Shown piece by piece: positions 1 through 64,000 of a DNA stretch of 64,000 bases. The position numbers and the translations under genes are program-made. This stretch comes from Cloacibacterium caeni (GTDB taxonomy: Bacteria; Bacteroidota; Bacteroidia; Flavobacteriales; Weeksellaceae). Positions within the stretch are counted from its first letter, which is position 1. Every line of letters begins with the position of its first letter. The DNA is taken from contig NZ_OU015321.1 in assembly GCF_907163105.1 (NCBI RefSeq), forward strand, positions 124,001-188,000, in the 5' to 3' direction. The notes beneath the pieces were generated by a model that worked only from the letters and a program-made list of their open reading frames with translations, had not been told where the DNA came from and searched no databases.

Positions 1-1530
1 AATGTTCAGTTCGAACATCAAGGTGCCATGTTAACTGCGGATCGAGTGATTTTCTACGAAAAAGAAAATTTTGCTAAAGCTATTGGAAACGTTTTGCTTG
101 TTACTTCAGACGGAAACAGAATTACCTCAAACGAAATGGAGTATGACGGAAATACTCAACGAGGAATTGCCCGTGGAAAAGTGGTGCTTACTGATGCGAA
201 ACAAACCATTTCTACAGATGTTTTGTATTACGACAGAGTAAAAAATACTGCTTATTTCAATTCTGGGGGAACCATTAATGATGGAAGAAATACTATGTGG
301 ACGCAATCTGCTACTTATTTCATTGATTCTAAAACCAATGAATTTACCAATAATTACACTATTGACAATGCCCAATATAGAGTAGAAGGAAAAAATATCA
401 AACATTATCAAAATACCAATATTGCAGAATTTTTCGGGCCTACAACCATTATCAATAAAGAAAAACCTTCTAATTACGTCTACACGGAAAATGGAAAGTA
501 TCTCATGAACGAAAAACAGGTTTATCTTAATAAAAATTCTAGAATTTATTACAATGGTAAAATTCTGAAAGGAGATAAAATGTTTTTTAATCAACTCACA
601 GGTTTTGGTAAAGCAGAAGGAAACGTGAGATTAGATGACCCAAAAGAAAATCGTTACATCATCGGTGGTTACGGAGAAATCTACGAAAAAATAGATTCGG
701 CGATGATTACCCAAAAACCTTATGCGGTAAAAATCATGAATCAAGATACAGCTTACATCGCTGCAGAAAGATTTTTAAGTTACCAAAAATTAGATTCTAC
801 CCAGAAGAAAAAAAGTTTCCTTCGTGGGTACAAGAAAGTAAGATTATTTATGACCAAAGCCCAAGGTAGAGCAGATTCTTTGAGTTTTAATGAAACTGAT
901 GGAATTCTTCACCTAAACGTGAAACCTCTTTTCTGGAGTGGAGAAAAACAAATTTCTGGAGATAAAATAGAAGCCTATTTTAACACCACTACAGAAAATA
1001 TAGATTCTCTTAAAGTAATAGGCAATGCTTTTGCTATTAATAAAGCAGATTCTTTGAATTTAAAAGACGAATTTCATCAAATAAAAGGCAATTTAATGAC
1101 CGTTTTTTATCAAAACAACGAAATTAAAATTGCCAAAGTAACAGGGAATGCTCAAGCCATTACTTATGCAGATCCTGAAGATGCGCAGACCAAAAAATTA
1201 GATAGAATCGGTATTGCGCTTTCTACTTGCGGACAAATTGAAGCACTTTTTGAAGAAAGAAAAATTCAGATTATTTCATGTAACATTGGCGCTAATTCTG
1301 ATATTTATCCAATGAGTATGATTGCTCCAGATAAACGAAAATTCACAGATTTTAATTGGAATACCAAAGATCGACCAAGGAAATGGGAAGATATTTTCTT
1401 AGACACACCTAATTATGAAGAAGTGAAATATGAAACAGATGATACGCTGTACCAAAAAGCGGAAGAACTTCGTAAAAAAGAAGAAGCTAAGAAAAAACCA
1501 AAAACTATCAAAAGAGATAGAAAATTATAA
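1..1530 (+). CDS. OstA/LptA-like outer-membrane biogenesis protein (5' end outside window)
   Basis: The frame is open from base 1 without a convincing start, and the first Met (base 28) follows family-like residues, so the gene begins upstream; about 509 residues are visible. The sequence has repeated short beta strands of the OstA type (for example GNVLLVTSDGNRITSNEMEY, then EGNVRLDD and TGNAQAITY), typical of the periplasmic LptA/OstA fold that carries lipopolysaccharide to the outer membrane. The C-terminus is Lys/Glu-rich and ends KRDRKL. In Bacteroidota such proteins are long multi-repeat versions of LptA. A strong terminator follows at once, so this is the last gene of its transcript. 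The fold is fairly sure; the exact Lpt role is inferred. Confidence 0.8.
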   Translation, partial: NVQFEHQGAMLTADRVIFYEKENFAKAIGNVLLVTSDGNRITSNEMEYDGNTQRGIARGKVVLTDAKQTISTDVLYYDRVKNTAYFNSGGTINDGRNTMWTQSATYFIDSKTNEFTNNYTIDNAQYRVEGKNIKHYQNTNIAEFFGPTTIINKEKPSNYVYTENGKYLMNEKQVYLNKNSRIYYNGKILKGDKMFFNQLTGFGKAEGNVRLDDPKENRYIIGGYGEIYEKIDSAMITQKPYAVKIMNQDTAYIAAERFLSYQKLDSTQKKKSFLRGYKKVRLFMTKAQGRADSLSFNETDGILHLNVKPLFWSGEKQISGDKIEAYFNTTTENIDSLKVIGNAFAINKADSLNLKDEFHQIKGNLMTVFYQNNEIKIAKVTGNAQAITYADPEDAQTKKLDRIGIALSTCGQIEALFEERKIQIISCNIGANSDIYPMSMIAPDKRKFTDFNWNTKDRPRKWEDIFLDTPNYEEVKYETDDTLYQKAEELRKKEEAKKKPKTIKRDRKL

Positions 1531-1534
1531 ATTG

Positions 1535-1565
1535 AAAAGTCGGAATCTTTATTCCGACTTTTTAT
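1535..1565 (+). terminator. Intrinsic terminator after the OstA-like gene
   Basis: A perfect 12-bp stem (AAAAGTCGGAAT / ATTCCGACTTTT) with a CTTT loop runs into T-rich sequence directly after the stop codon. Confidence 0.9.
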
Positions 1566-1650
1566 TTTTGAAATCAATTTTTACTTTAACCAAAAACTTT
1601 TAATAAAAATAAGAAGTCACAACTTAGTTGCACATCGGCAAAACTTTAAT

Positions 1651-1727
1651 CTCTCGCTGATTACGCAAATTTTGCAGATAAAAATTCAGCATCTATTCAT
1701 CTGCTGAATCAGCTCAATCTGCGAGAG
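1651..1727. repeat. Nested inverted-repeat element in a 317-bp gap
   Basis: The gap from 1531 to 1847 has no gene. It holds the terminator, this element and the promoter of the next gene. The outer arms are CTCTCGC (1651) and GCGAGAG (to 1727); inside lie GCAAA-T-TTTGC (1665-1675) and ATTCAGCA / TGCTGAAT (1684-1709). The word AATCTGCG with a following GAG or GGG recurs near 9226-9244 and at 37434-37445, so this looks like a dispersed intergenic word family rather than a unique site. Confidence 0.6.
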
Positions 1728-1835
1728 TAAAAAAACGGAAAAACCTTTAAATTTAGAATTTGAAAATATGAAATTATCTTGTGATTTCTGTAAAAAATTT
1801 TTCAAAAACTTCCATCTTCCAACTTTTATCTTCTT

Positions 1836-1843
1836 TATCTTTG
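1836..1843 (+). promoter_or_regulatory. -7 promoter element TATCTTTG
   Basis: Matches the Bacteroidota -7 consensus TAnnTTTG. It ends 4 nt before the ATG at 1848, so the transcript is probably leaderless. No good -33 TTG is evident. Confidence 0.7.
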
Positions 1844-1847
1844 CAAA

Positions 1848-3023
1848 ATGAAACAAGAATTTTTCAAATATCAAGCACAAACTACACCTTATGCAGCAGG
1901 TTTCGAAGTAGAAAAAGCAGAAGGAAGTTATATTTATGGTAAAGATGGTAGAGCTTATTTAGATTTTGTAGCGGGAGTTTCTGCCAATACTTTGGGACAT
2001 TCTCATCCTAAAATGGTGAATGCAATTAAAGAACAGGCAGATAAATATCTTCACGTAATGGTTTACGGAGAATATGCTCAGGAAAAACCGGTGGAACTAT
2101 GCAGACTTTTAGCAGAAGCGACTCCAGAACCTTTAGAAGTTACCTATTTGGTAAATTCTGGTGCAGAAGCGATTGATGGAGCACTGAAATTAGCAAAAAG
2201 ATACACAGGAAGAGAGGAAATTATCTCCATGAAAAATTCTTATCATGGCAATACTCATGGTGCTTTGTCGGTTTCGGGAAATGAGTTTCACAAGAGAGAA
2301 TTTCGTCCATTGTTGCCGATGATTTCTTTCATTGAATTTAATAATGAGGAAGAATTTTCTAAAATTACTGAAAAAACAGCTTGTGTAATCGCCGAAACCA
2401 TTCAAGGAGCGGCTGGTTTTTTGACACCTTCTCAAAATTATTTCAAAAATTTGAAAAAAAGATGTGAGGAAGTTGGGGCTTTATTAATCCTTGACGAAAT
2501 TCAGCCAGGTTTTGGGAGAACAGGGAAATTGTTTTCTTTCGAACATTATGATATGGTTCCAGATATTCTTGTGATGGGAAAAGGAATGGGAGGCGGAGTT
2601 CCAGTTGGTGCATTTATGAGTTCAGCAGAAATAATGAAATCACTTCAGCATTCTCCTAAATTGGGACATATTACTACTTTTGGAGGAAATCCTTTGATTG
2701 CAGCTGCTAGTTATGCAACTTTAAAAGAAGTTTTAGAAAGTGGTTTAATGAATGAAGTAGAAGAAAAAGAAAAACTGTTCAGAGAATTGTTGGTTCACCC
2801 AAAAATTAAAAAAGTAAACGGAAGAGGTTTAATGCTCGCAGTAGAATTAGAATCTCCAGAATATACTTTAGACGTAGCAAAACGTTGTATGGAAAAAGGA
2901 CTCATTGTTTTTTGGCAACTCTACCGAAACGAATTTATGAGGATTTCTCCACCGTTAACCATTAGCAAAGAAGAGATTAAAAAGGGCTGCGAAATTATTT
3001 TAGAAGCTTTAAATGAGAAATAA
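1848..3023 (+). CDS. Class III PLP aminotransferase (acetylornithine aminotransferase-like)
   Basis: 391 residues, the usual length for acetylornithine/ornithine/4-aminobutyrate aminotransferases. Visible hallmarks are NSGAEAIDGALKLAKRYTGR in the N-terminal half, the cofactor aspartate in LILDEIQPGFGRTG, and the PLP-binding lysine in VMGKGMGGGVPVGAF. The enzyme moves an amino group between an omega-amino donor and 2-oxoglutarate in the cytoplasm. No arg genes are next to it, so the true substrate is uncertain and argD is not assigned. It starts at ATG 1848, directly after a -7 element, and ends at its own terminator, so it is transcribed alone. Confidence 0.88.
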   Translation: MKQEFFKYQAQTTPYAAGFEVEKAEGSYIYGKDGRAYLDFVAGVSANTLGHSHPKMVNAIKEQADKYLHVMVYGEYAQEKPVELCRLLAEATPEPLEVTYLVNSGAEAIDGALKLAKRYTGREEIISMKNSYHGNTHGALSVSGNEFHKREFRPLLPMISFIEFNNEEEFSKITEKTACVIAETIQGAAGFLTPSQNYFKNLKKRCEEVGALLILDEIQPGFGRTGKLFSFEHYDMVPDILVMGKGMGGGVPVGAFMSSAEIMKSLQHSPKLGHITTFGGNPLIAAASYATLKEVLESGLMNEVEEKEKLFRELLVHPKIKKVNGRGLMLAVELESPEYTLDVAKRCMEKGLIVFWQLYRNEFMRISPPLTISKEEIKKGCEIILEALNEK

Positions 3024-3024
3024 A

Positions 3025-3064
3025 CAAAAAAAGGGGTTTTAAATTTTTAAAACTCTTTTTTTTA
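3025..3064 (+). terminator. A/T-rich terminator hairpin after the aminotransferase
   Basis: A run of A, then GGGGTTTTAAA pairing (with G-T wobbles) to TTTAAAACTCT, followed by a T run. Confidence 0.65.
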
Positions 3065-3160
3065 TGTGAAAATTCATATAGAAATTATATAATTTATCGA
3101 AAAATAGTTGCAGATATATAAAATTAATTTATATATTGCGACACCAAAAATGGTAAAAAT

Positions 3161-3547
3161 ATGACGAAACATAAGGTACAGTTTGAATATACAATGCATT
3201 GTCTTTCAGAGATTTTGTATGAATATATGGCAACTGCAGAAGGCCTTTCAGAATGGTTTGCAGATGAAGCAGTAGAAAGAGGTGATGACTTTTATTTCAG
3301 TTGGAATGGTGGTCCCGCAGAAAAAGCGACATTAATCAGATATAAACCTGAATCTTTTGTGCGTTTCCGTTGGGAAGAAGACGAAGGAACAAAATATTTC
3401 TTCGAAATGACAATCATCATTGATGAAATTACCAATGATCTTTCTCTTAATATTACCGATTTCTGCGAAAAAGGAGATGAAGAGGAAACCAGATTATATT
3501 GGGATAATCTCATCGAAAATCTACAAATCAAACTAGGCGCAGCTTAA
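3161..3547 (+). CDS. START-like (SRPBCC/AHSA1 fold) domain protein
   Basis: A small cytoplasmic protein of 128 residues. A beta strand with a helix (EILYEYMATAEGLSEWFADE) is followed by strands (FYFSWNGG, FVRFRWEEDEGTKYFFEM) and a long C-terminal helix, which is the helix-grip order of AHSA1-type domains. The ligand is unknown. In Flavobacteriia a protein of this kind commonly sits upstream of a class IV aminotransferase-like gene, as it does here 84 bp before the next gene. I see no catalytic motif. The start is ATG 3161; the upstream TATATATTGCG only loosely resembles a -7 box. Confidence 0.75.
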   Translation: MTKHKVQFEYTMHCLSEILYEYMATAEGLSEWFADEAVERGDDFYFSWNGGPAEKATLIRYKPESFVRFRWEEDEGTKYFFEMTIIIDEITNDLSLNITDFCEKGDEEETRLYWDNLIENLQIKLGAA

Positions 3548-3631
3548 TCTTTCAACCCAAGTAAAAAGATTGATAATTGAAATTTCAGTTATCATTTTTT
3601 TTGCAATTTTCATAACTAAAATCATTACAAC

Positions 3632-4441
3632 ATGATTTATCTAAACGGACAAAAAACACAGGAAATAGTACTTCAGAATAACGCATTTTTAAACGGCGAT
3701 GCCGTAAAAGTTCATTTTTTTGTTAAGAATCATCAGTTGATTATGGCAGAAGAATGCTACTTTTTTTTAATGGCTTCTATGCGTAAAATGAGAATGAATA
3801 TTCCGCTTTCTTTTACGCTTGAATTTTTCACAGAAACCTTTAATAAAGCCATTTCTGAAAATAATTTAGAATTGGGAGTAATTACTTTTATGGCGTTTAG
3901 AAACAGAGAAGATGTGCTTTCTTCTAGAACGCTAGTGCAATATTATTTTGAGTTGAATAATGATGTAAATGTACTGTCTATCCATAAAAATATTGAAATA
4001 GATTTGCTTAAAGAAATTTCTGTAAATACCAATATTTTGAGCAATATTAGAACGCATTCGCCAGAAAATATTTATGCAGAAATCTACGCTGCAGAAAATG
4101 ATTTAGACGATGTAATTTTGCTCAATCCGGATAAAAGAGTAGCGAGAACTATCTCTGGAAATCTTTTGTTGCTGGAAGAAAATACCATTAAAATCCCGAA
4201 ACAATCAGAAGGTGCTTATATTTCTCCGTTAATGGAAAATTTCGTGACTTTCCTTCATAAAAATGCTTTTGTCTTTATCGAAGAAGCAGAATTAAGTGCT
4301 TTCGAAACACAGAAAGCAGAAGAAATTCTCGTAATTTCTGATGAAAAAGGAGTTTTTTCGGTTTCAAAAATTAGAAATAAAGAATTTGGCAACGAAAGAT
4401 TCTCTGCAATGGTAGAATCTTGGAGCAATAGTTTCGCTTAA
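3632..4441 (+). CDS. Aminotransferase class IV-fold protein, probably catalytically degenerate
   Basis: 269 residues, with the length and order of the PabC/branched-chain aminotransferase fold (MIYLNGQ start; DDVILLNPDKRVARTISGN in the C-terminal half). By hand alignment to E. coli PabC, the PLP lysine in IKHLN falls on Arg in SNIRTHSPEN. The Glu of VTEC..NLF is Arg in VARTISGNLLL, and the G-I-x-R phosphate-binding motif is absent. It may therefore be a pseudoenzyme keeping only the fold. It sits between the START-like gene and the AlgH/PdxH genes; PdxH makes PLP, which is a suggestive neighbour. The family call is fairly secure; loss of activity is inference. Confidence 0.7.
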   Translation: MIYLNGQKTQEIVLQNNAFLNGDAVKVHFFVKNHQLIMAEECYFFLMASMRKMRMNIPLSFTLEFFTETFNKAISENNLELGVITFMAFRNREDVLSSRTLVQYYFELNNDVNVLSIHKNIEIDLLKEISVNTNILSNIRTHSPENIYAEIYAAENDLDDVILLNPDKRVARTISGNLLLLEENTIKIPKQSEGAYISPLMENFVTFLHKNAFVFIEEAELSAFETQKAEEILVISDEKGVFSVSKIRNKEFGNERFSAMVESWSNSFA

Positions 4442-4448
4442 AATTGAC

Positions 4449-4495
4449 GAACTCGGCAATCAACCTTTTTTGGAGTCAATTACCGAGTTCTTTTA
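4449..4495 (+). terminator. Terminator with a competing alternative stem
   Basis: GAACTCGG (4449-4456) pairs with CCGAGTTC (4483-4490), followed by TTTTATT. A second possible stem, AATTGAC (4442-4448) with GTCAATT (4475-4481), interleaves with it, so the two cannot easily form together. Confidence 0.75.
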
Positions 4496-4571
4496 TTGAT
4501 AGTTTAGATAAAAACTCAGTTTAAGCGATAATTATTTCTAAAGGAAATCCTAAATTTTTGTTAAACATTCT

Positions 4572-4626
4572 GCCTCAACTTTTACCTACCTCTACCTTTA
4601 CCTCTACCTTTACCTTTACCTCAGCC
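4572..4626. repeat. G-poor short-word array (TACCTC/TACCTT)
   Basis: Tandem, slightly varied 6-nt words of the type TACCTT/TACCTC, almost free of G on the plus strand. The array runs up to the stop codon of the minus-strand AlgH gene. Confidence 0.8.
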
Positions 4627-5174
4627 TAATTCAAGCTCACATCTTCTGGAGAATTGGCCCAAAGCAAATAATCTCCGCCTAGATTTTGCATGATTTTTTT
4701 CCAAAGGGTATGATCATTGGGTGAGGTGTAATCCAATTGAAAAAGGTCTACTACCGTCCACATTTTATTTTGAACTTCTTGGTCTAACTGATAAGGACTC
4801 CATCCAGAATAGCCTGTGAATATTTTGAGTTCTTCTTTGCTGAGGTCTTGGTTTACCATAGCAGAAACGATTTCTTTTTGCTGTTCGGTGAGATAGAAAT
4901 TTTCATCTATTGGTAAATATTCAGAAGTGATAGGTTTCCCTTTAACCAAAAAAAATACTCGGTCATTTTCTACTGGCCCGCCTTCATAAACGTCAATTTC
5001 TTGTCCTAATAAATGCTTCATATTTTCGCTCAGGAAGTAATTTTTTTTATTTAAAATAAATCCAAAAGCACCATGAGCATCATGCTCAATAATTAACACT
5101 ACGGAGCGAGAAAATATGTCACCCGAAATATCAGGTGTAGAAATTAAAATTTTACCTTTGTAAGAATTATTCAT
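4626..5174 (-). CDS. yqgE: YqgE/AlgH family protein (UPF0301)
   Basis: 182 residues, the normal length. The N-terminal signature KGKILISTPDISGDIFSRSV and the HGAFGFILNK segment are diagnostic of UPF0301/AlgH, as are YEGGPV and the later TGYSGWSPYQLDQEV. The fold is known from crystal structures of family members, but the molecular function is not established; in Pseudomonas AlgH was linked to alginate regulation. It is divergent from pdxH with only 27 bp between the starts. Its ATG lies 4 nt after a minus-strand TAAATTTG box, implying a leaderless message. Confidence 0.92.
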   Translation of the reverse strand: MNNSYKGKILISTPDISGDIFSRSVVLIIEHDAHGAFGFILNKKNYFLSENMKHLLGQEIDVYEGGPVENDRVFFLVKGKPITSEYLPIDENFYLTEQQKEIVSAMVNQDLSKEELKIFTGYSGWSPYQLDQEVQNKMWTVVDLFQLDYTSPNDHTLWKKIMQNLGGDYLLWANSPEDVSLN

Positions 5175-5178
5175 TACT

Positions 5179-5186
5179 CAAATTTA
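5179..5186 (-). promoter_or_regulatory. -7 promoter element TAAATTTG for the AlgH gene
   Basis: Read on the minus strand, TAAATTTG is followed by 4 nt and then the ATG at 5174. Confidence 0.6.
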
Positions 5187-5201
5187 AAAAAAAAAATTTT
5201 G

Positions 5202-5846
5202 ATGGAAAATCTTCATGATAAAAGAAAAGTATACGAAAAGTCACAATTATTAGAAAGCGAAATTAAAGAAAATCCTATCGAAATGTTTAGAGATTGGTTT
5301 CTGGATGCAGAAGAAAGTTCTTCTGTCTCTGAAGCAAATGCGATGGCGATTTCTACGGTAGAAGAGGATGGTTGCCCTAGAACCAGAATGGTTTTGTTAA
5401 AGGCTTATACTTGGGAAGGTTTTATTTTTTACACCAATTATGATAGCAAAAAAGGGAAGGCTCTTCAAAAAAATAATAAGGCTTGTCTTCACTTTTTTTG
5501 GCCAGGTTTAGAAAGGCAGATTATCATAAAAGCGGATTTAGAAAAAGTGGCCGAGAATTTAAGTGATGGTTATTTCGGTTCAAGACCAAGAGGAAGTCAA
5601 TTAGGTGCAGCAGTTTCTCCGCAGAGTTCTGTAATTCCCAATCGTGAATATTTAGAAGATAAATTGGCAGCATTAGAAAAAGAATACGAAGGAAAAGAAA
5701 TTCCTAGACCTAAAAATTGGGGAGGATTTATCGCAAAACCTTATCAGATAGAGTTTTGGCAAGGAAGGCCTAACCGTTTGCATGATAGAATTATCTATGA
5801 GCTTGATGAAAATTACGACTGGAAAATCTCAAGATTAGCTCCATAA
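5202..5846 (+). CDS. pdxH: Pyridoxamine 5'-phosphate oxidase
   Basis: 214 residues, close to E. coli PdxH. It oxidises pyridoxamine- or pyridoxine-5'-phosphate to PLP with FMN and oxygen, the last step of vitamin B6 synthesis and salvage. Family segments are visible in order: NAMAISTVEEDGCPRTRMVL (FMN site), FYTNYDSKKGKAL, FFWPGLERQI, YFGSRPRGSQLGA and the C-terminal EFWQGRPNRLHDRI with the substrate-binding RLHDR. The frame also contains a TTG one codon upstream (5199), but ATG 5202 is the natural start. The C-terminus ISRLAP matches the family. It is the neighbour of a PLP-fold aminotransferase relative. Confidence 0.96.
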   Translation: MENLHDKRKVYEKSQLLESEIKENPIEMFRDWFLDAEESSSVSEANAMAISTVEEDGCPRTRMVLLKAYTWEGFIFYTNYDSKKGKALQKNNKACLHFFWPGLERQIIIKADLEKVAENLSDGYFGSRPRGSQLGAAVSPQSSVIPNREYLEDKLAALEKEYEGKEIPRPKNWGGFIAKPYQIEFWQGRPNRLHDRIIYELDENYDWKISRLAP

Positions 5847-5849
5847 GAA

Positions 5850-5873
5850 AAGCCTCACCGAAAGGTGAGGCTT
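5850..5873. terminator. Bidirectional terminator between pdxH and the HU gene
   Basis: Perfect stem AAGCCTCACC / GGTGAGGCTT with a GAAA tetraloop, A-rich before and T-rich after. It serves both convergent genes. Confidence 0.85.
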
Positions 5874-5894
5874 AATTCTTTTGAATAATTTGAA

Positions 5895-6185
5895 TTATTT
5901 CTTTTTAGCACCTGATACAGCAGCAGCTAAATCAGCACCAGCTTTGAATTTTGCAACTTTTTTAGCAGCAATTTTGATTGGTTTTTTAGTTGCAGGGTTA
6001 ATACCTTGTCTTGCAGCTCTTTCAGCTACTGAGAAAGTACCAAAACCAACTAAAGCAACTTTACCATCTTTTTTCTTAAGAGTAGCAGTTACGTTAGCAA
6101 CGAAAGACTCAAGAGCAGCTTTAGCAGCAACTTTAGTAATACCGGCATCTTTTGCCATTGCGTCGATTAATTCAGACTTGTTCAT
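5895..6185 (-). CDS. hup: HU-type histone-like DNA-binding protein
   Basis: 96 residues. MNKSELIDAMAKDAGITKV begins the helical dimerisation part, GKVALVGFGTFSVAERAARQ is the HU signature, and GINPATKKPIKI is the DNA-gripping arm with the intercalating proline. The C-terminus carries a short Ala/Lys tail (AAVSGAKKK). HU bends and compacts DNA and takes part in replication and recombination. It has a consensus promoter upstream and a shared terminator downstream, so it is monocistronic. The symbol is by family; several HU paralogues may exist in the genome. Confidence 0.95.
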   Translation of the reverse strand: MNKSELIDAMAKDAGITKVAAKAALESFVANVTATLKKKDGKVALVGFGTFSVAERAARQGINPATKKPIKIAAKKVAKFKAGADLAAAVSGAKKK

Positions 6186-6221
6186 AGTTATAAATATTAA
6201 TTGTTAATTTGTTACGTAAGA

Positions 6222-6252
6222 CAAATATATAACAATTTTCATATTGTGCAAA
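6222..6252 (-). promoter_or_regulatory. Consensus -33/-7 promoter of the HU gene
   Basis: On the minus strand: TTTG (6252-6249), 19 nt, then TATATTTG (6229-6222). This is the best match to the Bacteroidota consensus in the window, and suits a highly expressed gene. Confidence 0.8.
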
Positions 6253-6575
6253 TTTTTTTCACAATATTAATAATAATTATAGTTTTTTCTATAAATTAAC
6301 GAGAAAATGATAATTCTTATCTATCACAAAGAATAGGCTTTTCCGAGCATTGAAATTCTTTTTATATGCTTTGAATAGAGTGTTTTTTAAATAAGCGTTT
6401 AATGAATTTCTAAATTATGAATTTGTTAATTTGATATTTTTTTTCCTCTTTTTTGTCATTAAATATAATGATTAACTTGTTTATCTGCTAAAATGTCTTT
6501 TTTTAAAGGGAATTTGGCGAAATATTATATTTGTTTAAATCTCAGATAATTCTTTACTAATCAATTAATTTATTT

Positions 6576-6583
6576 TAAATTTG
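6576..6583 (+). promoter_or_regulatory. -7 promoter element TAAATTTG for panD
   Basis: Ends 4 nt before the panD ATG at 6588, a leaderless arrangement. Confidence 0.6.
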
Positions 6584-6587
6584 CGCC

Positions 6588-6938
6588 ATGTTAATAGAAG
6601 TTTTTAAATCAAAAATTCATCGTGTTACGGTTACTGCTTCTGACCTTAATTACATCGGCAGTATTACAGTAGATGAAGACCTTATTGATGCCGCAGGTTT
6701 AGTGGTAGGAGAGAGAGTTTACATCGTAAATGTAAATAATGGCGAACGTTTTGATACTTATGTTATAAAAGGTAAAAGAAAATCTGGTGAAATTTGTCTC
6801 AACGGACCAGCCGCTAGAAAAGTGCAAAAAGGAGATGTAATCATCATTATTTCTTACGCACAGATGTCTGTAGAGGAAGCACAAAACTTCCAGCCGAAAA
6901 TTATTTTCCCAGACGAAAAAACCAATCTTCTTACTTAA
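6588..6938 (+). CDS. panD: Aspartate 1-decarboxylase
   Basis: 116 residues, typical of PanD. It decarboxylates L-aspartate to beta-alanine for pantothenate and coenzyme A. The self-cleavage site is visible as YIGSIT, with Gly24-Ser25; Ser25 becomes the pyruvoyl group. Lys9, the Tyr-Val segment [19 protein letters not shown] and the [20 protein letters not shown] stretch all fit the double-psi barrel. It is followed after 11 nt by a membrane protein gene read in the same direction, so the two form a likely operon. Confidence 0.96.
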
Positions 6939-6949
6939 TCGCTATTCTT

Positions 6950-7981
6950 TTGGAAAATCAAAAAAAATCATCGTCTCTTAAAACAGTTTCTACGATACTG
7001 GTATCTATTGCTTTTGCAGCCCTTTTTATGTGGTTCGCATTAAAAGGATTAGATTTTACAAATATCAAAGCCTCTTTAGCTAAAGCCAATTATCTTTGGG
7101 TTTTTGCTGCTATGATTTTTGGTTTATTAGCATATTGGTTCAGAGCTGTTCGTTGGAATTTACTATTAGAACCTATGGGTTACCAGATTTCTAATTCTAA
7201 TTCATTATGGACGATTTCTTTCGGGTATCTCATGAATCTTACCATTCCAAGAAGTGGCGAATTAGCACGTTCTACTGCTTTATATGGCGTAGAAAAAGTA
7301 CCGGTAGATAAATCTTTCGGAACCATTATTTTAGAAAGGGTAGTCGATTTATTTTGTATGTTAGGATTTTTGGTTCTCACGGTGGTTTTTAAAGAAGATG
7401 CTATTATTACTTTTTACCAAAAATCAGGGATTAAAATAAATCCCACTTATATTATAGGTGGAATTGCAGTATTGGTAGTAGGAACTTTTATTTTCTTTAA
7501 ATTCAAAGACAAGTTTACCCATCTTCCTCTCATTGGAAAAGTGATTGAATTTGTAGAAGGGATTTTTCATGGGTTAACTACCATTTTCAAACTCAAGCAA
7601 AAAGGTAAATTTATTATATTATCTATCGCGATTTGGATTTCTTATTATTTGGCAGCGTATTTAGTGTGTTTCGCATTGCCAGAAACTTCAAGTTTTACAT
7701 TTGCAGACGGATTTTTCTTAATTGTAGTAGGAACATTAGGAATGATGGTTCCCGCTTCTGGAGGAATTGGAGCATTTCACCTAGCTATGAAATTAGGTAT
7801 TTCTGCCCTATTCCTTTCTATGGGAAAAGATGCTAAATTGGGAGGTGAAGTAGGATTAAGCTATGCTTTTATTTCTCATACCATGCAATTGGTAATTATG
7901 CTAGTAATGGGACTTATTTCTATTCCTATGCTTGCAAAAGCTAGAAATGAAGCGGTAAAATCAAAAGAAATATCACAATAA
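6950..7981 (+). CDS. Flippase-like / lysylphosphatidylglycerol synthase TM-region membrane protein
   Basis: 343 residues with about eight predicted membrane segments and no soluble domain. The YWFRAVRWNLLLEPMGY and TIPRSGELARSTALYGVE segments and the conserved ERVVDLF are typical of the UPF0104 / LPG-synthase transmembrane family; GTLGMMVPASGGIGAFHLAM is the C-terminal signature. Members are thought to move lipids or lipid-linked molecules across the membrane; the substrate here is unknown. The best start is TTG at 6950, giving MENQKK, since the next in-frame ATG lies inside the first membrane helix. It is probably translated from the panD message. Confidence 0.82.
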   Translation: MENQKKSSSLKTVSTILVSIAFAALFMWFALKGLDFTNIKASLAKANYLWVFAAMIFGLLAYWFRAVRWNLLLEPMGYQISNSNSLWTISFGYLMNLTIPRSGELARSTALYGVEKVPVDKSFGTIILERVVDLFCMLGFLVLTVVFKEDAIITFYQKSGIKINPTYIIGGIAVLVVGTFIFFKFKDKFTHLPLIGKVIEFVEGIFHGLTTIFKLKQKGKFIILSIAIWISYYLAAYLVCFALPETSSFTFADGFFLIVVGTLGMMVPASGGIGAFHLAMKLGISALFLSMGKDAKLGGEVGLSYAFISHTMQLVIMLVMGLISIPMLAKARNEAVKSKEISQ

Positions 7982-8169
7982 TTGATAGAAAAGAACTTTT
8001 TTGGTCGAATTCTAAAGAATTAATTTTTTGAAAGATTTATTGGTTCAAATTAGATAAGAGTTTTTTTAAAATAAGTCAATTTGGCAGTTAAAAGTTTTAT
8101 TTTCTCCAAAGGCAAGAAAATTGACACCAATAGAATAAAAAGAGAGCATTCTCTAACAAATAAAATATT

Positions 8170-8670
8170 ATGACAATAGACAACCAACAAGTAGTTGCAC
8201 TCAACTACGTTCTTCACACAGATGGAGAGAATAACGAAAAAGTTCTTGTAGAAAAATCAGATGCGGGAAATCCGCTTACTTTTTTATATGGAGTGGGAAT
8301 GATGATTCCAAAATTTGAAGAAAGCATCAAAGGATTAACTTCTGGCGATAAAGCTTCTTTCACAATTTTACCAGCAGAAGGTTACGGCGAAAGAAATCCT
8401 CAAGCAGTAGCACAATTGCCATTAGAAATGTTCAATGAATCAGGAATGCCACCAGTTGGTGCAATTCTTCCACTTTCAGATAATCAAGGAAATAATTTCC
8501 AAGCAGTAGTGGTAGAAGTTACTCCAGAAGTGGTAGTAGCAGACCTTAATCACCCAATGGCTGGAAAAACTTTATATTTCGATGTAGAAATAGTAGATCA
8601 TAGAGAAGCTACTGAAGAAGAACTAGCACATGGACATGCACACGGAATTGATGGTAACTCTGGTCACTAA
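8170..8670 (+). CDS. SlyD-like FKBP-type peptidyl-prolyl cis-trans isomerase
   Basis: 166 residues. FKBP core with LTFLYGVGMMIPKFEESIKG and GDKASFTILPAEGYGERNPQ, where the AEGYGE turn is characteristic of SlyD. The inserted chaperone flap follows (EMFNESGMPPVGAILPL), and the core closes with LNHPMAGKTLYFDVEIVDHR. The C-terminus HGHAHGIDGNSGH is a short histidine-rich tail, like the metal-binding tail of SlyD but much shorter. It likely assists protein folding in the cytoplasm, as no signal peptide is present. The 188 bp before it hold no clear promoter box. Confidence 0.92.
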   Translation: MTIDNQQVVALNYVLHTDGENNEKVLVEKSDAGNPLTFLYGVGMMIPKFEESIKGLTSGDKASFTILPAEGYGERNPQAVAQLPLEMFNESGMPPVGAILPLSDNQGNNFQAVVVEVTPEVVVADLNHPMAGKTLYFDVEIVDHREATEEELAHGHAHGIDGNSGH

Positions 8671-8720
8671 TTTCTAATCTTTTTTTGAAATTATACCTAA
8701 AAAAATATTTTAAAAACAAA

Positions 8721-8746
8721 AAATCCCGAAATTTTCGGGATTTTAT
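8721..8746 (+). terminator. Terminator after the SlyD-like gene
   Basis: AAATCCCGAAA pairs with TTTCGGGATTT, then a TTTTATTTT tail. The next gene starts only 9 nt later, so some readthrough is possible. Confidence 0.8.
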
Positions 8747-8754
8747 TTTATAAC

Positions 8755-8991
8755 ATGGAACAGACATCTAAAGATCCTTTACACGGGAAAAGATTAGACG
8801 CCATTCTGGAAGAATTGGTAGACTATTATAATGGTTTCGAAGAACTGGGAAAGCAAATAAACATCCGATGTTTCAACGAAAATCCGAGCATCAATTCTTC
8901 GCTTAAATTTCTACGAAAAACAGATTGGGCAAGGAAAAAAGTAGAAAGCCTTTATCTCTATGTATTAAGACAGAAGAAGAAAAATAAATAA
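8755..8991 (+). CDS. VF530 family DNA-binding protein (DUF2132)
   Basis: 78 residues. KDPLHGKRLDAILEELVDYY, the RCFNENPSINSSLKFLRKT core and WARKKVESLYLYVLR match the VF530 family throughout, at its usual length. The fold was solved for the Vibrio fischeri member and the family is annotated as DNA binding, but the physiological role is unknown. It is predicted cytoplasmic with a basic C-terminus (RQKKKNK). Confidence 0.88.
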   Translation: MEQTSKDPLHGKRLDAILEELVDYYNGFEELGKQINIRCFNENPSINSSLKFLRKTDWARKKVESLYLYVLRQKKKNK

Positions 8992-9018
8992 TGTTTTTAG
9001 TACATGTTAAAAATTAAT

Positions 9019-9146
9019 AAACCGCAAAAGAGACAAAAGAAAGGATTGAAAACAAGTATTTCAAAAGTAAAAAAAGTAAAATATTCTACTTTTTTTACTT
9101 TTGGATTGCTTTAAGAAATAGAAAGCTTTTGTCTCTTTTGTGGTTT
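9019..9146. repeat. 128-bp nested inverted repeat
   Basis: Outer 21-bp arms (9019-9039 and 9126-9146) match with one mismatch, containing AAAGAGACAAAAG and its complement. The inner 17-bp arms are perfect: 9062-9078 (CAAAAGTAAAAAAAGTA) with 9087-9103. It lies in a gene-free stretch (8992-9254) that also contains the AATCTGCGAG word near 9235. Confidence 0.85.
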
Positions 9147-9254
9147 TAAAAATCATTTTAAAAACTTGTCATGTTCTAAAATAATTTTGGCTGATTAGGT
9201 AATTAAAAAAAAAGTAAAATCAGCAGAATCCGCAAAATCTGCGAGAATTTAATT

Positions 9255-9650
9255 TTAATCCAAAAATTTCCCTGAAACATAATACCATTTTTTATCTACC
9301 TTTTTAAAAGTAGATAACTCATGATGAATATTTTCTTTCCCGAATTTATCAGTGAAATAGGCTTTAAATTCTACTTCTTTTTCGCTGGAATTGATGATTT
9401 CCAGTTTTGTCCAAGTGTTTTCTTTTCCCCAAGCTTCTAGTTCGCTTTTGTCATGAAATTTTCTTTTGTTGGGCAATGTGGTTTTCCATAAATATTCTCC
9501 ATTCGGAATTGCAAACGCAGCATAACGAGAGCGCATCAGTTCTTCCGCAGTTTTTGGAAACTCTTTTTTAGAATGAAACGGTTCGCAACAGTCTTGGTAT
9601 AATTTTCCTGAGCAACAAGAGCAATTCATCATCAAAAATTCATTTTCCAT
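9255..9650 (-). CDS. ychJ: YchJ family protein with SEC-C type zinc motif
   Basis: 131 residues. The N-terminal cysteine motif NCSCCSGKLYQDCCEPF resembles the SEC-C/YchJ zinc site. TAEELMRSRYAAFAIPNGEY and the later TWTKLEIINS and VEFKAYF strands are the NTF2-like YchJ core. Function is unknown. The ATG shares one base with the TAA stop of the upstream M3 peptidase gene (TAATG), so it is the second gene of an operon and probably translationally coupled. Two internal Met codons (residues 7-8) just before NCSCC could also serve as starts. Confidence 0.9.
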   Translation of the reverse strand: MENEFLMMNCSCCSGKLYQDCCEPFHSKKEFPKTAEELMRSRYAAFAIPNGEYLWKTTLPNKRKFHDKSELEAWGKENTWTKLEIINSSEKEVEFKAYFTDKFGKENIHHELSTFKKVDKKWYYVSGKFLD

Positions 9651-11737
9651 TAACCAAAAGCTCTTTTCAATAAACTTTCTACTTTCGGCTCACTTCCTCT
9701 GAAATTTTTATACAATTCCATTGGGTCTTTTGTTCCGCCACTTTCGAGCAACGTTTTAAATTTTTTAGAAATTAAAGGGTCAAAGACCCCGTTTTCTTTA
9801 AAATATTGAAACGCATCTGCATCTAAAACTTCTGCCCATTTATAAGAATAGTATCCCGCAGAATATCCTCCTTGGAAAATATGTGAAAAACTGGTGCTAA
9901 CAGCTGTTTCTACTAGAGTAGGATACACTTGAGTCGCTTTGATGGTTTCGGTTTCAAAGGTTTTTACATCTTCTACTTTTACGTTTTCGGCGTGATAAGA
10001 CATGTCCAAAATTCCGAAGCTGAGTTGTCTCAAGGTTTGATAACCTTCCATAAAGTTTTTAGAATCTTCTATTTTCTGAATTTTTTCATCTGGTAAAACT
10101 TCACCCGTTTGATAATGTTTCGCAAATTTTTTTAAGAATTCTGGTTCGTAACAGTAATTTTCTAAAAATTGTGAAGGCAATTCTACGAAATCCCATTTTA
10201 CAGAAGTTCCAGAAAGATTAGGATACTGGGTGTTCGCCAAAACGCCATGTAAAGCATGCCCGAATTCATGAAAAAGTGTGGTGACTTCATTGAAAGTCAA
10301 TAAACTTGGTGTTTCAGCAGTGGGTTTGGTGAAATTGCAAACAACAGAAATATGCGGTCTGTGATTTTTGCCATTTTTGATGTATTGATTTTTAAAACTC
10401 GTCATCCATGCTCCCGCTCTTTTTCCCTTTCTTGGATGATAATCGGCATAAAGCAAAGCTTTAAATTGTGTTCCGAGTTCCGGGTTTCGAGTTTCGAGTG
10501 ATTCTACATTCTCAATCTCATATCTCGTATCTCGTATCTCATATCTTTCAAAAATTTCATACGTTTTCACATCAGCGTGATATTTTTGAATGTCAATGGT
10601 TTCTACAAATTCTAACCCGAAAAGTTTTCCAGCTAACCCGAAAACCGCTTCTTGCACTTTGTCTAATTGGAAATAAGGTTTCAATTCTTCATCATTGAAA
10701 TCAAATTTTTGTTTTCTGAGTTTTTCGGCATTATAAGCATGGTCATAACTTTGCATTTCTGTAATTCCATCAGCTTTTGCTAAAACGGAAAGCTCTTCCA
10801 CATCTTTTTGAGCAAAAGGTTTTGCTTTGGTAAGCAATTCATTCAGAAATTCTAACACTTTCTGTGGAGATTTTGCCATTCTTTCTTCTAAAACATAATC
10901 TGCAAAAGATTTGTAGCCTAACAATTGCGCTTTTTCTTGACGAAGTTGTACCAATTCTTTGATGAGGTTTTGGTTGTCAAATTCACCGCCGTCAAAAGAT
11001 TTTTTTCCGTTTGCAATTGCCAATTCCTTTCTCAACTCACGATTTTCCGCATAAGTAAGAACGGGTAATAAACTCGGAAACTGAAGCGTAATCACATAAC
11101 CTTCTAGATTTCTTTCTTTTGCTTCTTCTTCATATTGCGCAAGAATTGCCTCTGGAATTCCAGCCAAATCTTCTTTGTTGGTCAAGTGTTTATAATATTG
11201 ATTGGTCGCTGCCAAAACATTTTGTCCGAATTGCAAAGATTTCTTAGAAAGCTCAATATTAATATTTTTGAGTTGTTCTTTTTTCTCGTCATTCAGCAAT
11301 GCTCCATTTCTTACAAAACCTTTGTAGGTTTCTTCTAGAAGCATTTTTTGCTCTTCGTTAAGCGTATAATGGTCTTTTTCGTCGTACACTTTTTTAATTC
11401 TAGAAAAAAGTTGTTCGTTTTGAGAAATTTTCGAAGCAAATTCGGTCAATAAAGGCGAAACTTCTTGAGCGATTTGTTGAATTTCGTCATTCGTTTCAGC
11501 AGAATTAAGGTTAAAGAAAATGTTAGAAACCACATCTAATTGTTCGCCAGAATAAGCCAGAGCTTCGATGGCGTTTTCGAAAGTTGGCGTTTCAGGATTT
11601 TGAGTGATTTCTTGTATTTCTTGCAAAGATTTGTCTATCAGTTCTTTGAATGCAGGTAAGTAATGTTCTTCTTTTATTTCTGCAAAAGGAGCTGATTGAT
11701 ATTTTGTATTGAAGGATTGTAAAAGTGGATTTGTCAT
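9650..11737 (-). CDS. M3 family metallopeptidase (oligopeptidase A / Dcp type)
   Basis: 695 residues, the usual length, without a signal peptide, hence a cytoplasmic oligopeptide-degrading enzyme. The zinc motif is HEFGHALHG at about residue 490 (His490, Glu491, His494), followed downstream by GTSVKWDFVELPSQFLENYC. ADYHPRKGKRAGAWMTSF is also a family segment. Between DVKTYEIFE and FKALLYADYH lies an unusual stretch (RYEIRDTRYEIENVESLETR and onward), about 20 residues longer than I expect, encoded by repeated words (see the repeat entry). It is divergent from the SRPBCC gene and co-transcribed with ychJ. Confidence 0.93.
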   Translation of the reverse strand: MTNPLLQSFNTKYQSAPFAEIKEEHYLPAFKELIDKSLQEIQEITQNPETPTFENAIEALAYSGEQLDVVSNIFFNLNSAETNDEIQQIAQEVSPLLTEFASKISQNEQLFSRIKKVYDEKDHYTLNEEQKMLLEETYKGFVRNGALLNDEKKEQLKNINIELSKKSLQFGQNVLAATNQYYKHLTNKEDLAGIPEAILAQYEEEAKERNLEGYVITLQFPSLLPVLTYAENRELRKELAIANGKKSFDGGEFDNQNLIKELVQLRQEKAQLLGYKSFADYVLEERMAKSPQKVLEFLNELLTKAKPFAQKDVEELSVLAKADGITEMQSYDHAYNAEKLRKQKFDFNDEELKPYFQLDKVQEAVFGLAGKLFGLEFVETIDIQKYHADVKTYEIFERYEIRDTRYEIENVESLETRNPELGTQFKALLYADYHPRKGKRAGAWMTSFKNQYIKNGKNHRPHISVVCNFTKPTAETPSLLTFNEVTTLFHEFGHALHGVLANTQYPNLSGTSVKWDFVELPSQFLENYCYEPEFLKKFAKHYQTGEVLPDEKIQKIEDSKNFMEGYQTLRQLSFGILDMSYHAENVKVEDVKTFETETIKATQVYPTLVETAVSTSFSHIFQGGYSAGYYSYKWAEVLDADAFQYFKENGVFDPLISKKFKTLLESGGTKDPMELYKNFRGSEPKVESLLKRAFG
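10468..10552. repeat. Repeat-word insertion inside the M3 peptidase gene
   Basis: On the plus strand, words of the type GTTCCGAG / GTTTCGAG (10463-10500) are followed by ATCTCATATCTCGTATCTCGT words (10516-10550). The same vocabulary (GTGTTCCGAGATTCGAGTGATT) occurs between two genes at 31005-31030. The string keeps the peptidase frame open. Confidence 0.7.
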
Positions 11738-11821
11738 CGTCTGTTCAAATTTTGGACTGTAAATTTAGTTAAATTAAAAATATTTACCTTTAAGGAATCA
11801 CAAAATAAACATTATAACACT

Positions 11822-12340
11822 ATGAAAAAGTTTTTAAAAATCCTTTTGGCGATTCTAGCCGTTTTGGTGATTGCCATGTTTGTCATTGGTGAAAAATATC
11901 ACTATGAAAAATCCATTGTCATTAACGCTCCTGCAGAAAAAGTGTATTCACATCTCAATTCTATGAAAGCATTTAATGAATGGAATCCTTGGATGAAATT
12001 AGACCCGCAGTTGCAATCTACCTATTCTGGAGTTTCTGGTCAGATTGGCGATCAACATTGCTGGAAAAGTGATAAAAAAGATGTAGGAAATGGTTGCCAA
12101 GAAATTACTGCGCTTATTCCAAATCAGAAACAAAGCACTAAAATGGCTTTTGAAGGTCAAGGTGAAGCCACTTCTGATATTGTATTGACACAAGAAGGAA
12201 ATGCTACAAAAGTGGTTTGGACGCTAGATGCAGAAATGGAATATCCTTCTAATCTTATGAAGCCAATGATGGATTACTGTATGGGTAAATCGTATGGAGA
12301 AGGACTCCAAAATTTGAAAAAACTTTCAGAAAAACCTTAA
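11822..12340 (+). CDS. SRPBCC (polyketide cyclase/START-fold) protein with an N-terminal membrane anchor
   Basis: 172 residues. Residues 1-22 form a hydrophobic helix (FLKILLAILAVLVIAMFVIG) that anchors or exports the protein. The SRPBCC fold follows: KSIVINAPAEKVYSHLNSMK, then FNEWNPWMKLDPQLQSTYSG, and a closing strand VVWTLDAEMEY with a C-terminal helix. The ligand is unknown. Such proteins are common in Flavobacteriia. It is monocistronic with its own terminator. Confidence 0.82.
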   Translation: MKKFLKILLAILAVLVIAMFVIGEKYHYEKSIVINAPAEKVYSHLNSMKAFNEWNPWMKLDPQLQSTYSGVSGQIGDQHCWKSDKKDVGNGCQEITALIPNQKQSTKMAFEGQGEATSDIVLTQEGNATKVVWTLDAEMEYPSNLMKPMMDYCMGKSYGEGLQNLKKLSEKP

Positions 12341-12361
12341 TGTAAAAATTTTAAAAATATT

Positions 12362-12389
12362 AAAAACGGGAAATTTCCCGTTTTTTTAT
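12362..12389 (+). terminator. Terminator after the SRPBCC gene
   Basis: Perfect stem AAAAACGGGAAA / TTTCCCGTTTTT followed by more T. Confidence 0.9.
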
Positions 12390-12434
12390 TTTTCGGTATT
12401 TCAAAAGAGAATTTTATCTTCGCTGAATATTTTA

Positions 12435-12890
12435 ATGAAGATGCTGATCAAAGATTATGATAAAACTGCACTGAGGAATTTTGTGAAAGACACGATTTCT
12501 GGGAAGATAAAAACGCTGGAGTTTTATCTCAACTTTACTTTGGAAGCAACGAGAGAAGTAAAGAAAACTTCTAAGTATGATTCGATAAGGGAAGAAATGC
12601 AAGAAGAAATTTATCACTTAGATAAACAAATGTTTGCGCTCAAAACCATGCAAAAGAAAATGAATCAGGTGCTTCATCATTCTTCGGATAGAGTAAAACT
12701 CGGTTCGTTGGTCATTACCAATAAAGCCAGATTTTATCTTTCGGTTTCTCTCGGCGAGTTTTTTTATGAAGGCGATCGGTTTTATGCGATTTCAGAAGAA
12801 AGTCCGATGGCTAAAATCATGTTGGGTAAAACCGAAGGCGAAGAATTTGTTCTCAACAGAATTCACCAAAAAATTGAAAAAATTATTTAA
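12435..12890 (+). CDS. GreA/GreB-type protein (elongation factor C-terminal domain)
   Basis: 151 residues. An N-terminal helical region (about 1-75, KSKYDS to MQKKMNQVL, likely coiled coil) is followed by a C-terminal domain with VKLGSLVITNKARFYLSVSL and ISEESPMAKIMLGKTEGEEF. The SP-x-A-x-x-LG-x-x-x-G signature is that of the FKBP-like domain of GreA/GreB, which binds RNA polymerase. The coiled-coil tip acidic pair of true GreA is not obvious, so it may be a Gre-factor homologue with another role. A degenerate -7 box, TATCTTCG, lies near 12415. Confidence 0.75.
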   Translation: MKMLIKDYDKTALRNFVKDTISGKIKTLEFYLNFTLEATREVKKTSKYDSIREEMQEEIYHLDKQMFALKTMQKKMNQVLHHSSDRVKLGSLVITNKARFYLSVSLGEFFYEGDRFYAISEESPMAKIMLGKTEGEEFVLNRIHQKIEKII

Positions 12891-12909
12891 TTAATTTTGT
12901 CAAATATCA

Positions 12910-12974
12910 ATAGGGGCGGACTTTAGTCCGCTTAATAATAATCAATCATTCAATTTGGCTTTAGCCAAAGCTTA
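12910..12974. repeat. Two-hairpin CTTTAG-core repeat, copy 1
   Basis: GCGGACTTTAGTCCGC (12915-12930) and TTTGGCTTTAGCCAAA (near 12954-12969) are two perfect hairpins sharing the core CTTTAG. A second copy of the same doublet is at 34807-34866 with a changed first stem. Confidence 0.85.
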
Positions 12975-12991
12975 ATAGTTTTTTTAAAAAA

Positions 12992-13501
12992 ATGAACAAT
13001 CCAGAAATTTTAAAACAAATCATAGAAAGCAGAAAAAGTACCTATCCCAAAGATTATACTGGCGAAGAAATTCCTCAGGAAATTTTACATGAAATTTTAA
13101 GTTCTGCACAGTTTGCTCCCAATCACAAGAAAACAAAACCTTGGAGATTCCGTGTTTTTAGAGGAGAAGAAAAACAGCAATTGGTAAAAGAAATTCAGAA
13201 AATTTACAAAGAAACAACACCAGAACACTTGTTTTTGGAGAAAAAATATCTTGATTTTGCTGATAAAATTGCCAAAACAGACACCGTTGTTACCATTTCT
13301 GTAAATTTCAGTGGTTTACTTCCAGAATGGGAAGAAATTGCAGCAACTTCGATGGCGGTTCAGAATATGTATTTAACCTGTACAGTAAATCAAATAGGCT
13401 GTTATTGGAGTTCTCACACAGTAATAAATCATCTCGGAGAGTTTCTGAATTTAGAAGAAAATCAACGTTGTCTCGGATTGTTTTATTTAGGGAAAATTTA
13501 A
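12992..13501 (+). CDS. Nitroreductase family flavoprotein (YdjA-like)
   Basis: 169 residues, slightly short for the family. N-terminal IIESRKSTYPKDYTGEEIP matches the FMN-binding arginine segment, then LSSAQFAPNHKKTKPWRFRV and the C-terminal AATSMAVQNMYLTCTVNQIG with GLFYLG. These are the standard FMN-binding positions of NfsA/YdjA-type NAD(P)H-dependent reductases. The substrate is not predictable. It follows a two-hairpin repeat and has no obvious promoter; the next gene, rpsP, has its own. Confidence 0.87.
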   Translation: MNNPEILKQIIESRKSTYPKDYTGEEIPQEILHEILSSAQFAPNHKKTKPWRFRVFRGEEKQQLVKEIQKIYKETTPEHLFLEKKYLDFADKIAKTDTVVTISVNFSGLLPEWEEIAATSMAVQNMYLTCTVNQIGCYWSSHTVINHLGEFLNLEENQRCLGLFYLGKI

Positions 13502-13539
13502 GTTCCACCTTCCAATAACAAACGCCAGTCAAAATTTTT

Positions 13540-13566
13540 TTGAAACAAAATATTTTACTATCTTTG
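13540..13566 (+). promoter_or_regulatory. Promoter of rpsP (TTG then TATCTTTG)
   Basis: TTG at 13540-13542 and TATCTTTG at 13559-13566. The ATG follows 49 nt later, so this message has a real leader, unlike many others here. Confidence 0.7.
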
Positions 13567-13615
13567 CACACTTAAAAATATTAACAGGGACGAGTTCCCA
13601 TAAATTCACAACAAT

Positions 13616-14173
13616 ATGTCAGTAAAAATTAGATTACAAAGACACGGTAAAAAAGGAAAACCTTTTTTCCACATCGTAGTAGCAGATGCTAGAGCAAGAA
13701 GAGATGGTAGATTCATCGAGAAATTAGGAATTTACAATCCAATTACTAACCCTGCAACAATTGAACTAGATGTAGATTCAGCTGTTAAATGGTTAAACAA
13801 TGGTGCTCAACCAACTGATACTGCAAGAGCTATCCTTTCTTACAAAGGTGCTTTATACAAAAAACACTTACAAGGTGGTGTAGCGAAAGGTGCTTTCGAC
13901 GAAGCTGAAGCTGAAAAAAGATTCAACGCTTGGTTAGAAGCTAAAGAAGCTACTGTAAACGCTAAAAAAGACGGTTTAACTCAGTCTAAAGAAGCTGCTA
14001 AAAAAGCTGCTCTAGAAGCTGAAGCTAAAGTAAACGAAGCTAGAATTGCTGCTGCTCAAGCAGAAGCTGATGCTAAAGCTGCTGAAGAAGCTGCAAACGC
14101 AGAACCTGTAGCTGAAGAAACTACTGAAGAAACTCCAGCTGCTGAAGCTGAAGGAACTGAAGCAGAAGCATAA
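13616..14173 (+). CDS. rpsP: 30S ribosomal protein S16 with long C-terminal tail
   Basis: 185 residues against about 80 in E. coli. The N-terminal 80 residues are classical S16 ([20 protein letters not shown], then [15 protein letters not shown] and [20 protein letters not shown]). The remainder is a helical, Ala/Glu/Lys-rich tail (for example [20 protein letters not shown]) ending in an acidic EEAEGTE-like region. Extended S16 proteins are known in Bacteroidota. It precedes rimM, a frequent rpsP neighbour, but a terminator and a new promoter separate the two here. Confidence 0.97.
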
Positions 14174-14196
14174 CAATTTTAGAAATAAAATGTACT

Positions 14197-14226
14197 AAAG
14201 ACGCAATTTATTGCGTCTTTATTCTT
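14197..14226 (+). terminator. Terminator after rpsP
   Basis: Perfect stem AAAGACGCAA / TTGCGTCTTT with a TTTA loop, followed by ATTCTTTT. Confidence 0.9.
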
Positions 14227-14237
14227 TTAAAACAAAG

Positions 14238-14245
14238 TATATTTG
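14238..14245 (+). promoter_or_regulatory. -7 promoter element TATATTTG for rimM
   Basis: Consensus -7 box between the rpsP terminator and rimM; the ATG is 56 nt downstream. Confidence 0.65.
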
Positions 14246-14301
14246 CATCATAAAACCAAATAAAATTTTTTTGGTTTTTAAAAATTTAAAAATATCAACC
14301 C

Positions 14302-14847
14302 ATGAAAAAAGAAGATTGCTATTTTTTAGGAAAAATTACCAGAAAACACGGTCTAAAGGGAAATGTAATTATAAAACTAGATACAGATCAACCAGAATTA
14401 TACCATAAACTGGAAGGGATTTTTGTAGAAGTGAACGGACTTCTCGTGCCTTTTTTTGTGGAAAAGCAACAATGGGGAAATGATAACTCTAAAATCATTA
14501 CTTTCAAGAATTCTTCTGAACAATTGGTAGAACAATCTATTGGCAAAAATGTTTTTTTACCACTTTCTACCTTACCTAAACTTTCAGGGAATCAATTTTA
14601 TTATCACGAAGTCATTGGGTATGAAATTAGAGAAGAAGATGGCAAATCTTGTGGTAACATTGTAGAAATAAACGACCAAACTGCACAACATTACTTTATC
14701 CTAAAATTAGCGGATAAAGAAATCATCATTCCGATTATCAAAGGCTGGATTCTAGAAGTAAACCGTGAAGAAAAATTTATCAAAATGCAATTGCCAGAAG
14801 GTTTGATGGATGTTTTCTTGACGCCTGCCAAGAATGACGAGCAATAA
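14302..14847 (+). CDS. rimM: 16S rRNA maturation factor RimM
   Basis: 181 residues. The N-terminal barrel begins CYFLGKITRKHGLKGNVIIK, matching the RimM signature G-x-I-x-x-x-H-G-x-x-G. The C-terminal PRC-barrel is seen in NQFYYHEVIGYEI, EDGKSCGNIVEI and IIPIIKGWILEVNREEK. RimM binds free 30S subunits through S19 and assists processing of 16S rRNA. The C-terminus MPEGLMDVFL-like stretch (LPEGLMDVFLTP) is typical of the Bacteroidota form. Confidence 0.95.
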   Translation: MKKEDCYFLGKITRKHGLKGNVIIKLDTDQPELYHKLEGIFVEVNGLLVPFFVEKQQWGNDNSKIITFKNSSEQLVEQSIGKNVFLPLSTLPKLSGNQFYYHEVIGYEIREEDGKSCGNIVEINDQTAQHYFILKLADKEIIIPIIKGWILEVNREEKFIKMQLPEGLMDVFLTPAKNDEQ

Positions 14848-14923
14848 AATTATTCTTTTCGAAAACTAATTTTTAAAACCGTAAAAATCTCCGCGTTACA
14901 TCAAAAATTACGCCAAAATTTCT

Positions 14924-14931
14924 TATTTTTG
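14924..14931 (+). promoter_or_regulatory. -7 promoter element TATTTTTG for asnS
   Basis: Overlaps the TTG at 14929 that would otherwise extend the asnS frame, so translation must start downstream, at ATG 14950. Confidence 0.7.
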
Positions 14932-14949
14932 CTGAATAATTATGAAGTC

Positions 14950-16398
14950 ATGAGTAAGAAGACCATTAAAGAAATTTTAGGAGATTATAAAAAACTTTTA
15001 CATCACGATATTACCATTCAAGGTTGGGTGAGAGCATTCCGTTCTAACCGTTTCATCGCGTTGAATGACGGTTCTACGATAAACAACATACAGATTGTAG
15101 TAGATTTCGAAAATTTCGACGAAGAAATCATCAAAAATATTAAAACTGCTTCTTCGCTTAAAATCACTGGTGAGGTAGTAGAAAGTGAAGGAAAAGGTCA
15201 AGATATAGAAATCATCGCGAAGAAAATTACAATTCTTGGTGATAATTTTTCTGAAGAAATGGAAAAAACCGTTCTTCAACCGAAAAAACACTCTTTGGAA
15301 GTTCTTCGTGAGCAGGCGCATCTAAGATTCAGAACCAATCTTTTCGGAGCGGTTTTCAGAGTGAGAAGTGCGGTAAGTTTTGCGATTCACCAGTTCTTTA
15401 ACCAAAATCATTTCTTCTATATGAACACGCCAATCATCACAGGTGCCGATGCAGAAGGTGCTGGTGAAATGTTTGGAGTGACGAATTTTGATTTAAACCA
15501 AATTCCAAGAGATGAAAACGGTGACATTGATTTTGCGCAAGATTTCTTTGGCAAAAAAACCAACTTGACGGTTTCTGGTCAGTTAGAAGCTGAAACTGCA
15601 GCAATGGGATTAGGTAGAGTGTATACTTTTGGGCCGACTTTCCGTGCGGAAAATTCTAATACTACTCGTCACCTTGCCGAATTCTGGATGGTAGAACCAG
15701 AAGTGGCTTTCAATAATTTGGAAGACAATATCGATTTGGCTGAAAATTTCTTGAAATATGTAATTGGCTATGTTTTAGAAAATTGCAAGGATGATTTGAA
15801 GTTTTTAGACCAAAGATTTGCTGAAGAACAAAAACAGAAACCAGAAAAAGATAGAGCAAAAGAAGGCTTAATAGAGAAACTAGAAAACGTAATCAAAAAA
15901 CGTTTCATGAGAGTTTCTTATTCTGAAGCCATCGAAATTCTATTGAATTCTAAAGAAAATAAAAAAGGAAAATTCCAGTTCCCAATTGAAGAATGGGGCG
16001 CAGATTTACAATCAGAACACGAGCGTTATTTGGTAGAAAAACACTTCGAGTCTCCAGTCGTTTTATTTGATTATCCTAAAGAAATCAAGGCATTCTACAT
16101 GAGATTAAATGAAGATGGAAAAACCGTAGCTGCAATGGATGTTCTTTTCCCTGGAATTGGAGAAATCATTGGTGGTTCACAAAGAGAGGAAAGATTAGAT
16201 GTTTTGAAAACCAAAATGCAAGAAATGCACGTAGATGAACATGAATTATGGTGGTATTTAGATACTAGAAAATTTGGTTCTGTTCCGCATGCTGGTTTCG
16301 GTTTAGGTCTAGAAAGATTAATTCTTTTCGTAACAGGAATGACCAATATTAGAGACGTGATTCCTTTCCCTAGAACTCCTAAAAACGCTGAATTCTAA
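14950..16398 (+). CDS. asnS: Asparaginyl-tRNA synthetase
   Basis: 482 residues from ATG 14950 ([10 protein letters not shown]). A longer reading from TTG 14929 would start inside the -7 box and is rejected. The N-terminal OB fold recognises the anticodon ([20 protein letters not shown]). The class II catalytic core has motif 2 ([20 protein letters not shown]) and motif 3 ([20 protein letters not shown]), with the AsnRS-specific [11 protein letters not shown]. It charges tRNA-Asn with asparagine. It is slightly longer than E. coli AsnS because of an insertion around residues 290-320 with many Lys and Glu. Its gene stands alone between rimM and rpoN. Confidence 0.97.
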
Positions 16399-16455
16399 AT
16401 AGAATTTCATAAAATTTTGAAATTAAAATGTAACAAAATCTGAAATCAAAAAACT

Positions 16456-16463
16456 TATTTTTG
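16456..16463 (+). promoter_or_regulatory. -7 promoter element TATTTTTG for rpoN
   Basis: Consensus -7 box 19 nt before the rpoN ATG. Confidence 0.65.
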
Positions 16464-16482
16464 AATTTCTAAATAATAAACA

Positions 16483-17943
16483 ATGCTCAAACAAAACCTA
16501 CAAATAAAATTAGGACAAAAATTAGCTCCTCAGCAAATTCAGTTGATGAAGTTGATACAGCTTCATACGCTTGAATTTCAGGAAGAGTTAGAGCGTGAGT
16601 TAGAAGAAAATCCTGCCTTAGAAAAAGTAACAGAAGATGAAGATGAAGATTTTTCGAGTCTAGATTCTGATTACGAGAGTGAAGGAAGCGAAAGCATAGA
16701 TACTGATTTTGATGTAGATGAATATTTGTATGATGATGAGCCTTCTTATAAAACCGCTTCTAGCAATTATTCTGCAGATGACGAAGATTTTGATAACGAA
16801 AGTTTATTAACAGAAGGACAGTCTTTGTATGATTATTTGATGGAGCAAATTCACTTGTCTAGTATAGACGATGAAGACCTGAAAATTGCAGAGTATATCA
16901 TAGGAAATCTAGATAATGATGGGTATTTGAGACGTGAGATTAAAGCTATTGTAGATGATTTGGCTTTTTCGCAAGGGATTTATACCACTCAAGAAAAAGT
17001 AAAGGAAATTCTAGAAAATTATGTTCAAAAACTTGATCCAGCTGGAGTAGGAGCGAGAGATTTACAAGAATGTCTTTTATTGCAAATTGAGAAAAAAGTA
17101 AGCAGAGATCAATCGGTGATTTTAGCGGGTAATATTTTAAGACATCAGTTTGATGCTTTAACCAATAAACATTACGGCAAAATCATCAATAAATATGATA
17201 TAGAAGAGGAAGATTTAAAAGATGCACTGGAAGTGATTTCTAAATTGTCTCCAAAAGTAGGCGGGAATTTTGATACACAAACCATCACCATCAATCAAGA
17301 AATTATTCCAGATTTTGTGATTCAAATAAAAGATGGACAAGTTTTACCGCTTCTGAACAGTAGAAATGCACCTACACTTAGAGTTTCTGAGGAATACAAA
17401 GAAATTTTAAGCACCTATTCTCATGATAAAAACTCTGCGGAACATAAACAAGCCGCACTTTTCATCAAACAAAAGTTAGATGCTGCAAAATGGTACATAG
17501 ATGCCATTAACCAGAGACAAAATACGCTAATGCAAACCATTTCTGCAATTGTGAAATTACAGAAAGAATATTTCTTAACGGGAGATGAAAAAAGCATCAA
17601 ACCGATGATTCTGAAAGATGTAGCAGATATCACAGGATTTGATATTTCTACCATTTCTAGAGTGGTAAAAAGCAAGTATGCAGACACACCAAGTGGAATT
17701 ATTTTGCTTAAAAATTTATTCTCAGATTCATTGACGAATGATGATGGCGAAGAAGTTTCGACCAAGGAAATTAAAAACCACTTGCAAGAAGTCATCAGTC
17801 ACGAAGACAAGAGAAAACCATTGACAGACGATGCTTTGGTAGATGTTTTGAAAGAAAAAGGATACAACATTGCCAGAAGAACCATCGCAAAATACAGAGA
17901 ACAACTCAATATTCCAGTCGCGAGATTGAGAAAAGAATTATAA
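16483..17943 (+). CDS. rpoN: RNA polymerase sigma-54 factor
   Basis: 486 residues. Region I is Gln/Leu-rich (KLGQKLAPQQIQLMKLIQLH), then an acidic region II full of Asp/Glu/Ser (about 45-115), then the core-binding region (GYLRREI, LDPAGVGARDLQECLLLQIE). The DNA-binding region has DITGFDISTISRVVKSKYAD and the RpoN box ARRTIAKYR at residues 464-472. Sigma-54 needs AAA+ activator proteins; none is encoded in this window. It has its own promoter and terminator. Confidence 0.97.
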   Translation: MLKQNLQIKLGQKLAPQQIQLMKLIQLHTLEFQEELERELEENPALEKVTEDEDEDFSSLDSDYESEGSESIDTDFDVDEYLYDDEPSYKTASSNYSADDEDFDNESLLTEGQSLYDYLMEQIHLSSIDDEDLKIAEYIIGNLDNDGYLRREIKAIVDDLAFSQGIYTTQEKVKEILENYVQKLDPAGVGARDLQECLLLQIEKKVSRDQSVILAGNILRHQFDALTNKHYGKIINKYDIEEEDLKDALEVISKLSPKVGGNFDTQTITINQEIIPDFVIQIKDGQVLPLLNSRNAPTLRVSEEYKEILSTYSHDKNSAEHKQAALFIKQKLDAAKWYIDAINQRQNTLMQTISAIVKLQKEYFLTGDEKSIKPMILKDVADITGFDISTISRVVKSKYADTPSGIILLKNLFSDSLTNDDGEEVSTKEIKNHLQEVISHEDKRKPLTDDALVDVLKEKGYNIARRTIAKYREQLNIPVARLRKEL

Positions 17944-17944
17944 T

Positions 17945-17976
17945 AAAAAAAACCTTCAGAATTCTGAAGGTTTTTT
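17945..17976. terminator. Bidirectional terminator between rpoN and the anti-sigma gene
   Basis: Perfect palindrome around ACCTTCAGAATTCTGAAGGT flanked by A and T runs; serves both convergent genes. Confidence 0.9.
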
Positions 17977-17981
17977 GTTGT

Positions 17982-18659
17982 TTATTGTTCTTGTTCTATT
18001 TTTTGCAATTGCTCTAGATTTCTGCTCAGTCTGCCCATAATAATTCCGTAAACTATTCTGTAATACAGCCAAATCAGGAGAACGCCTAAACCAATGCTTA
18101 TCACAATTCCTGTAATAAATCCTATTAAAGTGGCTTGGTTTAAATGAATGTTTTGAGCTTGCAACACATTCATAATGAAATAAGTAATAATACCCGAAAA
18201 AACAATCAATAAACCAATATTGGTGAAGATAAATAGGTTAACGGTTCTTTTGAACTTGATAATTTGGAGAATAAAATTTTTCAAATTGCATTCTACCTTA
18301 ATTTTCAGATAATTTCTGTAAAAAAGAAAAACAAAAATCGCGGTAATCAGTAAACTAAAGACTTTCAAGGCAAAATAAAGATGCTCAAAATTCATTTCTA
18401 CATCATCATTCATTTGTACGCCTAGTTTTTCTAAAATATTAGTAAAACTATTGCTTCTTTGGGTAGAAAAAATCGTACAAATCCCAACGATGGCGAAAAA
18501 TAAAAATTCTGCCAAACTAATCCAGAAAATATATTTTACATAGTTGGTAGATTTTTTGTTGAGCATTCCTTCTATTTCAGACATGTTATACACATCAGAA
18601 ATGGGTTGTTCCTGCCAGGATTTTTTAAATTGGTCTATATTGAAATCTTCATTAAGCAT
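17982..18659 (-). CDS. Probable membrane anti-sigma factor or sigma-linked membrane protein
   Basis: 225 residues. A soluble N-terminus of about 40 residues (FNIDQFKKSWQEQPISDVYN) is followed by four likely membrane helices (near 45-63, 95-115, 138-160, 177-198) and a short basic C-terminus. It overlaps the end of the upstream ECF sigma gene by 8 nt, the classical arrangement of a sigma/anti-sigma pair, so it probably binds the sigma factor through the cytoplasmic N-terminus. I do not recognise a named domain such as zinc-finger ASD. The role is inferred from position. Confidence 0.6.
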   Translation of the reverse strand: MLNEDFNIDQFKKSWQEQPISDVYNMSEIEGMLNKKSTNYVKYIFWISLAEFLFFAIVGICTIFSTQRSNSFTNILEKLGVQMNDDVEMNFEHLYFALKVFSLLITAIFVFLFYRNYLKIKVECNLKNFILQIIKFKRTVNLFIFTNIGLLIVFSGIITYFIMNVLQAQNIHLNQATLIGFITGIVISIGLGVLLIWLYYRIVYGIIMGRLSRNLEQLQKIEQEQ

Positions 18660-19188
18660 GTTGAGTCATCAATTCTTTAAGTGTTTTTTTGAGTCTGTTC
18701 ATTTTTACACGGGCATTTACTTCTGTAATCCCTAAATTTTCTGCAATATCACGGTAAGGTAAATCGTCTAAATACATCATCACAATTGCACGTTCTACTT
18801 TTGGGAGCATTTTAATCACCTTATAAAGCAGAGTGATTTGTTGTTGCTTTTCGTCATCATCTTCCATATAATCTCTGTGGTGAAAATCCATCAACTCATC
18901 AGTTTGAGGAGATTTCGTTTTCTTTCGGAAAAGCGTAATTGCCGTATTAAGCGCTACTCTGTACATCCAAGTAGAAATTTTGGACTGTCCTTTGAATGAG
19001 TCGTAACTGCGCCAAAGTTGTAACACAATTTCTTGAAAAAGATCCTGTTCATCTTCCAGAGAATTGGTATATAATCTGGAGACTTTTATAATAAGCCCCT
19101 GATTTTCCTTTACCAACTTAGAAAATTCTTTTTGTTTAGAATCCAATTTTTTAGAAATTAAAGAACGAAGATAAGAAAATGCGCTCAT
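18652..19188 (-). CDS. ECF-type RNA polymerase sigma factor
   Basis: 178 residues from ATG 19188 (MSAFSYLRSL). Region 2 is DEQDLFQEIVLQLWRSYDSF with STWMYRVALNTAITLFRK; region 4 is LPKVERAIVMMYLDDLPYRD with the helix-turn-helix IAENLGITEVNARVKMNRLK. The frame stays open 36 codons further upstream, but that part is translated from the hairpin repeat at 19248-19300 and is not family-like, so the shorter start is preferred. It is paired with the downstream membrane protein and probably directs a small stress or envelope regulon. Confidence 0.92.
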   Translation of the reverse strand: MSAFSYLRSLISKKLDSKQKEFSKLVKENQGLIIKVSRLYTNSLEDEQDLFQEIVLQLWRSYDSFKGQSKISTWMYRVALNTAITLFRKKTKSPQTDELMDFHHRDYMEDDDEKQQQITLLYKVIKMLPKVERAIVMMYLDDLPYRDIAENLGITEVNARVKMNRLKKTLKELMTQHA

Positions 19189-19247
19189 TAATGGATGGCA
19201 AAACGTAATTTTTTTCTTGGGCGCCAAATTCTTCGTTCCGCTCCCGC

Positions 19248-19300
19248 TTTTTTGTTTTTTGTCATTCTGAGCGGAGTCGAAGAATCTAAAAAACAAAAAG
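19248..19300. repeat. REP-like hairpin, ATTCT/AGAAT version
   Basis: ATTCT (19264-19268), loop GAGCGGAGTCGA, AGAAT (19281-19285), enclosed by A/T arms of at least 11 bp. The core from 19261 matches the ends of the GIY-YIG unit at 24081 and 24437, except that the TT/AA pairs of the stem are GG/CC there. Confidence 0.85.
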
Positions 19301-19380
19301 AGCTCCGCTCAACTCGGGGCGCAAGTTTAGGGATTTTTAGAAACCAATTTTTTTTAAAATAACTTTCAGTGAAAAATACA

Positions 19381-19427
19381 ACCAACCCTTTCTGCGTTTT
19401 TTGAGGAATCTGTAAAACGCAGAAAGG
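19381..19427. repeat. Perfect 17-bp inverted repeat
   Basis: AACCCTTTCTGCGTTTT (19381-19397) and its exact complement (19411-19427) around a 13-nt loop. There is no adjacent T run on either strand, so it is not a plain terminator. Confidence 0.85.
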
Positions 19428-19450
19428 GTTCAGAATAATAAAAATACATT

Positions 19451-19508
19451 CCACAACATCCAACCTCTAACCTCTAACATCTGACATCTGACATCTGACA
19501 TCTAACAT
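19451..19508. repeat. G-poor short-word array (CATCTGA/CCTCTAA)
   Basis: Tandem 7-nt words: CCTCTAA twice, then CATCTGA three times and CATCTAA. It directly precedes the rnpB promoter. Confidence 0.85.
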
Positions 19509-19520
19509 TCAAAATTTCCG

Positions 19521-19528
19521 TATCTTTG
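19521..19528 (+). promoter_or_regulatory. -7 promoter element TATCTTTG for rnpB
   Basis: Ends 4 nt before the start of the P1 helix, the right distance for transcription starting at the RNA 5' end. Confidence 0.8.
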
Positions 19529-19532
19529 CACT

Positions 19533-19864
19533 CCACGAGAAAAACAGCTTGTTGATTCCAAGAAATTGGGGTAGGAAAGTCCGGACATCACAGAGCAGCA
19601 TAAAGGTTAACAGCCTTCCGTCGTGAGACGAGGACAAGTGCAACAGAAAGCAAGTACAGTTCGGCTGTAGTGAAACCAGGTAAACTCTATGCGATGCAAT
19701 GGTAAGTATATCGATGCTTTTTAGAGCAATCTAAAAATAGGAGTAGCTCGCTCCGAAAATCGAGGGGTAACCAGCTCAAGGTTTGCAGTAATGTAAACCG
19801 TAGATAAATAACAAGCGTCCCGTTTCATCGGGAAACAGAATCCGGCTTATCGTTTTTCTCGTGG
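19533..19864 (+). ncRNA. rnpB: RNase P RNA (bacterial type A)
   Basis: The catalytic RNA of RNase P, which trims tRNA 5' leaders. The conserved 5' core AGGAAAGTCCGGACATCACA and AGAGCAG (19573-19596) and the 3' core ACAGAATCCGGCTTAT (19835-19850) are present. The universal AGACGAGGACAAGTGCAACAGAAA-like stretch is interrupted as usual near 19627. P1 pairs CCACGAGAAAAAC (19533-19545) with GTTTTTCTCGTGG (19852-19864). A T run follows at once as terminator. The length of about 330 nt is normal. The ends are set from P1. Confidence 0.96.
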
Positions 19865-19868
19865 TTTT

Positions 19869-20744
19869 TTATTCGCTTTCCAACTGCTTTTTCGCATCAT
19901 CCAATCCCGCTCTCTCTTCTTCTGAAAGTGTAGGATATTGCAGATTCATTTTTTCTAGCGTTTCTATAATAATTTGTACAGCGGCCACTCTTGCAAACCA
20001 TTTTTGGTCAGCAGGAATCACAAACCAAGGCGCATGTTCTTTACTGGTTTCAGAAATGGCTTCTTCGTAAGCCTTCATATATTGGTCGAAAACAGCACGT
20101 TCTTTTAAGTCGCCAATAGAAAATTTCCAGTTTTTTTCTTGTTCAGCAATTCGGTCTAGGAAACGTTTTTTCTGCTCTTCTTTGGATACGTGAAGGAAAA
20201 TTTTCACAATTTTTGTTCCATTTCTAGCTAGATGTTTTTCAAAATCTTTGATGCTTTCGTATCTATTTTTCCAGAATTTTTCATCAATTTCGTCAGTAGA
20301 TTTCCAAACTTTTTCGCTTAGATTATATTCAGGGTGGACTTTACACACCAAAACACTTTCGTAATGACTGCGGTTAAAAATGCCTATTTTCCCTTTTTCT
20401 GGTAAAGCCAAATAATGCCTCCAGATAAAATCATGACTGTATTCTTTAGAAGTTGGCGTTTTAAAACTGGTCACTTCGCAACCTTGCGGATTTACTCCAC
20501 CGAAAACATGCTCTATCAAACTGTCTTTTCCGGCAGCATCCATCGCTTGTATCACTACCAAAAGTGATTGACTGCCATCTGCGTAAAGCTTTTCTTGAAG
20601 TTCGTAGAGTTTTTTCTTCTCTGCATCGAGCATTTTTTGACTTTCTTCTTTGGTCAGTTCGCCTTTATAATCGGTGTTGAAATCTTTGAGATTAAATTTT
20701 TGATTTTCTTTTACAAGAAAGTTATCGGTGAAATTGGTGTCCAT
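19869..20744 (-). CDS. ppk2: Polyphosphate kinase 2 family protein
   Basis: 291 residues from ATG 20744 (MDTNFTDNF); the frame continues to a TTG at 20765, but that is less likely. Walker A-like VIQAMDAAGKDSLIEHVFGG, Walker B region GKIGIFNRSHYESVLV and lid arginines in HVSKEEQKKRFLDRI are the PPK2 signatures. It uses polyphosphate to phosphorylate AMP, ADP or GDP. The single-domain form with AAGKDS resembles class III enzymes acting on both AMP and ADP; class is inference. A near-consensus TATCTTTA box lies at 20774-20767. It converges on rnpB with only 4 nt between. Confidence 0.92.
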   Translation of the reverse strand: MDTNFTDNFLVKENQKFNLKDFNTDYKGELTKEESQKMLDAEKKKLYELQEKLYADGSQSLLVVIQAMDAAGKDSLIEHVFGGVNPQGCEVTSFKTPTSKEYSHDFIWRHYLALPEKGKIGIFNRSHYESVLVCKVHPEYNLSEKVWKSTDEIDEKFWKNRYESIKDFEKHLARNGTKIVKIFLHVSKEEQKKRFLDRIAEQEKNWKFSIGDLKERAVFDQYMKAYEEAISETSKEHAPWFVIPADQKWFARVAAVQIIIETLEKMNLQYPTLSEEERAGLDDAKKQLESE

Positions 20745-20780
20745 TTTTTGAAAAATTTTGTTCAACTAAAGATAATAAAA

Positions 20781-20808
20781 AAAAACCGACTGGTTAAAGT
20801 CGGTTTTT
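20781..20808 (-). terminator. Terminator of the DUF1573 gene
   Basis: AAAAACCGAC / GTCGGTTTTT stem; an A run on the plus strand supplies the T tail for the minus-strand transcript. Confidence 0.8.
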
Positions 20809-20829
20809 GTATAATAATTTTAAAAAGAA

Positions 20830-21234
20830 TTATTTTTTTGGAGCTAAAGTTTTTTCTTCAGTTTTAGCATTTGCATCTACCGTTCCTTGGATGTATAGAA
20901 CCACTCTTCCGTTTACGGGGTCGTTAGAAAATACATCGATAGATTTTTTGAAAGGGGCAGCATTTGCAGTGTTGTAATGAACTTTAATCTGTGCAGATTT
21001 ACCTGGCAATACTGGTTCTTTTGGCCATTCAGAAGCGGTGCAACCACAGCCTGGCTGTACGTTAGAAAGGATCAAAGGCTTGTTACCAGTATTTTTAAAA
21101 GTAAAAACTCTGTTTCCATCTGCATTCACAGGAACAGTACCGTAATCAATAGTTGTTTTTTCAAAAGAAATAGTTTGTGCAGAAGAGAAAACAAAACCTC
21201 CGATAAGCAACAAACCGCCCATAAATTTTTTCAT
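20830..21234 (-). CDS. Exported DUF1573 domain protein
   Basis: 134 residues. A signal peptide (MKKFMGGLLLIGGFVFSSAQ) is followed by one Ig-like DUF1573 domain: FEKTTIDYGTVPVNADGNRV, FTFKNTGNKPLILSNVQPGC with the GCGCT motif, then YNTANAAPFKKSIDVFSNDP. It ends in a short charged tail (EEKTLAPKK). This ASPM/SPD-2/Hydin-like fold is common in Bacteroidota envelopes, but its function is not established. It is monocistronic. Confidence 0.9.
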   Translation of the reverse strand: MKKFMGGLLLIGGFVFSSAQTISFEKTTIDYGTVPVNADGNRVFTFKNTGNKPLILSNVQPGCGCTASEWPKEPVLPGKSAQIKVHYNTANAAPFKKSIDVFSNDPVNGRVVLYIQGTVDANAKTEEKTLAPKK

Positions 21235-21389
21235 ATTTAGAAAGTTTTTTGTTGTAAATTAAAGTTCAAAATTATAAATAAATTCTGTAATTAAATCCAA
21301 ATTCTTCTTTTTATTTTACTTTGTCTGATTCATATTCCAAAATTCTCAAAAAGAAGAGCTTTAACCATTTAAAAATTCACATTTTATCG

Positions 21390-21397
21390 TATTTTTG
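21390..21397 (+). promoter_or_regulatory. -7 promoter element TATTTTTG for valS
   Basis: Consensus -7 box 37 nt before the valS ATG. Confidence 0.65.
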
Positions 21398-21434
21398 CAA
21401 ATTACAAGCCAAACTCATTTTTATTTAAAATTTT

Positions 21435-24050
21435 ATGCAAATTTCAGAAAAATATAATCCTCAGGAAACAGAACAGAAATGGTACAATTACTGGTTAGAA
21501 AACAATTATTTTCATTCTACTCCAGATAACAGACCTCCTTACACGATTGTAATTCCGCCACCAAACGTGACGGGAATTCTTCACATGGGACACATGTTAA
21601 ACAATACCATTCAAGATGTTTTGGTCAGAAGAGCCAGAATGCAAGGATTTAATGCACTTTGGGTTCCGGGAACAGACCACGCTTCTATTGCTACTGAAGC
21701 TAAAGTGGTGGCAAAACTGAAATCGGAAGGAATTAATAAATCTGATATTACCCGAGATGAATTTTTAGTTCACGCTTGGGATTGGACGCATAAATATGGC
21801 GGAACAATACTTGAACAGTTAAAGAAATTAGGTTGTTCTTGTGATTGGGACAGAACGCGTTTCACAATGGAACCGAAATTGTCTGCTCAAGTCATCAAAT
21901 CTTTCGTTGATTTATACAATAAAGGTTTGATTTACAGAGGTTATAGAATGGTGAACTGGGATCCAGAAGCCAAAACCAATATTTCTGATGAAGAAGTAAT
22001 TTACAAAGAACTCAACGGGAAACTTTGGTACCTTAAATATAAAATTGAAGGTTCTGAAGAGTTTATTTCTGTGGCTACCACTCGTCCAGAAACCATTTTC
22101 GGGGACGTAGCGGTTTGTGTAAATCCAAATGATGAAAAATATGCTCATCTGAAAGGCAAAAACGTAATCGTTCCGATTGTAAATAGAGTCATTCCAATTA
22201 TTGAAGATGAATATGTAGACATGGAATTCGGAACTGGAGCGTTGAAAATCACTCCTGCGCATGATATTAACGACTACGAAATCGGGCAAAAACATAATTT
22301 GCCAATGATTGATGCATTAGATGATGATGGTAAACTGAATGAACACGGATTGCATTACAACGGAAAAGATAGATTCGAGGTTAGAAAACTGATTGCTAAA
22401 GAATTAGAAGAAAATAATCTTTTGGTAAAAGCCGAAGATTATGTAAATAAAGTTGGAACTTCTGAGAGAACTGGAGCTGTAATAGAGCCAAAAATTTCTC
22501 AACAATGGTTCTTGAAAATGTCTGAAATTGCGAAACCAGCTTTGGATGTAGTAATGAATGATGAGGTGAAATTCCACCCAGAAAAATTTAAAAATACATA
22601 CAGACATTGGATGGAAAACATCCGCGATTGGAATATTTCTCGTCAACTTTGGTGGGGTCAACAAATTCCAGCGTATTATTATGGTGAAGGAAGTGAGGAT
22701 TATGTAGTTGCAGAAAATGTAGAAGAAGCTTTGGTTTTAGCCAAAGAAAAAACCAACAACCAACAACTAACAACTGACAACTTAAAACAAGACGAAGATG
22801 CTCTAGATACATGGTTCTCTTCTTGGTTATGGCCGATGTCCGTTTTTGATGGAATGTTAGACGAAAACAATGAAGACATCAAGTATTATTATCCGACTTC
22901 TGATTTGGTAACAGGTCCAGATATTATTTTCTTCTGGGTAGCCAGAATGATTATGGCAGGATTAGAATTTAAAGGCGAAGTTCCTTTTAAAAATGTATAT
23001 TTTACAGGAATTGTAAGGGATAAACAACGCAGAAAAATGTCTAAATCACTCGGAAACTCTCCAGACCCAATAGAATTGATTGAAAAATATGGCGCAGATG
23101 GAGTAAGAGTAGGGATTTTATTGAGTTCAGCAGCTGGAAATGACCTTCTTTTTGATGAAGATTTAATGTTGCAAGGAAGAAACTTCGCGACTAAAATCTG
23201 GAACGCTTTCCGTTTAATCCAAGGTTGGAAAAAAGAAGACATACCAGCAAATGAAGCAGATTTGCAAACGATAGAATGGTTCGGAAATCAAATGAATAAA
23301 ACCATTGCCGAAATCAATGACCAATTCTCAAAATTCAGAATTTCTGATGCCTTGCATTTGATTTATAAACTGATTTGGGACGATTTCTGTGCTTGGTATT
23401 TAGAAGCGATTAAACCAAATTATGGAGAAGGAATTTCTCAGGAAGTTTATGATAAAACCATCGCTTATTTTGAGGAATTAATGAGATTGCTACATCCTTT
23501 CATGCCGTTCTTAACGGAAGAATTGTACCAGGCGATTTCAGAAAGAAGCGCAGAAGAAGCTTTGGTGATTGCTCAACAGAAAAAAGCAGAATCTTTCAGT
23601 GAAGAAAATATAAAAGCCTTTGAAACGGCTAAAGAATTGATTTCTGGCGTTAGAAATTACCGTCAAAGCAAAGGAATTTCGCCTAGAGAAGCCGTAGAAT
23701 TATTTACCAATGTTACAAATTTCGCAAACGAAGCAGTAGTAAGGAAATTGGCAAATGTTTCAGAAATTAATTTCGGAAATAAAACAGATAAACCATGTTT
23801 CACTTTCTTAGTGGGAGCTACAGAAGTTTCCATTCCATTGAGTGAAAACCTTGATTTAGGAGAGGAAAAAGCAAAAACAGAAGAAGAACTAAAATACTTA
23901 AAAGGATTCTTAATTTCGGTAGAAAAGAAACTATCTAACGAAAAATTTGTTGCTGGTGCTCCTGCTCAAGTAGTAGAAAATGAGCGCAAAAAACAAAAAG
24001 ATGCGCAAGATAAAATTGCAATTTTAGAAGAAAAATTAAAAACATTGTAA
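21435..24050 (+). CDS. valS: Valyl-tRNA synthetase
   Basis: 871 residues, normal for bacterial ValRS. The class I HIGH motif appears as [14 protein letters not shown] (HMGH at 50-53), and KMSKS is KMSKSLGN at 534-541. The editing domain (about 190-340) contains [15 protein letters not shown] and [27 protein letters not shown] marks the return to the catalytic fold. The C-terminal coiled coil ([20 protein letters not shown]) contacts tRNA. It charges tRNA-Val and edits Thr. No odd truncation is seen. The GIY-YIG element lies immediately downstream. Confidence 0.98.
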
Positions 24051-24078
24051 TTAAAAATTTAAATTTTAGGATTCATTT

Positions 24079-24106
24079 TTGTCAGGCTGAGCGGAGTCGA
24101 AGCCTT
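24079..24106 (+). repeat. Left inverted end of the GIY-YIG unit
   Basis: 28 nt containing the internal hairpin AGGCT - GAGCGGAGTCGA - AGCCT. The gene start follows 6 nt later. Confidence 0.9.
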
Positions 24107-24112
24107 GTAGAT

Positions 24113-24433
24113 ATGAAACAATATTTTGTCTACATATTAAAATGTTCTGATAATTCATATTATACAGGGATTACCAGTGATTTAGAAGGAAGACTTATAA
24201 AGCACCAATCAGGTTATTATCCTGAAAGCTATGCCCATAACAGAAGACCAGTAGAATTAGTTTTTTATACTGAATTTAATGATGTAGAACAAGCCATTTC
24301 ATTTGAAAAACGAGTCAAAGGTTGGAGTAGAAAAAAGAAAGAAGCCATTATTAAAGATAATTGGAATTTATTACCAAAATTATCTATATGTAAAATGAAA
24401 CTCATTCAAATAATTTTGAAAAAGATAAAATAA
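24113..24433 (+). CDS. GIY-YIG nuclease family protein
   Basis: 106 residues, a stand-alone GIY-YIG domain of the UPF0213/YhbQ type. The motif is YFVYILKCSDNSYYTGITSD, giving the VYI...YTGI pair, then the catalytic Arg in LEGRLIKH, Glu in AISFEKRVKGWSRKKKEAII (metal binding) and NW/N in DNWNLLPKL. Such domains cut or nick DNA. The C-terminus is strongly basic (MKLIQIILKKIK). It is bounded on both sides by inverted hairpin repeats and its stop codon abuts the right one, so gene and ends look like one unit. Its cellular role is unknown. Confidence 0.93.
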   Translation: MKQYFVYILKCSDNSYYTGITSDLEGRLIKHQSGYYPESYAHNRRPVELVFYTEFNDVEQAISFEKRVKGWSRKKKEAIIKDNWNLLPKLSICKMKLIQIILKKIK

Positions 24434-24436
24434 AAA

Positions 24437-24464
24437 AAGGCTTCGACACCGCTCAGCCTGACAA
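24437..24464 (-). repeat. Right inverted end of the GIY-YIG unit
   Basis: Reverse complement of the left end with one mismatch in the loop (A to T). It begins 3 nt after the GIY-YIG stop codon and may double as a terminator hairpin. Confidence 0.9.
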
Positions 24465-24501
24465 TCCTTAAACTTTCACCTAATTTATAAGTTAAAAAGT
24501 C

Positions 24502-25143
24502 ATGTCACACCTAGAAAACATATCAAAACTTTTTTCTAAAAATTTTGTAGAAAATCCAATGCTAGAAACTTTCGAGGCAGGAAAAATTCATCTTCCTAGC
24601 GGAAAGTTAGTCGCTTGTGATCCATTGATTACCCATGACATGAAGGAATTTGTGATTCATTTTCCTGTAGGTGATTTTCCTGTTTTTGTACACAAAGAAA
24701 GAGATAGCAATTGTATTGCTTATGTAGAAATAGTGTTTCAAAATGAGGAGGCAACAACCTTTAAAATGGCAACTACAGAAGGTCAACATATTGAAGATTT
24801 GCAAGGAGAAGAAGTTTTCGGGTATCCTGTAGAATCGGGAATGGGTTGTTTTATGGATGCAGAAACGCAGGATGCTCTTAATCATCTAGAAAATAGATTG
24901 TTTCATAGAAAAGGAGCAGATTTTATGGGAATTTATGAAGAGTTTTTCCACAGTCATTTCTTTGATGAAAATGGAGCGATTGACCAATTTGCGTTCCTAA
25001 AACCAGACGAAGGAAAACCAGGAAATATTTTTGCTTTCGAAACAGGATATGGAGAAGGTTTCTATGCAAGCTATATTGGTTTTGGTGCAGAAAATCAACC
25101 GGTTAAAATTATAACGGAGTTTATTGAAATAAAATCTGAATAA
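24502..25143 (+). CDS. DUF4241 domain protein
   Basis: 213 residues, essentially the whole protein being DUF4241: LPSGKLVACDPLI at the start, FPVFVHKERDSNCIAYVEIV, then YPVESGMGCFMDAETQDAL and the closing GYGEGFYASYIGFGAENQPV. The family is found in bacteria with unknown function and some members accompany immunity or toxin loci; nothing here points to a toxin. No signal peptide. It is followed by a ribokinase-like gene after 93 bp. Confidence 0.85.
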   Translation: MSHLENISKLFSKNFVENPMLETFEAGKIHLPSGKLVACDPLITHDMKEFVIHFPVGDFPVFVHKERDSNCIAYVEIVFQNEEATTFKMATTEGQHIEDLQGEEVFGYPVESGMGCFMDAETQDALNHLENRLFHRKGADFMGIYEEFFHSHFFDENGAIDQFAFLKPDEGKPGNIFAFETGYGEGFYASYIGFGAENQPVKIITEFIEIKSE

Positions 25144-25236
25144 TTATTCTTATCGAAACAAAAAAAGACTAATTTTGTTGTAGACCTAACGCTGAAATTT
25201 TAAACCTATTTCAAAATTTCTAAAAATTAAACTTCA

Positions 25237-26127
25237 ATGAAAGTAAGTGCAGAACAGCCCAAAATTATAGTTGTAGGAAGTTCTTCTATCGATTTAGTCC
25301 TCAATACATCATTTCACCCAGAACCCAATGAAACGGTAATCGCCCAAAAATCTGAAACTTTTTTTGGAGGAAAAGGAGCCAATCAAGCAGTAGGAACAGC
25401 GAGATTAGGTGCAAGTACATTTTTCATTGGTTGCGTAGGAATGGATCCTTATGGTCAACAAATTCTTAGAAATTTAGTAGATGAAAATGTAAATGTAGGT
25501 TTTGTACACGAAGATTTAGACCACGCTACAGGAACGGCTTATGTAACTGCAGCGCACGGTAAAAACGCCATCGTAGTAGTTCCTTCTGCCAATTATTGTC
25601 TAGAGCCAAAGCATTTAGAGAGCGCAGAAAGATTTTTTTCTACAGCAGATTTAGTGCTAACTCAGTTAGAAATTCCGATGAATGTGGTAGAAAAAACGTA
25701 TGAATTTGCCAAAAAATACAACAAAAAACTGGGAATTTATGCTTCTCCAGCTGCCAGAATTTCAGAAGAGATTTTAGACTATGCCTCTTTTATCGTGGCC
25801 AAAAGCAATGAACTTTCCATCATTTTTGGGGAAGAATCTAGAGAAAAAATTTTAAGAAAATATCCCAATAAACTTTTTGTAAGAGATGATGCTAATTCTA
25901 CCATTTATCACAATGGTTCGGAGATGAAATATCACAGGAACGACCCAGAAGACATGCCCAATAAAATGGGAATGGGAGATGCTTTCACTTCTGGTTTTTC
26001 CATCGCGTTATGTCATGGAAATGAGGTAGATGATTGTGTGAAATTCGGGAATGATGTTTCGCTAAAAGTAGCACAAAAAAGAGGCTCTCAAACAGGATTG
26101 CCCAAATTAAAAGATTTCGGTTTGTAA
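25237..26127 (+). CDS. Ribokinase-like PfkB family carbohydrate kinase
   Basis: 296 residues. VVGSSSIDLVLN at the N-terminus, the PfkB signature 1 region FFGGKGANQAVGTARLGAST, and VGMDPYGQQILRNL fit ribokinase closely. The anion-hole/catalytic base motif, usually GAGD, reads GMGDAFTSGF here, keeping the catalytic Asp. It phosphorylates a sugar or nucleoside with ATP; GGKGANQA is typical of ribokinase, so ribose is the best guess, but no ribose transport genes are nearby. It may be co-transcribed with the following genes. Confidence 0.9.
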   Translation: MKVSAEQPKIIVVGSSSIDLVLNTSFHPEPNETVIAQKSETFFGGKGANQAVGTARLGASTFFIGCVGMDPYGQQILRNLVDENVNVGFVHEDLDHATGTAYVTAAHGKNAIVVVPSANYCLEPKHLESAERFFSTADLVLTQLEIPMNVVEKTYEFAKKYNKKLGIYASPAARISEEILDYASFIVAKSNELSIIFGEESREKILRKYPNKLFVRDDANSTIYHNGSEMKYHRNDPEDMPNKMGMGDAFTSGFSIALCHGNEVDDCVKFGNDVSLKVAQKRGSQTGLPKLKDFGL

Positions 26128-26226
26128 TTTTAACCAAAGAATAATATGCAGAGAATTTCAAATTTTTGGAATTCTCTTCTTTTTTTAGATATTTTTGGAA
26201 ACAGAATTTTCCACAGATTTTCTCTT

Positions 26227-27069
26227 ATGAATAATACCATTACCATCTATACTCAAGACCAATATCCCATTATTGCTACGCTTTTTGAGCCAGAAAATGC
26301 GAATGGGAAACTACTGTTGGTGAATTCTGCAACTGGCGTGAAACAACAAACGTATTACTCTTTTGCACAGCATTTTGCAGATTTGGGTTTTGTGGTAATT
26401 ACCTATGATTACAGAGGAGTGGCGCTTTCTAAACCAGACCAGCTCAAAGGTTTTAAAGCGAGCATGAGAACTTGGGGAAATACAGATTATAAAGCTGTTA
26501 CAGATTTTATAGAGGAGCATTATCCTCATCACCGAAAATTTCTAATCGGTCATTCTGTAGGTGCTTTAATCCTCGGAATGAATAAAGATTCAGCAATTTT
26601 TGAAAAATTCTGTTTCGTGGCCACTCAAAATACTTATTTTGGGCATCTTTCTCCAAGAATTAAAATATTGGGATTATTAGGTTTTGGCTTGTATCAGCCT
26701 GTTCTAACTCGGGTAAAAGGGTATTTCAAGACGTATTTTGTGAATTTAGGTGAATCTTTGCCCAAAGGTGTTTCAGATGATTGGCGAACCCTTATCATGA
26801 ACCGAAAATCCGTAAATCGATTACTCGAAAAAACGGAGAATTTCTCTAAAAATTTACATCAAGAAGTCTTATATCTCAACATGCAAGATGATGATTGGAT
26901 TACAGAAACGGGAATGAAATTACTCATGAACGAAACGTATGTCAATATGAGGCCTATTTACAGAATCGTGCATCCTCACGAAAGCAATGGAGAAGAAATA
27001 GGTCACATTAATTTTTTTAGAGCAAAACACAGTAAACTTTGGAGCATGGTTTTCGATTGGTTTTCGTAG
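26227..27069 (+). CDS. Alpha/beta hydrolase
   Basis: 280 residues from ATG 26227 (MNNTITIYTQDQYPIIATLF). The frame opens at ATG 26146, but those 27 residues (MQRISNFWNSLLF...) are not family-like. The nucleophile elbow is LIGHSVGALI, the oxyanion region is LLVNSATGVKQQTYY, and the C-terminal catalytic His is in EEIGHINFFR. The set resembles the serine aminopeptidase/YheT-like hydrolases with a 'hydrolase 4' type fold. The substrate is unknown. It is followed by the HD gene after 9 nt, so they probably form an operon. Confidence 0.85.
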   Translation: MNNTITIYTQDQYPIIATLFEPENANGKLLLVNSATGVKQQTYYSFAQHFADLGFVVITYDYRGVALSKPDQLKGFKASMRTWGNTDYKAVTDFIEEHYPHHRKFLIGHSVGALILGMNKDSAIFEKFCFVATQNTYFGHLSPRIKILGLLGFGLYQPVLTRVKGYFKTYFVNLGESLPKGVSDDWRTLIMNRKSVNRLLEKTENFSKNLHQEVLYLNMQDDDWITETGMKLLMNETYVNMRPIYRIVHPHESNGEEIGHINFFRAKHSKLWSMVFDWFS

Positions 27070-27078
27070 TTTTGAAAC

Positions 27079-27726
27079 ATGAAAAATCACATCACCCTTA
27101 CCATAAATTTTGTTAAAGAAAAACTAGAAGGTGCAGAAGCAGGACACGATTGGTTTCACATAGAACGCGTCTGGAAACTCTCTAAAAAAATTGCCGAAAA
27201 AGAAGGCGGAAATCTGGAAGTAATAGAACTTTCGGCTTTGTTGCACGATATTGCAGACCCTAAATTTCATAATGGTGATGAAACTTTGGCACTTAAAATT
27301 TCTCAAAATTTTCTCGAAGAAATTCATATAGATACTGAATTAATAGAGCAAGTGTTGTTTGTCATTAAAAATATTTCCTTTAAAAATAGAGCGGAAGCAC
27401 CAGAAAATCCTCCTTTAGAATTGCAAATTGTGCAAGATGCAGACCGTCTTGATGCGGTTGGAGCAATTGGGATTGCTCGAACATTCAATTTTGGGGGATT
27501 TAAAAATAATTTGATGTATCATCCGGAAATCAAGCCGAATCTAGGCATGAACAAAGAAGAGTACAAAAAATCAAACGGAACCACCATCAACCATTTTTAT
27601 GAAAAATTGTTGTTGCTCAAAGATTTAATGAACACCGAAACGGCAAAAAAAATCGCATCAGAAAGACACGATTTTATGTTGCAATTTCTTGATGAATTTT
27701 ATAAAGAATGGAATGTGGAACTGTAG
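27079..27726 (+). CDS. HD domain phosphohydrolase (YedJ-like)
   Basis: 215 residues. The metal-binding residues are visible in order: HDWFHIERVW (first His), LSALLHDIADPKFHN (the HD pair), and QDADRLDAVGAIGIAR (last Asp). This matches YedJ/YpgQ-type proteins, for which hydrolysis of nucleotides or pyrophosphate has been reported in some members. The natural substrate here is uncertain. It starts 9 nt after the hydrolase gene. Confidence 0.9.
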   Translation: MKNHITLTINFVKEKLEGAEAGHDWFHIERVWKLSKKIAEKEGGNLEVIELSALLHDIADPKFHNGDETLALKISQNFLEEIHIDTELIEQVLFVIKNISFKNRAEAPENPPLELQIVQDADRLDAVGAIGIARTFNFGGFKNNLMYHPEIKPNLGMNKEEYKKSNGTTINHFYEKLLLLKDLMNTETAKKIASERHDFMLQFLDEFYKEWNVEL

Positions 27727-27761
27727 AATTTCTGATTTTTTCAAAAGTCAACCAAAAACAA

Positions 27762-27769
27762 TATCTTTG
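27762..27769 (+). promoter_or_regulatory. -7 promoter element TATCTTTG
   Basis: Ends 5 nt before the ATG at 27775; another leaderless-type arrangement. Confidence 0.65.
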
Positions 27770-27774
27770 TTAGA

Positions 27775-28362
27775 ATGAATAGTCTCAATTTTGTTTTACT
27801 TTTCCTCTTAATTCTAGCTCTTATTTTAAGTTTATTTAAAACAGGAGCCAGAGCGAGATGGGCTAAAAATATCAGATTTTTTATTGTAATTTTAGGTTTA
27901 GCATTTTTCGGATATTGGTTTTTTCAAAAGAGTTTCAGTAATTTTTTAGAAAAATCCATGTCGATTCAGGTGATTAACAGAGTGAACCAACCGCTTGATA
28001 TTTATGCCATAAAAGTTATCGACAAAGACCAAAATAAATTCCTCACTAAACATTTAGGCAAAGTAAGAACCAATCATTACCAAATAGACTATTTTGTAAT
28101 GAGCAATTCTAATGAATTTTGGGTGGCTGCTTACAATGTGAAAAATAAATTGGTTTACTTCTCTCAACATAGCGTTCAGAACAAAGAAGAAGACCAAAAA
28201 ATAGAGGTGAGAACCTTTTTAAACCAAAGTCAAAAACTATCAGACATCGCCGAAAAAGTGATTGAAAAGAATAAACTAGAAAATGTAAACCAAAGCATTT
28301 TAGTGTCTCTTTCCCTATTGCTTTTGTTCTTAAATGTAGTGCTTTTAACAAGGAAAAAATAA
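27775..28362 (+). CDS. Hypothetical membrane protein
   Basis: 195 residues that I do not recognise. It has two N-terminal hydrophobic helices (about 4-23 and 36-53), a middle domain outside the membrane (about 60-165) with YFVMSNSNEFWVAAYNVKNK, and a final helix (NQSILVSLSLLLLFLNVVLL) ending in TRKK. It has its own promoter and terminator. Confidence 0.65.
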   Translation: MNSLNFVLLFLLILALILSLFKTGARARWAKNIRFFIVILGLAFFGYWFFQKSFSNFLEKSMSIQVINRVNQPLDIYAIKVIDKDQNKFLTKHLGKVRTNHYQIDYFVMSNSNEFWVAAYNVKNKLVYFSQHSVQNKEEDQKIEVRTFLNQSQKLSDIAEKVIEKNKLENVNQSILVSLSLLLLFLNVVLLTRKK

Positions 28363-28363
28363 A

Positions 28364-28394
28364 AAAGAACTTCTAGGATTTCTAGAAGTTCTTT
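28364..28394. terminator. Bidirectional terminator between the membrane protein and the efflux operon
   Basis: 13-bp perfect stem AAAGAACTTCTAG / CTAGAAGTTCTTT with a 5-nt loop, A-rich before and T-rich after. Confidence 0.9.
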
Positions 28395-28421
28395 ATTTTC
28401 ATTGATGCTATTAAGCGGTTT

Positions 28422-29612
28422 TTATTTTTTCTTCTCTTTCAATTCTTCTTTGTCTTTATCAGATGGGTTCCAAACTTTTACTTCAGAATCTTTAGTAATT
28501 CCCGAAAGAATTTGAACATTAATTCCATCAGATGCACCCAGTTTTACGGTCACTTTTTTGAATTTTCCGTCTTTCTGTTTTACTTCTACAAAAGGAACAT
28601 CTTTACCATTTTGTTTTTCATATTGAATAAGACTTTCGTCTAAAAGTAAAGCGTTTTTCTGAGAGCTCAATACAATTTCGCCATTGGCAGAAAATCCTGC
28701 TCTAATGTATTCATTATTAGGGTTAAAAACGTCTCCTTCAATCGGGAATTTGATGGTTCCGTTTTCATCTTTTCCTTTTGGAGCAATCATGGTTACTCTT
28801 CCTGGGAAAGTTTTATTTTGTAAAGCACCGATGACGATGTTCATCTCCATGCCTTCCTTAATTTTTCCAGCTTGAGCTTCGTCTATTTTTCCTTCAAAAA
28901 TAAGAGAGTTAAGGTCTGCAACACTACAAATAGTAGTTCCAGCATTAAACTGATTGGCTTCAATTACCTGATAACCAACTTTTACAGGAACTTCGAGTAC
29001 CGTTCCCGTGGCTTTAGAACGAATTTGAGTAGTGGCAAGACTTTGTAAACCTTCGGCAACACCAGTTCTAGCGATTTGTAGATTTTTCTGAGCGGTTTGC
29101 AATTGTTGTTGAGCGTTTTTCAACTGATTTTGCATGGATTGCAATTGCTGTTGAGCAGTAAGAAATTCTTGTTTAGAAATTACGCCTTGAGTGTACAAAC
29201 GCTGTTGCATCGCAAATTGCTGTTGCTGATTTGCCAAATTAATTTTAGCATTATTAATTTGAAGATTTGCATTTTGCACTTCTTGTTGAGCAGCATTTAC
29301 CTGAGGAACGCTCGGCACAATTTTAAGGGTAGCAATAAGTTCTCCTGCAGAAACATGGTCGCCTTCTTTTACCAAGATTTTGTCTATAATCCCAGACATA
29401 TTCGGCTTAATTTCTACTTCTTCTCTCGGAACTATTTTACCAGTAGCCATTACTTTATCATCAAGATTTTGCACGAATGGTTTTCTGGTGAGAAAAGCTT
29501 CGCTTTCTTGAGAATTAGATTTAATCAGGTAACTTATTCCCATCAGAAGTCCAGCTGCAAAAAGCAAACCTAAGAGAATATAAACTACTTTTTTGAAGGT
29601 TAAGTTTTTCAT
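28422..29612 (-). CDS. Periplasmic adaptor (MacA/HlyD family) of an ABC efflux system
   Basis: 396 residues. One N-terminal membrane helix (VVYILLGLLFAAGLLMGISY) is followed by the lipoyl half-motif EVEIKPNMSGIIDKILVKEG and a long Gln/Asn-rich hairpin coiled coil (about 100-190, many QQQ). The second lipoyl half (IRSKATGTVLEVPVKVGYQV) and beta-barrel segments (GRVTMIAPKGKDENG) follow. Such adaptors link inner-membrane ABC permeases to an outer-membrane channel. It is the last gene of an operon with two MacB-like permeases and one ATPase; no TolC-like gene is present. Confidence 0.93.
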   Translation of the reverse strand: MKNLTFKKVVYILLGLLFAAGLLMGISYLIKSNSQESEAFLTRKPFVQNLDDKVMATGKIVPREEVEIKPNMSGIIDKILVKEGDHVSAGELIATLKIVPSVPQVNAAQQEVQNANLQINNAKINLANQQQQFAMQQRLYTQGVISKQEFLTAQQQLQSMQNQLKNAQQQLQTAQKNLQIARTGVAEGLQSLATTQIRSKATGTVLEVPVKVGYQVIEANQFNAGTTICSVADLNSLIFEGKIDEAQAGKIKEGMEMNIVIGALQNKTFPGRVTMIAPKGKDENGTIKFPIEGDVFNPNNEYIRAGFSANGEIVLSSQKNALLLDESLIQYEKQNGKDVPFVEVKQKDGKFKKVTVKLGASDGINVQILSGITKDSEVKVWNPSDKDKEELKEKKK

Positions 29613-29711
29613 TTTATATGAAATATTTAATTGTTATCAAGTTTAATTTATTTTTTAATTCACCATTCACTTTTCCAAAAGAAAAAAATCACAATGGCAA
29701 ATTCACATGTA

Positions 29712-30983
29712 TTATTCGCTTCTTAAAGCTTCTATTGGTTTAATTTTCACGGCTCTTTGTGCAGGAATCATCCCGATGAGAAGTCCTAAAATCGTCATCA
29801 CCGCCATTGCTGCAAAAACGTGTGAATAATTTACCGTAGGATTATAAAAAGGGAAAGCATCTTGGTTCTGAGTCATCGCATTGATAATCATCAAAAGGAA
29901 AATCCCGAAAATAAATCCTAATAATCCCGAAGTCAAAGTAATTACCACACTTTCCAGCAAAATTTGGTTTCTTACTTCAGAAGGCTTCGCTCCCAAAGCT
30001 CTTCGGATGCCTATTTCTTTGGTTCTTTCTTTTACGGTAATCAATAAAATGTTAGAAATCGCAATCACACCCGCCAAAATGGTTAGCGCTCCTACAATAA
30101 TGGTGAGCAATTGCATTCCTGTTAAAAAGCCATACATTTTCCCGAACATTTTCCCCAAGTTGAAACTTCCAAAAGCATTGGTATCTTCAGGAGAAACGTT
30201 GTTTTTCTTTTTAAGTTCTAGTTTGGCTTGTTCTTCTACGGTTTCCAGATTGGCTTCTGGTTTACTCACGATGGCAAAAAAGCCTACTTTGTCTCCATCA
30301 TTGTACATTTTAGTATAAGTAGAAAGCGGAATGTACGCTGTGGTATCATTATCCATAGGTCCACCAGCTTTGGCTACCTTATAAACACCGATAACGTTAA
30401 AGAAAATACCTTTGATATTGATAGATTTCCCAATAGGATTTTCATTTTTTTTGGCGTCAAAGAAGTTTTTATAAATTTCTTCACCGATGACAACTACGTT
30501 TTTACTCGCAGTAACATCTGCATCATTGATATATCTTCCGAAGATTAATTTCTTTTCAGAAATTTTATTTCCTGCAGGGTAATCTCCAGTAAGGGTATAC
30601 GTGGTAGATTTTCCGTTGCGGTTCATTTGTTCACCAGGATTTCCAAAATTTCCTCTGGAGTTTTGAGGCGAAATGTAATCAATCTGTGGGATTTTCTTTT
30701 CCAATAAATCCATGTCAGGAAGGTGCAAACTCAGTTGTCTGCCTTTTGGGAAACCGTTATACGGAATAGTAGTATTCTGTGCCCACATAAAAATAGAATT
30801 GGTCGCAAATCCAGAAAATAATTTGTCAAAACCGTTTTCCATGCCTTTTGCAGCTCCCAATAAACTAACAAATAAAAACATACCCCAACCTACACCAATC
30901 ATGGTGAGGAAAGTACGAAGTTTATTATTTTTAAGTGAATAATAAATTTCTTGCCACGTATCTATTTTGAATATGATGTTCAT
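29712..30983 (-). CDS. MacB/FtsX-type ABC transporter permease (second)
   Basis: 423 residues. An N-terminal membrane helix (LRTFLTMIGVGWGMFLFVSL) is followed by a large periplasmic MacB core (about 45-280) and three C-terminal FtsX helices with the family segment VKERTKEIGIRRALGAKPSE. The C-terminus AVKIKPIEALRSE is also typical. It probably forms a heterodimer with the permease encoded upstream. It acts with the adaptor as a mechanotransmission exporter or drug/peptide efflux pump rather than a channel. Confidence 0.93.
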   Translation of the reverse strand: MNIIFKIDTWQEIYYSLKNNKLRTFLTMIGVGWGMFLFVSLLGAAKGMENGFDKLFSGFATNSIFMWAQNTTIPYNGFPKGRQLSLHLPDMDLLEKKIPQIDYISPQNSRGNFGNPGEQMNRNGKSTTYTLTGDYPAGNKISEKKLIFGRYINDADVTASKNVVVIGEEIYKNFFDAKKNENPIGKSINIKGIFFNVIGVYKVAKAGGPMDNDTTAYIPLSTYTKMYNDGDKVGFFAIVSKPEANLETVEEQAKLELKKKNNVSPEDTNAFGSFNLGKMFGKMYGFLTGMQLLTIIVGALTILAGVIAISNILLITVKERTKEIGIRRALGAKPSEVRNQILLESVVITLTSGLLGFIFGIFLLMIINAMTQNQDAFPFYNPTVNYSHVFAAMAVMTILGLLIGMIPAQRAVKIKPIEALRSE

Positions 30984-31000
30984 TTCTAATTTTTGTTTAG

Positions 31001-31068
31001 AGTTTCGTGTTCCGAGATTCGAGTGATTATTTCATTATCAAATTTTCAAATTACCACATTATCAAATT
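31001..31068. repeat. Short-word repeat between the two permease genes
   Basis: GTTTCGTGTTCCGAGATTCG words at the left, then repeated ATTATCAAATTTT words. The first part shares its vocabulary with the string inside the M3 peptidase gene. Confidence 0.7.
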
Positions 31069-32298
31069 TTACTCCGCTCTCAATGCTTCTATTGGTTTTA
31101 TTTTACTCGCTCTGTATGCAGGAACAAATCCAGCAAGCAATCCAGACATCACCAAACTGATAAATGCTACGGTAATCAATAGCCAACCAACACTTGGGTC
31201 TTTAATGAAATATTCTTCTAAACTATTGCCAATTAATTTCAAAGTCAAAACGCCTAAAGCAACGCCAATCAGTCCAGAAATTACGGTAATCACGATACTT
31301 TCTTGAATAATCAAAGACACAATGGTTCTCGGTTTAGCACCGATGGCTTTTCTTACCCCAATTTCTTGAGTTCTTTCTTTCACGATATAAACCATGATAT
31401 TGCTAATCCCAATAATTCCTGCCAATAAAGTTCCGAGACCAATGAACCCCACAATCATGGTAATGACAAATAAAAATTGGAAAGAATCTTTCAAACCTTC
31501 TGCTCTGTTTCTTACGACCACGGCATTTTCATCATCAGGAGAAACTTTTTTTCTGGCTTTTAATTCCTTTTTCAGTTGGTCACTATAAGCGAGGGCTTGT
31601 TCAGGATTTAGTTTTTCGTCATAGGCAATGTAAACCGTGCTCACCGTATCAGAACCTTTTTTCATTTGCTGAAGCGTAGAAATAGGGATGGAAATCATAC
31701 GTTCGTCCCAGTCACCACCATCATCAGAAAAAACGCCTATCACTTTGAAAACACTACCGTTAATCTCGAGTTCTTTTCCTACAGGATCTCCATTTTTGAT
31801 GAGGTCACGCTGTACCATTCTACCGATTACGGCTACATTTTGTTTTTCGTCAATATCTTTTGGAGAGATAAATCTTCCGTTGAGTAATTGTCGGTTCTCT
31901 ATTTTTACTTCTTCATCATTAGCTCCGCTGATTTGGTAGAAACCACTTTCTTTTCCATATTTTACATTAAGGTTGGTAGAATATCGTGGAGTAGAATACT
32001 GCACTTTTTCAGGATGAGCATCTACAATAGCATTATAGTCACTATTATTGAGGGTTACTTGTCTGTCAGCTTGTAAGCCTTCATAAGCAATGGTGGTTTT
32101 TCCAGTAAAAATGGAAATAAGATTCTGTGCATCTCTGGTAAATCCTTCTTGGAAAGCATTTTGCAATCCTTTTCCAATACCAAAGAGAACAATAAAAATA
32201 TATAAACCCAGCGCTACGGTAAACCCAGAAAGCACCGTTCGCAATACATTACTGCGAATAGAACTGAAAATTTCTTGCCAACGGTCTATATCAAACAT
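31069..32298 (-). CDS. MacB/FtsX-type ABC transporter permease (first)
   Basis: 409 residues with the same build as its neighbour: N-terminal helix (VLRTVLSGFTVALGLYIFIV), periplasmic domain, then three helices with VKERTQEIGVRKAIGAKPRT and a C-terminus ending KIKPIEALRAE. The two permeases clearly arose by duplication but have diverged, suggesting an obligate heterodimer. It stands 176 bp after the ATPase gene, the gap being filled with repeat-like words. Confidence 0.93.
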   Translation of the reverse strand: MFDIDRWQEIFSSIRSNVLRTVLSGFTVALGLYIFIVLFGIGKGLQNAFQEGFTRDAQNLISIFTGKTTIAYEGLQADRQVTLNNSDYNAIVDAHPEKVQYSTPRYSTNLNVKYGKESGFYQISGANDEEVKIENRQLLNGRFISPKDIDEKQNVAVIGRMVQRDLIKNGDPVGKELEINGSVFKVIGVFSDDGGDWDERMISIPISTLQQMKKGSDTVSTVYIAYDEKLNPEQALAYSDQLKKELKARKKVSPDDENAVVVRNRAEGLKDSFQFLFVITMIVGFIGLGTLLAGIIGISNIMVYIVKERTQEIGVRKAIGAKPRTIVSLIIQESIVITVISGLIGVALGVLTLKLIGNSLEEYFIKDPSVGWLLITVAFISLVMSGLLAGFVPAYRASKIKPIEALRAE

Positions 32299-32409
32299 AT
32301 TATTTCTTTAATTTTTTGCTTTACAAAGTCAATTTGCTTTGTCGTCAATTGTCAATTTTTTAAAAAATTTACCATTCATTTTTCAACTTTGTTGAAAAAA
32401 ATCACCATT

Positions 32410-32470
32410 CACTTACTGTATTTTTTCCTCCTCATAATCTCATAACCTCATAACTTCATCACCTTATCAC
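32410..32470. repeat. G-free short-word array (CTCATAAC)
   Basis: Words of the type CTCATAAT, CTCATAAC, TTCATCAC, TTATCACC in tandem, without G on the plus strand, in the gap between ATPase and permease genes. Confidence 0.8.
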
Positions 32471-32474
32471 CACC

Positions 32475-33164
32475 TTACAAAACCACCTGCTGTATATACT
32501 CATCCGTTTCAATGACACCATCTTTCAAATGTACATTTCTCTTGGTTTGAGCTGCTACATCTGGTTCGTGGGTAACTACGATGATGGTTTTCCCTTCATT
32601 ATTAATATCTTGAAGCAGTTTCATAATATCATGAGTGGTCTGAGAATCGAGTGCTCCTGTTGGTTCATCCGCCAAAATCACTTTAGGATTGGTAATTAAA
32701 GCTCTTGCAATTGCTACACGCTGTTTTTGTCCACCCGAAAGTTCATTAGGCAAGTGATTCGCCCATTGTGCTAAACCTACTTTCTCTAAATATTCCATTG
32801 CGCGCTGGTTTCTCTCTTTTCTAGGAACATCTTGATAATAGAGTGGAAGTGCTACATTTTCTAATGCCGTTTTATACCCAATTAAATTAAACGATTGGAA
32901 AACAAATCCCAAAAATTTACTTCTGTATTCTGCCGCTTTGGTTTCGGTGAGATGTTCTATAGGAATGCCATCTAATTCATAGATTCCGCTGTCTTTTTCA
33001 TCTAAAATACCAATGATATTCAGTAAAGTAGACTTTCCAGAACCAGAACTTCCCATAATCGAAACGAACTCTCCTTCGCCGATTTCTAGGTTAATTCCTT
33101 TCAAAACGTGCAACTTATTATGACCGATATCGTAAGACTTATGTAAATCCTTGATGACTAGCAT
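32475..33164 (-). CDS. ABC transporter ATP-binding protein (LolD/MacB type)
   Basis: 229 residues. Walker A is [20 protein letters not shown], the Q-loop region [15 protein letters not shown], signature [17 protein letters not shown], Walker [16 protein letters not shown] and the switch His in VVTHEPDVA. These match LolD/MacB ATPases that power FtsX-type permeases. It is the first gene of the operon. No consensus -7 box is visible in the 331-bp gap upstream on the minus strand. Confidence 0.95.
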
Positions 33165-33495
33165 GGGCTTTTTTGGAATAAGTAGTAAATTTTAGAAACT
33201 TGTTACAAGAAAAAAAGAGCAAAAATTTTAAAATCTTTTGTTTAATTGTAAAATACTTTAAATAATGAAATTCTGTGTAATTGTTTAATTAAAAATACCT
33301 TGTAAAAGCCCTATTTAAGTGCCAAGTGCACGCAAAGGCTTTATTCATCAAACCTCTATGTAATTGTGGAAAACTTTTGCCCCTAAAAACCAAAAATTTA
33401 ACATGAATGAGGTGTTTTCATTTTTGATTTATAACTTCAATTTCTATTTTTGTAGTCAGACTTAATCAGATAATTAATAAAAAAAGCAACAAGCT
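33165..33495. other. 331-bp gene-free divergent region before nrdB
   Basis: AT-rich, holding the nrdB -7 box TATTTTTG at 33445-33452. AAGTGC occurs twice close together (33319-33330), a possible operator half-site pair. I see no NrdR-box palindrome that I could defend. Confidence 0.5.
33445..33452 (+). promoter_or_regulatory. -7 promoter element TATTTTTG for nrdB
   Basis: Consensus -7 box 43 nt before the nrdB ATG. Confidence 0.65.
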
Positions 33496-34470
33496 ATGGG
33501 AATTTTTGACAAACGTATCAGTTATAAACCTTTTGAATATCCGGAAGTACTACAATTTGTTGATGCTATTAATAAATCTTTTTGGGTACACTCAGAAATA
33601 GATTTTACTGCGGATGTACAAGATTTCCATTCTAATCTTCAGCCTTACGAACAAAATGCGGTAAAGCATGCGCTTTTAGCGATTGCTCAAATTGAAGTTT
33701 CTGTAAAAACTTTCTGGGGAAATCTATACAACCACATGCCAAAACCAGAGCTTAATGGTTTAGGTGCTACCTTTGCAGAGTGCGAATTCCGTCACAGTGA
33801 GGCTTATTCTAGATTATTGGAAGTATTAGGATATAATGATGAATTCAATAATGTGATTGAAATTCCTGCCATCAGAGAGAGAATAGACTATTTGAATACG
33901 GTTTTAGCCAATGCGAAATCTACCAATCATAAAGAGTACGTTTCTTCACTGTTATTATTCTCTATTTTAATAGAAAACGTTTCGCTATTCAGTCAATTTG
34001 CGACGATTTTATCTTTTACAAGATTCAAAGGATACATGAAAAATGTATCGAACATCATTGCATGGACTTCTGTAGATGAGCAAATTCACGCCAATGCTGG
34101 AATCTATTTAATCAATAAAATCCGCGAAGAACAACCAGAATTATTGACCGATGCAGACATCGAAGATATCTATGGTTTAGTAGACCGTTCTGTAGAACTG
34201 GAAGCGAAAATTCTAGACTGGATTTTCGAAGCGGGAGAGATAGACATGTTCTCAAAAGAAGACTTGCTGAACTTTATGAAATATAGAGTAGACGATTCTT
34301 TGAAAAAAATTGGTATGAAACCCCGTTACAACGTAACACCTGAACAATACAAACCAATGATGTGGTTCGAGGAAGAAGTTTTCGCCAATTCATTAGATGA
34401 CTTCTTTGCAAAAAGACCAGTAGATTACACCAAGCACGATAAAAGTATCACTGCGAACGATTTGTTTTAA
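33496..34470 (+). CDS. nrdB: Class Ia ribonucleotide reductase small subunit
   Basis: 324 residues. The di-iron and radical site is FAECEFRHSEAYSR, with Glu97, His100 and the radical Tyr104 in the E-x-x-H-x-x-x-Y spacing of E. coli NrdB (E115, H118, Y122). A later E/H pair is in ENVSLFSQF and VDEQIHANAG. It reduces ribonucleotides together with NrdA in the cytoplasm. There is no extra N-terminal ATP-cone, which some flavobacterial NrdB proteins carry. It is separated from nrdA by two small genes and repeats, about 900 bp. Confidence 0.96.
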   Translation: MGIFDKRISYKPFEYPEVLQFVDAINKSFWVHSEIDFTADVQDFHSNLQPYEQNAVKHALLAIAQIEVSVKTFWGNLYNHMPKPELNGLGATFAECEFRHSEAYSRLLEVLGYNDEFNNVIEIPAIRERIDYLNTVLANAKSTNHKEYVSSLLLFSILIENVSLFSQFATILSFTRFKGYMKNVSNIIAWTSVDEQIHANAGIYLINKIREEQPELLTDADIEDIYGLVDRSVELEAKILDWIFEAGEIDMFSKEDLLNFMKYRVDDSLKKIGMKPRYNVTPEQYKPMMWFEEEVFANSLDDFFAKRPVDYTKHDKSITANDLF

Positions 34471-34488
34471 ATTTTATTTATAAAATAA

Positions 34489-34755
34489 ATGGTAAAAGTA
34501 AAAATTAATACAACAAACGTTCAGTTTAATTCTGAAGATATTACTGTTGTTTTTCCAGAATCACCAAAAGTTGGTGATGAGATTTGTGTGCTAAATTTTT
34601 TGCCATATAATACAGAAGAAAGGGAAAGTTTTAAATATGAACTTGATAAAAATCACTTAAGCTTTAATGGTATTATAACTAAAAGGTTTTGGTTTTCAAA
34701 TTCTCCAAAAGATGAGCCTATTCTTCTTATAAGTGTGAAAATGCTTAATGATTGA
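34489..34755 (+). CDS. Hypothetical protein between nrdB and nrdA
   Basis: 88 residues, not recognised. It starts 18 nt after the nrdB stop, so it is likely on the nrdB message. Sequence features are an alternating-strand start (MVKVKINTTNVQFNSEDITV), PKVGDEICVLNFLP and a C-terminal strand PILLISVKML; it may be a small beta-rich protein. A regulatory link with ribonucleotide reductase would be inference only. Confidence 0.55.
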   Translation: MVKVKINTTNVQFNSEDITVVFPESPKVGDEICVLNFLPYNTEERESFKYELDKNHLSFNGIITKRFWFSNSPKDEPILLISVKMLND

Positions 34756-34806
34756 TCTTCTGAAGCGAGCGTCAATTGTTTTCAAGATAGAGAATGTAAA
34801 AAATCA

Positions 34807-34868
34807 ATAGGAACGGGCTTTAGCCCGTTTTCAAAATGAAAAAATCAATTTGGCTTTAGCCAAAACTT
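34807..34868. repeat. Two-hairpin CTTTAG-core repeat, copy 2
   Basis: ACGGGCTTTAGCCCGT followed by TTTGGCTTTAGCCAAA, the same doublet as at 12915-12969. In the first hairpin one A-T pair and the outer pair are replaced by other complementary pairs. Confidence 0.85.
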
Positions 34869-34976
34869 AAAAATTAAATTTTTAGAAAAATCAAGAGATT
34901 GCTTCGTACCTCGCAATGACAATCTTATAAAAGGAATAAGTAACTCGTAACACGAATTTCGAAACAAAACACTATT

Positions 34977-35225
34977 ATGACGCCAGAAATTATTGATGAA
35001 GTACAGTTTACCAGATCAGAAAATTTCCATTTAGGAGAATTTATCTACATGGGAATGGGAAAAGTTAAAGAACAAACCGTTTGTATAGCAGTAGCTTATA
35101 AAATAGATTATTGTATTAAAAAAGCATTACAATTTGAAGAAGCAGATAGCAATGTAATTTTCACACACATCAACAAAGTGAAAGTTGGCGAATTAGATCG
35201 CTGTAGAAAATTTTATTGGAATTAG
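34977..35225 (+). CDS. Hypothetical protein upstream of nrdA
   Basis: 82 residues, not recognised. The start is ATG 34977. It contains SENFHLGEFIYMGMGKVKEQ, a short helix YKIDYCIKKALQFEE and a basic C-terminus VGELDRCRKFYWN. No signal peptide or membrane helix. It lies between two repeat clusters, so it could be a small accessory gene or a remnant. Confidence 0.5.
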   Translation: MTPEIIDEVQFTRSENFHLGEFIYMGMGKVKEQTVCIAVAYKIDYCIKKALQFEEADSNVIFTHINKVKVGELDRCRKFYWN

Positions 35226-35227
35226 AA

Positions 35228-35333
35228 AAGTTCCAGAGGAACGGTAAGTTGGTAGATAAATTGATGTTGGGTTATAGAGAGTTCCAGAGGAACGCTCCAT
35301 TGGTAGAATCCAGAGGAATGACCTAGTGGTAGC
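35228..35333. repeat. Three TCCAGAGGAA hairpin words upstream of nrdA
   Basis: GTTCCAGAGGAACG occurs at 35229 and 35281, and the variant ATCCAGAGGAATG at 35309. Each is followed 6-8 nt later by TGGTAGA or TGGTAGC. GTTCC/GGAAC can form a small hairpin. The related TTCCTACGGAACGATAAAC occurs twice at 37487 and 37618. Confidence 0.85.
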
Positions 35334-35375
35334 ATCAAAAAATATAAAAAGAAACAAGAAAAGTTTAAAAAAAAT

Positions 35376-37034
35376 ATGGAAGAACAAAATACAGATATTT
35401 GGTGGTTAAATGAAGAGTCTGAGCAAATGCTAAACAGAGGTTACCTTTTGAAGGGAGAAACCGTAGAAGGCGCTATTGACAGAATTACTACAGCGGCAGC
35501 AAAACGCTTGTACAAACCAGAACTCATTCCTGCGTTTAAGGAAATGATTACCAAAGGTTGGATTTCTTTTTCGTCTCCAGTTTGGGCAAATATGGGAACT
35601 CAACGAGGTTTGCCTATTTCTTGTTTTAATGTTCACGTTCCAGACCATATCGAAGGCATTACCCATAAATTAGGAGAAGTGATTATGCAGACCAAAATCG
35701 GAGGAGGAACTTCTGGTTATTTTGGTGAACTGCGTCACAGAGGAACAGCCGTGACTGATAATGGTAAATCTTCAGGAGCGGTTTCTTTCATGAAATTGTT
35801 TGATACCGCGATGGATGTTGTTTCTCAAGGAGGCGTAAGAAGAGGAGCTTTTGCAGCATACCTAGACATTGACCACGGAGATATTGAAGAATTCTTAAAC
35901 ATCAAAGAAATTGGTAGCCCCATTCAGAACTTATTTATGGGAGTTTGCGTTCCAGATTATTGGATGCAAGACATGATAGACGGAGATATGGAGAAACGTA
36001 AAGTTTGGGCAAAAGTTTTAGAATCTCGTCAGAAAAAAGGACTTCCATATATTTTCTTTACCGATAATGTCAACCGTAATAAACCTCAAGTATACAAAGA
36101 TTCTGGAGCGGTAATCAATGCGAGTAACCTATGTTCAGAAATCATGTTACCTTCTACAGCAGACGAAAGTTTCATCTGTTGTCTTTCTTCTATGAATTTA
36201 GAATTGTATGACGAATGGAAAGATACTGATGCAGTGAAATTAGCCATCTATTTCTTAGATGCGGTATTGTCAGAATTTATTGAGAAAACTGAAGGAAACT
36301 ATTACCTTTCTTCAGCTCGTAAATTTGCTTTGAGACATAGAGCATTAGGTTTGGGCGTTTTAGGATACCACTCTTATTTGCAAAAAAACATGATTCCTTT
36401 TGAAAGTATGGAAGCGAAAATGTTCAACGCCAAAGCGTTCAAACAAATTCAAGAGCAATCTATTCAAGCATCAAAAGAATTGGCGAATATTTATGGCGAA
36501 CCAGAAATGTTGAAAGGCTACGGAATGCGCAATACTACTACGATGGCAATCGCACCTACCACTTCTTCATCAGCAATTTTAGGGCAAACTTCCCCAGGAA
36601 TTGAACCTTTTGCATCGAATTACTACAAAGCAGGTTTGGCAAAAGGAAATTTCATGAGAAAGAACAAATATTTAGCAAAATTGCTCGAAGAAAAAGGCTT
36701 AGACAATGAAGATGTTTGGAGAGAAATCATGCTGAATCACGGTTCTGTACAACACATGACACAGTTAACCCAAACCGAAAAAGACGTGTTCAAAACCTTC
36801 AAGGAAATTTCTCCAATGGAAATCATTACACAAGCGGGACAACGCCAACAGTATATAGACCAAGCGCAATCATTGAACCTGAATATCCCGGCTTCATTGG
36901 CGATTAAAGATGTCAACAATCTGATGATTGAAGCATGGAAACTAGGGGTAAAAACCTTATACTACCAGCGTTCACAATCTGTTTCTAAAGAACTCATGGT
37001 GAATTTTGTAACGTGTAGCTCTTGTGAAGCGTAA
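35376..37034 (+). CDS. nrdA: Class Ia ribonucleotide reductase large subunit (short form without ATP-cone)
   Basis: 552 residues, against 761 in E. coli. It begins directly in the catalytic region and lacks an ATP-cone. Active-site residues are Cys83 (ISCFNVHVPD), Asn251/Cys253/Glu255 in NLCSEIMLPS, and Cys268 or Cys269 in FICCLSSMNL. The radical-transfer pair is Tyr529-Tyr530 (KTLYYQRSQS), and the C-terminal shuttle cysteines are CSSC (547-550). It reduces ribonucleoside diphosphates with NrdB. The start ATG 35376 lies after a repeat cluster; a terminator follows. Confidence 0.96.
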   Translation: MEEQNTDIWWLNEESEQMLNRGYLLKGETVEGAIDRITTAAAKRLYKPELIPAFKEMITKGWISFSSPVWANMGTQRGLPISCFNVHVPDHIEGITHKLGEVIMQTKIGGGTSGYFGELRHRGTAVTDNGKSSGAVSFMKLFDTAMDVVSQGGVRRGAFAAYLDIDHGDIEEFLNIKEIGSPIQNLFMGVCVPDYWMQDMIDGDMEKRKVWAKVLESRQKKGLPYIFFTDNVNRNKPQVYKDSGAVINASNLCSEIMLPSTADESFICCLSSMNLELYDEWKDTDAVKLAIYFLDAVLSEFIEKTEGNYYLSSARKFALRHRALGLGVLGYHSYLQKNMIPFESMEAKMFNAKAFKQIQEQSIQASKELANIYGEPEMLKGYGMRNTTTMAIAPTTSSSAILGQTSPGIEPFASNYYKAGLAKGNFMRKNKYLAKLLEEKGLDNEDVWREIMLNHGSVQHMTQLTQTEKDVFKTFKEISPMEIITQAGQRQQYIDQAQSLNLNIPASLAIKDVNNLMIEAWKLGVKTLYYQRSQSVSKELMVNFVTCSSCEA

Positions 37035-37065
37035 TTCAATTGACGATTTTTGATTTACAATATAC

Positions 37066-37094
37066 AAACCGCAGAAATTTCTGCGGTTTTTTTA
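37066..37094 (+). terminator. Terminator after nrdA
   Basis: Perfect stem AAACCGCAGAAA / TTTCTGCGGTTT followed by a T run. Confidence 0.9.
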
Positions 37095-37368
37095 ATGACC
37101 TAGGGAACGAAGGCGTTAAGAAATTTAATCATATATTCGTTAAAAAATTCCTGCTGTTTGAACTCGTCAGAATGACGAGAGAGTTTCAGGGATTTTAGAA
37201 TGTATGATTAAATTTTAGCCGAAGTTTCCAGTCTTGAACTTTTGTTACTTTTGGTTCAAGCCAAACCTAACGAAGTGGTTCGGTGAACAGAGAGAGCCAA
37301 AAGTAAAATTTATTAAAAAAAAACAACAGACAACTTCGTGGCTTCATTCTCTTTTACTCCTCGCAAAA

Positions 37369-37722
37369 ACAAACATAAAATGCAATCTTTGTGTTCTCTG
37401 TGAATTCTCTGTGCTCTCTGTGTTAAAAAATCAGCGAAATCTGCGGGAAACTTTTAACTCTATAAAATCATAAATTCTTTTAGATTCCTACGGAACGATA
37501 AACGTAAAATCCAATCTTTGTGTTCTCTGTGAAAAAACTCTGTGCTCTCTGTGTTAAAAAATTAGCGCAATTCGTGAGAAACTTTTAACTCTATAAAATC
37601 ATAAGCTTCTTTTATATTCCTACGGAACGATAAACATAAAATGCAATCTTTGTGTTCTCTGTGAAAAAACTCTGTGCTCTCTGTGTTAAAACTCTGCGAA
37701 ATCTGCGGGAAATATAAATTCA
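37369..37722. repeat. Tandem repeat, unit about 130 bp, 2.7 copies
   Basis: CAATCTTTGTGTTCTCTGTG begins at 37383, 37512 and 37644 (periods 129 and 132). Each unit continues with CTCTGTGCTCTCTGTGTTAA and a GCGAAATCTGCGGGAAA or related word. The first two end with TTCCTACGGAACGATAAAC. Confidence 0.9.
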
Positions 37723-37798
37723 CTTTCTTTTTAGAATCTACAAGAAATTTTTACCTTTGAAACCAATCCCTTTTTCCTAATCCCTAAAAATTAAAAAA

Positions 37799-38680
37799 AT
37801 GAAATTCGGACAAGTAGCAGACCCATCACAAATAGACTTCACCCTTCCGAAAGACCATCCTAAAACCCAAGAAATTCTAGGAAAATCTAAAGGAAACGAT
37901 TTCAATATCTACATCGGTTGTGCCAAATGGAACAAAACCGACCTGAAAGGATTTTACCCAAAAGGAACCAAAGACGAGTTGAAATACTACGCTACCCAAT
38001 TCAATTCTATTGAGTTGAACGCTACATTTTACTCTTTGCCAAGTCCAGAGCAAGTACTCACATGGAAAGAAAAAACACCGCCTAATTTTAAGTTTTTCCC
38101 AAAAATCACCAATACCGTTTCGCATTTTAGAAGACTGATTAATGTAACTGATGTGGTGACGGATTACGCAACTTCAGTTTTGAATTTCGGAGACCAGTTG
38201 GGAATGGTGTTCTTACAACTGCATGATAATTTCAAACCTAAAGATTTTGATAGAGTAGAAAAATTTGTAAAAGAATGGCCAAAAGAAGTTCCACTGGCGA
38301 TAGAAGTACGCAGTGCAGAGTGGTTTGAAGAAGAAAACTTTGAGAAATTCTCTGAACTTTTAGAAGAAAATAACATCGCGAATATCATCGTAGATACGGC
38401 AGGTAGAAGAGATATGTTACATATGAGACTCACTTCAGACACTGCTTTTGTAAGATATGTAGGCGCTAATGCAGACAGCGATTATGCAAGATTAGATGAT
38501 TGGTTAGAACGCATTAAACTATGGAAAGAAGAAGGTTTGAAAAACTTGTATTTCTTTGTACATCAAAATGTAGAATTGGCTTCACCGTTGTTGTCGGCTT
38601 ATTTCATTGAGAAAATTAACGAAGCATTCGGAACAGAAATTCATGTTCCTGTAATGGCTCAACCCAAAACTTTGTTTTAA
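37799..38680 (+). CDS. DUF72 domain protein (YecE-like TIM barrel)
   Basis: 293 residues. IYIGCAKWNKTDLKGFYP, then YYATQFNSIELNATFYSLPS and FFPKITNTVSHFRRL match the DUF72 family; the C-terminal half has VPLAIEVRSAEWF and VRYVGAN. These proteins form a TIM-barrel of unestablished function. The gene is followed after 4 nt by the Fic gene, so they are co-transcribed. The promoter must lie in the repeat-filled gap upstream. Confidence 0.9.
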   Translation: MKFGQVADPSQIDFTLPKDHPKTQEILGKSKGNDFNIYIGCAKWNKTDLKGFYPKGTKDELKYYATQFNSIELNATFYSLPSPEQVLTWKEKTPPNFKFFPKITNTVSHFRRLINVTDVVTDYATSVLNFGDQLGMVFLQLHDNFKPKDFDRVEKFVKEWPKEVPLAIEVRSAEWFEEENFEKFSELLEENNIANIIVDTAGRRDMLHMRLTSDTAFVRYVGANADSDYARLDDWLERIKLWKEEGLKNLYFFVHQNVELASPLLSAYFIEKINEAFGTEIHVPVMAQPKTLF

Positions 38681-38684
38681 TAAA

Positions 38685-39275
38685 ATGAGCAAATATTCTG
38701 TAAATCCGAACGAAGAAGAAATTCTTCCTAATTTATTAAATTCTATTTCTCTGCGAGAAATCCAAGAAGCAGAATTTGAAGGGTTTTTGTATGCAGAATT
38801 GTTATTGACTACTCAACTTTCTGACAAGACAAAATTTGATGTTGATTACATTAAAAACATTCATTTTCTTGCGCTGAAAGATGTTTATGCTTTTGCTGGT
38901 AATTTCAGGACAGTCAATATTTCAAAACAAGGTTTTATGTTTCCGGCAGCGAAATTTTTAGATCAATCAATGCAAGAGTTTCAAACGGAAATTTTAAACA
39001 AATTGCTTAATGAATATGTAAAATTAGACTCTGTTTTATTTATTGAGGATATAGCAAGAGTTCATGCAGAACTATTATACATTCATCCTTTCAGAGAAGG
39101 AAATGGTAGAACTGCAAGGGTTTTACTTAATTTAATGTTGAGAAAAAATGGATGGGAGCCTTTAGATTTTTCTAAAATGAATGAAGAATTATTTCAACAA
39201 TATGTAATAGCAGTTCAATCTTCAGCAATGAAAAATTACGAACCGATGAAAAAAGTTATTGAGCAGTTGTTTTAA
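38685..39275 (+). CDS. Fic family protein
   Basis: 196 residues. The Fic core motif HPFREGNGRTARVLLNLML is intact, with the catalytic His and the GNGR anion-binding loop, so AMP transfer to a target protein is plausible. The N-terminal YAFAGNFRTVNISKQGFMFP is the flap region. I find no inhibitory S/T-x-x-x-E-G/N helix within the protein, suggesting it needs a separate antitoxin or another control. It begins 4 nt after the DUF72 gene. Its 3' end overlaps a 50-residue gene on the other strand by 20 nt. Confidence 0.92.
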   Translation: MSKYSVNPNEEEILPNLLNSISLREIQEAEFEGFLYAELLLTTQLSDKTKFDVDYIKNIHFLALKDVYAFAGNFRTVNISKQGFMFPAAKFLDQSMQEFQTEILNKLLNEYVKLDSVLFIEDIARVHAELLYIHPFREGNGRTARVLLNLMLRKNGWEPLDFSKMNEELFQQYVIAVQSSAMKNYEPMKKVIEQLF

Positions 39276-39408
39276 TTTTTTTCATAACTCTTTCGTAAGC
39301 ATCACTCGCAAATTTGTCAGAAATTTTAATCTTTTCAATACCAAAAGAACCTCTTATGGAGATAAGAGTTTTCTTTTTGTCAATAACTATTTTTCTTGGT
39401 TTTTGCAT
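39256..39408 (-). CDS. Small protein of 50 residues antisense to the Fic 3' end
   Basis: The reading frame is MQKPRKIVIDKKKTLISIRG, then SFGIEKIKISDKFASDAYER, then VMKKIKTTAQ. The ATG (39408) lies 4 nt after a perfect minus-strand TATATTTG box, which supports real expression. The protein is basic with alternating strand and helix potential. It contains S-F-G-I-E-K, five of six positions like the S/T-x-x-x-E-G/N inhibitory motif of Fic antitoxins, but the last position is Lys. The function is unknown. Confidence 0.5.
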   Translation of the reverse strand: MQKPRKIVIDKKKTLISIRGSFGIEKIKISDKFASDAYERVMKKIKTTAQ

Positions 39409-39412
39409 AATT

Positions 39413-39420
39413 CAAATATA
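39413..39420 (-). promoter_or_regulatory. -7 promoter element TATATTTG on the minus strand
   Basis: Lies between the stop of the 97-residue gene and the ATG of the 50-residue gene, 4 nt before the latter. Confidence 0.6.
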
Positions 39421-39426
39421 CAAAAA

Positions 39427-39720
39427 TTATCCTAAAAACTTAATTTCCTTATCCTTGAAATTATTTTTCTCTACTAGTTTATTCATGGTTTTCATCATCT
39501 TGTGACGAAGTTTTGCCATTTTTCTGATGTTTTTGTCTTCGCTGTAATCAAAGATGTTGTCTTTAAAGGTAAAGGTATCCCCATCTTTAAATTCAATATT
39601 ATTTTTTTTGAGTTCTCCTAAAAGCATTAGATTGGTCATGCTTTCTAGAAGTAAATGTTCAGATTTCCCTAATGATTTCAAGGATTTTAGCAATTGTTTT
39701 TTATATTTTTTCTTTCCCAT
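39427..39720 (-). CDS. Hypothetical basic helical protein
   Basis: 97 residues, not recognised. It is strongly lysine-rich (KKKYKKQLLKSLKSLGKSEH; the C-terminus KNNFKDKEIKFLG) and largely helical, with a possible coiled coil around MAKLRHKMMKTMNKLVEKNN. It has no signal peptide. It might bind nucleic acid or a membrane, but this is only from charge. It is upstream of the small Fic-antisense gene on the same strand. Confidence 0.6.
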   Translation of the reverse strand: MGKKKYKKQLLKSLKSLGKSEHLLLESMTNLMLLGELKKNNIEFKDGDTFTFKDNIFDYSEDKNIRKMAKLRHKMMKTMNKLVEKNNFKDKEIKFLG

Positions 39721-39762
39721 AATTATTAATGTAAACTTATCGCAAATATCTGTATAATTTCT

Positions 39763-39770
39763 TATTTTTG
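39763..39770 (+). promoter_or_regulatory. -7 promoter element TATTTTTG for glyA
   Basis: Consensus -7 box 19 nt before the glyA ATG. Confidence 0.65.
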
Positions 39771-39789
39771 AGCAAAATTTAAATCTAAT

Positions 39790-41061
39790 ATGAGTAACGA
39801 CATCATTTTTGAACTAATTGAAAGAGAAAGAGAAAGACAAACCAATGGTATAGAGCTAATTGCATCAGAAAATTTTGTTTCTGAAAATGTGATGAAAGCG
39901 ATGGGAAGTGTCTTAACCAATAAATACGCAGAAGGTTACCCTGGTAGAAGATATTATGGAGGTTGCGAAGTGGTAGATGAGGTAGAAACACTGGCCATTG
40001 AAAGAGCAAAACAACTTTTCGGGGTAGAATATGCCAATGTACAGCCACACTCTGGTTCTCAGGCTAATGCAGCAGTTTATTTGTCTGTTTTAAAACCAGG
40101 TGATACCGTAATGGGAATGGATTTATCAATGGGAGGTCATTTGACTCACGGTTCTCATGTAAATTTTTCGGGAATTAATTTCCGTCCTATATTTTATGGA
40201 GTTGAAAAAGAAACAGGGTTGATTGATTATAACCAAATGCGTGAAGTAGCACTTCGTGAAAAACCAAAAATGCTGATTGCAGGTTTCTCTGCGTATTCTA
40301 GAGATTTAGATTATGCCAAATTCAGAGAAATTGCAGATGAGGTAGGCGCTACATTGTGGGCAGATATTGCACACCCTGCAGGTTTAGTTGCCAAAGGATT
40401 ATTGAACTCACCATTCGAACATTGCCATGTAGTAACCACTACTACCCATAAAACGCTTCGTGGACCAAGAGGAGGAATGATCATGATGGGCAAAGATTTC
40501 GAAAATACGTATGGTCACAAAACACCAAAAGGCGAAACCAAAATGATGAGTGCCGTATTAGATGGAGCAGTATTCCCAGGAACTCAAGGTGGGCCGCTAG
40601 AACACGTAATTGCTGCAAAAGCAGTAGCCTATGCAGAAGCCATCGACCAGAAATTTGAAACCTACACCAAACAAGTGGTAGCAAACGCTAGAGCATTGTC
40701 TCAAGCAATGATAGACAGAGGTTTTGACATTGTAAGTGGAGGTACAGATAATCACCTGATGTTGGTAGACCTTAGAAATAAAAATGTAAACGGTAAAGAA
40801 ACCGAAAAAGCTTTAGTAAAAGCAGATATTACGTGTAATAAAAATATGGTTCCTTATGACGATAAGTCTCCATTCATCACTTCTGGAATCAGATTAGGAA
40901 CCGCTGCCATCACCACGAGAGGTTTATTAGAAAAAGATATGGAGACCATTGCAGATTTAATCAATGAAGTGGTGACCAATATCAAAGATGAGAATACCCT
41001 AGAGCAAATAAAACAAAAAGTACATCAGTTAATGGAAGGAAGAGCATTATTTAACGGATAA
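39790..41061 (+). CDS. glyA: Serine hydroxymethyltransferase
   Basis: 423 residues. [20 protein letters not shown] and [18 protein letters not shown] are the N-terminal hallmarks. The PLP lysine is Lys221 in [16 protein letters not shown], preceded by [14 protein letters not shown]. It converts serine and tetrahydrofolate to glycine and methylenetetrahydrofolate, the main source of one-carbon units, including for dTMP synthesis. It is transcribed alone from a good -7 box; the next gene is 51 nt downstream and may be co-transcribed. Confidence 0.98.
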
Positions 41062-41112
41062 TGTTGCTTAACTGAAATGAAAACTGTTAATTTGTTATAA
41101 ATTTCATGATTT

Positions 41113-41733
41113 ATGAAAAAAATATTCTTTGTTTTTGCCATTTTGCTTTCAGGATTTTCTTTTTCGCAAGAAGTAAGATGGGGAGCGATTGCAAATGTGC
41201 ACTCTTCGTCTATCGAGGGAATTCATGACTTCTCAAGAGGGAGAATTGCGCCAAGTGTAGGCTTGTTTATGGAAATTCCTTTAGAAACGTTCCAGAGAAG
41301 TATCTATGCACCGCTTCGTTATTACATTTATCCTGTAGTAGAATTCAGCATGGAAGGCGAAAAAACCATTCTAGAGCAAGGCAGACAATATTACAGAAAT
41401 GATTTTGTTGCTTTTGCATTGTATGGGAAATTTCACTTGTACAGAGGATATTTTGAGAATTTTTATTTCATGATTGGGCCTAGATTTGCTTATAATGTTT
41501 CAGAAAATAGAGCCGGACCTACCAATGAAGAAGCGGGGTACATAGGATTGAGAGATGATGATATGAAAAAACTGAATTTATCAGTTTCTGGAGCGTTAGG
41601 GTATGTAATTAGCGATAAGATAGAGGTGTATTTAAGATATGATCAAGGCTTATCCGAAGTATACCCTAATTATCAAGATCATAAAACTTGGAACAGATTA
41701 GTGGGAGTAGGATTTAGTTATTCTTTTAACTAA
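41113..41733 (+). CDS. Exported outer-membrane beta-barrel protein
   Basis: 206 residues. The signal peptide is MKKIFFVFAILLSGFSFSQ. The mature part has alternating amphipathic strands (PSVGLFMEIP, FVAFALYGKFHLYRG, FYFMIGPRFAYNVS, LNLSVSGALGYVIS, VEVYLRYDQGL-like) and ends on an aromatic strand (LVGVGFSYSFN), typical of small 8-stranded outer-membrane barrels of the PorT/OmpA-like kind. It has no peptidoglycan-binding domain. The function is unknown. A terminator follows, before the polysaccharide locus. Confidence 0.82.
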   Translation: MKKIFFVFAILLSGFSFSQEVRWGAIANVHSSSIEGIHDFSRGRIAPSVGLFMEIPLETFQRSIYAPLRYYIYPVVEFSMEGEKTILEQGRQYYRNDFVAFALYGKFHLYRGYFENFYFMIGPRFAYNVSENRAGPTNEEAGYIGLRDDDMKKLNLSVSGALGYVISDKIEVYLRYDQGLSEVYPNYQDHKTWNRLVGVGFSYSFN

Positions 41734-41754
41734 ACAAAAAGCATATTATAAATG

Positions 41755-41784
41755 AAGCACAGTATTTTATTACTGTGCTTTTTG
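41755..41784 (+). terminator. Terminator before the polysaccharide locus
   Basis: AAGCACAGTA / TACTGTGCTT with a short loop, then TTTGC. Confidence 0.8.
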
Positions 41785-41924
41785 CATATAAATTGAAGCT
41801 TTTATAGAGTTGAGTTCAAAAAGGAATACACCAATAAATAAACCTTCTCACCAAAAGATTCTTAGGAAATAAAATTTATCCAAGCTCTCACTTTTTAAAA
41901 TGATTGTTTATCATAAATTTATAT

Positions 41925-41932
41925 TATTTTTG
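41925..41932 (+). promoter_or_regulatory. -7 promoter element TATTTTTG at the head of the polysaccharide locus
   Basis: Ends 8 nt before the ATG at 41941; it probably drives the export lipoprotein and kinase genes. Confidence 0.7.
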
Positions 41933-41940
41933 TCTAATAA

Positions 41941-42741
41941 ATGACCCAAAATCACGTGAAGAACATTTTAAGATTTTTAATACTGCTTGTTTCACTGGCT
42001 GTAATTTCATGCGGTCCTAAAAAGGACATGATTTACATGGATAAAGACATAAACTACAATGCCGAAATCACCCAAGCCAGATTTCAGGGAAATAAGTTAA
42101 TGATAGGAGATGTATTAGACATAAAAGTTACAGGTTATGATGAGATTGCCATCAAACCCTTTAACTTAAATACAATAAGTCAAATTAATAATGCCGAGGT
42201 AGGAAATACTTCTTCCTCAGCAAACTTGAATTATACAGTAGACAAAGAAGGTGAAATTAACTTTCCTACTTTAGGGAAAATCAAAGTTTCAGGATTCACA
42301 GTAGATGAACTGAAGACAGACTTAGAAGAAAGACTCAAAAAATATTTGCTTGAACCTATTGTCATCATCAATCAGCAAAATCAAAAATTAACTTTCTTAG
42401 GTGAGTTTAATAAAAAAGGAATGGTAACCTATTCTGATGAAAGATTAAATATTTTACAAGCTATTGCACTCGGTGGAGGAACCAATGAAAATTCAGACCT
42501 TACCAATGTAAGATTAATTAGAAATATAGATGGCAAAGACCAAACCATTACCTTAGACCTTACAGATTATAACCTATCTAATTCTCCATATTATTATATC
42601 CAAAATAATGATATCTTGTACGCTCTTCCAAACAGAGATGCACAGATTGCTGCAAACAAAACCCCTATTTTAAGTAAAATCCTAACCTATTCTGGAGTAT
42701 TAGGACTTTTATTTGCGGCATATAATTTTATAAAAAATTAA
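41941..42741 (+). CDS. Polysaccharide export lipoprotein (Wza-like)
   Basis: 266 residues. The lipoprotein signal peptide ends SLAVISC, with Cys24 as the lipidated residue. The polysaccharide-export domain follows (LMIGDVLDIKVTGYDEIAIK, DKEGEINFPTLGKIKVSG with DELKTDLEERLKKYLLEPIV) and one SLBB-like segment (LTFLGEFNKKGMVTYSDERL). A C-terminal helix (ILTYSGVLGLLFAAYNFI) may cross the outer membrane as in Wza. It forms the outer-membrane pore for capsule or exopolysaccharide. The kinase gene starts 1 nt after its stop. Confidence 0.93.
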   Translation: MTQNHVKNILRFLILLVSLAVISCGPKKDMIYMDKDINYNAEITQARFQGNKLMIGDVLDIKVTGYDEIAIKPFNLNTISQINNAEVGNTSSSANLNYTVDKEGEINFPTLGKIKVSGFTVDELKTDLEERLKKYLLEPIVIINQQNQKLTFLGEFNKKGMVTYSDERLNILQAIALGGGTNENSDLTNVRLIRNIDGKDQTITLDLTDYNLSNSPYYYIQNNDILYALPNRDAQIAANKTPILSKILTYSGVLGLLFAAYNFIKN

Positions 42742-42742
42742 A

Positions 42743-45118
42743 ATGGAAACGCTTCAGCCCATACAATCTTCTCTACCACAAAGAGCTAAAAAGCTCAATA
42801 TTAAAAAAGAAATCTTTAAATACGTAAGGGTTTGGTATTGGTTTGTACTCTCTTTTGTTCTTTTTGCCATAGCAGCAAAAATATATCTGAGATATACCAC
42901 TCCTATCTACAGCTCCCAAGCATCAGTATATTTTAATAACTCTACCAAAAAAAGCACAGGCGTTATTGGGCTCAATGATTTGCAAAACATGGGAACAGGA
43001 GGGATCGCCAAAAATCCTATTTCAGATGAAATAGCCCTCATGAAGTCTAAGCCAATTTTGAGAAAAGTAGTTAAAAAACTTAATCTAGATGTAACCTTTG
43101 TTCAAGAAGCCAAAATCAAGAAAATAGAATTATATGAATTAAGCCCTTTTCGAGGGGAGATTATTGCGCTAAAAGACGAAAAAAATTTCGGAGGAGCTTC
43201 ATATAAAATTAAAGCCTTAGACAATAAGAGATTTCTGCTTGCAAATCTAGAAGGCAAGAATCCTAAATCTTATTATTTTGATGTGCCTTATGACTTAGGA
43301 TTTGGGATAGTAAAAATTTCTAAAGTTGAAGGGATAAATTACCAAGACTATATCAATGTAAATTTTTTCAACTACAAGAATATAGCGGCTGGTTTAGAGG
43401 GAGCCATCACGGTAACCAATCTCAATACAGATACCAATATCATGGACCTCTTCTACAGAGGTGAAATCCCACAAAAGTCAGAAGATATTCTCAATGAATT
43501 AATAAAGCAATATAATCTAGATGCAGACAATGACAAAAAGTTAGAAGCTCGTAACTCTGCTGCTTTTATCAATGAAAGGTTGCAACTCATTACCAGCGAG
43601 CTGTCAAACATTGAAGGGAAGAAAACCAATTATAAAAGATCCAACCAGATTTTTGATATAGAAACGCAGGCGCAATCTAGCATCAAAGGTTTAGATGAGG
43701 GAACCCAAAAGACACTAGAACTCGCTTCTCAACTAGAGATGGTAAATGCAGTACTCAGAATGGTCAATGCTCCCAATGATCAGTTGCTTCCTACCAATAT
43801 TGGGGTACCTAATGCTGCGGAAGGCTTAATCACCCAATATAATGAATTGCTCCTCTTAAAAAATAAAACCCTGAGACAAGCCACACCTGCCAATCCTATG
43901 ATTGTGCAGTTCAATAAAGATTTGTCTCAGCTCAAAAGTCTCATTAGAGAAAGTTTGAATAAATCCAAAGAAGTAATATCTACGAACTTAGGGTATCAAC
44001 AAGGCAAAATATCTAAATACAAACAAGAAATGTCTATGTTTCCAGAGCAAGAAAATTTCTTTAAAAACATAGACCGCCAACAGAAAATTAAAGAAGCGCT
44101 GTATCTCTACCTACTTCAGAAAAACGAAGAGATTTCTATGGCTTTGGCAGTAACCACACCAAAAGTGAAAACCCTTAACCCTGCTTATACGACAGGGGTA
44201 GTATCACCCAACGCAAGCAAAATAATGCTCTATGCCTATGCACTAGGGTTATTGTTACCTTTATTATTTTTCTTTGTCAAGAATGCATTAGATACCTACA
44301 TTCATACAAAAGAAGACATACTAGACTCAGTAAAAGACATACCTGTAGTAGCAGAAATTCCCAATATACCGAAAGGGGCAGAAAACATTATCGGTAAGAA
44401 CGACCTCTCAGCTTTTGCAGAATCTTTTAGAATTCTCTATTCTAATATCAAGTATTTCTTCAATAAAAACGAGAAATGCCCAGTTATCCTCATTTCTTCT
44501 TCTATTAAAGGAGAAGGGAAAACCACCATTTCAGTAAATACAGCACTTACCTTGGCACAAAGCAAAAAAGTATTGTTAGTGGGAGCAGACATCCGAAATC
44601 CTCAGCTCAAACGATTTATGCACCTCAAAGGAGAGGGACTTTCAGAATTCTTAAGCAATTACGCTGCACAGCCCGAGAGATTTATTTCAGAATCTGCCAT
44701 TAATCCAAACCTTAAGCTCATCCATTCAGGTGCCATTGCTCCCAATCCTAATGAACTTTTAGAAAGTGAAAAATTTGCAGACTTGTTAGACTATGCACAG
44801 CAGCATTTTGATTATGTGGTCATAGACTCAGCGCCTATGCTCATGGTAGGAGATACCTATAACTTAATCAAATATTCAGATGTGTTGTTATTTTTAATGC
44901 GCTCAGAATATACCGATAAGGAGATGATAGGATTTGCGAATCAGGTATCCAAAGACCACTCCAAGGGGAAAATGGCCATTGTGCTGAATGATGTAAGTTA
45001 CCTAAATCTTACCTACAGCAATAAATATGGCTACGGATATAAATACGGTTACGGATATTCTTACACCGCAGATCATGATAAGAAACCTTGGTGGAAGAAG
45101 TTATTTTTTCTGAAATAA
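42743..45118 (+). CDS. Wzc-type polysaccharide co-polymerase and tyrosine autokinase
   Basis: 791 residues. N-terminal Wzz domain with one membrane helix (VWYWFVLSFVLFAIAAKIYL), a long periplasmic coiled-coil region, GNVR-type segment, then a second helix (IMLYAYALGLLLPLLFFFV near 495-515). The cytoplasmic BY-kinase has Walker A SSSIKGEGKTTIS (Lys593), Walker A' VLLVGADIRNP (Asp616) and Walker B VVIDSAPM (Asp695). The tyrosine-rich tail NKYGYGYKYGYGYSYT is the autophosphorylation cluster. It controls chain length and export with the Wza-like protein. No cognate phosphatase gene is in the window. Confidence 0.95.
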   Translation: METLQPIQSSLPQRAKKLNIKKEIFKYVRVWYWFVLSFVLFAIAAKIYLRYTTPIYSSQASVYFNNSTKKSTGVIGLNDLQNMGTGGIAKNPISDEIALMKSKPILRKVVKKLNLDVTFVQEAKIKKIELYELSPFRGEIIALKDEKNFGGASYKIKALDNKRFLLANLEGKNPKSYYFDVPYDLGFGIVKISKVEGINYQDYINVNFFNYKNIAAGLEGAITVTNLNTDTNIMDLFYRGEIPQKSEDILNELIKQYNLDADNDKKLEARNSAAFINERLQLITSELSNIEGKKTNYKRSNQIFDIETQAQSSIKGLDEGTQKTLELASQLEMVNAVLRMVNAPNDQLLPTNIGVPNAAEGLITQYNELLLLKNKTLRQATPANPMIVQFNKDLSQLKSLIRESLNKSKEVISTNLGYQQGKISKYKQEMSMFPEQENFFKNIDRQQKIKEALYLYLLQKNEEISMALAVTTPKVKTLNPAYTTGVVSPNASKIMLYAYALGLLLPLLFFFVKNALDTYIHTKEDILDSVKDIPVVAEIPNIPKGAENIIGKNDLSAFAESFRILYSNIKYFFNKNEKCPVILISSSIKGEGKTTISVNTALTLAQSKKVLLVGADIRNPQLKRFMHLKGEGLSEFLSNYAAQPERFISESAINPNLKLIHSGAIAPNPNELLESEKFADLLDYAQQHFDYVVIDSAPMLMVGDTYNLIKYSDVLLFLMRSEYTDKEMIGFANQVSKDHSKGKMAIVLNDVSYLNLTYSNKYGYGYKYGYGYSYTADHDKKPWWKKLFFLK

Positions 45119-45255
45119 AAGCTTAATTCTAGGGAGGTTGGTGTATCTTTATGTTTTAATAGATGAAATTATAATGCTCAGTTTCAACTCTGGGAGAAGT
45201 GTCATATCTCATGACAATAAAATAGTATATCATATTGAGTAGAAACAGATTTTAG

Positions 45256-47061
45256 ATGAAAAATACAAGTTTTGAAATAAAAGCTTATTTAGCCAAGCAG
45301 TTTAATACATTATACTATTTTTATCGTTATATAGGGTATAAGATATTTATATTGTTGGTATGCAGTTTTTTATCTGTTCTGGCAGATGGTTTGGGGATAA
45401 CCATGTTTATTCCTTTATTACAAATTGCAGATGGTAAAAGTTCAGTAGCAGTGGATAATCAGCTGTACAATGTTTTGAATGCATTTGTTTCCTTTTTGGG
45501 GCTACCTTTAAACTTAGTTGTTGTACTGGTATTAATTGCTTTACTTTTTATATTAAAAGCATCATTTGTTTATTTTACTTTATCTTATCAGAATATAGTT
45601 TTACAAACTTTTATCAGAAAAATTCGTATTGATAATTCTATTGGTTTGAGTGAGCTGAACTATAAAGAGTTTGTTTCTTCTGATGTAGGAAGGCTTCAGA
45701 ATACATTAACAGGAGAAGCAAATTTAGTAGTTTCGGCCTGTAGTTCTTATCTGGAAACCATAAAAAATGCGATGATTGTTGTCGTATATCTCGGTTTGGC
45801 TTTTACCTTAGATTTAAAATTTTCTATCTTAATTTTAGTTGGTGGGGTAATATCTCATCTTGTATATAAGCGTTTTTATAAAACGACAGTTACCCTCTCT
45901 AGGGATTTTACAGATTTGAGTAATGAATATTCAGGCTTGGTGGTTCAGTCAGTGAGTCAGTTCAAATACTTGAAAGCTACCGGGAGAAATGTTTTATTCC
46001 TTAATCGTATGAAGAGATTGTTGGATAAAATAATGACCAACAGCGTACGGTCTGGCAATATTTCAGCATTTCTTACGAGTGTAAGAGAACCTATGATGGT
46101 TATTATTGTATGCATAATCATTAGCGTACAGGTATTGGTTTTCAAAGATACTCTATCTTCTGTTATGGTTATTTTGGTTCTTTTTTATCGGGCAATGGCC
46201 TATGTTATTTCTATGCAAACCACTTGGAATCAGTATTTGGGAAAAGTAGGTTCTATGGAGAATATGAAAAGCTTTGAACATTATTTAAAAATCAACAAAG
46301 AACATAATTCTGGTAAGCTTCAGATTGAAGCTATTAACCAGATTGAAGTTAAAAATTTACATTTAAACTTTGATGAGGTAAAAGTGATTAATGGAATTGA
46401 TATTTCGATAAATAAAAAATCTTCCGTTGCATTGGTTGGTGAAACGGGCTCTGGTAAATCTACTTTAGTAAATGTTATTTCTGGTTTATTGAAACCAACT
46501 GAAGGAGCAATAATAGTGAATGGAGTGCCGCTTACCGATATTAATCTTTTGGATTACAGAGCTAAAATGGGGTATGTGTCACAAGATCCTACCATTTTTA
46601 ATGGTGATATTTTCGATAATATTACTTTTTGGACAGAGCGTACCCAGGAAAATAGAGATAAGTTTTGGAAGGTTGTTGAAATGGCTTCGCTAAAATCTTT
46701 TTTAATGGATTTACCCAAAAAAGAAGCTTCTTTATTAGGAAATAATGGATTGAATTTAAGCGGGGGACAAAAGCAACGCGTAAGTATTGCCAGAGAGTTG
46801 TATAGAGATATTGATCTTCTTATATTAGACGAAGCTACCTCAGCATTAGATGCGCAAACCGAAAAAGATATCAAAGATAGTTTAATGAAATTACACGGTA
46901 AAATTACCATTATCACCATTGCACACCGTTTATCTACTATTAAAGATGTAGATATTATTTATTTATTAGACAAAGGTACTGTAGTTGCGCATGGCACTTT
47001 TGATGAGCTCAAATTAAAATCCAGTTATTTTAAAACAATGACAGATTTACAAGGTATTTAA
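45256..47061 (+). CDS. ABC transporter (fused membrane and ATPase domains), glycan or lipid-linked oligosaccharide exporter type
   Basis: 601 residues. Six membrane helices in residues 1-320 (for example ILLVCSFLSVLADGLGITMF) are followed by the ATPase: Walker A VGETGSGKST (395-403), signature [15 protein letters not shown] (501-515) and Walker B LLILDEATSALDAQT, H-loop TIAHRLSTIKD. The build is that of MsbA/PglK-type exporters. In this locus it may replace a Wzx flippase and flip the lipid-linked repeat unit. It lies 137 bp after the kinase gene. Confidence 0.92.
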   Translation: MKNTSFEIKAYLAKQFNTLYYFYRYIGYKIFILLVCSFLSVLADGLGITMFIPLLQIADGKSSVAVDNQLYNVLNAFVSFLGLPLNLVVVLVLIALLFILKASFVYFTLSYQNIVLQTFIRKIRIDNSIGLSELNYKEFVSSDVGRLQNTLTGEANLVVSACSSYLETIKNAMIVVVYLGLAFTLDLKFSILILVGGVISHLVYKRFYKTTVTLSRDFTDLSNEYSGLVVQSVSQFKYLKATGRNVLFLNRMKRLLDKIMTNSVRSGNISAFLTSVREPMMVIIVCIIISVQVLVFKDTLSSVMVILVLFYRAMAYVISMQTTWNQYLGKVGSMENMKSFEHYLKINKEHNSGKLQIEAINQIEVKNLHLNFDEVKVINGIDISINKKSSVALVGETGSGKSTLVNVISGLLKPTEGAIIVNGVPLTDINLLDYRAKMGYVSQDPTIFNGDIFDNITFWTERTQENRDKFWKVVEMASLKSFLMDLPKKEASLLGNNGLNLSGGQKQRVSIARELYRDIDLLILDEATSALDAQTEKDIKDSLMKLHGKITIITIAHRLSTIKDVDIIYLLDKGTVVAHGTFDELKLKSSYFKTMTDLQGI

Positions 47062-47186
47062 TACTCTGCAATAAGAATGCAGATTAATTGCCAACCTTTG
47101 GACAGAAGATAACATTATATAACTACCGCCACCGCCCCAGCATTTGCTGGGGCGGCGTTGTATTCTAAAATTTCAAATCAATCATT

Positions 47187-47726
47187 TTAGTTTTTTTTAA
47201 TTGGCAACCCTATTAATTTTATTTTCTTAGGCCAGAGTTTTAGGTGGTCGTGGTTTTTCTTTCGTTTAATTTGGGTGCGTTGCAACAGTCTTGCCATATC
47301 TTTTTGGGTGTAGGTTTTTTCAGAACTCGGAAAATAGGTCAGTCTTTTGGCCAATCGGTCTACATCTATTATTCTGCTTCTCGGTCTTGGCGTGTTATAT
47401 CTTTTTATAAATTCATTAAGCGGGATGATATTGTCTTTTTCGCCTTCAGGAACTTCGGGTTCGTGTGCAGGCAAGACCATAAAATTTTTAGGATAGTAAA
47501 TCTTACCCCCAAAGCGAATAAATCTTATTTCGCCGTTTTTTCTTCGGCGTTGCAAGGTTCTCTCAGAGACCTTTAGCTTATCCATCATTGAGACATTGTC
47601 ATAAAACAATAAATCTTCATCAGATGGTCTGTCTAGAACAGATTCTGCTTTTTTTAAAGGGTTCATTACTTTTGAAACTAGCTCAAAGACTTTTTCTAAT
47701 TCCTGTCCGATGATTTGGTACTTCAT
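47187..47726 (-). CDS. Helix-turn-helix DNA-binding protein (excisionase-like HTH)
   Basis: 179 residues. An acidic/helical N-terminus (LEKVFELVSKVMNPLKKAES) is followed by an HTH_17-type domain: VSMMDKLKVSERTLQRRRKN, then GEIRFIRFGGKIYYPKNFM, which is the usual wHTH wing of excisionase/MerR-like proteins in Bacteroidota. The C-terminus is strongly basic (TQIKRKKNHDHLKLWPKKIK). Such small HTH proteins often belong to mobile elements. It is the only minus-strand gene in the polysaccharide locus and is divergent from the DUF6266 gene. Confidence 0.78.
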   Translation of the reverse strand: MKYQIIGQELEKVFELVSKVMNPLKKAESVLDRPSDEDLLFYDNVSMMDKLKVSERTLQRRRKNGEIRFIRFGGKIYYPKNFMVLPAHEPEVPEGEKDNIIPLNEFIKRYNTPRPRSRIIDVDRLAKRLTYFPSSEKTYTQKDMARLLQRTQIKRKKNHDHLKLWPKKIKLIGLPIKKN

Positions 47727-48360
47727 AAATTAAAAAATAATAAAATTATATAGTTATTAGCTTTTGTTTACCCCATTTTTTTACTTTGTAAATCAGAGGG
47801 ATAGACCAAAAGTGTATTTCAAAATTAGCGAATAAATTTTTAAAAAAAATATTTTTTTTAGTTGTTTTAAAATAAAATTGTAAACTTTTTTACTAAAAAA
47901 AGTATATAATATTAATATTTTGAGTTACTTAAAATTAAAAAAATGTAAACTTTTTTAGTTCATATTGTTATCAAATTAATTATTGTTTGGAGTAAGTTTC
48001 CCTTGAATCAAAGTGCAGTCAAAGTGCAGTTTTGTTCGGAAAAAGTACCCGTTTTCCGAAGCAGACTCGAACCTGATTCGAACGTGATTCGAACAAAACC
48101 CTATTTTGAGGGGTTTAAAATCCCAATTTCTACCCTGTCTGTTTTTCGATTCTTAGAAAATCTTCCCATAAAATTAATCTCCTCACTCCAGCCAAAACGC
48201 CACTTCAAGACAATACTTGCTATACCTAGACAATACCCGACAAAAGCAGACAAGTAGTTGATTTACAATATTTTACAATTTATATTTGTACTCGTAATAG
48301 CGCTGCAGAGCTAATACAAGTGAATCAAATTTTTTGTATAACCCCTAAAAATAAATAACA
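47727..48360. other. 634-bp regulatory-looking gap between the HTH and DUF6266 genes
   Basis: Extremely AT-rich on its left. TGTAAACTTTTTTA occurs as a direct repeat at 47879-47892 and 47944-47957, a possible operator pair. At right, CAAAGTGCAGT is repeated back to back (48009-48030), and TCGAAC occurs three times (48068-48096), twice as GATTCGAAC. A consensus promoter lies at 48258-48288. A frame at 48003-48257 opens with TTG but has no recognisable product. Confidence 0.6.
48258..48288 (+). promoter_or_regulatory. Promoter of the DUF6266 gene (TTG, 20 nt, TATATTTG)
   Basis: TTG at 48258-48260 and TATATTTG at 48281-48288, near-consensus spacing; the GTG start is 72 nt downstream. Confidence 0.7.
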
Positions 48361-48996
48361 GTGGGAAAAATCAAGACAGGAATCCTCGGAGGATTCCAAG
48401 GCAAAGTAGGAACGGTAATCGGTTCCACATGGAGAGGTGAAAGCATTATGAGAGCTTTACCTAAAACAGCGGCGAAAGCGCCAACTGAATCTCAAAGAAT
48501 TCAGAGATTAAAATTTAAAGCAGTGAGTGAATTCCTTAATCCGTTAAGAAGCACCCTAAGTACTTACTTTGGAAATGACACGGGAGTGAAAAGCAAGTAC
48601 AATATGGCCACTTCTTACCACATTACCAATGCGGTAGAGATTACAGGGGCAGGAACTCAAATTCTTTATGCTAGAGTATTGGTGGCCAAAGGTACACTCT
48701 TTGGATTTCAGAATCTTACCACTACACATTCCGAAACGGTAATCACACTGAATTGGGAAGACAATACTGTTTTCGGTAATGCCAAAGCAGAAGACACCGT
48801 AAATGTGGTGTGCTATATCGAGGAGGTGAATACCTTTTATGTCTTCGAAAGCATTGCAAACAGAGATGGACTTACCGCCAGTGTTACGCTACCGCAGAAT
48901 TTCTTAGGGTATAATGTAGAAGTCTATGCATTTTTGTATGACACAGTTTCTAAAACCTCCAGCAATTCTGTTTATCTAGGGAACATTGCTTTCTAA
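48361..48996 (+). CDS. DUF6266 family protein
   Basis: 211 residues from GTG 48361. The N-terminal GILGGFQGKVGTVIGSTWRG and the following LPKTAAKAPTESQRIQRLKF are characteristic of DUF6266, which is common in Bacteroidota and of unknown function. The C-terminal part is beta-rich (TVNVVCYIEE, YNVEVYAFLYDTVSKTSSNS), suggesting a jelly-roll or Ig-like fold. No signal peptide is present. It sits with the HTH gene inside the polysaccharide locus; a role in that pathway is not evident. The GTG is preferred because the signature begins right after it. Confidence 0.82.
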   Translation: MGKIKTGILGGFQGKVGTVIGSTWRGESIMRALPKTAAKAPTESQRIQRLKFKAVSEFLNPLRSTLSTYFGNDTGVKSKYNMATSYHITNAVEITGAGTQILYARVLVAKGTLFGFQNLTTTHSETVITLNWEDNTVFGNAKAEDTVNVVCYIEEVNTFYVFESIANRDGLTASVTLPQNFLGYNVEVYAFLYDTVSKTSSNSVYLGNIAF

Positions 48997-49018
48997 TCAG
49001 TAAATTTTGTGTGTGTAA

Positions 49019-49058
49019 AACAACTCTGAAAGTTTATGCTTAAAGAGTTGTTTTTATT
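49019..49058 (+). terminator. Terminator after the DUF6266 gene
   Basis: AACAACTCT pairs with AGAGTTGTT across a 19-nt loop, followed by TTTATTTT. Confidence 0.75.
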
Positions 49059-49116
49059 TTAGGATACTCTATAAAAGCGAAGCGAAACAAAACCCCACCA
49101 TTAATGTAGGCAAATA

Positions 49117-49180
49117 GATTTCAAAATCCACCCTTTAGGGACGGGGAAAAGATTTCAAAATCCACCCTTTAGGGTTGGGG
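49117..49180. repeat. 24-nt direct repeat with two small hairpins, period 34
   Basis: An exact 24-nt word occurs at 49117-49140 and 49151-49174. It contains GATTTcaAAATC and CCCTTTAGGG, two short self-complementary pieces, the second with a CTTTAG core. A related, partly inverted GATTTTGAAAT follows at 49184. Confidence 0.85.
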
Positions 49181-49285
49181 CACAGATTTTGAAATTTTCG
49201 CTCTTTTTTATGAAGACTTTCAATAGTGACTTAAATAAAATCCCTATTTTTGAATAAAATAAAAACAACTAATTTTTTTTAGAGA

Positions 49286-50212
49286 ATGCTCGCCATCATC
49301 ATACCATATTTCAAAATTAATTTTTTTGAAAAAACCTTAGAATCTCTTGCACAGCAAACCGACCAGAGATTTCAGGTATATATTGGGGACGATGCAAGTC
49401 CTAATGCACCTACCGAACTGTTAGAAAAATATCAGGGAAAATTTAATTTTACTTACAAAAGATTTAATGATAATCTGGGAGGTATTTCGCTGGTGAAACA
49501 ATGGGAACGTTGCTTGGCAATGATGCAAGATGAGGAGTGGTTTATGATTTTGGGAGATGATGATGTCTTAGGAGAGAAGGTGGTAGAGGAGTTTTATAAA
49601 AAAAAAGACAGTGTAGAAAAGTTGAAAATTAATGTAATAAAGTATGCAACAGTAGTTATAGATGATGATGATAATCAAATTACTAAAGTTTTTAGGAATA
49701 AAGAAATCATGAATTCATCAGATGCATTTTATCATAAAATGATTGACCAATCGAGGTCTTCTTTAAGTGAGCATATATTTAGAAAGACCACTTTTGATAA
49801 AATTGGTTTCAGAAATTACAAATATGCTTGGCATACAGACGATATGGCTGTACTTGAGTTCAGTAATTTTGGTCTTTTGTTTTCAATTAACGATGAAATA
49901 GTATATGTGCGTGTAAGCACACAAAGTATTTCTGGAGGTAAAGATAATAATGATATAAAATACAGCATTTCATTAGAATTTTATAAAGATTTGATAAATC
50001 TTAACCTAAAAAAAATTAATTATAAACAGAAAAAAATCTTAATTAGAATATACGAATCTGCACTTTTAAAAGTAAATGGTATTTCTTTAAAAAATCTTAT
50101 TCATTTAAGTTATTTGTATATGAAAAATTATATTTTTTTAGATGTAGTTAGAATTTGGTATAAATCTTTTTTAGCTTTTCAATTTTTCAGTTATCCAACG
50201 AAAAAAAAATAA
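49286..50212 (+). CDS. Glycosyltransferase family 2
   Basis: 308 residues. GT-A fold with IIIPYFKINFFEKTLESLAQ, nucleotide-binding VYIGDDASPNAPTEL and the DxD-type metal motif MILGDDDVLG. The central part has an acidic loop (TVVIDDDDNQI) and KYAWHTDDMAVLEF as the likely acceptor/base region. It adds one sugar to the lipid-linked repeat unit in the cytoplasm; donor and linkage cannot be predicted. It is the first of ten glycosyltransferases, following the repeat-rich gap. It contains a run of nine A (49598-49606), which may be slippery. Confidence 0.9.
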   Translation: MLAIIIPYFKINFFEKTLESLAQQTDQRFQVYIGDDASPNAPTELLEKYQGKFNFTYKRFNDNLGGISLVKQWERCLAMMQDEEWFMILGDDDVLGEKVVEEFYKKKDSVEKLKINVIKYATVVIDDDDNQITKVFRNKEIMNSSDAFYHKMIDQSRSSLSEHIFRKTTFDKIGFRNYKYAWHTDDMAVLEFSNFGLLFSINDEIVYVRVSTQSISGGKDNNDIKYSISLEFYKDLINLNLKKINYKQKKILIRIYESALLKVNGISLKNLIHLSYLYMKNYIFLDVVRIWYKSFLAFQFFSYPTKKK

Positions 50213-50300
50213 TATTGAAAATAACCATCAATGAAGACTATTTGTTTTATTTTTAATTTTATTGATTGGACATATAAGAAAATAATTTTTAAATAATCAG

Positions 50301-51200
50301 ATGTTAATTTCTATTATAGTGCCTATTTATAATGCAGAAAAATATTTGCATAATTGTATTCAGTCTGTTATAAATCAAAGTTATCTTCATTGGAAGTTGA
50401 TTTTGGTCAATGACGGGTCTACAGATGCTTCATTGGAGATATGTCAAGACTTTGCAAAGAAAGATTCTAGAATTGTTTTTTTTTCACAAACCAATAAAGG
50501 TCAGGCAGCAGCAAGAAATTTTGGGGTATCACAGGTAACAACCCCTTATGTGACTTTTTTAGATGCTGATGACGCAATTTCATCAGATACATTATCTTCT
50601 AATATGGAGATTTTGGTTAATAATACTACTATTGACTGTCTACAATATCCAATTTATTGGAGTTATGAAACTTTTGACCAGCATAAAACTATTCAGAAAC
50701 AGGAGCTAATTAGTGATAATTTTTATAAAAATTGGTTGATTAAAAAGAAAATTAGTTGGATTGTTTGTAATAAAATATTTAAAACTACAATTTTTAATCA
50801 CCTTTCTTTCAAAGAAGGAATTGTATATGAAGATAATTTGTTTGTTGCAGGAATGCTCAGTTTTATAAATTCTATTTTTATTTCAGATAAAGGGCTTTAT
50901 TATTATTATTCGAGACCAAGTTCTACTACAACGAGTAAATTAAGTCAAAAAAAAGAAGAAGATTCTTATTTTGTGACAGTTGAAATTGCTAAAATTTTGC
51001 ACATAAAAGAGGAAAAACATCTATTATTAGATTTTTTAGTTAGAGCAATTAATATTAAAAAGTCACTAAAGATGAATTTTAATAAAAAAGTATATATTCC
51101 AAAACAATTGTTATGTGATAATTCTTTTAAAGAAATATTATTGTCACGCTTAACAATGAAGGATAAATTAAAACTAATATTAGAAAAAAAACTCTTTTAG
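50301..51200 (+). CDS. Glycosyltransferase family 2
   Basis: 299 residues. ISIIVPIYNAEKYLHNCIQS, then LILVNDGSTDASLEICQDFA, NKGQAAARNFGVSQVTTPYV and the DxD motif FLDADDAIS are the standard GT2 positions; YEDNLFVAGML provides the ED pair of the catalytic base. No membrane helices, so it works at the cytoplasmic face. It starts 88 bp after the preceding gene, a gap with a tiny open frame of 21 codons, and 2 nt before the next. Confidence 0.92.
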   Translation: MLISIIVPIYNAEKYLHNCIQSVINQSYLHWKLILVNDGSTDASLEICQDFAKKDSRIVFFSQTNKGQAAARNFGVSQVTTPYVTFLDADDAISSDTLSSNMEILVNNTTIDCLQYPIYWSYETFDQHKTIQKQELISDNFYKNWLIKKKISWIVCNKIFKTTIFNHLSFKEGIVYEDNLFVAGMLSFINSIFISDKGLYYYYSRPSSTTTSKLSQKKEEDSYFVTVEIAKILHIKEEKHLLLDFLVRAINIKKSLKMNFNKKVYIPKQLLCDNSFKEILLSRLTMKDKLKLILEKKLF

Positions 51201-51202
51201 AA

Positions 51203-52336
51203 ATGAAACACATAGTTTATACCATAGGTTCTTTAGATAATCCTGGAGGTGTGGAAAGGGTTTTGGTTAATAAGGCTAATTTTTTGGTGCAAAAATATAA
51301 AGTAACTATACTTGTGGCGCAAAAAAACAAAAGTGATTTTGCTTATTCTATTTCGCCTTCGGTTAATATATTAGTTTTAGACATTAACAAATATGATAAT
51401 GGATGGACAAAAATCCCAATATTGGGTTTCTTTTATAAAATCAAAAAACTAAAGAAGATTTATCAAAACATAATGAATCAGATAAAACCAGATATTGTAA
51501 TTAATGTAGAAAGAGGTTTTGAAGATTTTATTTTGCCCAAACTTAATCCACATATCCCATGCATAAGGGAGTCTCATTCTTCTTTACAGGCATCTGGTTT
51601 GATGGATCATTATAATAAATCAATAAAGGGTAAATTTTTCACTTATTTATATAATCAGCAATTAAAAAAATTTGATAAGTTAGTACTATTAACAGAAGAG
51701 GACAGAAAATTCAGAAACTATAAAAATGGAGATGTAGTAATCCCTAATGTAGTTTCAAAATTTGAGATTGAGCCAAATTATGATTTAAATGCAAAAGAGG
51801 TCATTTCTGTAGGTAGGTTAGATCAATTTAAAAATTTTAAAGATCAGATTTTAGTTTGGAAAAATATAATTAAAACTCATCCTAATTGGAAACTGAAAAT
51901 TTATGGAGAAGGCCCAGAGAAAAAAAGCCTTTCCAATTTGATAAAAACATTAGAATTAGAAAGTCATGTGTTTCTAATGGGTAGATCTAATCATATAGAA
52001 AAAGAACTGAAGAATAGTGCATTTTTTTTGTTTACATCAATGGCAGAGGGGTTTGGGATGGTGCTGGTAGAGGCAATGCAAATGGGATTACCGGTAATTT
52101 CTTATAATTGTCCTTGTGGCCCAAAAGATATCATTACAGATAACGAAGATGGTTTTTTAGTCAGGCTAAATGATAGAGATGAATTACAATTAAAAATTTT
52201 AGAACTTATAGAAAAACCTCATTTAAGAAAAACAATGTCAAGTTATGCAATTGAGAAGAGTAAACGATATAATGAAGGGATAATTATGCCAAGATGGATT
52301 GAATTGTTTGATAAAATAATTAATAAATATGGCTAA
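51203..52336 (+). CDS. Glycosyltransferase family 4
   Basis: 377 residues. GT-B fold. The N-terminal GSLDNPGGVERVLVNKANFL carries the acceptor-side glycine motif. In the C-terminal half come VISVGRLDQFKNFKDQILVW, LKIYGEGPEKKSL and the E-x7-E motif AEGFGMVLVEAMQMGLPVIS for the nucleotide sugar. It is a retaining transferase. It is closely related to the two GT4 genes at 55370 and 56488 (shared NCPCGP / ECPHGP / NCPTGP motif), suggesting duplication inside the locus. Its end overlaps the next gene by 8 nt. Confidence 0.92.
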   Translation: MKHIVYTIGSLDNPGGVERVLVNKANFLVQKYKVTILVAQKNKSDFAYSISPSVNILVLDINKYDNGWTKIPILGFFYKIKKLKKIYQNIMNQIKPDIVINVERGFEDFILPKLNPHIPCIRESHSSLQASGLMDHYNKSIKGKFFTYLYNQQLKKFDKLVLLTEEDRKFRNYKNGDVVIPNVVSKFEIEPNYDLNAKEVISVGRLDQFKNFKDQILVWKNIIKTHPNWKLKIYGEGPEKKSLSNLIKTLELESHVFLMGRSNHIEKELKNSAFFLFTSMAEGFGMVLVEAMQMGLPVISYNCPCGPKDIITDNEDGFLVRLNDRDELQLKILELIEKPHLRKTMSSYAIEKSKRYNEGIIMPRWIELFDKIINKYG

Positions 52337-53309
52337 AATATCTATCATAACACCTGTTTATAATGCAGAGCCATATATTTCCAATTTAATTGAATCTGTT
52401 ATTCAACAATCTTTTGATGATTGGGAGCTTATCCTTATTAATGATGGATCTGTAGATCAATCCAGAATAATTATGGAAAGATATTCTTTTGCAGACAAGA
52501 GAATAAAATTGATTAATCAAGAAAATCAGGGCCCATCTGTCGCAAGAAATGTGGGGATAGAGAATGCTCACTCAGAATGGATAACGTTTATTGATGCAGA
52601 CGATAAGGTAAGTTTAAATTACCTAGAAGAATTGTATGATGTTGCGGCTAATGTTGATTTGGTGTGTGCAGGTTATTATGAACAAAACATACAAAATCCT
52701 AAAGGAATAGCTCTCCATGATTTTTCGGATTTTTTAAATCAAGAGACCATAGATAGTGATATTTTTATCGGGGAAATTTTTAATGGTGTTACAGGGGTTT
52801 TGTGGTCAAAACTTTTTAAAAATCAGGTAATAAAAGAAAATAGTTTAAGATTGGATTCTAGGTTGAAACTATCTGAGGACTTATTATTTGTGTTGCAATA
52901 TGCAAAAAAAATCAGCAAAATAAAATTAGTATCTTCTCCTATTTATTATTATAATAGATTACACGAAAACGGTTTGAGTAGTCAATATAATTTAACGTAT
53001 ATTGAAAACTTTAAACACTTAATTGAAAGGGTCTTAGAAGAGTTTCCAGATGATGAAAAAGCAAAGGTAAATGTTATTTTAAGAAAAAGATATTTTAATT
53101 TTTTAATTAAAATGATGAAACAGAATCCCTATAATCCCATGCAATTAAAAAAACTTTATCATTTAATAAAGGGAGAGTTTTTAGAATGTAAATTTAAATT
53201 GAATAATGAAGATGCATTGTTTTTTTTATTAATAAAAAACTCATTTTTTAATTTAGCTTTTTACTACAGTATACTATTCGCCAAAATAAGAAAAATTAAA
53301 AATGCGTAA
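52329..53309 (+). CDS. Glycosyltransferase family 2
   Basis: 326 residues. ISIITPVYNAEPYISNLIES, LILINDGSVDQSRIIMERYS, NQGPSVARNVGIENA and FIDADDKVS define the GT2 fold; SEDLLFVLQYA gives the ED pair. The C-terminal part is basic and helical. The ATG overlaps the previous gene (ATGGCTAA) and its 3' end overlaps the next by 8 nt, so it is translated from a tightly coupled message. Confidence 0.92.
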   Translation: MAKISIITPVYNAEPYISNLIESVIQQSFDDWELILINDGSVDQSRIIMERYSFADKRIKLINQENQGPSVARNVGIENAHSEWITFIDADDKVSLNYLEELYDVAANVDLVCAGYYEQNIQNPKGIALHDFSDFLNQETIDSDIFIGEIFNGVTGVLWSKLFKNQVIKENSLRLDSRLKLSEDLLFVLQYAKKISKIKLVSSPIYYYNRLHENGLSSQYNLTYIENFKHLIERVLEEFPDDEKAKVNVILRKRYFNFLIKMMKQNPYNPMQLKKLYHLIKGEFLECKFKLNNEDALFFLLIKNSFFNLAFYYSILFAKIRKIKNA

Positions 53310-54354
53310 AAAAATATTAGTTGATATTTATCTGGCAAATAATCTTGGAGATGATATGTTTCTGGATTACTTAGCAATAAAGTATCCAGAATTTGATTTT
53401 GTGCCATTTCATCCGGGGAAAAATTATAAAAGTTTTTTCATGAACTACAATAATGTTAAACAATTTCCTTATACAATAGTAGATAAAATTTTTAAAAAAA
53501 TTGGACATAATAAACTTACTGATTATAAAAGATTAAGCGCAAATTATGACGGGCTTCTTTTTTTAGGAGGTGGAATATTTAGAGAGGAATCATATTGGAA
53601 AAGCGTTTTTGAATATCGTAAGGGGATAATCAATGCTTTTAAATCAAAAAATAAACCAGTATGGTTCATGGGTTGTAATTTTGGCCCCTACAATTCAGAT
53701 GAATTCTATAATCAATACGAAAGATTGTTTTCAGGAATAGACTCTATAAATTTTAGAGACAAAAAATCTTTTGAATTGTTTACAAGTTTAAGTAATGCAG
53801 GCTGTTATCCTGATATTTTGTGGGATTATACCATCCCATCTGTTGAAAAAAAAGAGGATTATTTAGGTATATCTGTAATTAATCCAAAACATAAAGAAGG
53901 CTATTCAGAATTTCATGATGAATATATTGAATCGCATGTTAGGATGATATTAAAGTTTAAAAAACAAAACTTTAAAATTCGCCTTTTTTCATTTTGTAAA
54001 AGTGAAGGCGATTTAAAGATTTGTAAAGAAATTCAGAAACAAATAAAAGATGTAGAGATAGTAGATTATCAGGGAAATATAAAAGACTTTTTAAAATGTT
54101 TTGGGGAGTGTTCTTATTTTATTGCTGCCAGATTTCATGCTAACATATTAGCAATCAAATATAATATGCAGTTAATACCAATAATCTACAGTGATAAAAC
54201 GGAGAATCTTTTAGATGATCTAGAGTATGATTTAAAAAAAATAAGATTGGATAATATTAGTGAATTATATGAGACTCCTTTTGTGTGTTTTGATAAATCA
54301 AAAATAGATACTTTAATATTGGATTCAAAAAAACATTTAACCTTAAATATTTAA
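53302..54354 (+). CDS. Polysaccharide pyruvyl transferase family protein
   Basis: 350 residues. KILVDIYLANNLGDDMFLDY, then YDGLLFLGGGIFREESYW, WFMGCNFGPYNSDEFYNQYE, NFRDKKSFELF and a C-terminal AARFHANILAIKYNMQLIPI match the WcaK/CsaB pyruvyl transferase family, whose conserved His is the RFHA histidine. It probably adds a pyruvate ketal to a sugar of the glycan, giving it negative charge. Some members have other transferase roles, so the substrate is inferred. It overlaps both neighbours. Confidence 0.9.
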   Translation: MRKKILVDIYLANNLGDDMFLDYLAIKYPEFDFVPFHPGKNYKSFFMNYNNVKQFPYTIVDKIFKKIGHNKLTDYKRLSANYDGLLFLGGGIFREESYWKSVFEYRKGIINAFKSKNKPVWFMGCNFGPYNSDEFYNQYERLFSGIDSINFRDKKSFELFTSLSNAGCYPDILWDYTIPSVEKKEDYLGISVINPKHKEGYSEFHDEYIESHVRMILKFKKQNFKIRLFSFCKSEGDLKICKEIQKQIKDVEIVDYQGNIKDFLKCFGECSYFIAARFHANILAIKYNMQLIPIIYSDKTENLLDDLEYDLKKIRLDNISELYETPFVCFDKSKIDTLILDSKKHLTLNI

Positions 54355-55379
54355 TGCAGATCACCATTCATAAATCTAACCAGCTTAAAGCCATTGCCAT
54401 TTTGATGATGCTGTGTTTGCATTTATTCAACAGAGATTATAATGGTCTTTTTACTCCATTATTTTTTGTTGGGAAGCAGCCGCTTACTTATTACGTATCT
54501 TTGTTTAGTGATGCGTGTGTTCCGATTTTTGCATTTATAAGTGGTTTTGGGCTGTATTATAAGTACAAACAGGATAAAGAATTTTATGGATTAAGTATTA
54601 AGCACAGAATAAAAAAAATATACATCAATTATTGGATTATCGTTGTTTTATTTGCAGTTGTGTTGGGCTGGGTATTGGGAAAAGAGGGGTACCCAGGTTC
54701 TTTTCTAAAGTTTATACTTAATTTTTTGGCATTAGATAATTCTTATAATGGGGCTTGGTGGTTTTTAACCATTTATTTGTTATTTGTAATAAGCAGTCGG
54801 TTTTGGTTTTCTTTATTGGATAGACTGAATCCCATTTTTTATGTAGGGATTCTACTTGTTTTATATTGTATTGCTTTTTATTTTAGAATATATAAAACCA
54901 ATGTTTTTGATTATGCCATCTTACAATGGTTACACCGTTATATGGCTTTATATTTTTGTACCCTTTTTCAATTTATGTTAGGTGCCATGGCATTGGAATA
55001 TCAGTGGGCTGAAAAAATAAGGCCTCTGTTTCATAAAATTCATTTCAATAACTTTTTGGGATTGGGACTTATTATTTTGTTGATTGTATTTCATGGAATT
55101 ATCCCCAATTTTATAATAGCTCCTTTTACGGGATTAGCTTTTATTTTAATTTATGTTTATTTAAAAACACCTATAATAGTAGATAGATTTTTAGCTTTTT
55201 TAAATCCTCATTCTACTAATATGTGGCTGATTCACATGTTTTTTTATTTGATTTACTTTCCAAAGTTAATTTACGGGTTTAAATATCCAATTCTTATTTT
55301 TTCAGTTTTGGTGAGTATGTGTATATTTAGCTCTTACATCGTCAATATCATTCAGAATAAAATTCATAAATGGCTTTAA
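54354..55379 (+). CDS. Acyltransferase family 3 membrane protein
   Basis: 341 residues with about ten membrane helices. KSNQLKAIAILMMLCLHLFN has the conserved His after helix 1, and PIFAFISGFGLYYKYKQDK is the second family motif; the C-terminus ends in a basic tail. Such proteins (OafA/WcaF-like membrane acyltransferases) move acetyl or similar groups onto sugars at the membrane. Its ATG shares a base with the preceding TAA stop (TAATG), so it is translationally coupled. It likely O-acetylates the repeat unit. Confidence 0.88.
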   Translation: MQITIHKSNQLKAIAILMMLCLHLFNRDYNGLFTPLFFVGKQPLTYYVSLFSDACVPIFAFISGFGLYYKYKQDKEFYGLSIKHRIKKIYINYWIIVVLFAVVLGWVLGKEGYPGSFLKFILNFLALDNSYNGAWWFLTIYLLFVISSRFWFSLLDRLNPIFYVGILLVLYCIAFYFRIYKTNVFDYAILQWLHRYMALYFCTLFQFMLGAMALEYQWAEKIRPLFHKIHFNNFLGLGLIILLIVFHGIIPNFIIAPFTGLAFILIYVYLKTPIIVDRFLAFLNPHSTNMWLIHMFFYLIYFPKLIYGFKYPILIFSVLVSMCIFSSYIVNIIQNKIHKWL

Positions 55380-56491
55380 AATTATTATACATCACCAACG
55401 CAATAGACGGTTCAGGAGGTTTGGAACGCGTACTTTCTGTGAAAACTAAAGTTTTGGCAGAAGATTACGGATATGATATTCATGTAGTTACGCTTAATCA
55501 AAAATCTAAAACCGACTTGTTTTTTCCTTTCTCGAAGAAGATTATTCAGCATAATATAGAAGTTTCGGGGAATGCCTTTCAATACTTTTCAAAATACAGA
55601 GCAGGGATAAATAAGGTGATAGCAGAGATAAAGCCTGATGTGATATCGGTCTGTGATGATGGATTAAAAGGATTTTTTATACCATTATTATTAAGAAAAA
55701 AAGCTCCTATAGTATATGAAAGACATGCTTCGGTTCAATTGAATTTTTCAAAGAAAAGTACAATTTTTAAAAATCAACTAACTTATTACCTCATGCGGGT
55801 TTTGGCCAAAACATTTGATGCTTTTGTGGTGTTGACAAAAGGTAATGTTACAGAATGGAAAAGCAAAAACGTAAAGGTAATCCCTAATTTATTAAGTTTT
55901 TATCCTGAAACATCATCAAGCCTAAAAAATAAGACTGTAATTGCAGTAGGAAGCCACAGTTATAACAAAGGATATGATTTATTGCTAAATGCGTGGAAGC
56001 AAGTTGTCTCTTTACATCCTGATTGGGAGCTTCATATTTATGGAAAATATGATGAAGCCCATACTTATATTACATTGGCAAATAGATTGAAAATTGAAAA
56101 AAAAGTATTCTTTTCACCACCTGTGAAGGATATAGATCAGGCATATTTAAACAGCAGTATAATGGTGCTGCCATCACGTTCAGAAGGATTTGGAATGGTA
56201 CTTATTGAAGCGATGGCTTGCGGACTACCTTGTGTTGCTTTTGAATGTCCTCATGGGCCTGCAGATATTATAAATCATGGGTGTGATGGGCTTTTGGTGC
56301 CGAATGGTAATGTTGAAGAATTGGCTAATGCCTTAAAATCCTTGATTGAAGATGAAAATAAGCGTATAGCAATGGGAGGAAAGGCTAAAGAAAATGTACA
56401 ACGTTTTTTGCCGCAAAACGTAGTAAAACAATGGGACGAACTTTTTAAAAAAATTAACCCCAATGAGCAAGCAAAGAAAAATAGAACATGA
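55370..56491 (+). CDS. Glycosyltransferase family 4
   Basis: 373 residues, GT-B fold. YITNAIDGSGGLERVLSVKT at the N-terminus; IAVGSHSYNKGYDLLLNAWK, LHIYGKYDEAH and the E-x7-E motif SEGFGMVLIEAMACGLPCVA, then ECPHGPADIINHGCDGLLVP in the C-terminal half. Retaining enzyme for one linkage of the repeat unit. It overlaps the acyltransferase gene by 10 nt and the next gene by ATGA. A paralogue of the genes at 51203 and 56488. Confidence 0.92.
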   Translation: MALKLLYITNAIDGSGGLERVLSVKTKVLAEDYGYDIHVVTLNQKSKTDLFFPFSKKIIQHNIEVSGNAFQYFSKYRAGINKVIAEIKPDVISVCDDGLKGFFIPLLLRKKAPIVYERHASVQLNFSKKSTIFKNQLTYYLMRVLAKTFDAFVVLTKGNVTEWKSKNVKVIPNLLSFYPETSSSLKNKTVIAVGSHSYNKGYDLLLNAWKQVVSLHPDWELHIYGKYDEAHTYITLANRLKIEKKVFFSPPVKDIDQAYLNSSIMVLPSRSEGFGMVLIEAMACGLPCVAFECPHGPADIINHGCDGLLVPNGNVEELANALKSLIEDENKRIAMGGKAKENVQRFLPQNVVKQWDELFKKINPNEQAKKNRT

Positions 56492-57600
56492 AAATAGTTT
56501 ATCTTACAGACCAAACATTTCTTCATGGGGGAATAGAAAAGGTTTTGGCAACCAAAGCTAATTTTTTGGCAGAGCAGTATCATCATCAGGTTACGGTGGT
56601 CACCACAGAACAAAAAGGCCATCAACCATGTTATACTTTTTCAGAAAAAGTAAATCTTAGAGATATAGCAATTAATTACTATAGAGATAAGAGTTATTTT
56701 CATCCCTTAAACCTAATCAAGGCTATCAAACATTTTTTTAAAATTAAAAAACAGATAAAGCAATTGCAGCCAGATGTTTTGGTGGTATCTAATTATTCAT
56801 TTGATTTTTATTTTCTGCCGTATATCTTACCAAAGATTCCTAAAATAAAAGAATTTCACTCGTCCAGATTTTTAGAGGCTAAACAAGAAGTTCCTAAAAG
56901 TATAAAAGAGAAAATAATGGCATTTTTATCCCGAAATGCAGAGAAGAAATACCATCAGTTAGTGGTGCTTAATCCGGCAGAAAAAGAGTTTTACAATAGC
57001 GAAAAGATTACGGTAATCCCTAATCCTGTTCCTATGAGTGATTTGATAGCAAAGGTTCAGAATAAAAAAATAATGGCTGCGGGAAGAATATCGCCAGTGA
57101 AAAACTTTGGCGAGTTGATTGATATTTTTAATGAGGTAAAAAATGACTTGAAAGATTGGGAACTTCATTTTTATGGGGAAGATTATCTGGATACCCAAAA
57201 AAAGCTGGAACAAAAAATTGAAGAATATCAGCTGGAACAACAGGTGAAGTTTATGGGAATCACGGATGATATTCTGAAAACCATGCAAGAGTACAGTATT
57301 TATGCCATGACCTCTGAAACAGAATGTTTCCCCATGGTGCTATTAGAGGCTCTATCGGTTGGGTTACCTATTGTTTCCTATAATTGCCCTACGGGACCAC
57401 AGTTTATCATCAGCAATAATGAAGATGGATTTTTAGTTCAAAATAAAGAGGAGTTTAAATTGAAATTAAAAAAACTTGCAGCAGATGTAGAGTTAAGACA
57501 ATGCTTTTCTCAAAAAGGAAAAGAGCATGTTAACCGTTTTTCAGACCAAGAAGTAATGAAACTCTGGAATAATTTATTTGTAGATTTGTATAATGTTTGA
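56488..57600 (+). CDS. Glycosyltransferase family 4
   Basis: 370 residues. YLTDQTFLHGGIEKVLATKA is the N-terminal glycine motif; MAAGRISPVKNFGELIDIFN, LHFYGEDYLDTQ and the E-x7-E variant SETECFPMVLLEALSVGLPI are in the C-terminal half, followed by NCPTGPQFIISNNEDGFLV. The usual EGFG is ECFP here, still within the family range. ATGA overlap with the preceding gene. It overlaps the polymerase gene by 8 nt, so chain building and polymerisation are co-expressed. Confidence 0.92.
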   Translation: MKIVYLTDQTFLHGGIEKVLATKANFLAEQYHHQVTVVTTEQKGHQPCYTFSEKVNLRDIAINYYRDKSYFHPLNLIKAIKHFFKIKKQIKQLQPDVLVVSNYSFDFYFLPYILPKIPKIKEFHSSRFLEAKQEVPKSIKEKIMAFLSRNAEKKYHQLVVLNPAEKEFYNSEKITVIPNPVPMSDLIAKVQNKKIMAAGRISPVKNFGELIDIFNEVKNDLKDWELHFYGEDYLDTQKKLEQKIEEYQLEQQVKFMGITDDILKTMQEYSIYAMTSETECFPMVLLEALSVGLPIVSYNCPTGPQFIISNNEDGFLVQNKEEFKLKLKKLAADVELRQCFSQKGKEHVNRFSDQEVMKLWNNLFVDLYNV

Positions 57601-58687
57601 TTTTATCCCTATAACAGAATATACAGCCATCTATTATCACCTTTTGTTAATAGTTACCTTGTATATGTTTATGCAGTCTAGGGTATATTTTATAGAACAA
57701 GTAGAAAGTGTAAAAGCCACACAGAATTTGGGGTATATTCTGCTTGTTTTCACATTGTTATATATGGGTACACGTCCTATTTCTTGGGCATTTGGTGATA
57801 TGGGTACTTATGCAGAAGGATTTCAAAAAATACAGTTAGACCCCAATTTGCCAGTAAAAACGGATGTTTTTTTTGGGTATTTCACTCGGTTTTGTGCAGG
57901 GTTAATGGATGTAAATACCTATTTCTTTTTGGTAGATGTTATATATATTATTCCGTGTTATTTCTTTGCCAAAAAATATTTTTCTGAGTATTGGTTTATT
58001 CCTTTTCTAATGATGGTAGGCTCTTTTTCGTTTTGGTCTTATGGCACCAACGGAATTAGAAATGGTATGGCAACCTCTCTTTTTATTTTTTCATTATTGT
58101 TTTATCAAAAGCAAAAATGGTTAATGTATGCTATTATGGGTTTGGCGTATGGTTTTCATAATTCATTAATGATACCTATTGCTGCATTTCTGGTTTCGGG
58201 GTTGTATAAAAATCCGAAAATTTATCTCTATATTTGGTTAGCTGCTATCCCATTGTCTCTAGTAGGAGGTGGTTTTTGGGAATCTTTTTTTGGCTCTCTG
58301 GGGATAGGAGACGAACGTGTAAACCAATATCTTACTCAAAACAAAGAGTACCAAGATCAAATGAGTAATACAGGCTTTAGGTGGGATTTTGTAGTGTATA
58401 GTGCTTTTGCCGTTTTTGCGGGGTATTATTATATCATTAAAAGAGGATTTAAAGATGAGTTTTACACCCATCTTTGGGGGACATATATGATTGCCAATAC
58501 TTTTTGGATTTTAGTGATTAGAGCTAATTTTTCTAATCGTTTTGCATATCTTTCTTGGTTTCTTATGGCAATTATAATTGCTTACCCTCTGTTTAAAGTA
58601 AAGTTTTGGGATGATCACTATAAGAATGTGGGCAGAATTTTTCTTGCCTATTATCTGTTTACTTATTTTATGTTTTTGAAAAGTTAA
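57593..58687 (+). CDS. EpsG-type oligosaccharide polymerase (Wzy-like)
   Basis: 364 residues with about ten membrane helices and no soluble domain. LVFTLLYMGTRPISWAFGDM, then YFFLVDVIYIIPCYFFAKKY and GTNGIRNGMATSLFIFSLLF (the G-x-x-x-x-R-N-G motif of EpsG) fit the EpsG family. A late loop has NFSNRFAYLSWFLMAIII. It probably joins lipid-linked repeat units in the periplasm. It is the only polymerase-like gene in the locus. Confidence 0.85.
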   Translation: MFDFIPITEYTAIYYHLLLIVTLYMFMQSRVYFIEQVESVKATQNLGYILLVFTLLYMGTRPISWAFGDMGTYAEGFQKIQLDPNLPVKTDVFFGYFTRFCAGLMDVNTYFFLVDVIYIIPCYFFAKKYFSEYWFIPFLMMVGSFSFWSYGTNGIRNGMATSLFIFSLLFYQKQKWLMYAIMGLAYGFHNSLMIPIAAFLVSGLYKNPKIYLYIWLAAIPLSLVGGGFWESFFGSLGIGDERVNQYLTQNKEYQDQMSNTGFRWDFVVYSAFAVFAGYYYIIKRGFKDEFYTHLWGTYMIANTFWILVIRANFSNRFAYLSWFLMAIIIAYPLFKVKFWDDHYKNVGRIFLAYYLFTYFMFLKS

Positions 58688-58689
58688 AA

Positions 58690-59706
58690 ATGAAGTTGAG
58701 CGTAGTAATCCCATGCTATAATGTAGAAAAATTTGTGCAAAAATGTGCAAATAGTATTTTAGTGCAAAAAGGGTTTGATTGTGAATTGATTTTTGTAAAT
58801 GATGGTTCTAAAGACAATACCCTTCACGTTTTAGAAAATTTAGTAGTAAAAGACAATAGGATTAAGGTAATCAATCAAGAAAATCAGGGTCTTTCTGGAG
58901 CAAGAAATACAGGGATAGAAAATGCAAAAGGTGATTACATTATGTTTGTAGATGCAGATGATTGGTTAGAGCCTAATGCTTTTGAACTCATTTCGAAAAA
59001 TTTTAATAAAGAAGATTTATTTTGTTTTTCTTATAACAGAGTTTTTGAAAAAAAATCTGTACCTAGAGACTTAAAAATTAATGGAGTTTACGAAGCTGCT
59101 TTTATCCAAAGAAGAATGGTAGGGCTTATAGGTGAGGAGCTTAGAGACCCATCGCAAGCAGACAGTTTAGTCACAGCTTGGGGCAAAATCTATAAAACCG
59201 AAATCATCAAAAAAAATGAAATATCATTTCTAGATACCAAAATGATTGGGACGGAAGATGCATTATTTAATATACAGTATTTAGAATTTGTAAATAAAGT
59301 AAATGTTTTAAATGTATCACTTTACAATTATTTTAAAGTGAATAATGGCTCTCTTACGAATCTTTACAAACCTTATCTTTTCCAGCAATGGAAAACGCTC
59401 TATCAAAAAACTTCAGAGATTATTTCTAATAAAAATATAGATTTTCAAAAAGCGTTGAGTAATAGAATTGCGCTTAGTATCATAGGATTAGGGCTGAATG
59501 AGACGTTTTCGGATTTACCTTTTTATGCTAAAATCAAGAAAATTTCAGTAATTTTTCATGATCCCATTTACATCAAAGCGTATCAAAATCTAGAAATGAA
59601 ATATTTTCCCATTCATTGGAAATTGTTTTTCTCTTTAGCAAAATCCAAAAATGCTTTAGGAGTTTTATCTTTGTCGTATGTCATGAATTTTTTAATCAAA
59701 AAATAA
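58690..59706 (+). CDS. Glycosyltransferase family 2
   Basis: 338 residues. LSVVIPCYNVEKFVQKCANS, ELIFVNDGSKDNTLHVLENL, NQGLSGARNTGIENAKGDYI and the DxD motif FVDADDWLEP define GT2; GTEDALFNIQYL holds the ED pair. It is highly similar in build to the GT2 at 52329. It starts 2 nt after the polymerase stop and ends before a G-free word array that leads into the next gene. Confidence 0.93.
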   Translation: MKLSVVIPCYNVEKFVQKCANSILVQKGFDCELIFVNDGSKDNTLHVLENLVVKDNRIKVINQENQGLSGARNTGIENAKGDYIMFVDADDWLEPNAFELISKNFNKEDLFCFSYNRVFEKKSVPRDLKINGVYEAAFIQRRMVGLIGEELRDPSQADSLVTAWGKIYKTEIIKKNEISFLDTKMIGTEDALFNIQYLEFVNKVNVLNVSLYNYFKVNNGSLTNLYKPYLFQQWKTLYQKTSEIISNKNIDFQKALSNRIALSIIGLGLNETFSDLPFYAKIKKISVIFHDPIYIKAYQNLEMKYFPIHWKLFFSLAKSKNALGVLSLSYVMNFLIKK

Positions 59707-59741
59707 CACCCATCATCCATCACCCAACATCCATCATCAAA
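59707..59741 (+). repeat. G-free short-word array before a glycosyltransferase start
   Basis: CACCCATCATCCATCACCCA words followed by ACATCCATCATCAAA, running into the ATG at 59742. Confidence 0.85.
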
Positions 59742-60854
59742 ATGAAACCCATCAAAATTCTACAAATATTTACGGTACTCAACAAGGGTGGTGCAGAAAC
59801 CAACCTTATGAATTACTATAGAAATATGGATAAAAATGAGTTTCAGATGGATTTTTTGGTGCATAGAGAAAATGGTTTTTTTGAACAAGAAATTTTAAAC
59901 TCAGGAAGTAATATCTATAGATTACCACCTATTCTTCCTTGGAAACTGAAAGAATATAAAAGAGCGGTAAAGAATTTTTTTGACCAACATTCAGACTATG
60001 ACATCATCCACGGGCAATGTTCAGAATTAGGTGTTTTTATCTATGAAGAAGCCAAGCGTAGAAACATTCCTGTGATTATTGCGCACGCTCATAATAACAG
60101 AATGGATAGAGATAAAAAATTGGTTTTCAGATTACTTTGGAAAAAAAGAATGCGCAAATCCATCAATACCTATTTTACTTGTGGCAAAGAAGCTGCCGAA
60201 AATCTATTCGGGAAGAAACTTGCTTCTAAATCATATCAAATGAATAATGCAATTGAAGTAGAAAATTTTAAATTTAATTCATCAATCAGAGATTCAAAAA
60301 GAAAAGAATTGGGTGCAGATGAGTTTTATAATATTATTAACATTGGCAGATTCAATTCTCAAAAAAATCAACTGTTTTTGTTAGATGTTTTGGCAGAGAT
60401 AATCAAAAAAAACACAAACTACAAATTATTTTTAGTAGGAGACGGAGAATTAAAAACTCAAATATTAGAAAAAATTAAAAAATTAAAAATAGAGCGTAAT
60501 GTAGAACTCCTAGGAATAAGAAATGATATCCCAGAATTACTTCAAGCCATGGATGTTTTTCTATTTCCGTCCCTTTTTGAAGGGTTTGGAATTGCTTTTT
60601 TGGAAGCACAAGCGTCTGGAATGAAATGTATCGTTTCAGAGACAGTTGCTTTAGACTCACATTTAATACAAGAAAATGTAAAAGTAATCTCGTTAAAAGA
60701 AAATGCGGAACAATGGGCTAATAAAATTCTCGAAATAAAAAATTTTGAAAGGAAAGATGTTTCTGATATCATAAAACAAAAAGGCTATGACATCAAAGAA
60801 AACGCCAAAAAATTAGAAGAAAAATATAGAGAATTGGTGAAAAATTTAAAGTAA
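59742..60854 (+). CDS. Glycosyltransferase family 4/1
   Basis: 370 residues from ATG 59742 (MKPIKILQIFTVLNKGGAET). The frame is open further upstream into the preceding gene, but that part is not family-like. GT-B fold: LNKGGAETNLMNYYRNMDKN, HGQCSELGVFIYEEAKRRNI, ARAH-type IAHAHNNR, IINIGRFNSQKNQLFLLDVL, LFLVGDGELKTQ and the E-x7-E motif FEGFGIAFLEAQASGMKCIV. This subtype resembles EpsF-like transferases. A 35-nt word array separates it from the GT2 gene. Confidence 0.93.
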   Translation: MKPIKILQIFTVLNKGGAETNLMNYYRNMDKNEFQMDFLVHRENGFFEQEILNSGSNIYRLPPILPWKLKEYKRAVKNFFDQHSDYDIIHGQCSELGVFIYEEAKRRNIPVIIAHAHNNRMDRDKKLVFRLLWKKRMRKSINTYFTCGKEAAENLFGKKLASKSYQMNNAIEVENFKFNSSIRDSKRKELGADEFYNIINIGRFNSQKNQLFLLDVLAEIIKKNTNYKLFLVGDGELKTQILEKIKKLKIERNVELLGIRNDIPELLQAMDVFLFPSLFEGFGIAFLEAQASGMKCIVSETVALDSHLIQENVKVISLKENAEQWANKILEIKNFERKDVSDIIKQKGYDIKENAKKLEEKYRELVKNLK

Positions 60855-60885
60855 GAAGTGCAAGTTACAAATTTATTAATGTAAA

Positions 60886-60917
60886 ATTCCATCATCAACC
60901 AACAACCACCAACCATA
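60886..60917 (+). repeat. G-free short-word array (CCATCAT/CAACCAACAAC)
   Basis: CCATCATCAACCAACAACCA and ACCAACCATAC words directly before the ATG at 60920. Confidence 0.8.
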
Positions 60918-60919
60918 CA

Positions 60920-61819
60920 ATGAAAACCCTCACCATTTTCACCCCAACTTTTAACAGAGCTTCGTTACTTCCGAGGCTGTATGATTCTTTGAAAGCTCAA
61001 ACCAATCAGAATTTTGTGTGGATGATTATTAATGATGGAAGTAGCGATAATACAGATGAGGTGGTGAAAAGTTTTTTAGAAGAAAATATTTTAGAAATAG
61101 AATACATCAAACAGAAAAATCAAGGAATGCATGGTGCGCACAATACCGCGTATAAAAATTGCAAAACAGAACTCAACACTTGTATAGATGATGATGATTT
61201 GGCGCCAAAAAATGCAGTAGAATTAATTCTAGATAAATGGAATTCTTTAGGAGAAAATCAACAAAAATACAGCGGAATTGTTGCATTAGATGCTTATTTT
61301 GATGGCGAGTTGATTGGTAGTCAGTTTACTACAGAATCTACAACTTTAGAAAGCTTTTATCTTAATGGGGGAAGTGGTGATAAAAAACTGATTTACAGAA
61401 CCGAGGTGATGAACCAATATCCGGAATATCCTATTTTCGAAGGCGAAAAATACGTAGGATTGGGCTATAAATATCTTTTGGCAGACCAAGATTACCAATT
61501 GGCAACCTTAAATGAAGTGGTGTGTCTGGTAGATTATCAACCAGAGGGTTCTTCTAATAATATGTGGAGACAATATTATAAAAATCCTAAAGGCTTCGCA
61601 TTCATCAGAAAAGAACAAATGAAGATTTGTAAATCTAAAAAACGCATTCTAAAAGATGCAGCGCATTACGTAGCCCATAGTTTAAAATCTAAAAACGGGA
61701 ATTTCATTACAGAATCGCCAAGAAAATTTCTCACGATTTTAGCGATACCTTTTGGTTTAGTTTTATATCTTTATACATTATATCAAAATAAAAAACAGGG
61801 AGGATTGTACCAGAGATAA
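60920..61819 (+). CDS. Glycosyltransferase family 2
   Basis: 299 residues. LTIFTPTFNRASLLPRLYDS, then WMIINDGSSDNTDEVVKSFL, KNQGMHGAHNTAYKNCKTEL and the acidic motif CIDDDDLAP define GT2; LLADQDYQLATLNE carries the later acidic residue. The C-terminus has one hydrophobic helix (FLTILAIPFGLVLYLYTLYQ) that may bind the membrane. Its start is preceded by a G-free word array. The TF-N-R-x-x-L start suggests the rhamnosyl/EpsE-like group. Confidence 0.9.
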   Translation: MKTLTIFTPTFNRASLLPRLYDSLKAQTNQNFVWMIINDGSSDNTDEVVKSFLEENILEIEYIKQKNQGMHGAHNTAYKNCKTELNTCIDDDDLAPKNAVELILDKWNSLGENQQKYSGIVALDAYFDGELIGSQFTTESTTLESFYLNGGSGDKKLIYRTEVMNQYPEYPIFEGEKYVGLGYKYLLADQDYQLATLNEVVCLVDYQPEGSSNNMWRQYYKNPKGFAFIRKEQMKICKSKKRILKDAAHYVAHSLKSKNGNFITESPRKFLTILAIPFGLVLYLYTLYQNKKQGGLYQR

Positions 61820-62124
61820 GTTTTAGAAGTTAGAAGTTAAAAGTTAAAAGTTAGAAGTTAAAAGTTAGAAGTAAAAAGTTAAAAGTTAAAAGTTAAAAGT
61901 TAGAAGTTAAAAGTTAGAAGTGGAAAAGTAAATTTATAAAATTGTAAAAATGTTAAAATGTTAAACTGTAAAAATTGTAAAAAGTAAATTCACCCATCAT
62001 CCATCATCCATCATCCATCACCCATCAACCAACAACCAACAACCATCAACCAACAACCATCAACCAACAACCATCAATCATCAATCATCACCCATCATCC
62101 ATCATCCATCACCCAACCCAAGTA
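61820..62124. repeat. 305-bp low-complexity region: C-free then G-free word arrays
   Basis: From about 61815 to 61925 the plus strand is nearly C-free, built of AGTTAGAAGTTAAAAGTTAA-type 8-nt words. Then ATGTTAAAATGTTAAACTGT-type words follow (61948-61984). From 61989 to 62117 it is G-free, with CCATCAT, CAACCAACAAC and CAATCAT words. No gene is present. Confidence 0.9.
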
Positions 62125-63363
62125 ATGTTAAAGGAAAGTCAAAGGAAAGTCAAAGGAAAGTCAAAGGAAAGTATAACTAATGTCTCTACTTTGGAAGGTC
62201 ATACCATTGCCAAACCAAAACTTTTTAGAATTTCTACGGTTCCTATGTCGCTCAATCTTTTATTAAAAGGGCAGTTGAATTTCTTGAACCAAGATTTTGA
62301 TGTAACCGCTATTTCTGGCGAAGGAGCAGATCTAGAGTTGGTAAAAGAAAGAGAAGGCGTAAAAACCCATCCTATAGAAATGCACAGACACATTTCTTTG
62401 AAACAAGACCTAGCCTCGCTTTGGAGGTTGTATCGATATTTCAAAAAAGAAAAACCAGACATCATTCATTCTATTACTCCAAAAGCAGGGTTACTCTCTA
62501 TGATGGCAGGAAAATTAGCAGGAGTTCCTATAAGAATGCACACCTTTACAGGATTGATTTTTCCTTATAAAAATGGTTACATGAAGCGAACCTTGATAAT
62601 TATGGATAGAATTTTGTGCAGATGTGCTACACATGTTTATCCAGAAGGAAAAGGCGTGAAAGAAGACTTGCAAAGACATAATATTACCAATAAACCCCTC
62701 AAAATTATTGCCAACGGAAATGTAAATGGAGTAGATCTAGATTATTATCATCCCGAAGCCATTTCTGAGGAGGGTAAAAAGAAATTACGAGCATCCCTTC
62801 AAATAAATGAAGACGATTTTGTCTTCGTATTTGTGGGGAGACTGGTCATAGATAAAGGAGTGAGAGAATTAGTAAAAGCATTTGACGCTCTTAGCAAGCA
62901 ACATCAAAACATAAAACTCATTTTAGTAGGTCCCAGAGAAAATGCACATAATCCTAAAAAGAGGGCGATGTTTCATACAATAAATCAAAATCAAAAGATT
63001 ATTACGGTAGGATTTCAGGATGATGTAAGACCTTACTATGCAGTAAGTAATGTGTTGATGCTGCCCAGTTATCGTGAAGGATTTCCCAATGCTGTTTTAC
63101 AAGCGGGAGCGATGGGTTTGCCAAGTATCGTTTCAGATATTTCGGGGTGCAATGAAATTATTGAGCATGAAGTCAATGGTCTTTTGGTACCTAAAAAAAA
63201 TCATCAGGAACTCCAAAAAAACATGGAGAAAATACTCGTGACGCCTAATTTTTTAGAAAGCTTACAAAAAAATGCACGAAATAGAGTAGCAGAATCTTTT
63301 GATAAGAGTTTAGTTTGGAAAGAAATTAAAAAAGAATACGTAAAAGCTCTAAATGAATTATAG
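62125..63363 (+). CDS. Glycosyltransferase family 4 with repeat-encoded N-terminus
   Basis: 412 residues from ATG 62125. The first 31 residues (MLKESQRKVKGKSKES, then ITNVSTLEGHTIAKP) come from an 11-bp tandem repeat and have no family match. The GT-B core starts KLFRISTVPMSLNLLLKGQL. Later come HSITPKAGLLSMMAGKLAGV, VFVGRLVIDKGVRELVKAFD and SYREGFPNAVLQAGAMGLPS, in which the second Glu of E-x7-E is Gln, as I recall for this subfamily. It is typical of the GT4 that often closes Bacteroidota capsule loci. A terminator follows. Confidence 0.92.
   Translation: MLKESQRKVKGKSKESITNVSTLEGHTIAKPKLFRISTVPMSLNLLLKGQLNFLNQDFDVTAISGEGADLELVKEREGVKTHPIEMHRHISLKQDLASLWRLYRYFKKEKPDIIHSITPKAGLLSMMAGKLAGVPIRMHTFTGLIFPYKNGYMKRTLIIMDRILCRCATHVYPEGKGVKEDLQRHNITNKPLKIIANGNVNGVDLDYYHPEAISEEGKKKLRASLQINEDDFVFVFVGRLVIDKGVRELVKAFDALSKQHQNIKLILVGPRENAHNPKKRAMFHTINQNQKIITVGFQDDVRPYYAVSNVLMLPSYREGFPNAVLQAGAMGLPSIVSDISGCNEIIEHEVNGLLVPKKNHQELQKNMEKILVTPNFLESLQKNARNRVAESFDKSLVWKEIKKEYVKALNEL
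62130..62173 (+). repeat. 11-bp tandem repeat, four copies, inside the start of a glycosyltransferase gene
   Basis: AAAGGAAAGTC is repeated three times exactly and a fourth time with the last base changed, starting 5 nt after the A of the ATG. The unit is not a multiple of 3. Confidence 0.95.
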
Positions 63364-63373
63364 ATTAAAAAAA

Positions 63374-63405
63374 ATAGGCTGCTTCAATCCAATGAAGCAG
63401 CCTAT
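63374..63405. terminator. Bidirectional terminator at the end of the polysaccharide locus
   Basis: ATAGGCTGCTTCA / TGAAGCAGCCTAT, 13-bp perfect stem, with A-rich and T-rich flanks; serves the glycosyltransferase and the convergent peptidase gene. Confidence 0.9.
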
Positions 63406-63428
63406 TATATATTTTAGTCAAAAAGATG

Positions 63429-64000
63429 TTATTCGATAATAATTTTTTTAGAATCTTTGCCCATTTCAGAAATGAGAGTTCCTATATATACTCCAGATTT
63501 TAATGAACTTACGTTTACATCTTTTTGATTTTTTATAGAAAGTATTTTTCTTCCATTAAGGTCAGTTACTTCAAAAGTGAAGTCTTTAATAGAAGAGTCT
63601 AGTTGTAGATGCAAAACATCTTTTACAGGATTAGGATACACAGCAAAATCTTTGGCCTTATTCACATCATTTACAGCAAGTGTTCCTGTATCTGCTACCG
63701 CAAAATGCTGTACAGCGCCTACAGTAGCTTTAGTAACTTGATAAATATAAGGATAGGATAAATTAGCAATGGTATCAGTATTGTTGTGGTAATAAGGATT
63801 AGAAACTACAGTTCCATTGTTAGTTGGTCTTTCATATAATCCAATAACAGTTTCACCATTTTTTTCAAAAGGCATATAGTCAGATCCATATATATTATCT
63901 ATAAAACCAGTTAAAGAGCTATAATAACCAACATAAGTTTGTAAATCTGCAGTAGCGGCTATGCTAGCTGTATTATTTGTAGTGTTAACTCCATATTTAG
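63429..64000 (-). CDS. Secreted M28 family metallopeptidase with T9SS sorting domain (5' part outside window)
   Basis: About 190 C-terminal residues are visible, the frame remaining open at the window edge. GSDYMPFEKNGETVIGLYE and NPYYHNNTDTIANLSYPYIY match the end of the M28 (aminopeptidase Y/S-like) domain, with the metal-binding Asp and His (SDYMPF, YYHNNTD). The last 70 residues form a type A T9SS sorting domain: VYPNPVKDVLHLQL, FEVTDLNGRKILSI and LKSGVYIGTLISEMGK ending KKIIIE. It would be exported by Sec, then moved across the outer membrane by the type IX system. It is not part of the polysaccharide pathway. Confidence 0.9.
   Translation of the reverse strand, partial: KYGVNTTNNTASIAATADLQTYVGYYSSLTGFIDNIYGSDYMPFEKNGETVIGLYERPTNNGTVVSNPYYHNNTDTIANLSYPYIYQVTKATVGAVQHFAVADTGTLAVNDVNKAKDFAVYPNPVKDVLHLQLDSSIKDFTFEVTDLNGRKILSIKNQKDVNVSSLKSGVYIGTLISEMGKDSKKIIIE

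Follow-up and report, generated by a model that had tools for sequence, protein, structure and literature searches.

A single-domain GIY-YIG nuclease gene framed by TGTC-tagged hairpin repeats in Cloacibacterium caeni, and the agreement between loop class and nuclease lineage in its relatives

The nuclease gene and its framing repeat

The window analysed here is the whole stretch of 64,000 nucleotides that covers positions 124001-188000 of a 2.72-Mb single-contig genome of Cloacibacterium caeni (G000). Between valS and a DUF4241 gene it carries a small gene for a GIY-YIG protein, which is framed by two inverted copies of a hairpin repeat (Table 1). The arms form a 28-nt inverted pair, 27/28 complementary (96%) and 330 nt apart, and the ORF fills the gap between them, leaving 6 nt between the left arm and its start and 3 nt between its stop codon and the right arm. 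An earlier note on this DNA had described the gene in this way, between 28-bp near-perfect inverted hairpins, and the description holds.

Table 1. Features of the nuclease unit, its conserved neighbours and a solitary hairpin (positions in the window)
Feature	Position	Strand	Basis
Solitary class-A hairpin, stem ATTCT/AGAAT, between T-rich and A-rich arms	19258..19290	+	
valS, conserved left neighbour of the nuclease unit	21435..24050	+	
Left hairpin repeat, loop class A	24079..24106	+	Inverted-repeat comparison
Left hairpin, tag TGTC	24080-24083		
Left hairpin, stem AGGCT/AGCCT	24084-24088 with 24101-24105		
Left hairpin, loop GAGCGGAGTCGA	24089-24100		
GIY-YIG nuclease gene, single domain, 106 aa	24113..24433	+	ORF and Pfam
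Right hairpin repeat, class A, opposite orientation, one loop mismatch	24437..24464	-	
DUF4241 gene, conserved right neighbour of the nuclease unit	24502..25143	+	

Regarding the protein, PF01541 (GIY-YIG) was its sole Pfam match (E 5.4e-18, residues 3-76 of 106); no match was found in NCBIfam, and PADLOC gave none that would place the protein in a defence system. An alignment of 41 relatives shows no variation at residues Y7, Y17, G19, R27, H31 and E65. UPF0213-like proteins have conserved Y, Y, R, H and E residues, and the window nuclease has this set as well as the GIY-YIG domain of about 80-100 aa that characterizes them. The best structural matches of its structure model (mean pLDDT 90.5) were the GIY-YIG proteins UPF0213 BH0048 and EF2693, followed by Slx1, and a profile search was concordant (E 3.1e-20 to PDB 1zg2). 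Fold and size are those of the UPF0213/YhbQ proteins (PDB 1zg2, 1ywl; E. coli YhbQ, 33% identity), although no tagged hairpin lies within 300 nt of the E. coli gene. GIY-YIG homing endonucleases share the same catalytic domain, but the window nuclease consists of this one domain and its presumed target would flank the gene rather than be split by it.

The 3'-end of the gene deserves attention. In 12 of the 14 other class-A genes whose ends were compared, the ORF extends into the right hairpin and codes for a C-terminal tail such as GFDSAQPD, whereas the window nuclease is frame-shifted after about residue 93 with respect to these relatives and its stop codon precedes the right hairpin. Judging from the translations, the hairpin repeat seems to have been turned into part of the enzyme in the class-A relatives that carry the tail.

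The class-A repeat consists of a TGTC tag, a covarying 5-bp stem and the constant loop GAGCGnAGTCGA. The 12-nt loop occurs 3 times in the window with at most 1 mismatch, against 0.03 expected, and in the complete genome TGAGCGGAGTCGAAG matched 55 sites with at most 2 mismatches, against 2 for the reversed pattern; 5 of the 55 sites belong to one tandem array. Counting exact loops of the classes defined below, the genome has 30 of class A, 17 of class B and 0 of class C. Among the matches listed, the exact A loops formed at least 16 -/+ pairs within 100 nt and no +/- pairs when inspected by eye, and some +/- pairs appeared once mismatches were allowed.

Folding single hairpins gave structures no better than those of shuffled sequences (z from -0.3 to -0.9 for the framing pair and from +0.8 to +0.9 for the solitary hairpin), and therefore we used covariation as evidence of structure. 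Around TGAGCGnAGTCGAA, in 29 class-A copies of the window's genome, the first pair is complementary in 29/29 copies (21 expected by shuffling), the second in 29/29 (8 expected), the third in 25/29 (11) and the fourth in 23/29 (13), and from the fifth pair onwards the counts are near chance (9/29 against 7 expected). Across the 192 class-A copies of all compared loci the fifth pair has a small excess, 51 against 36 expected. The pairing of the bases that flank TGAGCGnAGTCGAA thus gives a five-pair stem, made of four varying pairs and the T-A pair of the core. All 5 are Watson-Crick pairs, the outermost being often A-T; 8 stem pairs would be reached only by counting two G.A pairs and one G-C pair within the loop. 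The left tag positions are T86 G80 T83 C80 A81 per cent in the 192 copies and T69 G55 T59 C52 A55 per cent in the 29 copies of this genome, with pairing near chance at the tag.

Tagged hairpins beside related nuclease genes

Of 296 genomes searched across the family, 158 have a homologue at E <= 1e-10. The compared set comprises 118 genes from 92 genomes, namely 30 loci retrieved with this search, 80 stretches chosen by hand among the matches listed, and the matches from the genus, two duplicate rows (L036, L041) having been left out. When left flanks were compared de novo with right flanks, inverted arms appeared around many relatives, with loops that differ from one group to another. We defined five loop classes: A, TGAGCGnAGTCGA; B, TGAGCnTGTCGA; C, TGAGGnnCTCGA; D, TCTCGATAC and GTCAsTTCGAGT (s = C or G); and E, TGAGCGnAGCCGA. 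These patterns were defined after inspecting the 118 genes and were later applied unchanged to a named set, the 80 loci most similar to the query among 555 candidates in public genomes. By record title the named set is mostly Bacteroidota, and it also includes Nitrospinota, Ignavibacteria and Delongbacteria; at least 4 of its loci come from genomes already present in the 118-gene set. Control windows were taken 800-1000 nt from the same genes and were not matched for being intergenic.

In 109/118 family genes, against 10/117 controls, a classed hairpin lay within 160 nt on one or both sides; for the named loci the numbers were 76/80 against 4/68 controls. The same class was found on both sides in 80/118 genes against 3/117 controls, and in 61/80 named loci against 0/68 controls (59/80 with slightly narrower windows). 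Furthermore, the best inverted match between left and right flanks of the 80 named loci had a median of 14 against 8 in shuffled sequences, and 46/80 exceeded the largest shuffle. A stricter test in Bacteroidota, for which the tag and 5 exact pairs had to be present, found hairpins on both sides in 27/117 against 1/117 and in 12/73 against 0/68 controls; the left control of this test was high (22/117), perhaps because one chance hairpin in a conserved flank was counted across related loci.

Some of the expectations of the earlier note can be judged from these counts. It had compared the pairing of the nuclease with a dispersed hairpin to that of RAYT and REP, and proposed a search of the genome for the hairpin and a count of GIY-YIG genes lying between inverted copies of it; the 55 genomic sites, the one-sided counts and the same-class pairs all speak in favour of that pairing. 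The related hairpin that it had noticed standing alone near 19261-19285 is real and belongs to the same class A.

Not every member of the family has such repeats. They were lacking at E. coli yhbQ, at another gene of the window's genome (G000:1160702) and at its 616-codon gene (G000:2619705), which is probably uvrC. Five GIY-YIG genes of the genus are more distant (L037, L038, L039, L041, L042); among them the strict test found one hairpin, at L037. By eye, L037 and L038 adjoin other repeats with GTCATT-like starts, and these may perhaps be further enzyme-repeat pairs. We also observed class-D nuclease genes in tandem with class-D repeats between them, 4 copies at L153 (G159) and 2 copies at L161 (G113).

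Using the distant relative L037 as query, we obtained 33 records of a plasmid collection, and 16 loci chosen by hand were examined, two of which, from Sphingobium, are near-copies. A CGTC- or TGTC-tagged hairpin was present on both sides in 11/16 loci against 0/15 controls; of the remaining five, 2 had a hairpin on one side and 3 had none. The loci with hairpins on both sides come from Rhizobiales, Sphingobium, Azospirillum, Aeromonas, Planktothrix, Spirosoma and an N. gonorrhoeae record, a 'plasmid' of 2.17 Mb that looks like a mislabelled chromosome. The N. gonorrhoeae homologue (34% identity over 79 positions) lies among CGTC-tagged repeats. The occurrence of tagged hairpins beside such distant homologues suggests, as far as flanking sequence can tell, that the pairing of GIY-YIG genes with tagged repeats may be general for the CGTC class of REPs.

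As for the surroundings of these distant loci, a GIY-YIG gene with CGTC repeats lies between sufB and sufC in an annotated plasmid of Azospirillum lipoferum (L284), and the same arrangement was recognized by eye from the flanks in Shinella (L295). On plasmid p1 of Planktothrix agardhii (L287), the neighbours of the homologue and its TGTC hairpins are an MmeI-type restriction gene on one side and the DISARM gene drmA on the other.

Loop class, nuclease lineage and hairpin turnover

The nuclease tree was built from protein cores, that is, the first 90 residues with the hairpin-encoded tail excluded; the columns are few, and 61/114 inner branches were unresolved. On this tree the loop class of 109 labelled rows requires 9 changes, and when unlabelled rows are treated as a sixth state it requires 16, against a mean of 68.5 after shuffling. 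The enzymes of classes A, B and C are separated at positions 30, 32, 88, 93 and 95, and positions 30 and 32 flank the invariant H31. More than one loop class beside the gene was found in 6/118 genes.

The same agreement is observed within genomes. Nucleases of two or three labelled classes coexist in 17/92 genomes, and in 16 of these 17 no nuclease adjoins loops of a class other than its own, as in G115 (A, B and D) and G100 (A, B and C). Only the window's own genome departs from this: there the second nuclease (L040) is flanked by B loops on either side, with A loops in addition. This agreement, drawn from sequence comparison, suggests that the enzymes are partners of a repeat class, the version of the adjoining hairpin mostly following that of the nuclease across the nearly two hundred loci compared.

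Carriage of a nuclease also agrees with the number of its repeats. In genus g20 (149 genomes) the 27 carriers of an A nuclease had at least 3 A loops each, with a median of 9, and the remaining 122 genomes a median of 2; the effect persisted after subtracting 2 self copies (p 7e-5) or 4 (p 0.007). Likewise, carriers of a B nuclease (13 genomes, after dropping two uncertain ones from the 15 of clade B) had 20 B loops, compared with 2 in the remaining 136 genomes (p 2e-5 minus 2 self copies). Loop counts and carriage lists of g20 were compiled by hand. All these p-values are optimistic because the genomes are related. No cross effect was detected in g20, as A carriage brought no rise in B or C loops, and B carriage none in A or C loops.

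Repeats are also found where the nuclease is not. In g20, 108 genomes lack nucleases of both class A and class B, and 22 of these contain at least ten A loops, the highest count being 65; repeats therefore persist or spread without the enzyme. G280, G246, G288 and G209, all of g20, have 32 to 65 class-A loops, and a class-A nuclease was not detected in them; these loops are either relics or are served by another enzyme. In the window's genus, four relatives that lack the gene (G001, G002, G005, G006) still have 2 to 26 exact A loops.

Close relatives also differ in their hairpins. The solitary hairpin of Table 1 has the opposite orientation, with two or three base differences, in G001, G002 and G005, where it lies within near-identical flanks; the flip could also have arisen from replication slippage on the palindromic arms. 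Only 10 of 30 loci could be aligned between G000 and G001, and of these 10 sites 5 are conserved and 5 differ: one is inverted in place, one has the same stem with another loop, one (L016, where the flanks are poorly aligned) is absent, and two have other repeats with a GTCA start. On these alignments the hairpins are the dispersed and changing part of the system, with turnover at some sites between close relatives.

Three further observations concern hairpin sites of the window. In G006 an element with an IS110-type transposase lies within the loop of the hairpin that matches the solitary one. A sigma-factor-like ORF (18652-19296, minus strand) runs into the solitary hairpin, so that its protein begins with a doubtful FDSAQNDK stretch. 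Finally, a tagged hairpin of another type (TGTCATTGCGAGGTACGAAGCAAT) lies at 34898-34921 on the minus strand; it is also present in G002 and was not recovered by alignment in G001, G005 and G006.

Proposed mechanism, alternatives and known systems

The product of the nuclease gene is probably a small GIY-YIG endonuclease specialized for one class of TGTC-tagged hairpins, those with the loop GAGCGnAGTCGA, including the two that flank the gene itself. This gene would be the fixed component and the hairpins the dispersed and changing one, and a genome may hold several nuclease-loop pairs, each with its own specificity. What can be read from the sequences themselves is the association, the agreement of loop with lineage and of copy number with carriage, the covarying stems around a constant loop, and the turnover of some sites; that the nuclease cleaves the hairpins and spreads them is what we infer from this pattern. 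The enzyme would bind the tag and loop of the hairpin in single-stranded DNA, made available by replication, transformation or extrusion, and would nick the bound hairpin. Repair or recombination of the nicked ends could then move, flip or replace hairpins, and in this way the repeats would stay matched to their enzyme. As a second outcome, the enzyme might degrade incoming single-stranded DNA or bias its recombination, as is reported of the Neisseria nuclease Ssn.

This second outcome could be the main one, the enzyme degrading or steering incoming single-stranded DNA during natural transformation and the repeats being kept because they are useful and not because they are spread. We regard this as a real possibility, albeit a rather unlikely one. 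A 2025 report in Nature Communications is said to describe Ssn as a single-domain GIY-YIG nuclease of single-stranded DNA whose cognate repeat, NTS, has hundreds of copies. Ssn reportedly cleaves single-stranded DNA only, in a sequence-specific manner, and its reported effects are degradation of, or a recombination bias in, incoming single-stranded DNA. If it does describe this, the report supports the biochemical step of the proposed mechanism as well as this alternative. The N. gonorrhoeae homologue points the same way, since it lies among CGTC-tagged repeats, a type that the part of the 2013 survey used here equates with dRS3 (PMC3733652). Nevertheless, the turnover of hairpins between relatives suggests movement or conversion as well.

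Alternatively, the hairpins might be cis-regulatory or terminator structures of the gene, and the nuclease might act on something else. The left loop core ends 12-19 nt before the inferred start codon in 28 class-A copies, which would suit such a role, and REPs are regarded by some as RNA elements, as mentioned in the survey (PMC3733652). However, the fold is weak, and regulation in cis accounts neither for the loop class following the nuclease lineage, nor for copy number elsewhere following carriage, nor for the different loops at nucleases within one genome; we therefore find this explanation improbable.

The earlier note had suspected that the unit is a mobile element. An autonomous element of IS type, with the nuclease moving itself and both ends, would explain a gene between near-perfect inverted ends, its patchy presence in the genus (the unit is at valS-DUF4241 in 1/7 genomes), seven close class-A genes of genus g9 in another context, and the tandem copies in G159 (4) and G113 (2). 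However, 31/118 genes, from four genus codes (g1, g20, g23, g26), occupy the same place between valS and DUF4241. At 28 of these 31 a class-A loop is exact; at the remaining three, either the inverted arms have decayed or the loop carries one mismatch. Tandem class-D genes aside, no near-identical copies within one genome were found among the 118, and none of the matches of the window protein to phages (24 records) or plasmids (30 records) reaches 60% identity. The empty sites that the note had hoped for at this junction were not obtained: gene and hairpins are absent there in all 6 relatives of the window's genus, but the whole spacer differs from that of G000 (86 bp in the four nearest relatives and similar in the other two), so neither a clean empty site nor a target duplication is seen in them. 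Owing to the fixed place, the spacer replaced as a whole and the phage and plasmid matches below 60%, autonomous mobility was rejected as the main reading, and we consider it very improbable. On this comparison of junctions, one old locus kept in G000 and lost or overwritten in its relatives appears to fit better than a recent jump, and gain of the unit in G000 by recombination is possible.

A recent recombination tract might, in particular, have brought the unit in together with the end of valS. Identity to G001 over 1-2 kb is 92.4% to the left of the unit and 96.9% to the right, and it is 93.3% for 19869-24049 against 94.7 and 95.5% beside this segment. The flanks of G006, however, differ in the opposite direction (94.2% left, 89.0% right).

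Finally, that common repeats gather by chance or by hitch-hiking in any intergenic region is scarcely credible, even though they are frequent in this genome, occur without the nuclease, and the controls were not chosen to be intergenic, because 47 loops over 2.72 Mb amount to a few per cent per intergenic space (assuming about two thousand spaces), the controls are low (10/117, 4/68), and the class matches on both sides and within genomes.

The reading that we prefer, a dedicated endonuclease with its own class of hairpins, has parallels among known systems. RAYT/REPIN systems have hairpins in inverted pairs. According to the part of Bertels and Rainey (2011) drawn on here, they combine a single-copy, apparently non-self-mobile gene with dispersed hairpins, and a genome may have several distinct genes (PMC3116915). 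The window gene is likewise framed by inverted copies of the repeat and is apparently not self-mobile; it differs in that its enzyme is a GIY-YIG protein by Pfam and fold and not a Y1 (HUH) tyrosine transposase, and in that the tag is (C/T)GTC, TGTC in the window, instead of GTAG. The nuclease gene is best explained as a fixed, mostly vertically inherited locus, and the system as one that works like RAYT/REPIN with an unrelated nuclease.

The repeats resemble the CGTC-tagged REPs of Di Nocera et al. (2013). The part of that survey used here describes an unpaired CGTC or TGTC tag at one end, a stem of 8-9 bp starting with A-T and a short loop of 4-5 nt, as well as inverted dimers and several families in some genomes, and it reports these REPs from Bacteroidetes, alpha-proteobacteria and Neisseria, where CGTC-1 is dRS3 (PMC3733652). 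The repeat of the window is also dispersed, has an unpaired TGTC tag and forms inverted pairs; as far as Watson-Crick pairs go, its stem is shorter (5), and its conserved loop, which starts and ends with GA, is longer. In the same part of the survey, CGTC REPs 'apparently lack a dedicated transposase', the gene of an associated enzyme was not found, and the authors guessed either that the enzyme had vanished and the families were dying out or that many transposases serve these REPs (PMC3733652). Here, in contrast, an enzyme gene lies beside the repeats.

With the Ssn system, as it is reported, the window shares a single-domain GIY-YIG protein and a cognate dispersed repeat. The differences are that in Bacteroidota many loop classes vary with the nuclease clade, and that in some members the coding sequence of the enzyme includes the repeat. 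If the report does describe such a system, the kind is partly known and the basic idea is not entirely new. In the open-licence literature we found, among the matches listed, no paper that joins GIY-YIG with REP or CGTC repeats, which is weak evidence of absence; in the part of PMC9465073 that was seen, GIY-YIG and repetitive extragenic palindromic sequences are both present, for unrelated genes. The opinion of the earlier note that no system of this kind had been described was too strong, given the CGTC-tagged REPs already in print (PMC3733652) and the system reported for Ssn. The finding is thus wider than that note and partly anticipated, and its newest part is the general link between GIY-YIG genes and tagged hairpins with matched loop classes.

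We also put forward, tentatively and as a proposal slightly more likely to fail than to hold, that single-domain GIY-YIG nucleases are the missing enzymes of the whole CGTC/TGTC REP super-family, from Neisseria and alpha-proteobacteria to Bacteroidota. They would form a second, independently evolved REP system based on a non-HUH nuclease, in which loop recognition and repeats co-diversify, probably through the residues on either side of the active-site histidine (30 and 32), and in which hairpins are flipped, replaced and spread by the enzyme.

Bacterial genomes commonly contain REP-like hairpins. With a cognate nuclease, the CGTC-class repeats would have a partner open to purification and deletion, and loop classes A to E would offer natural enzyme-target pairs to learn how a 90-residue nuclease reads a hairpin loop. 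Beside RAYT/REPIN, this would be a second case of a fixed gene accompanied by a dispersed population of hairpins.
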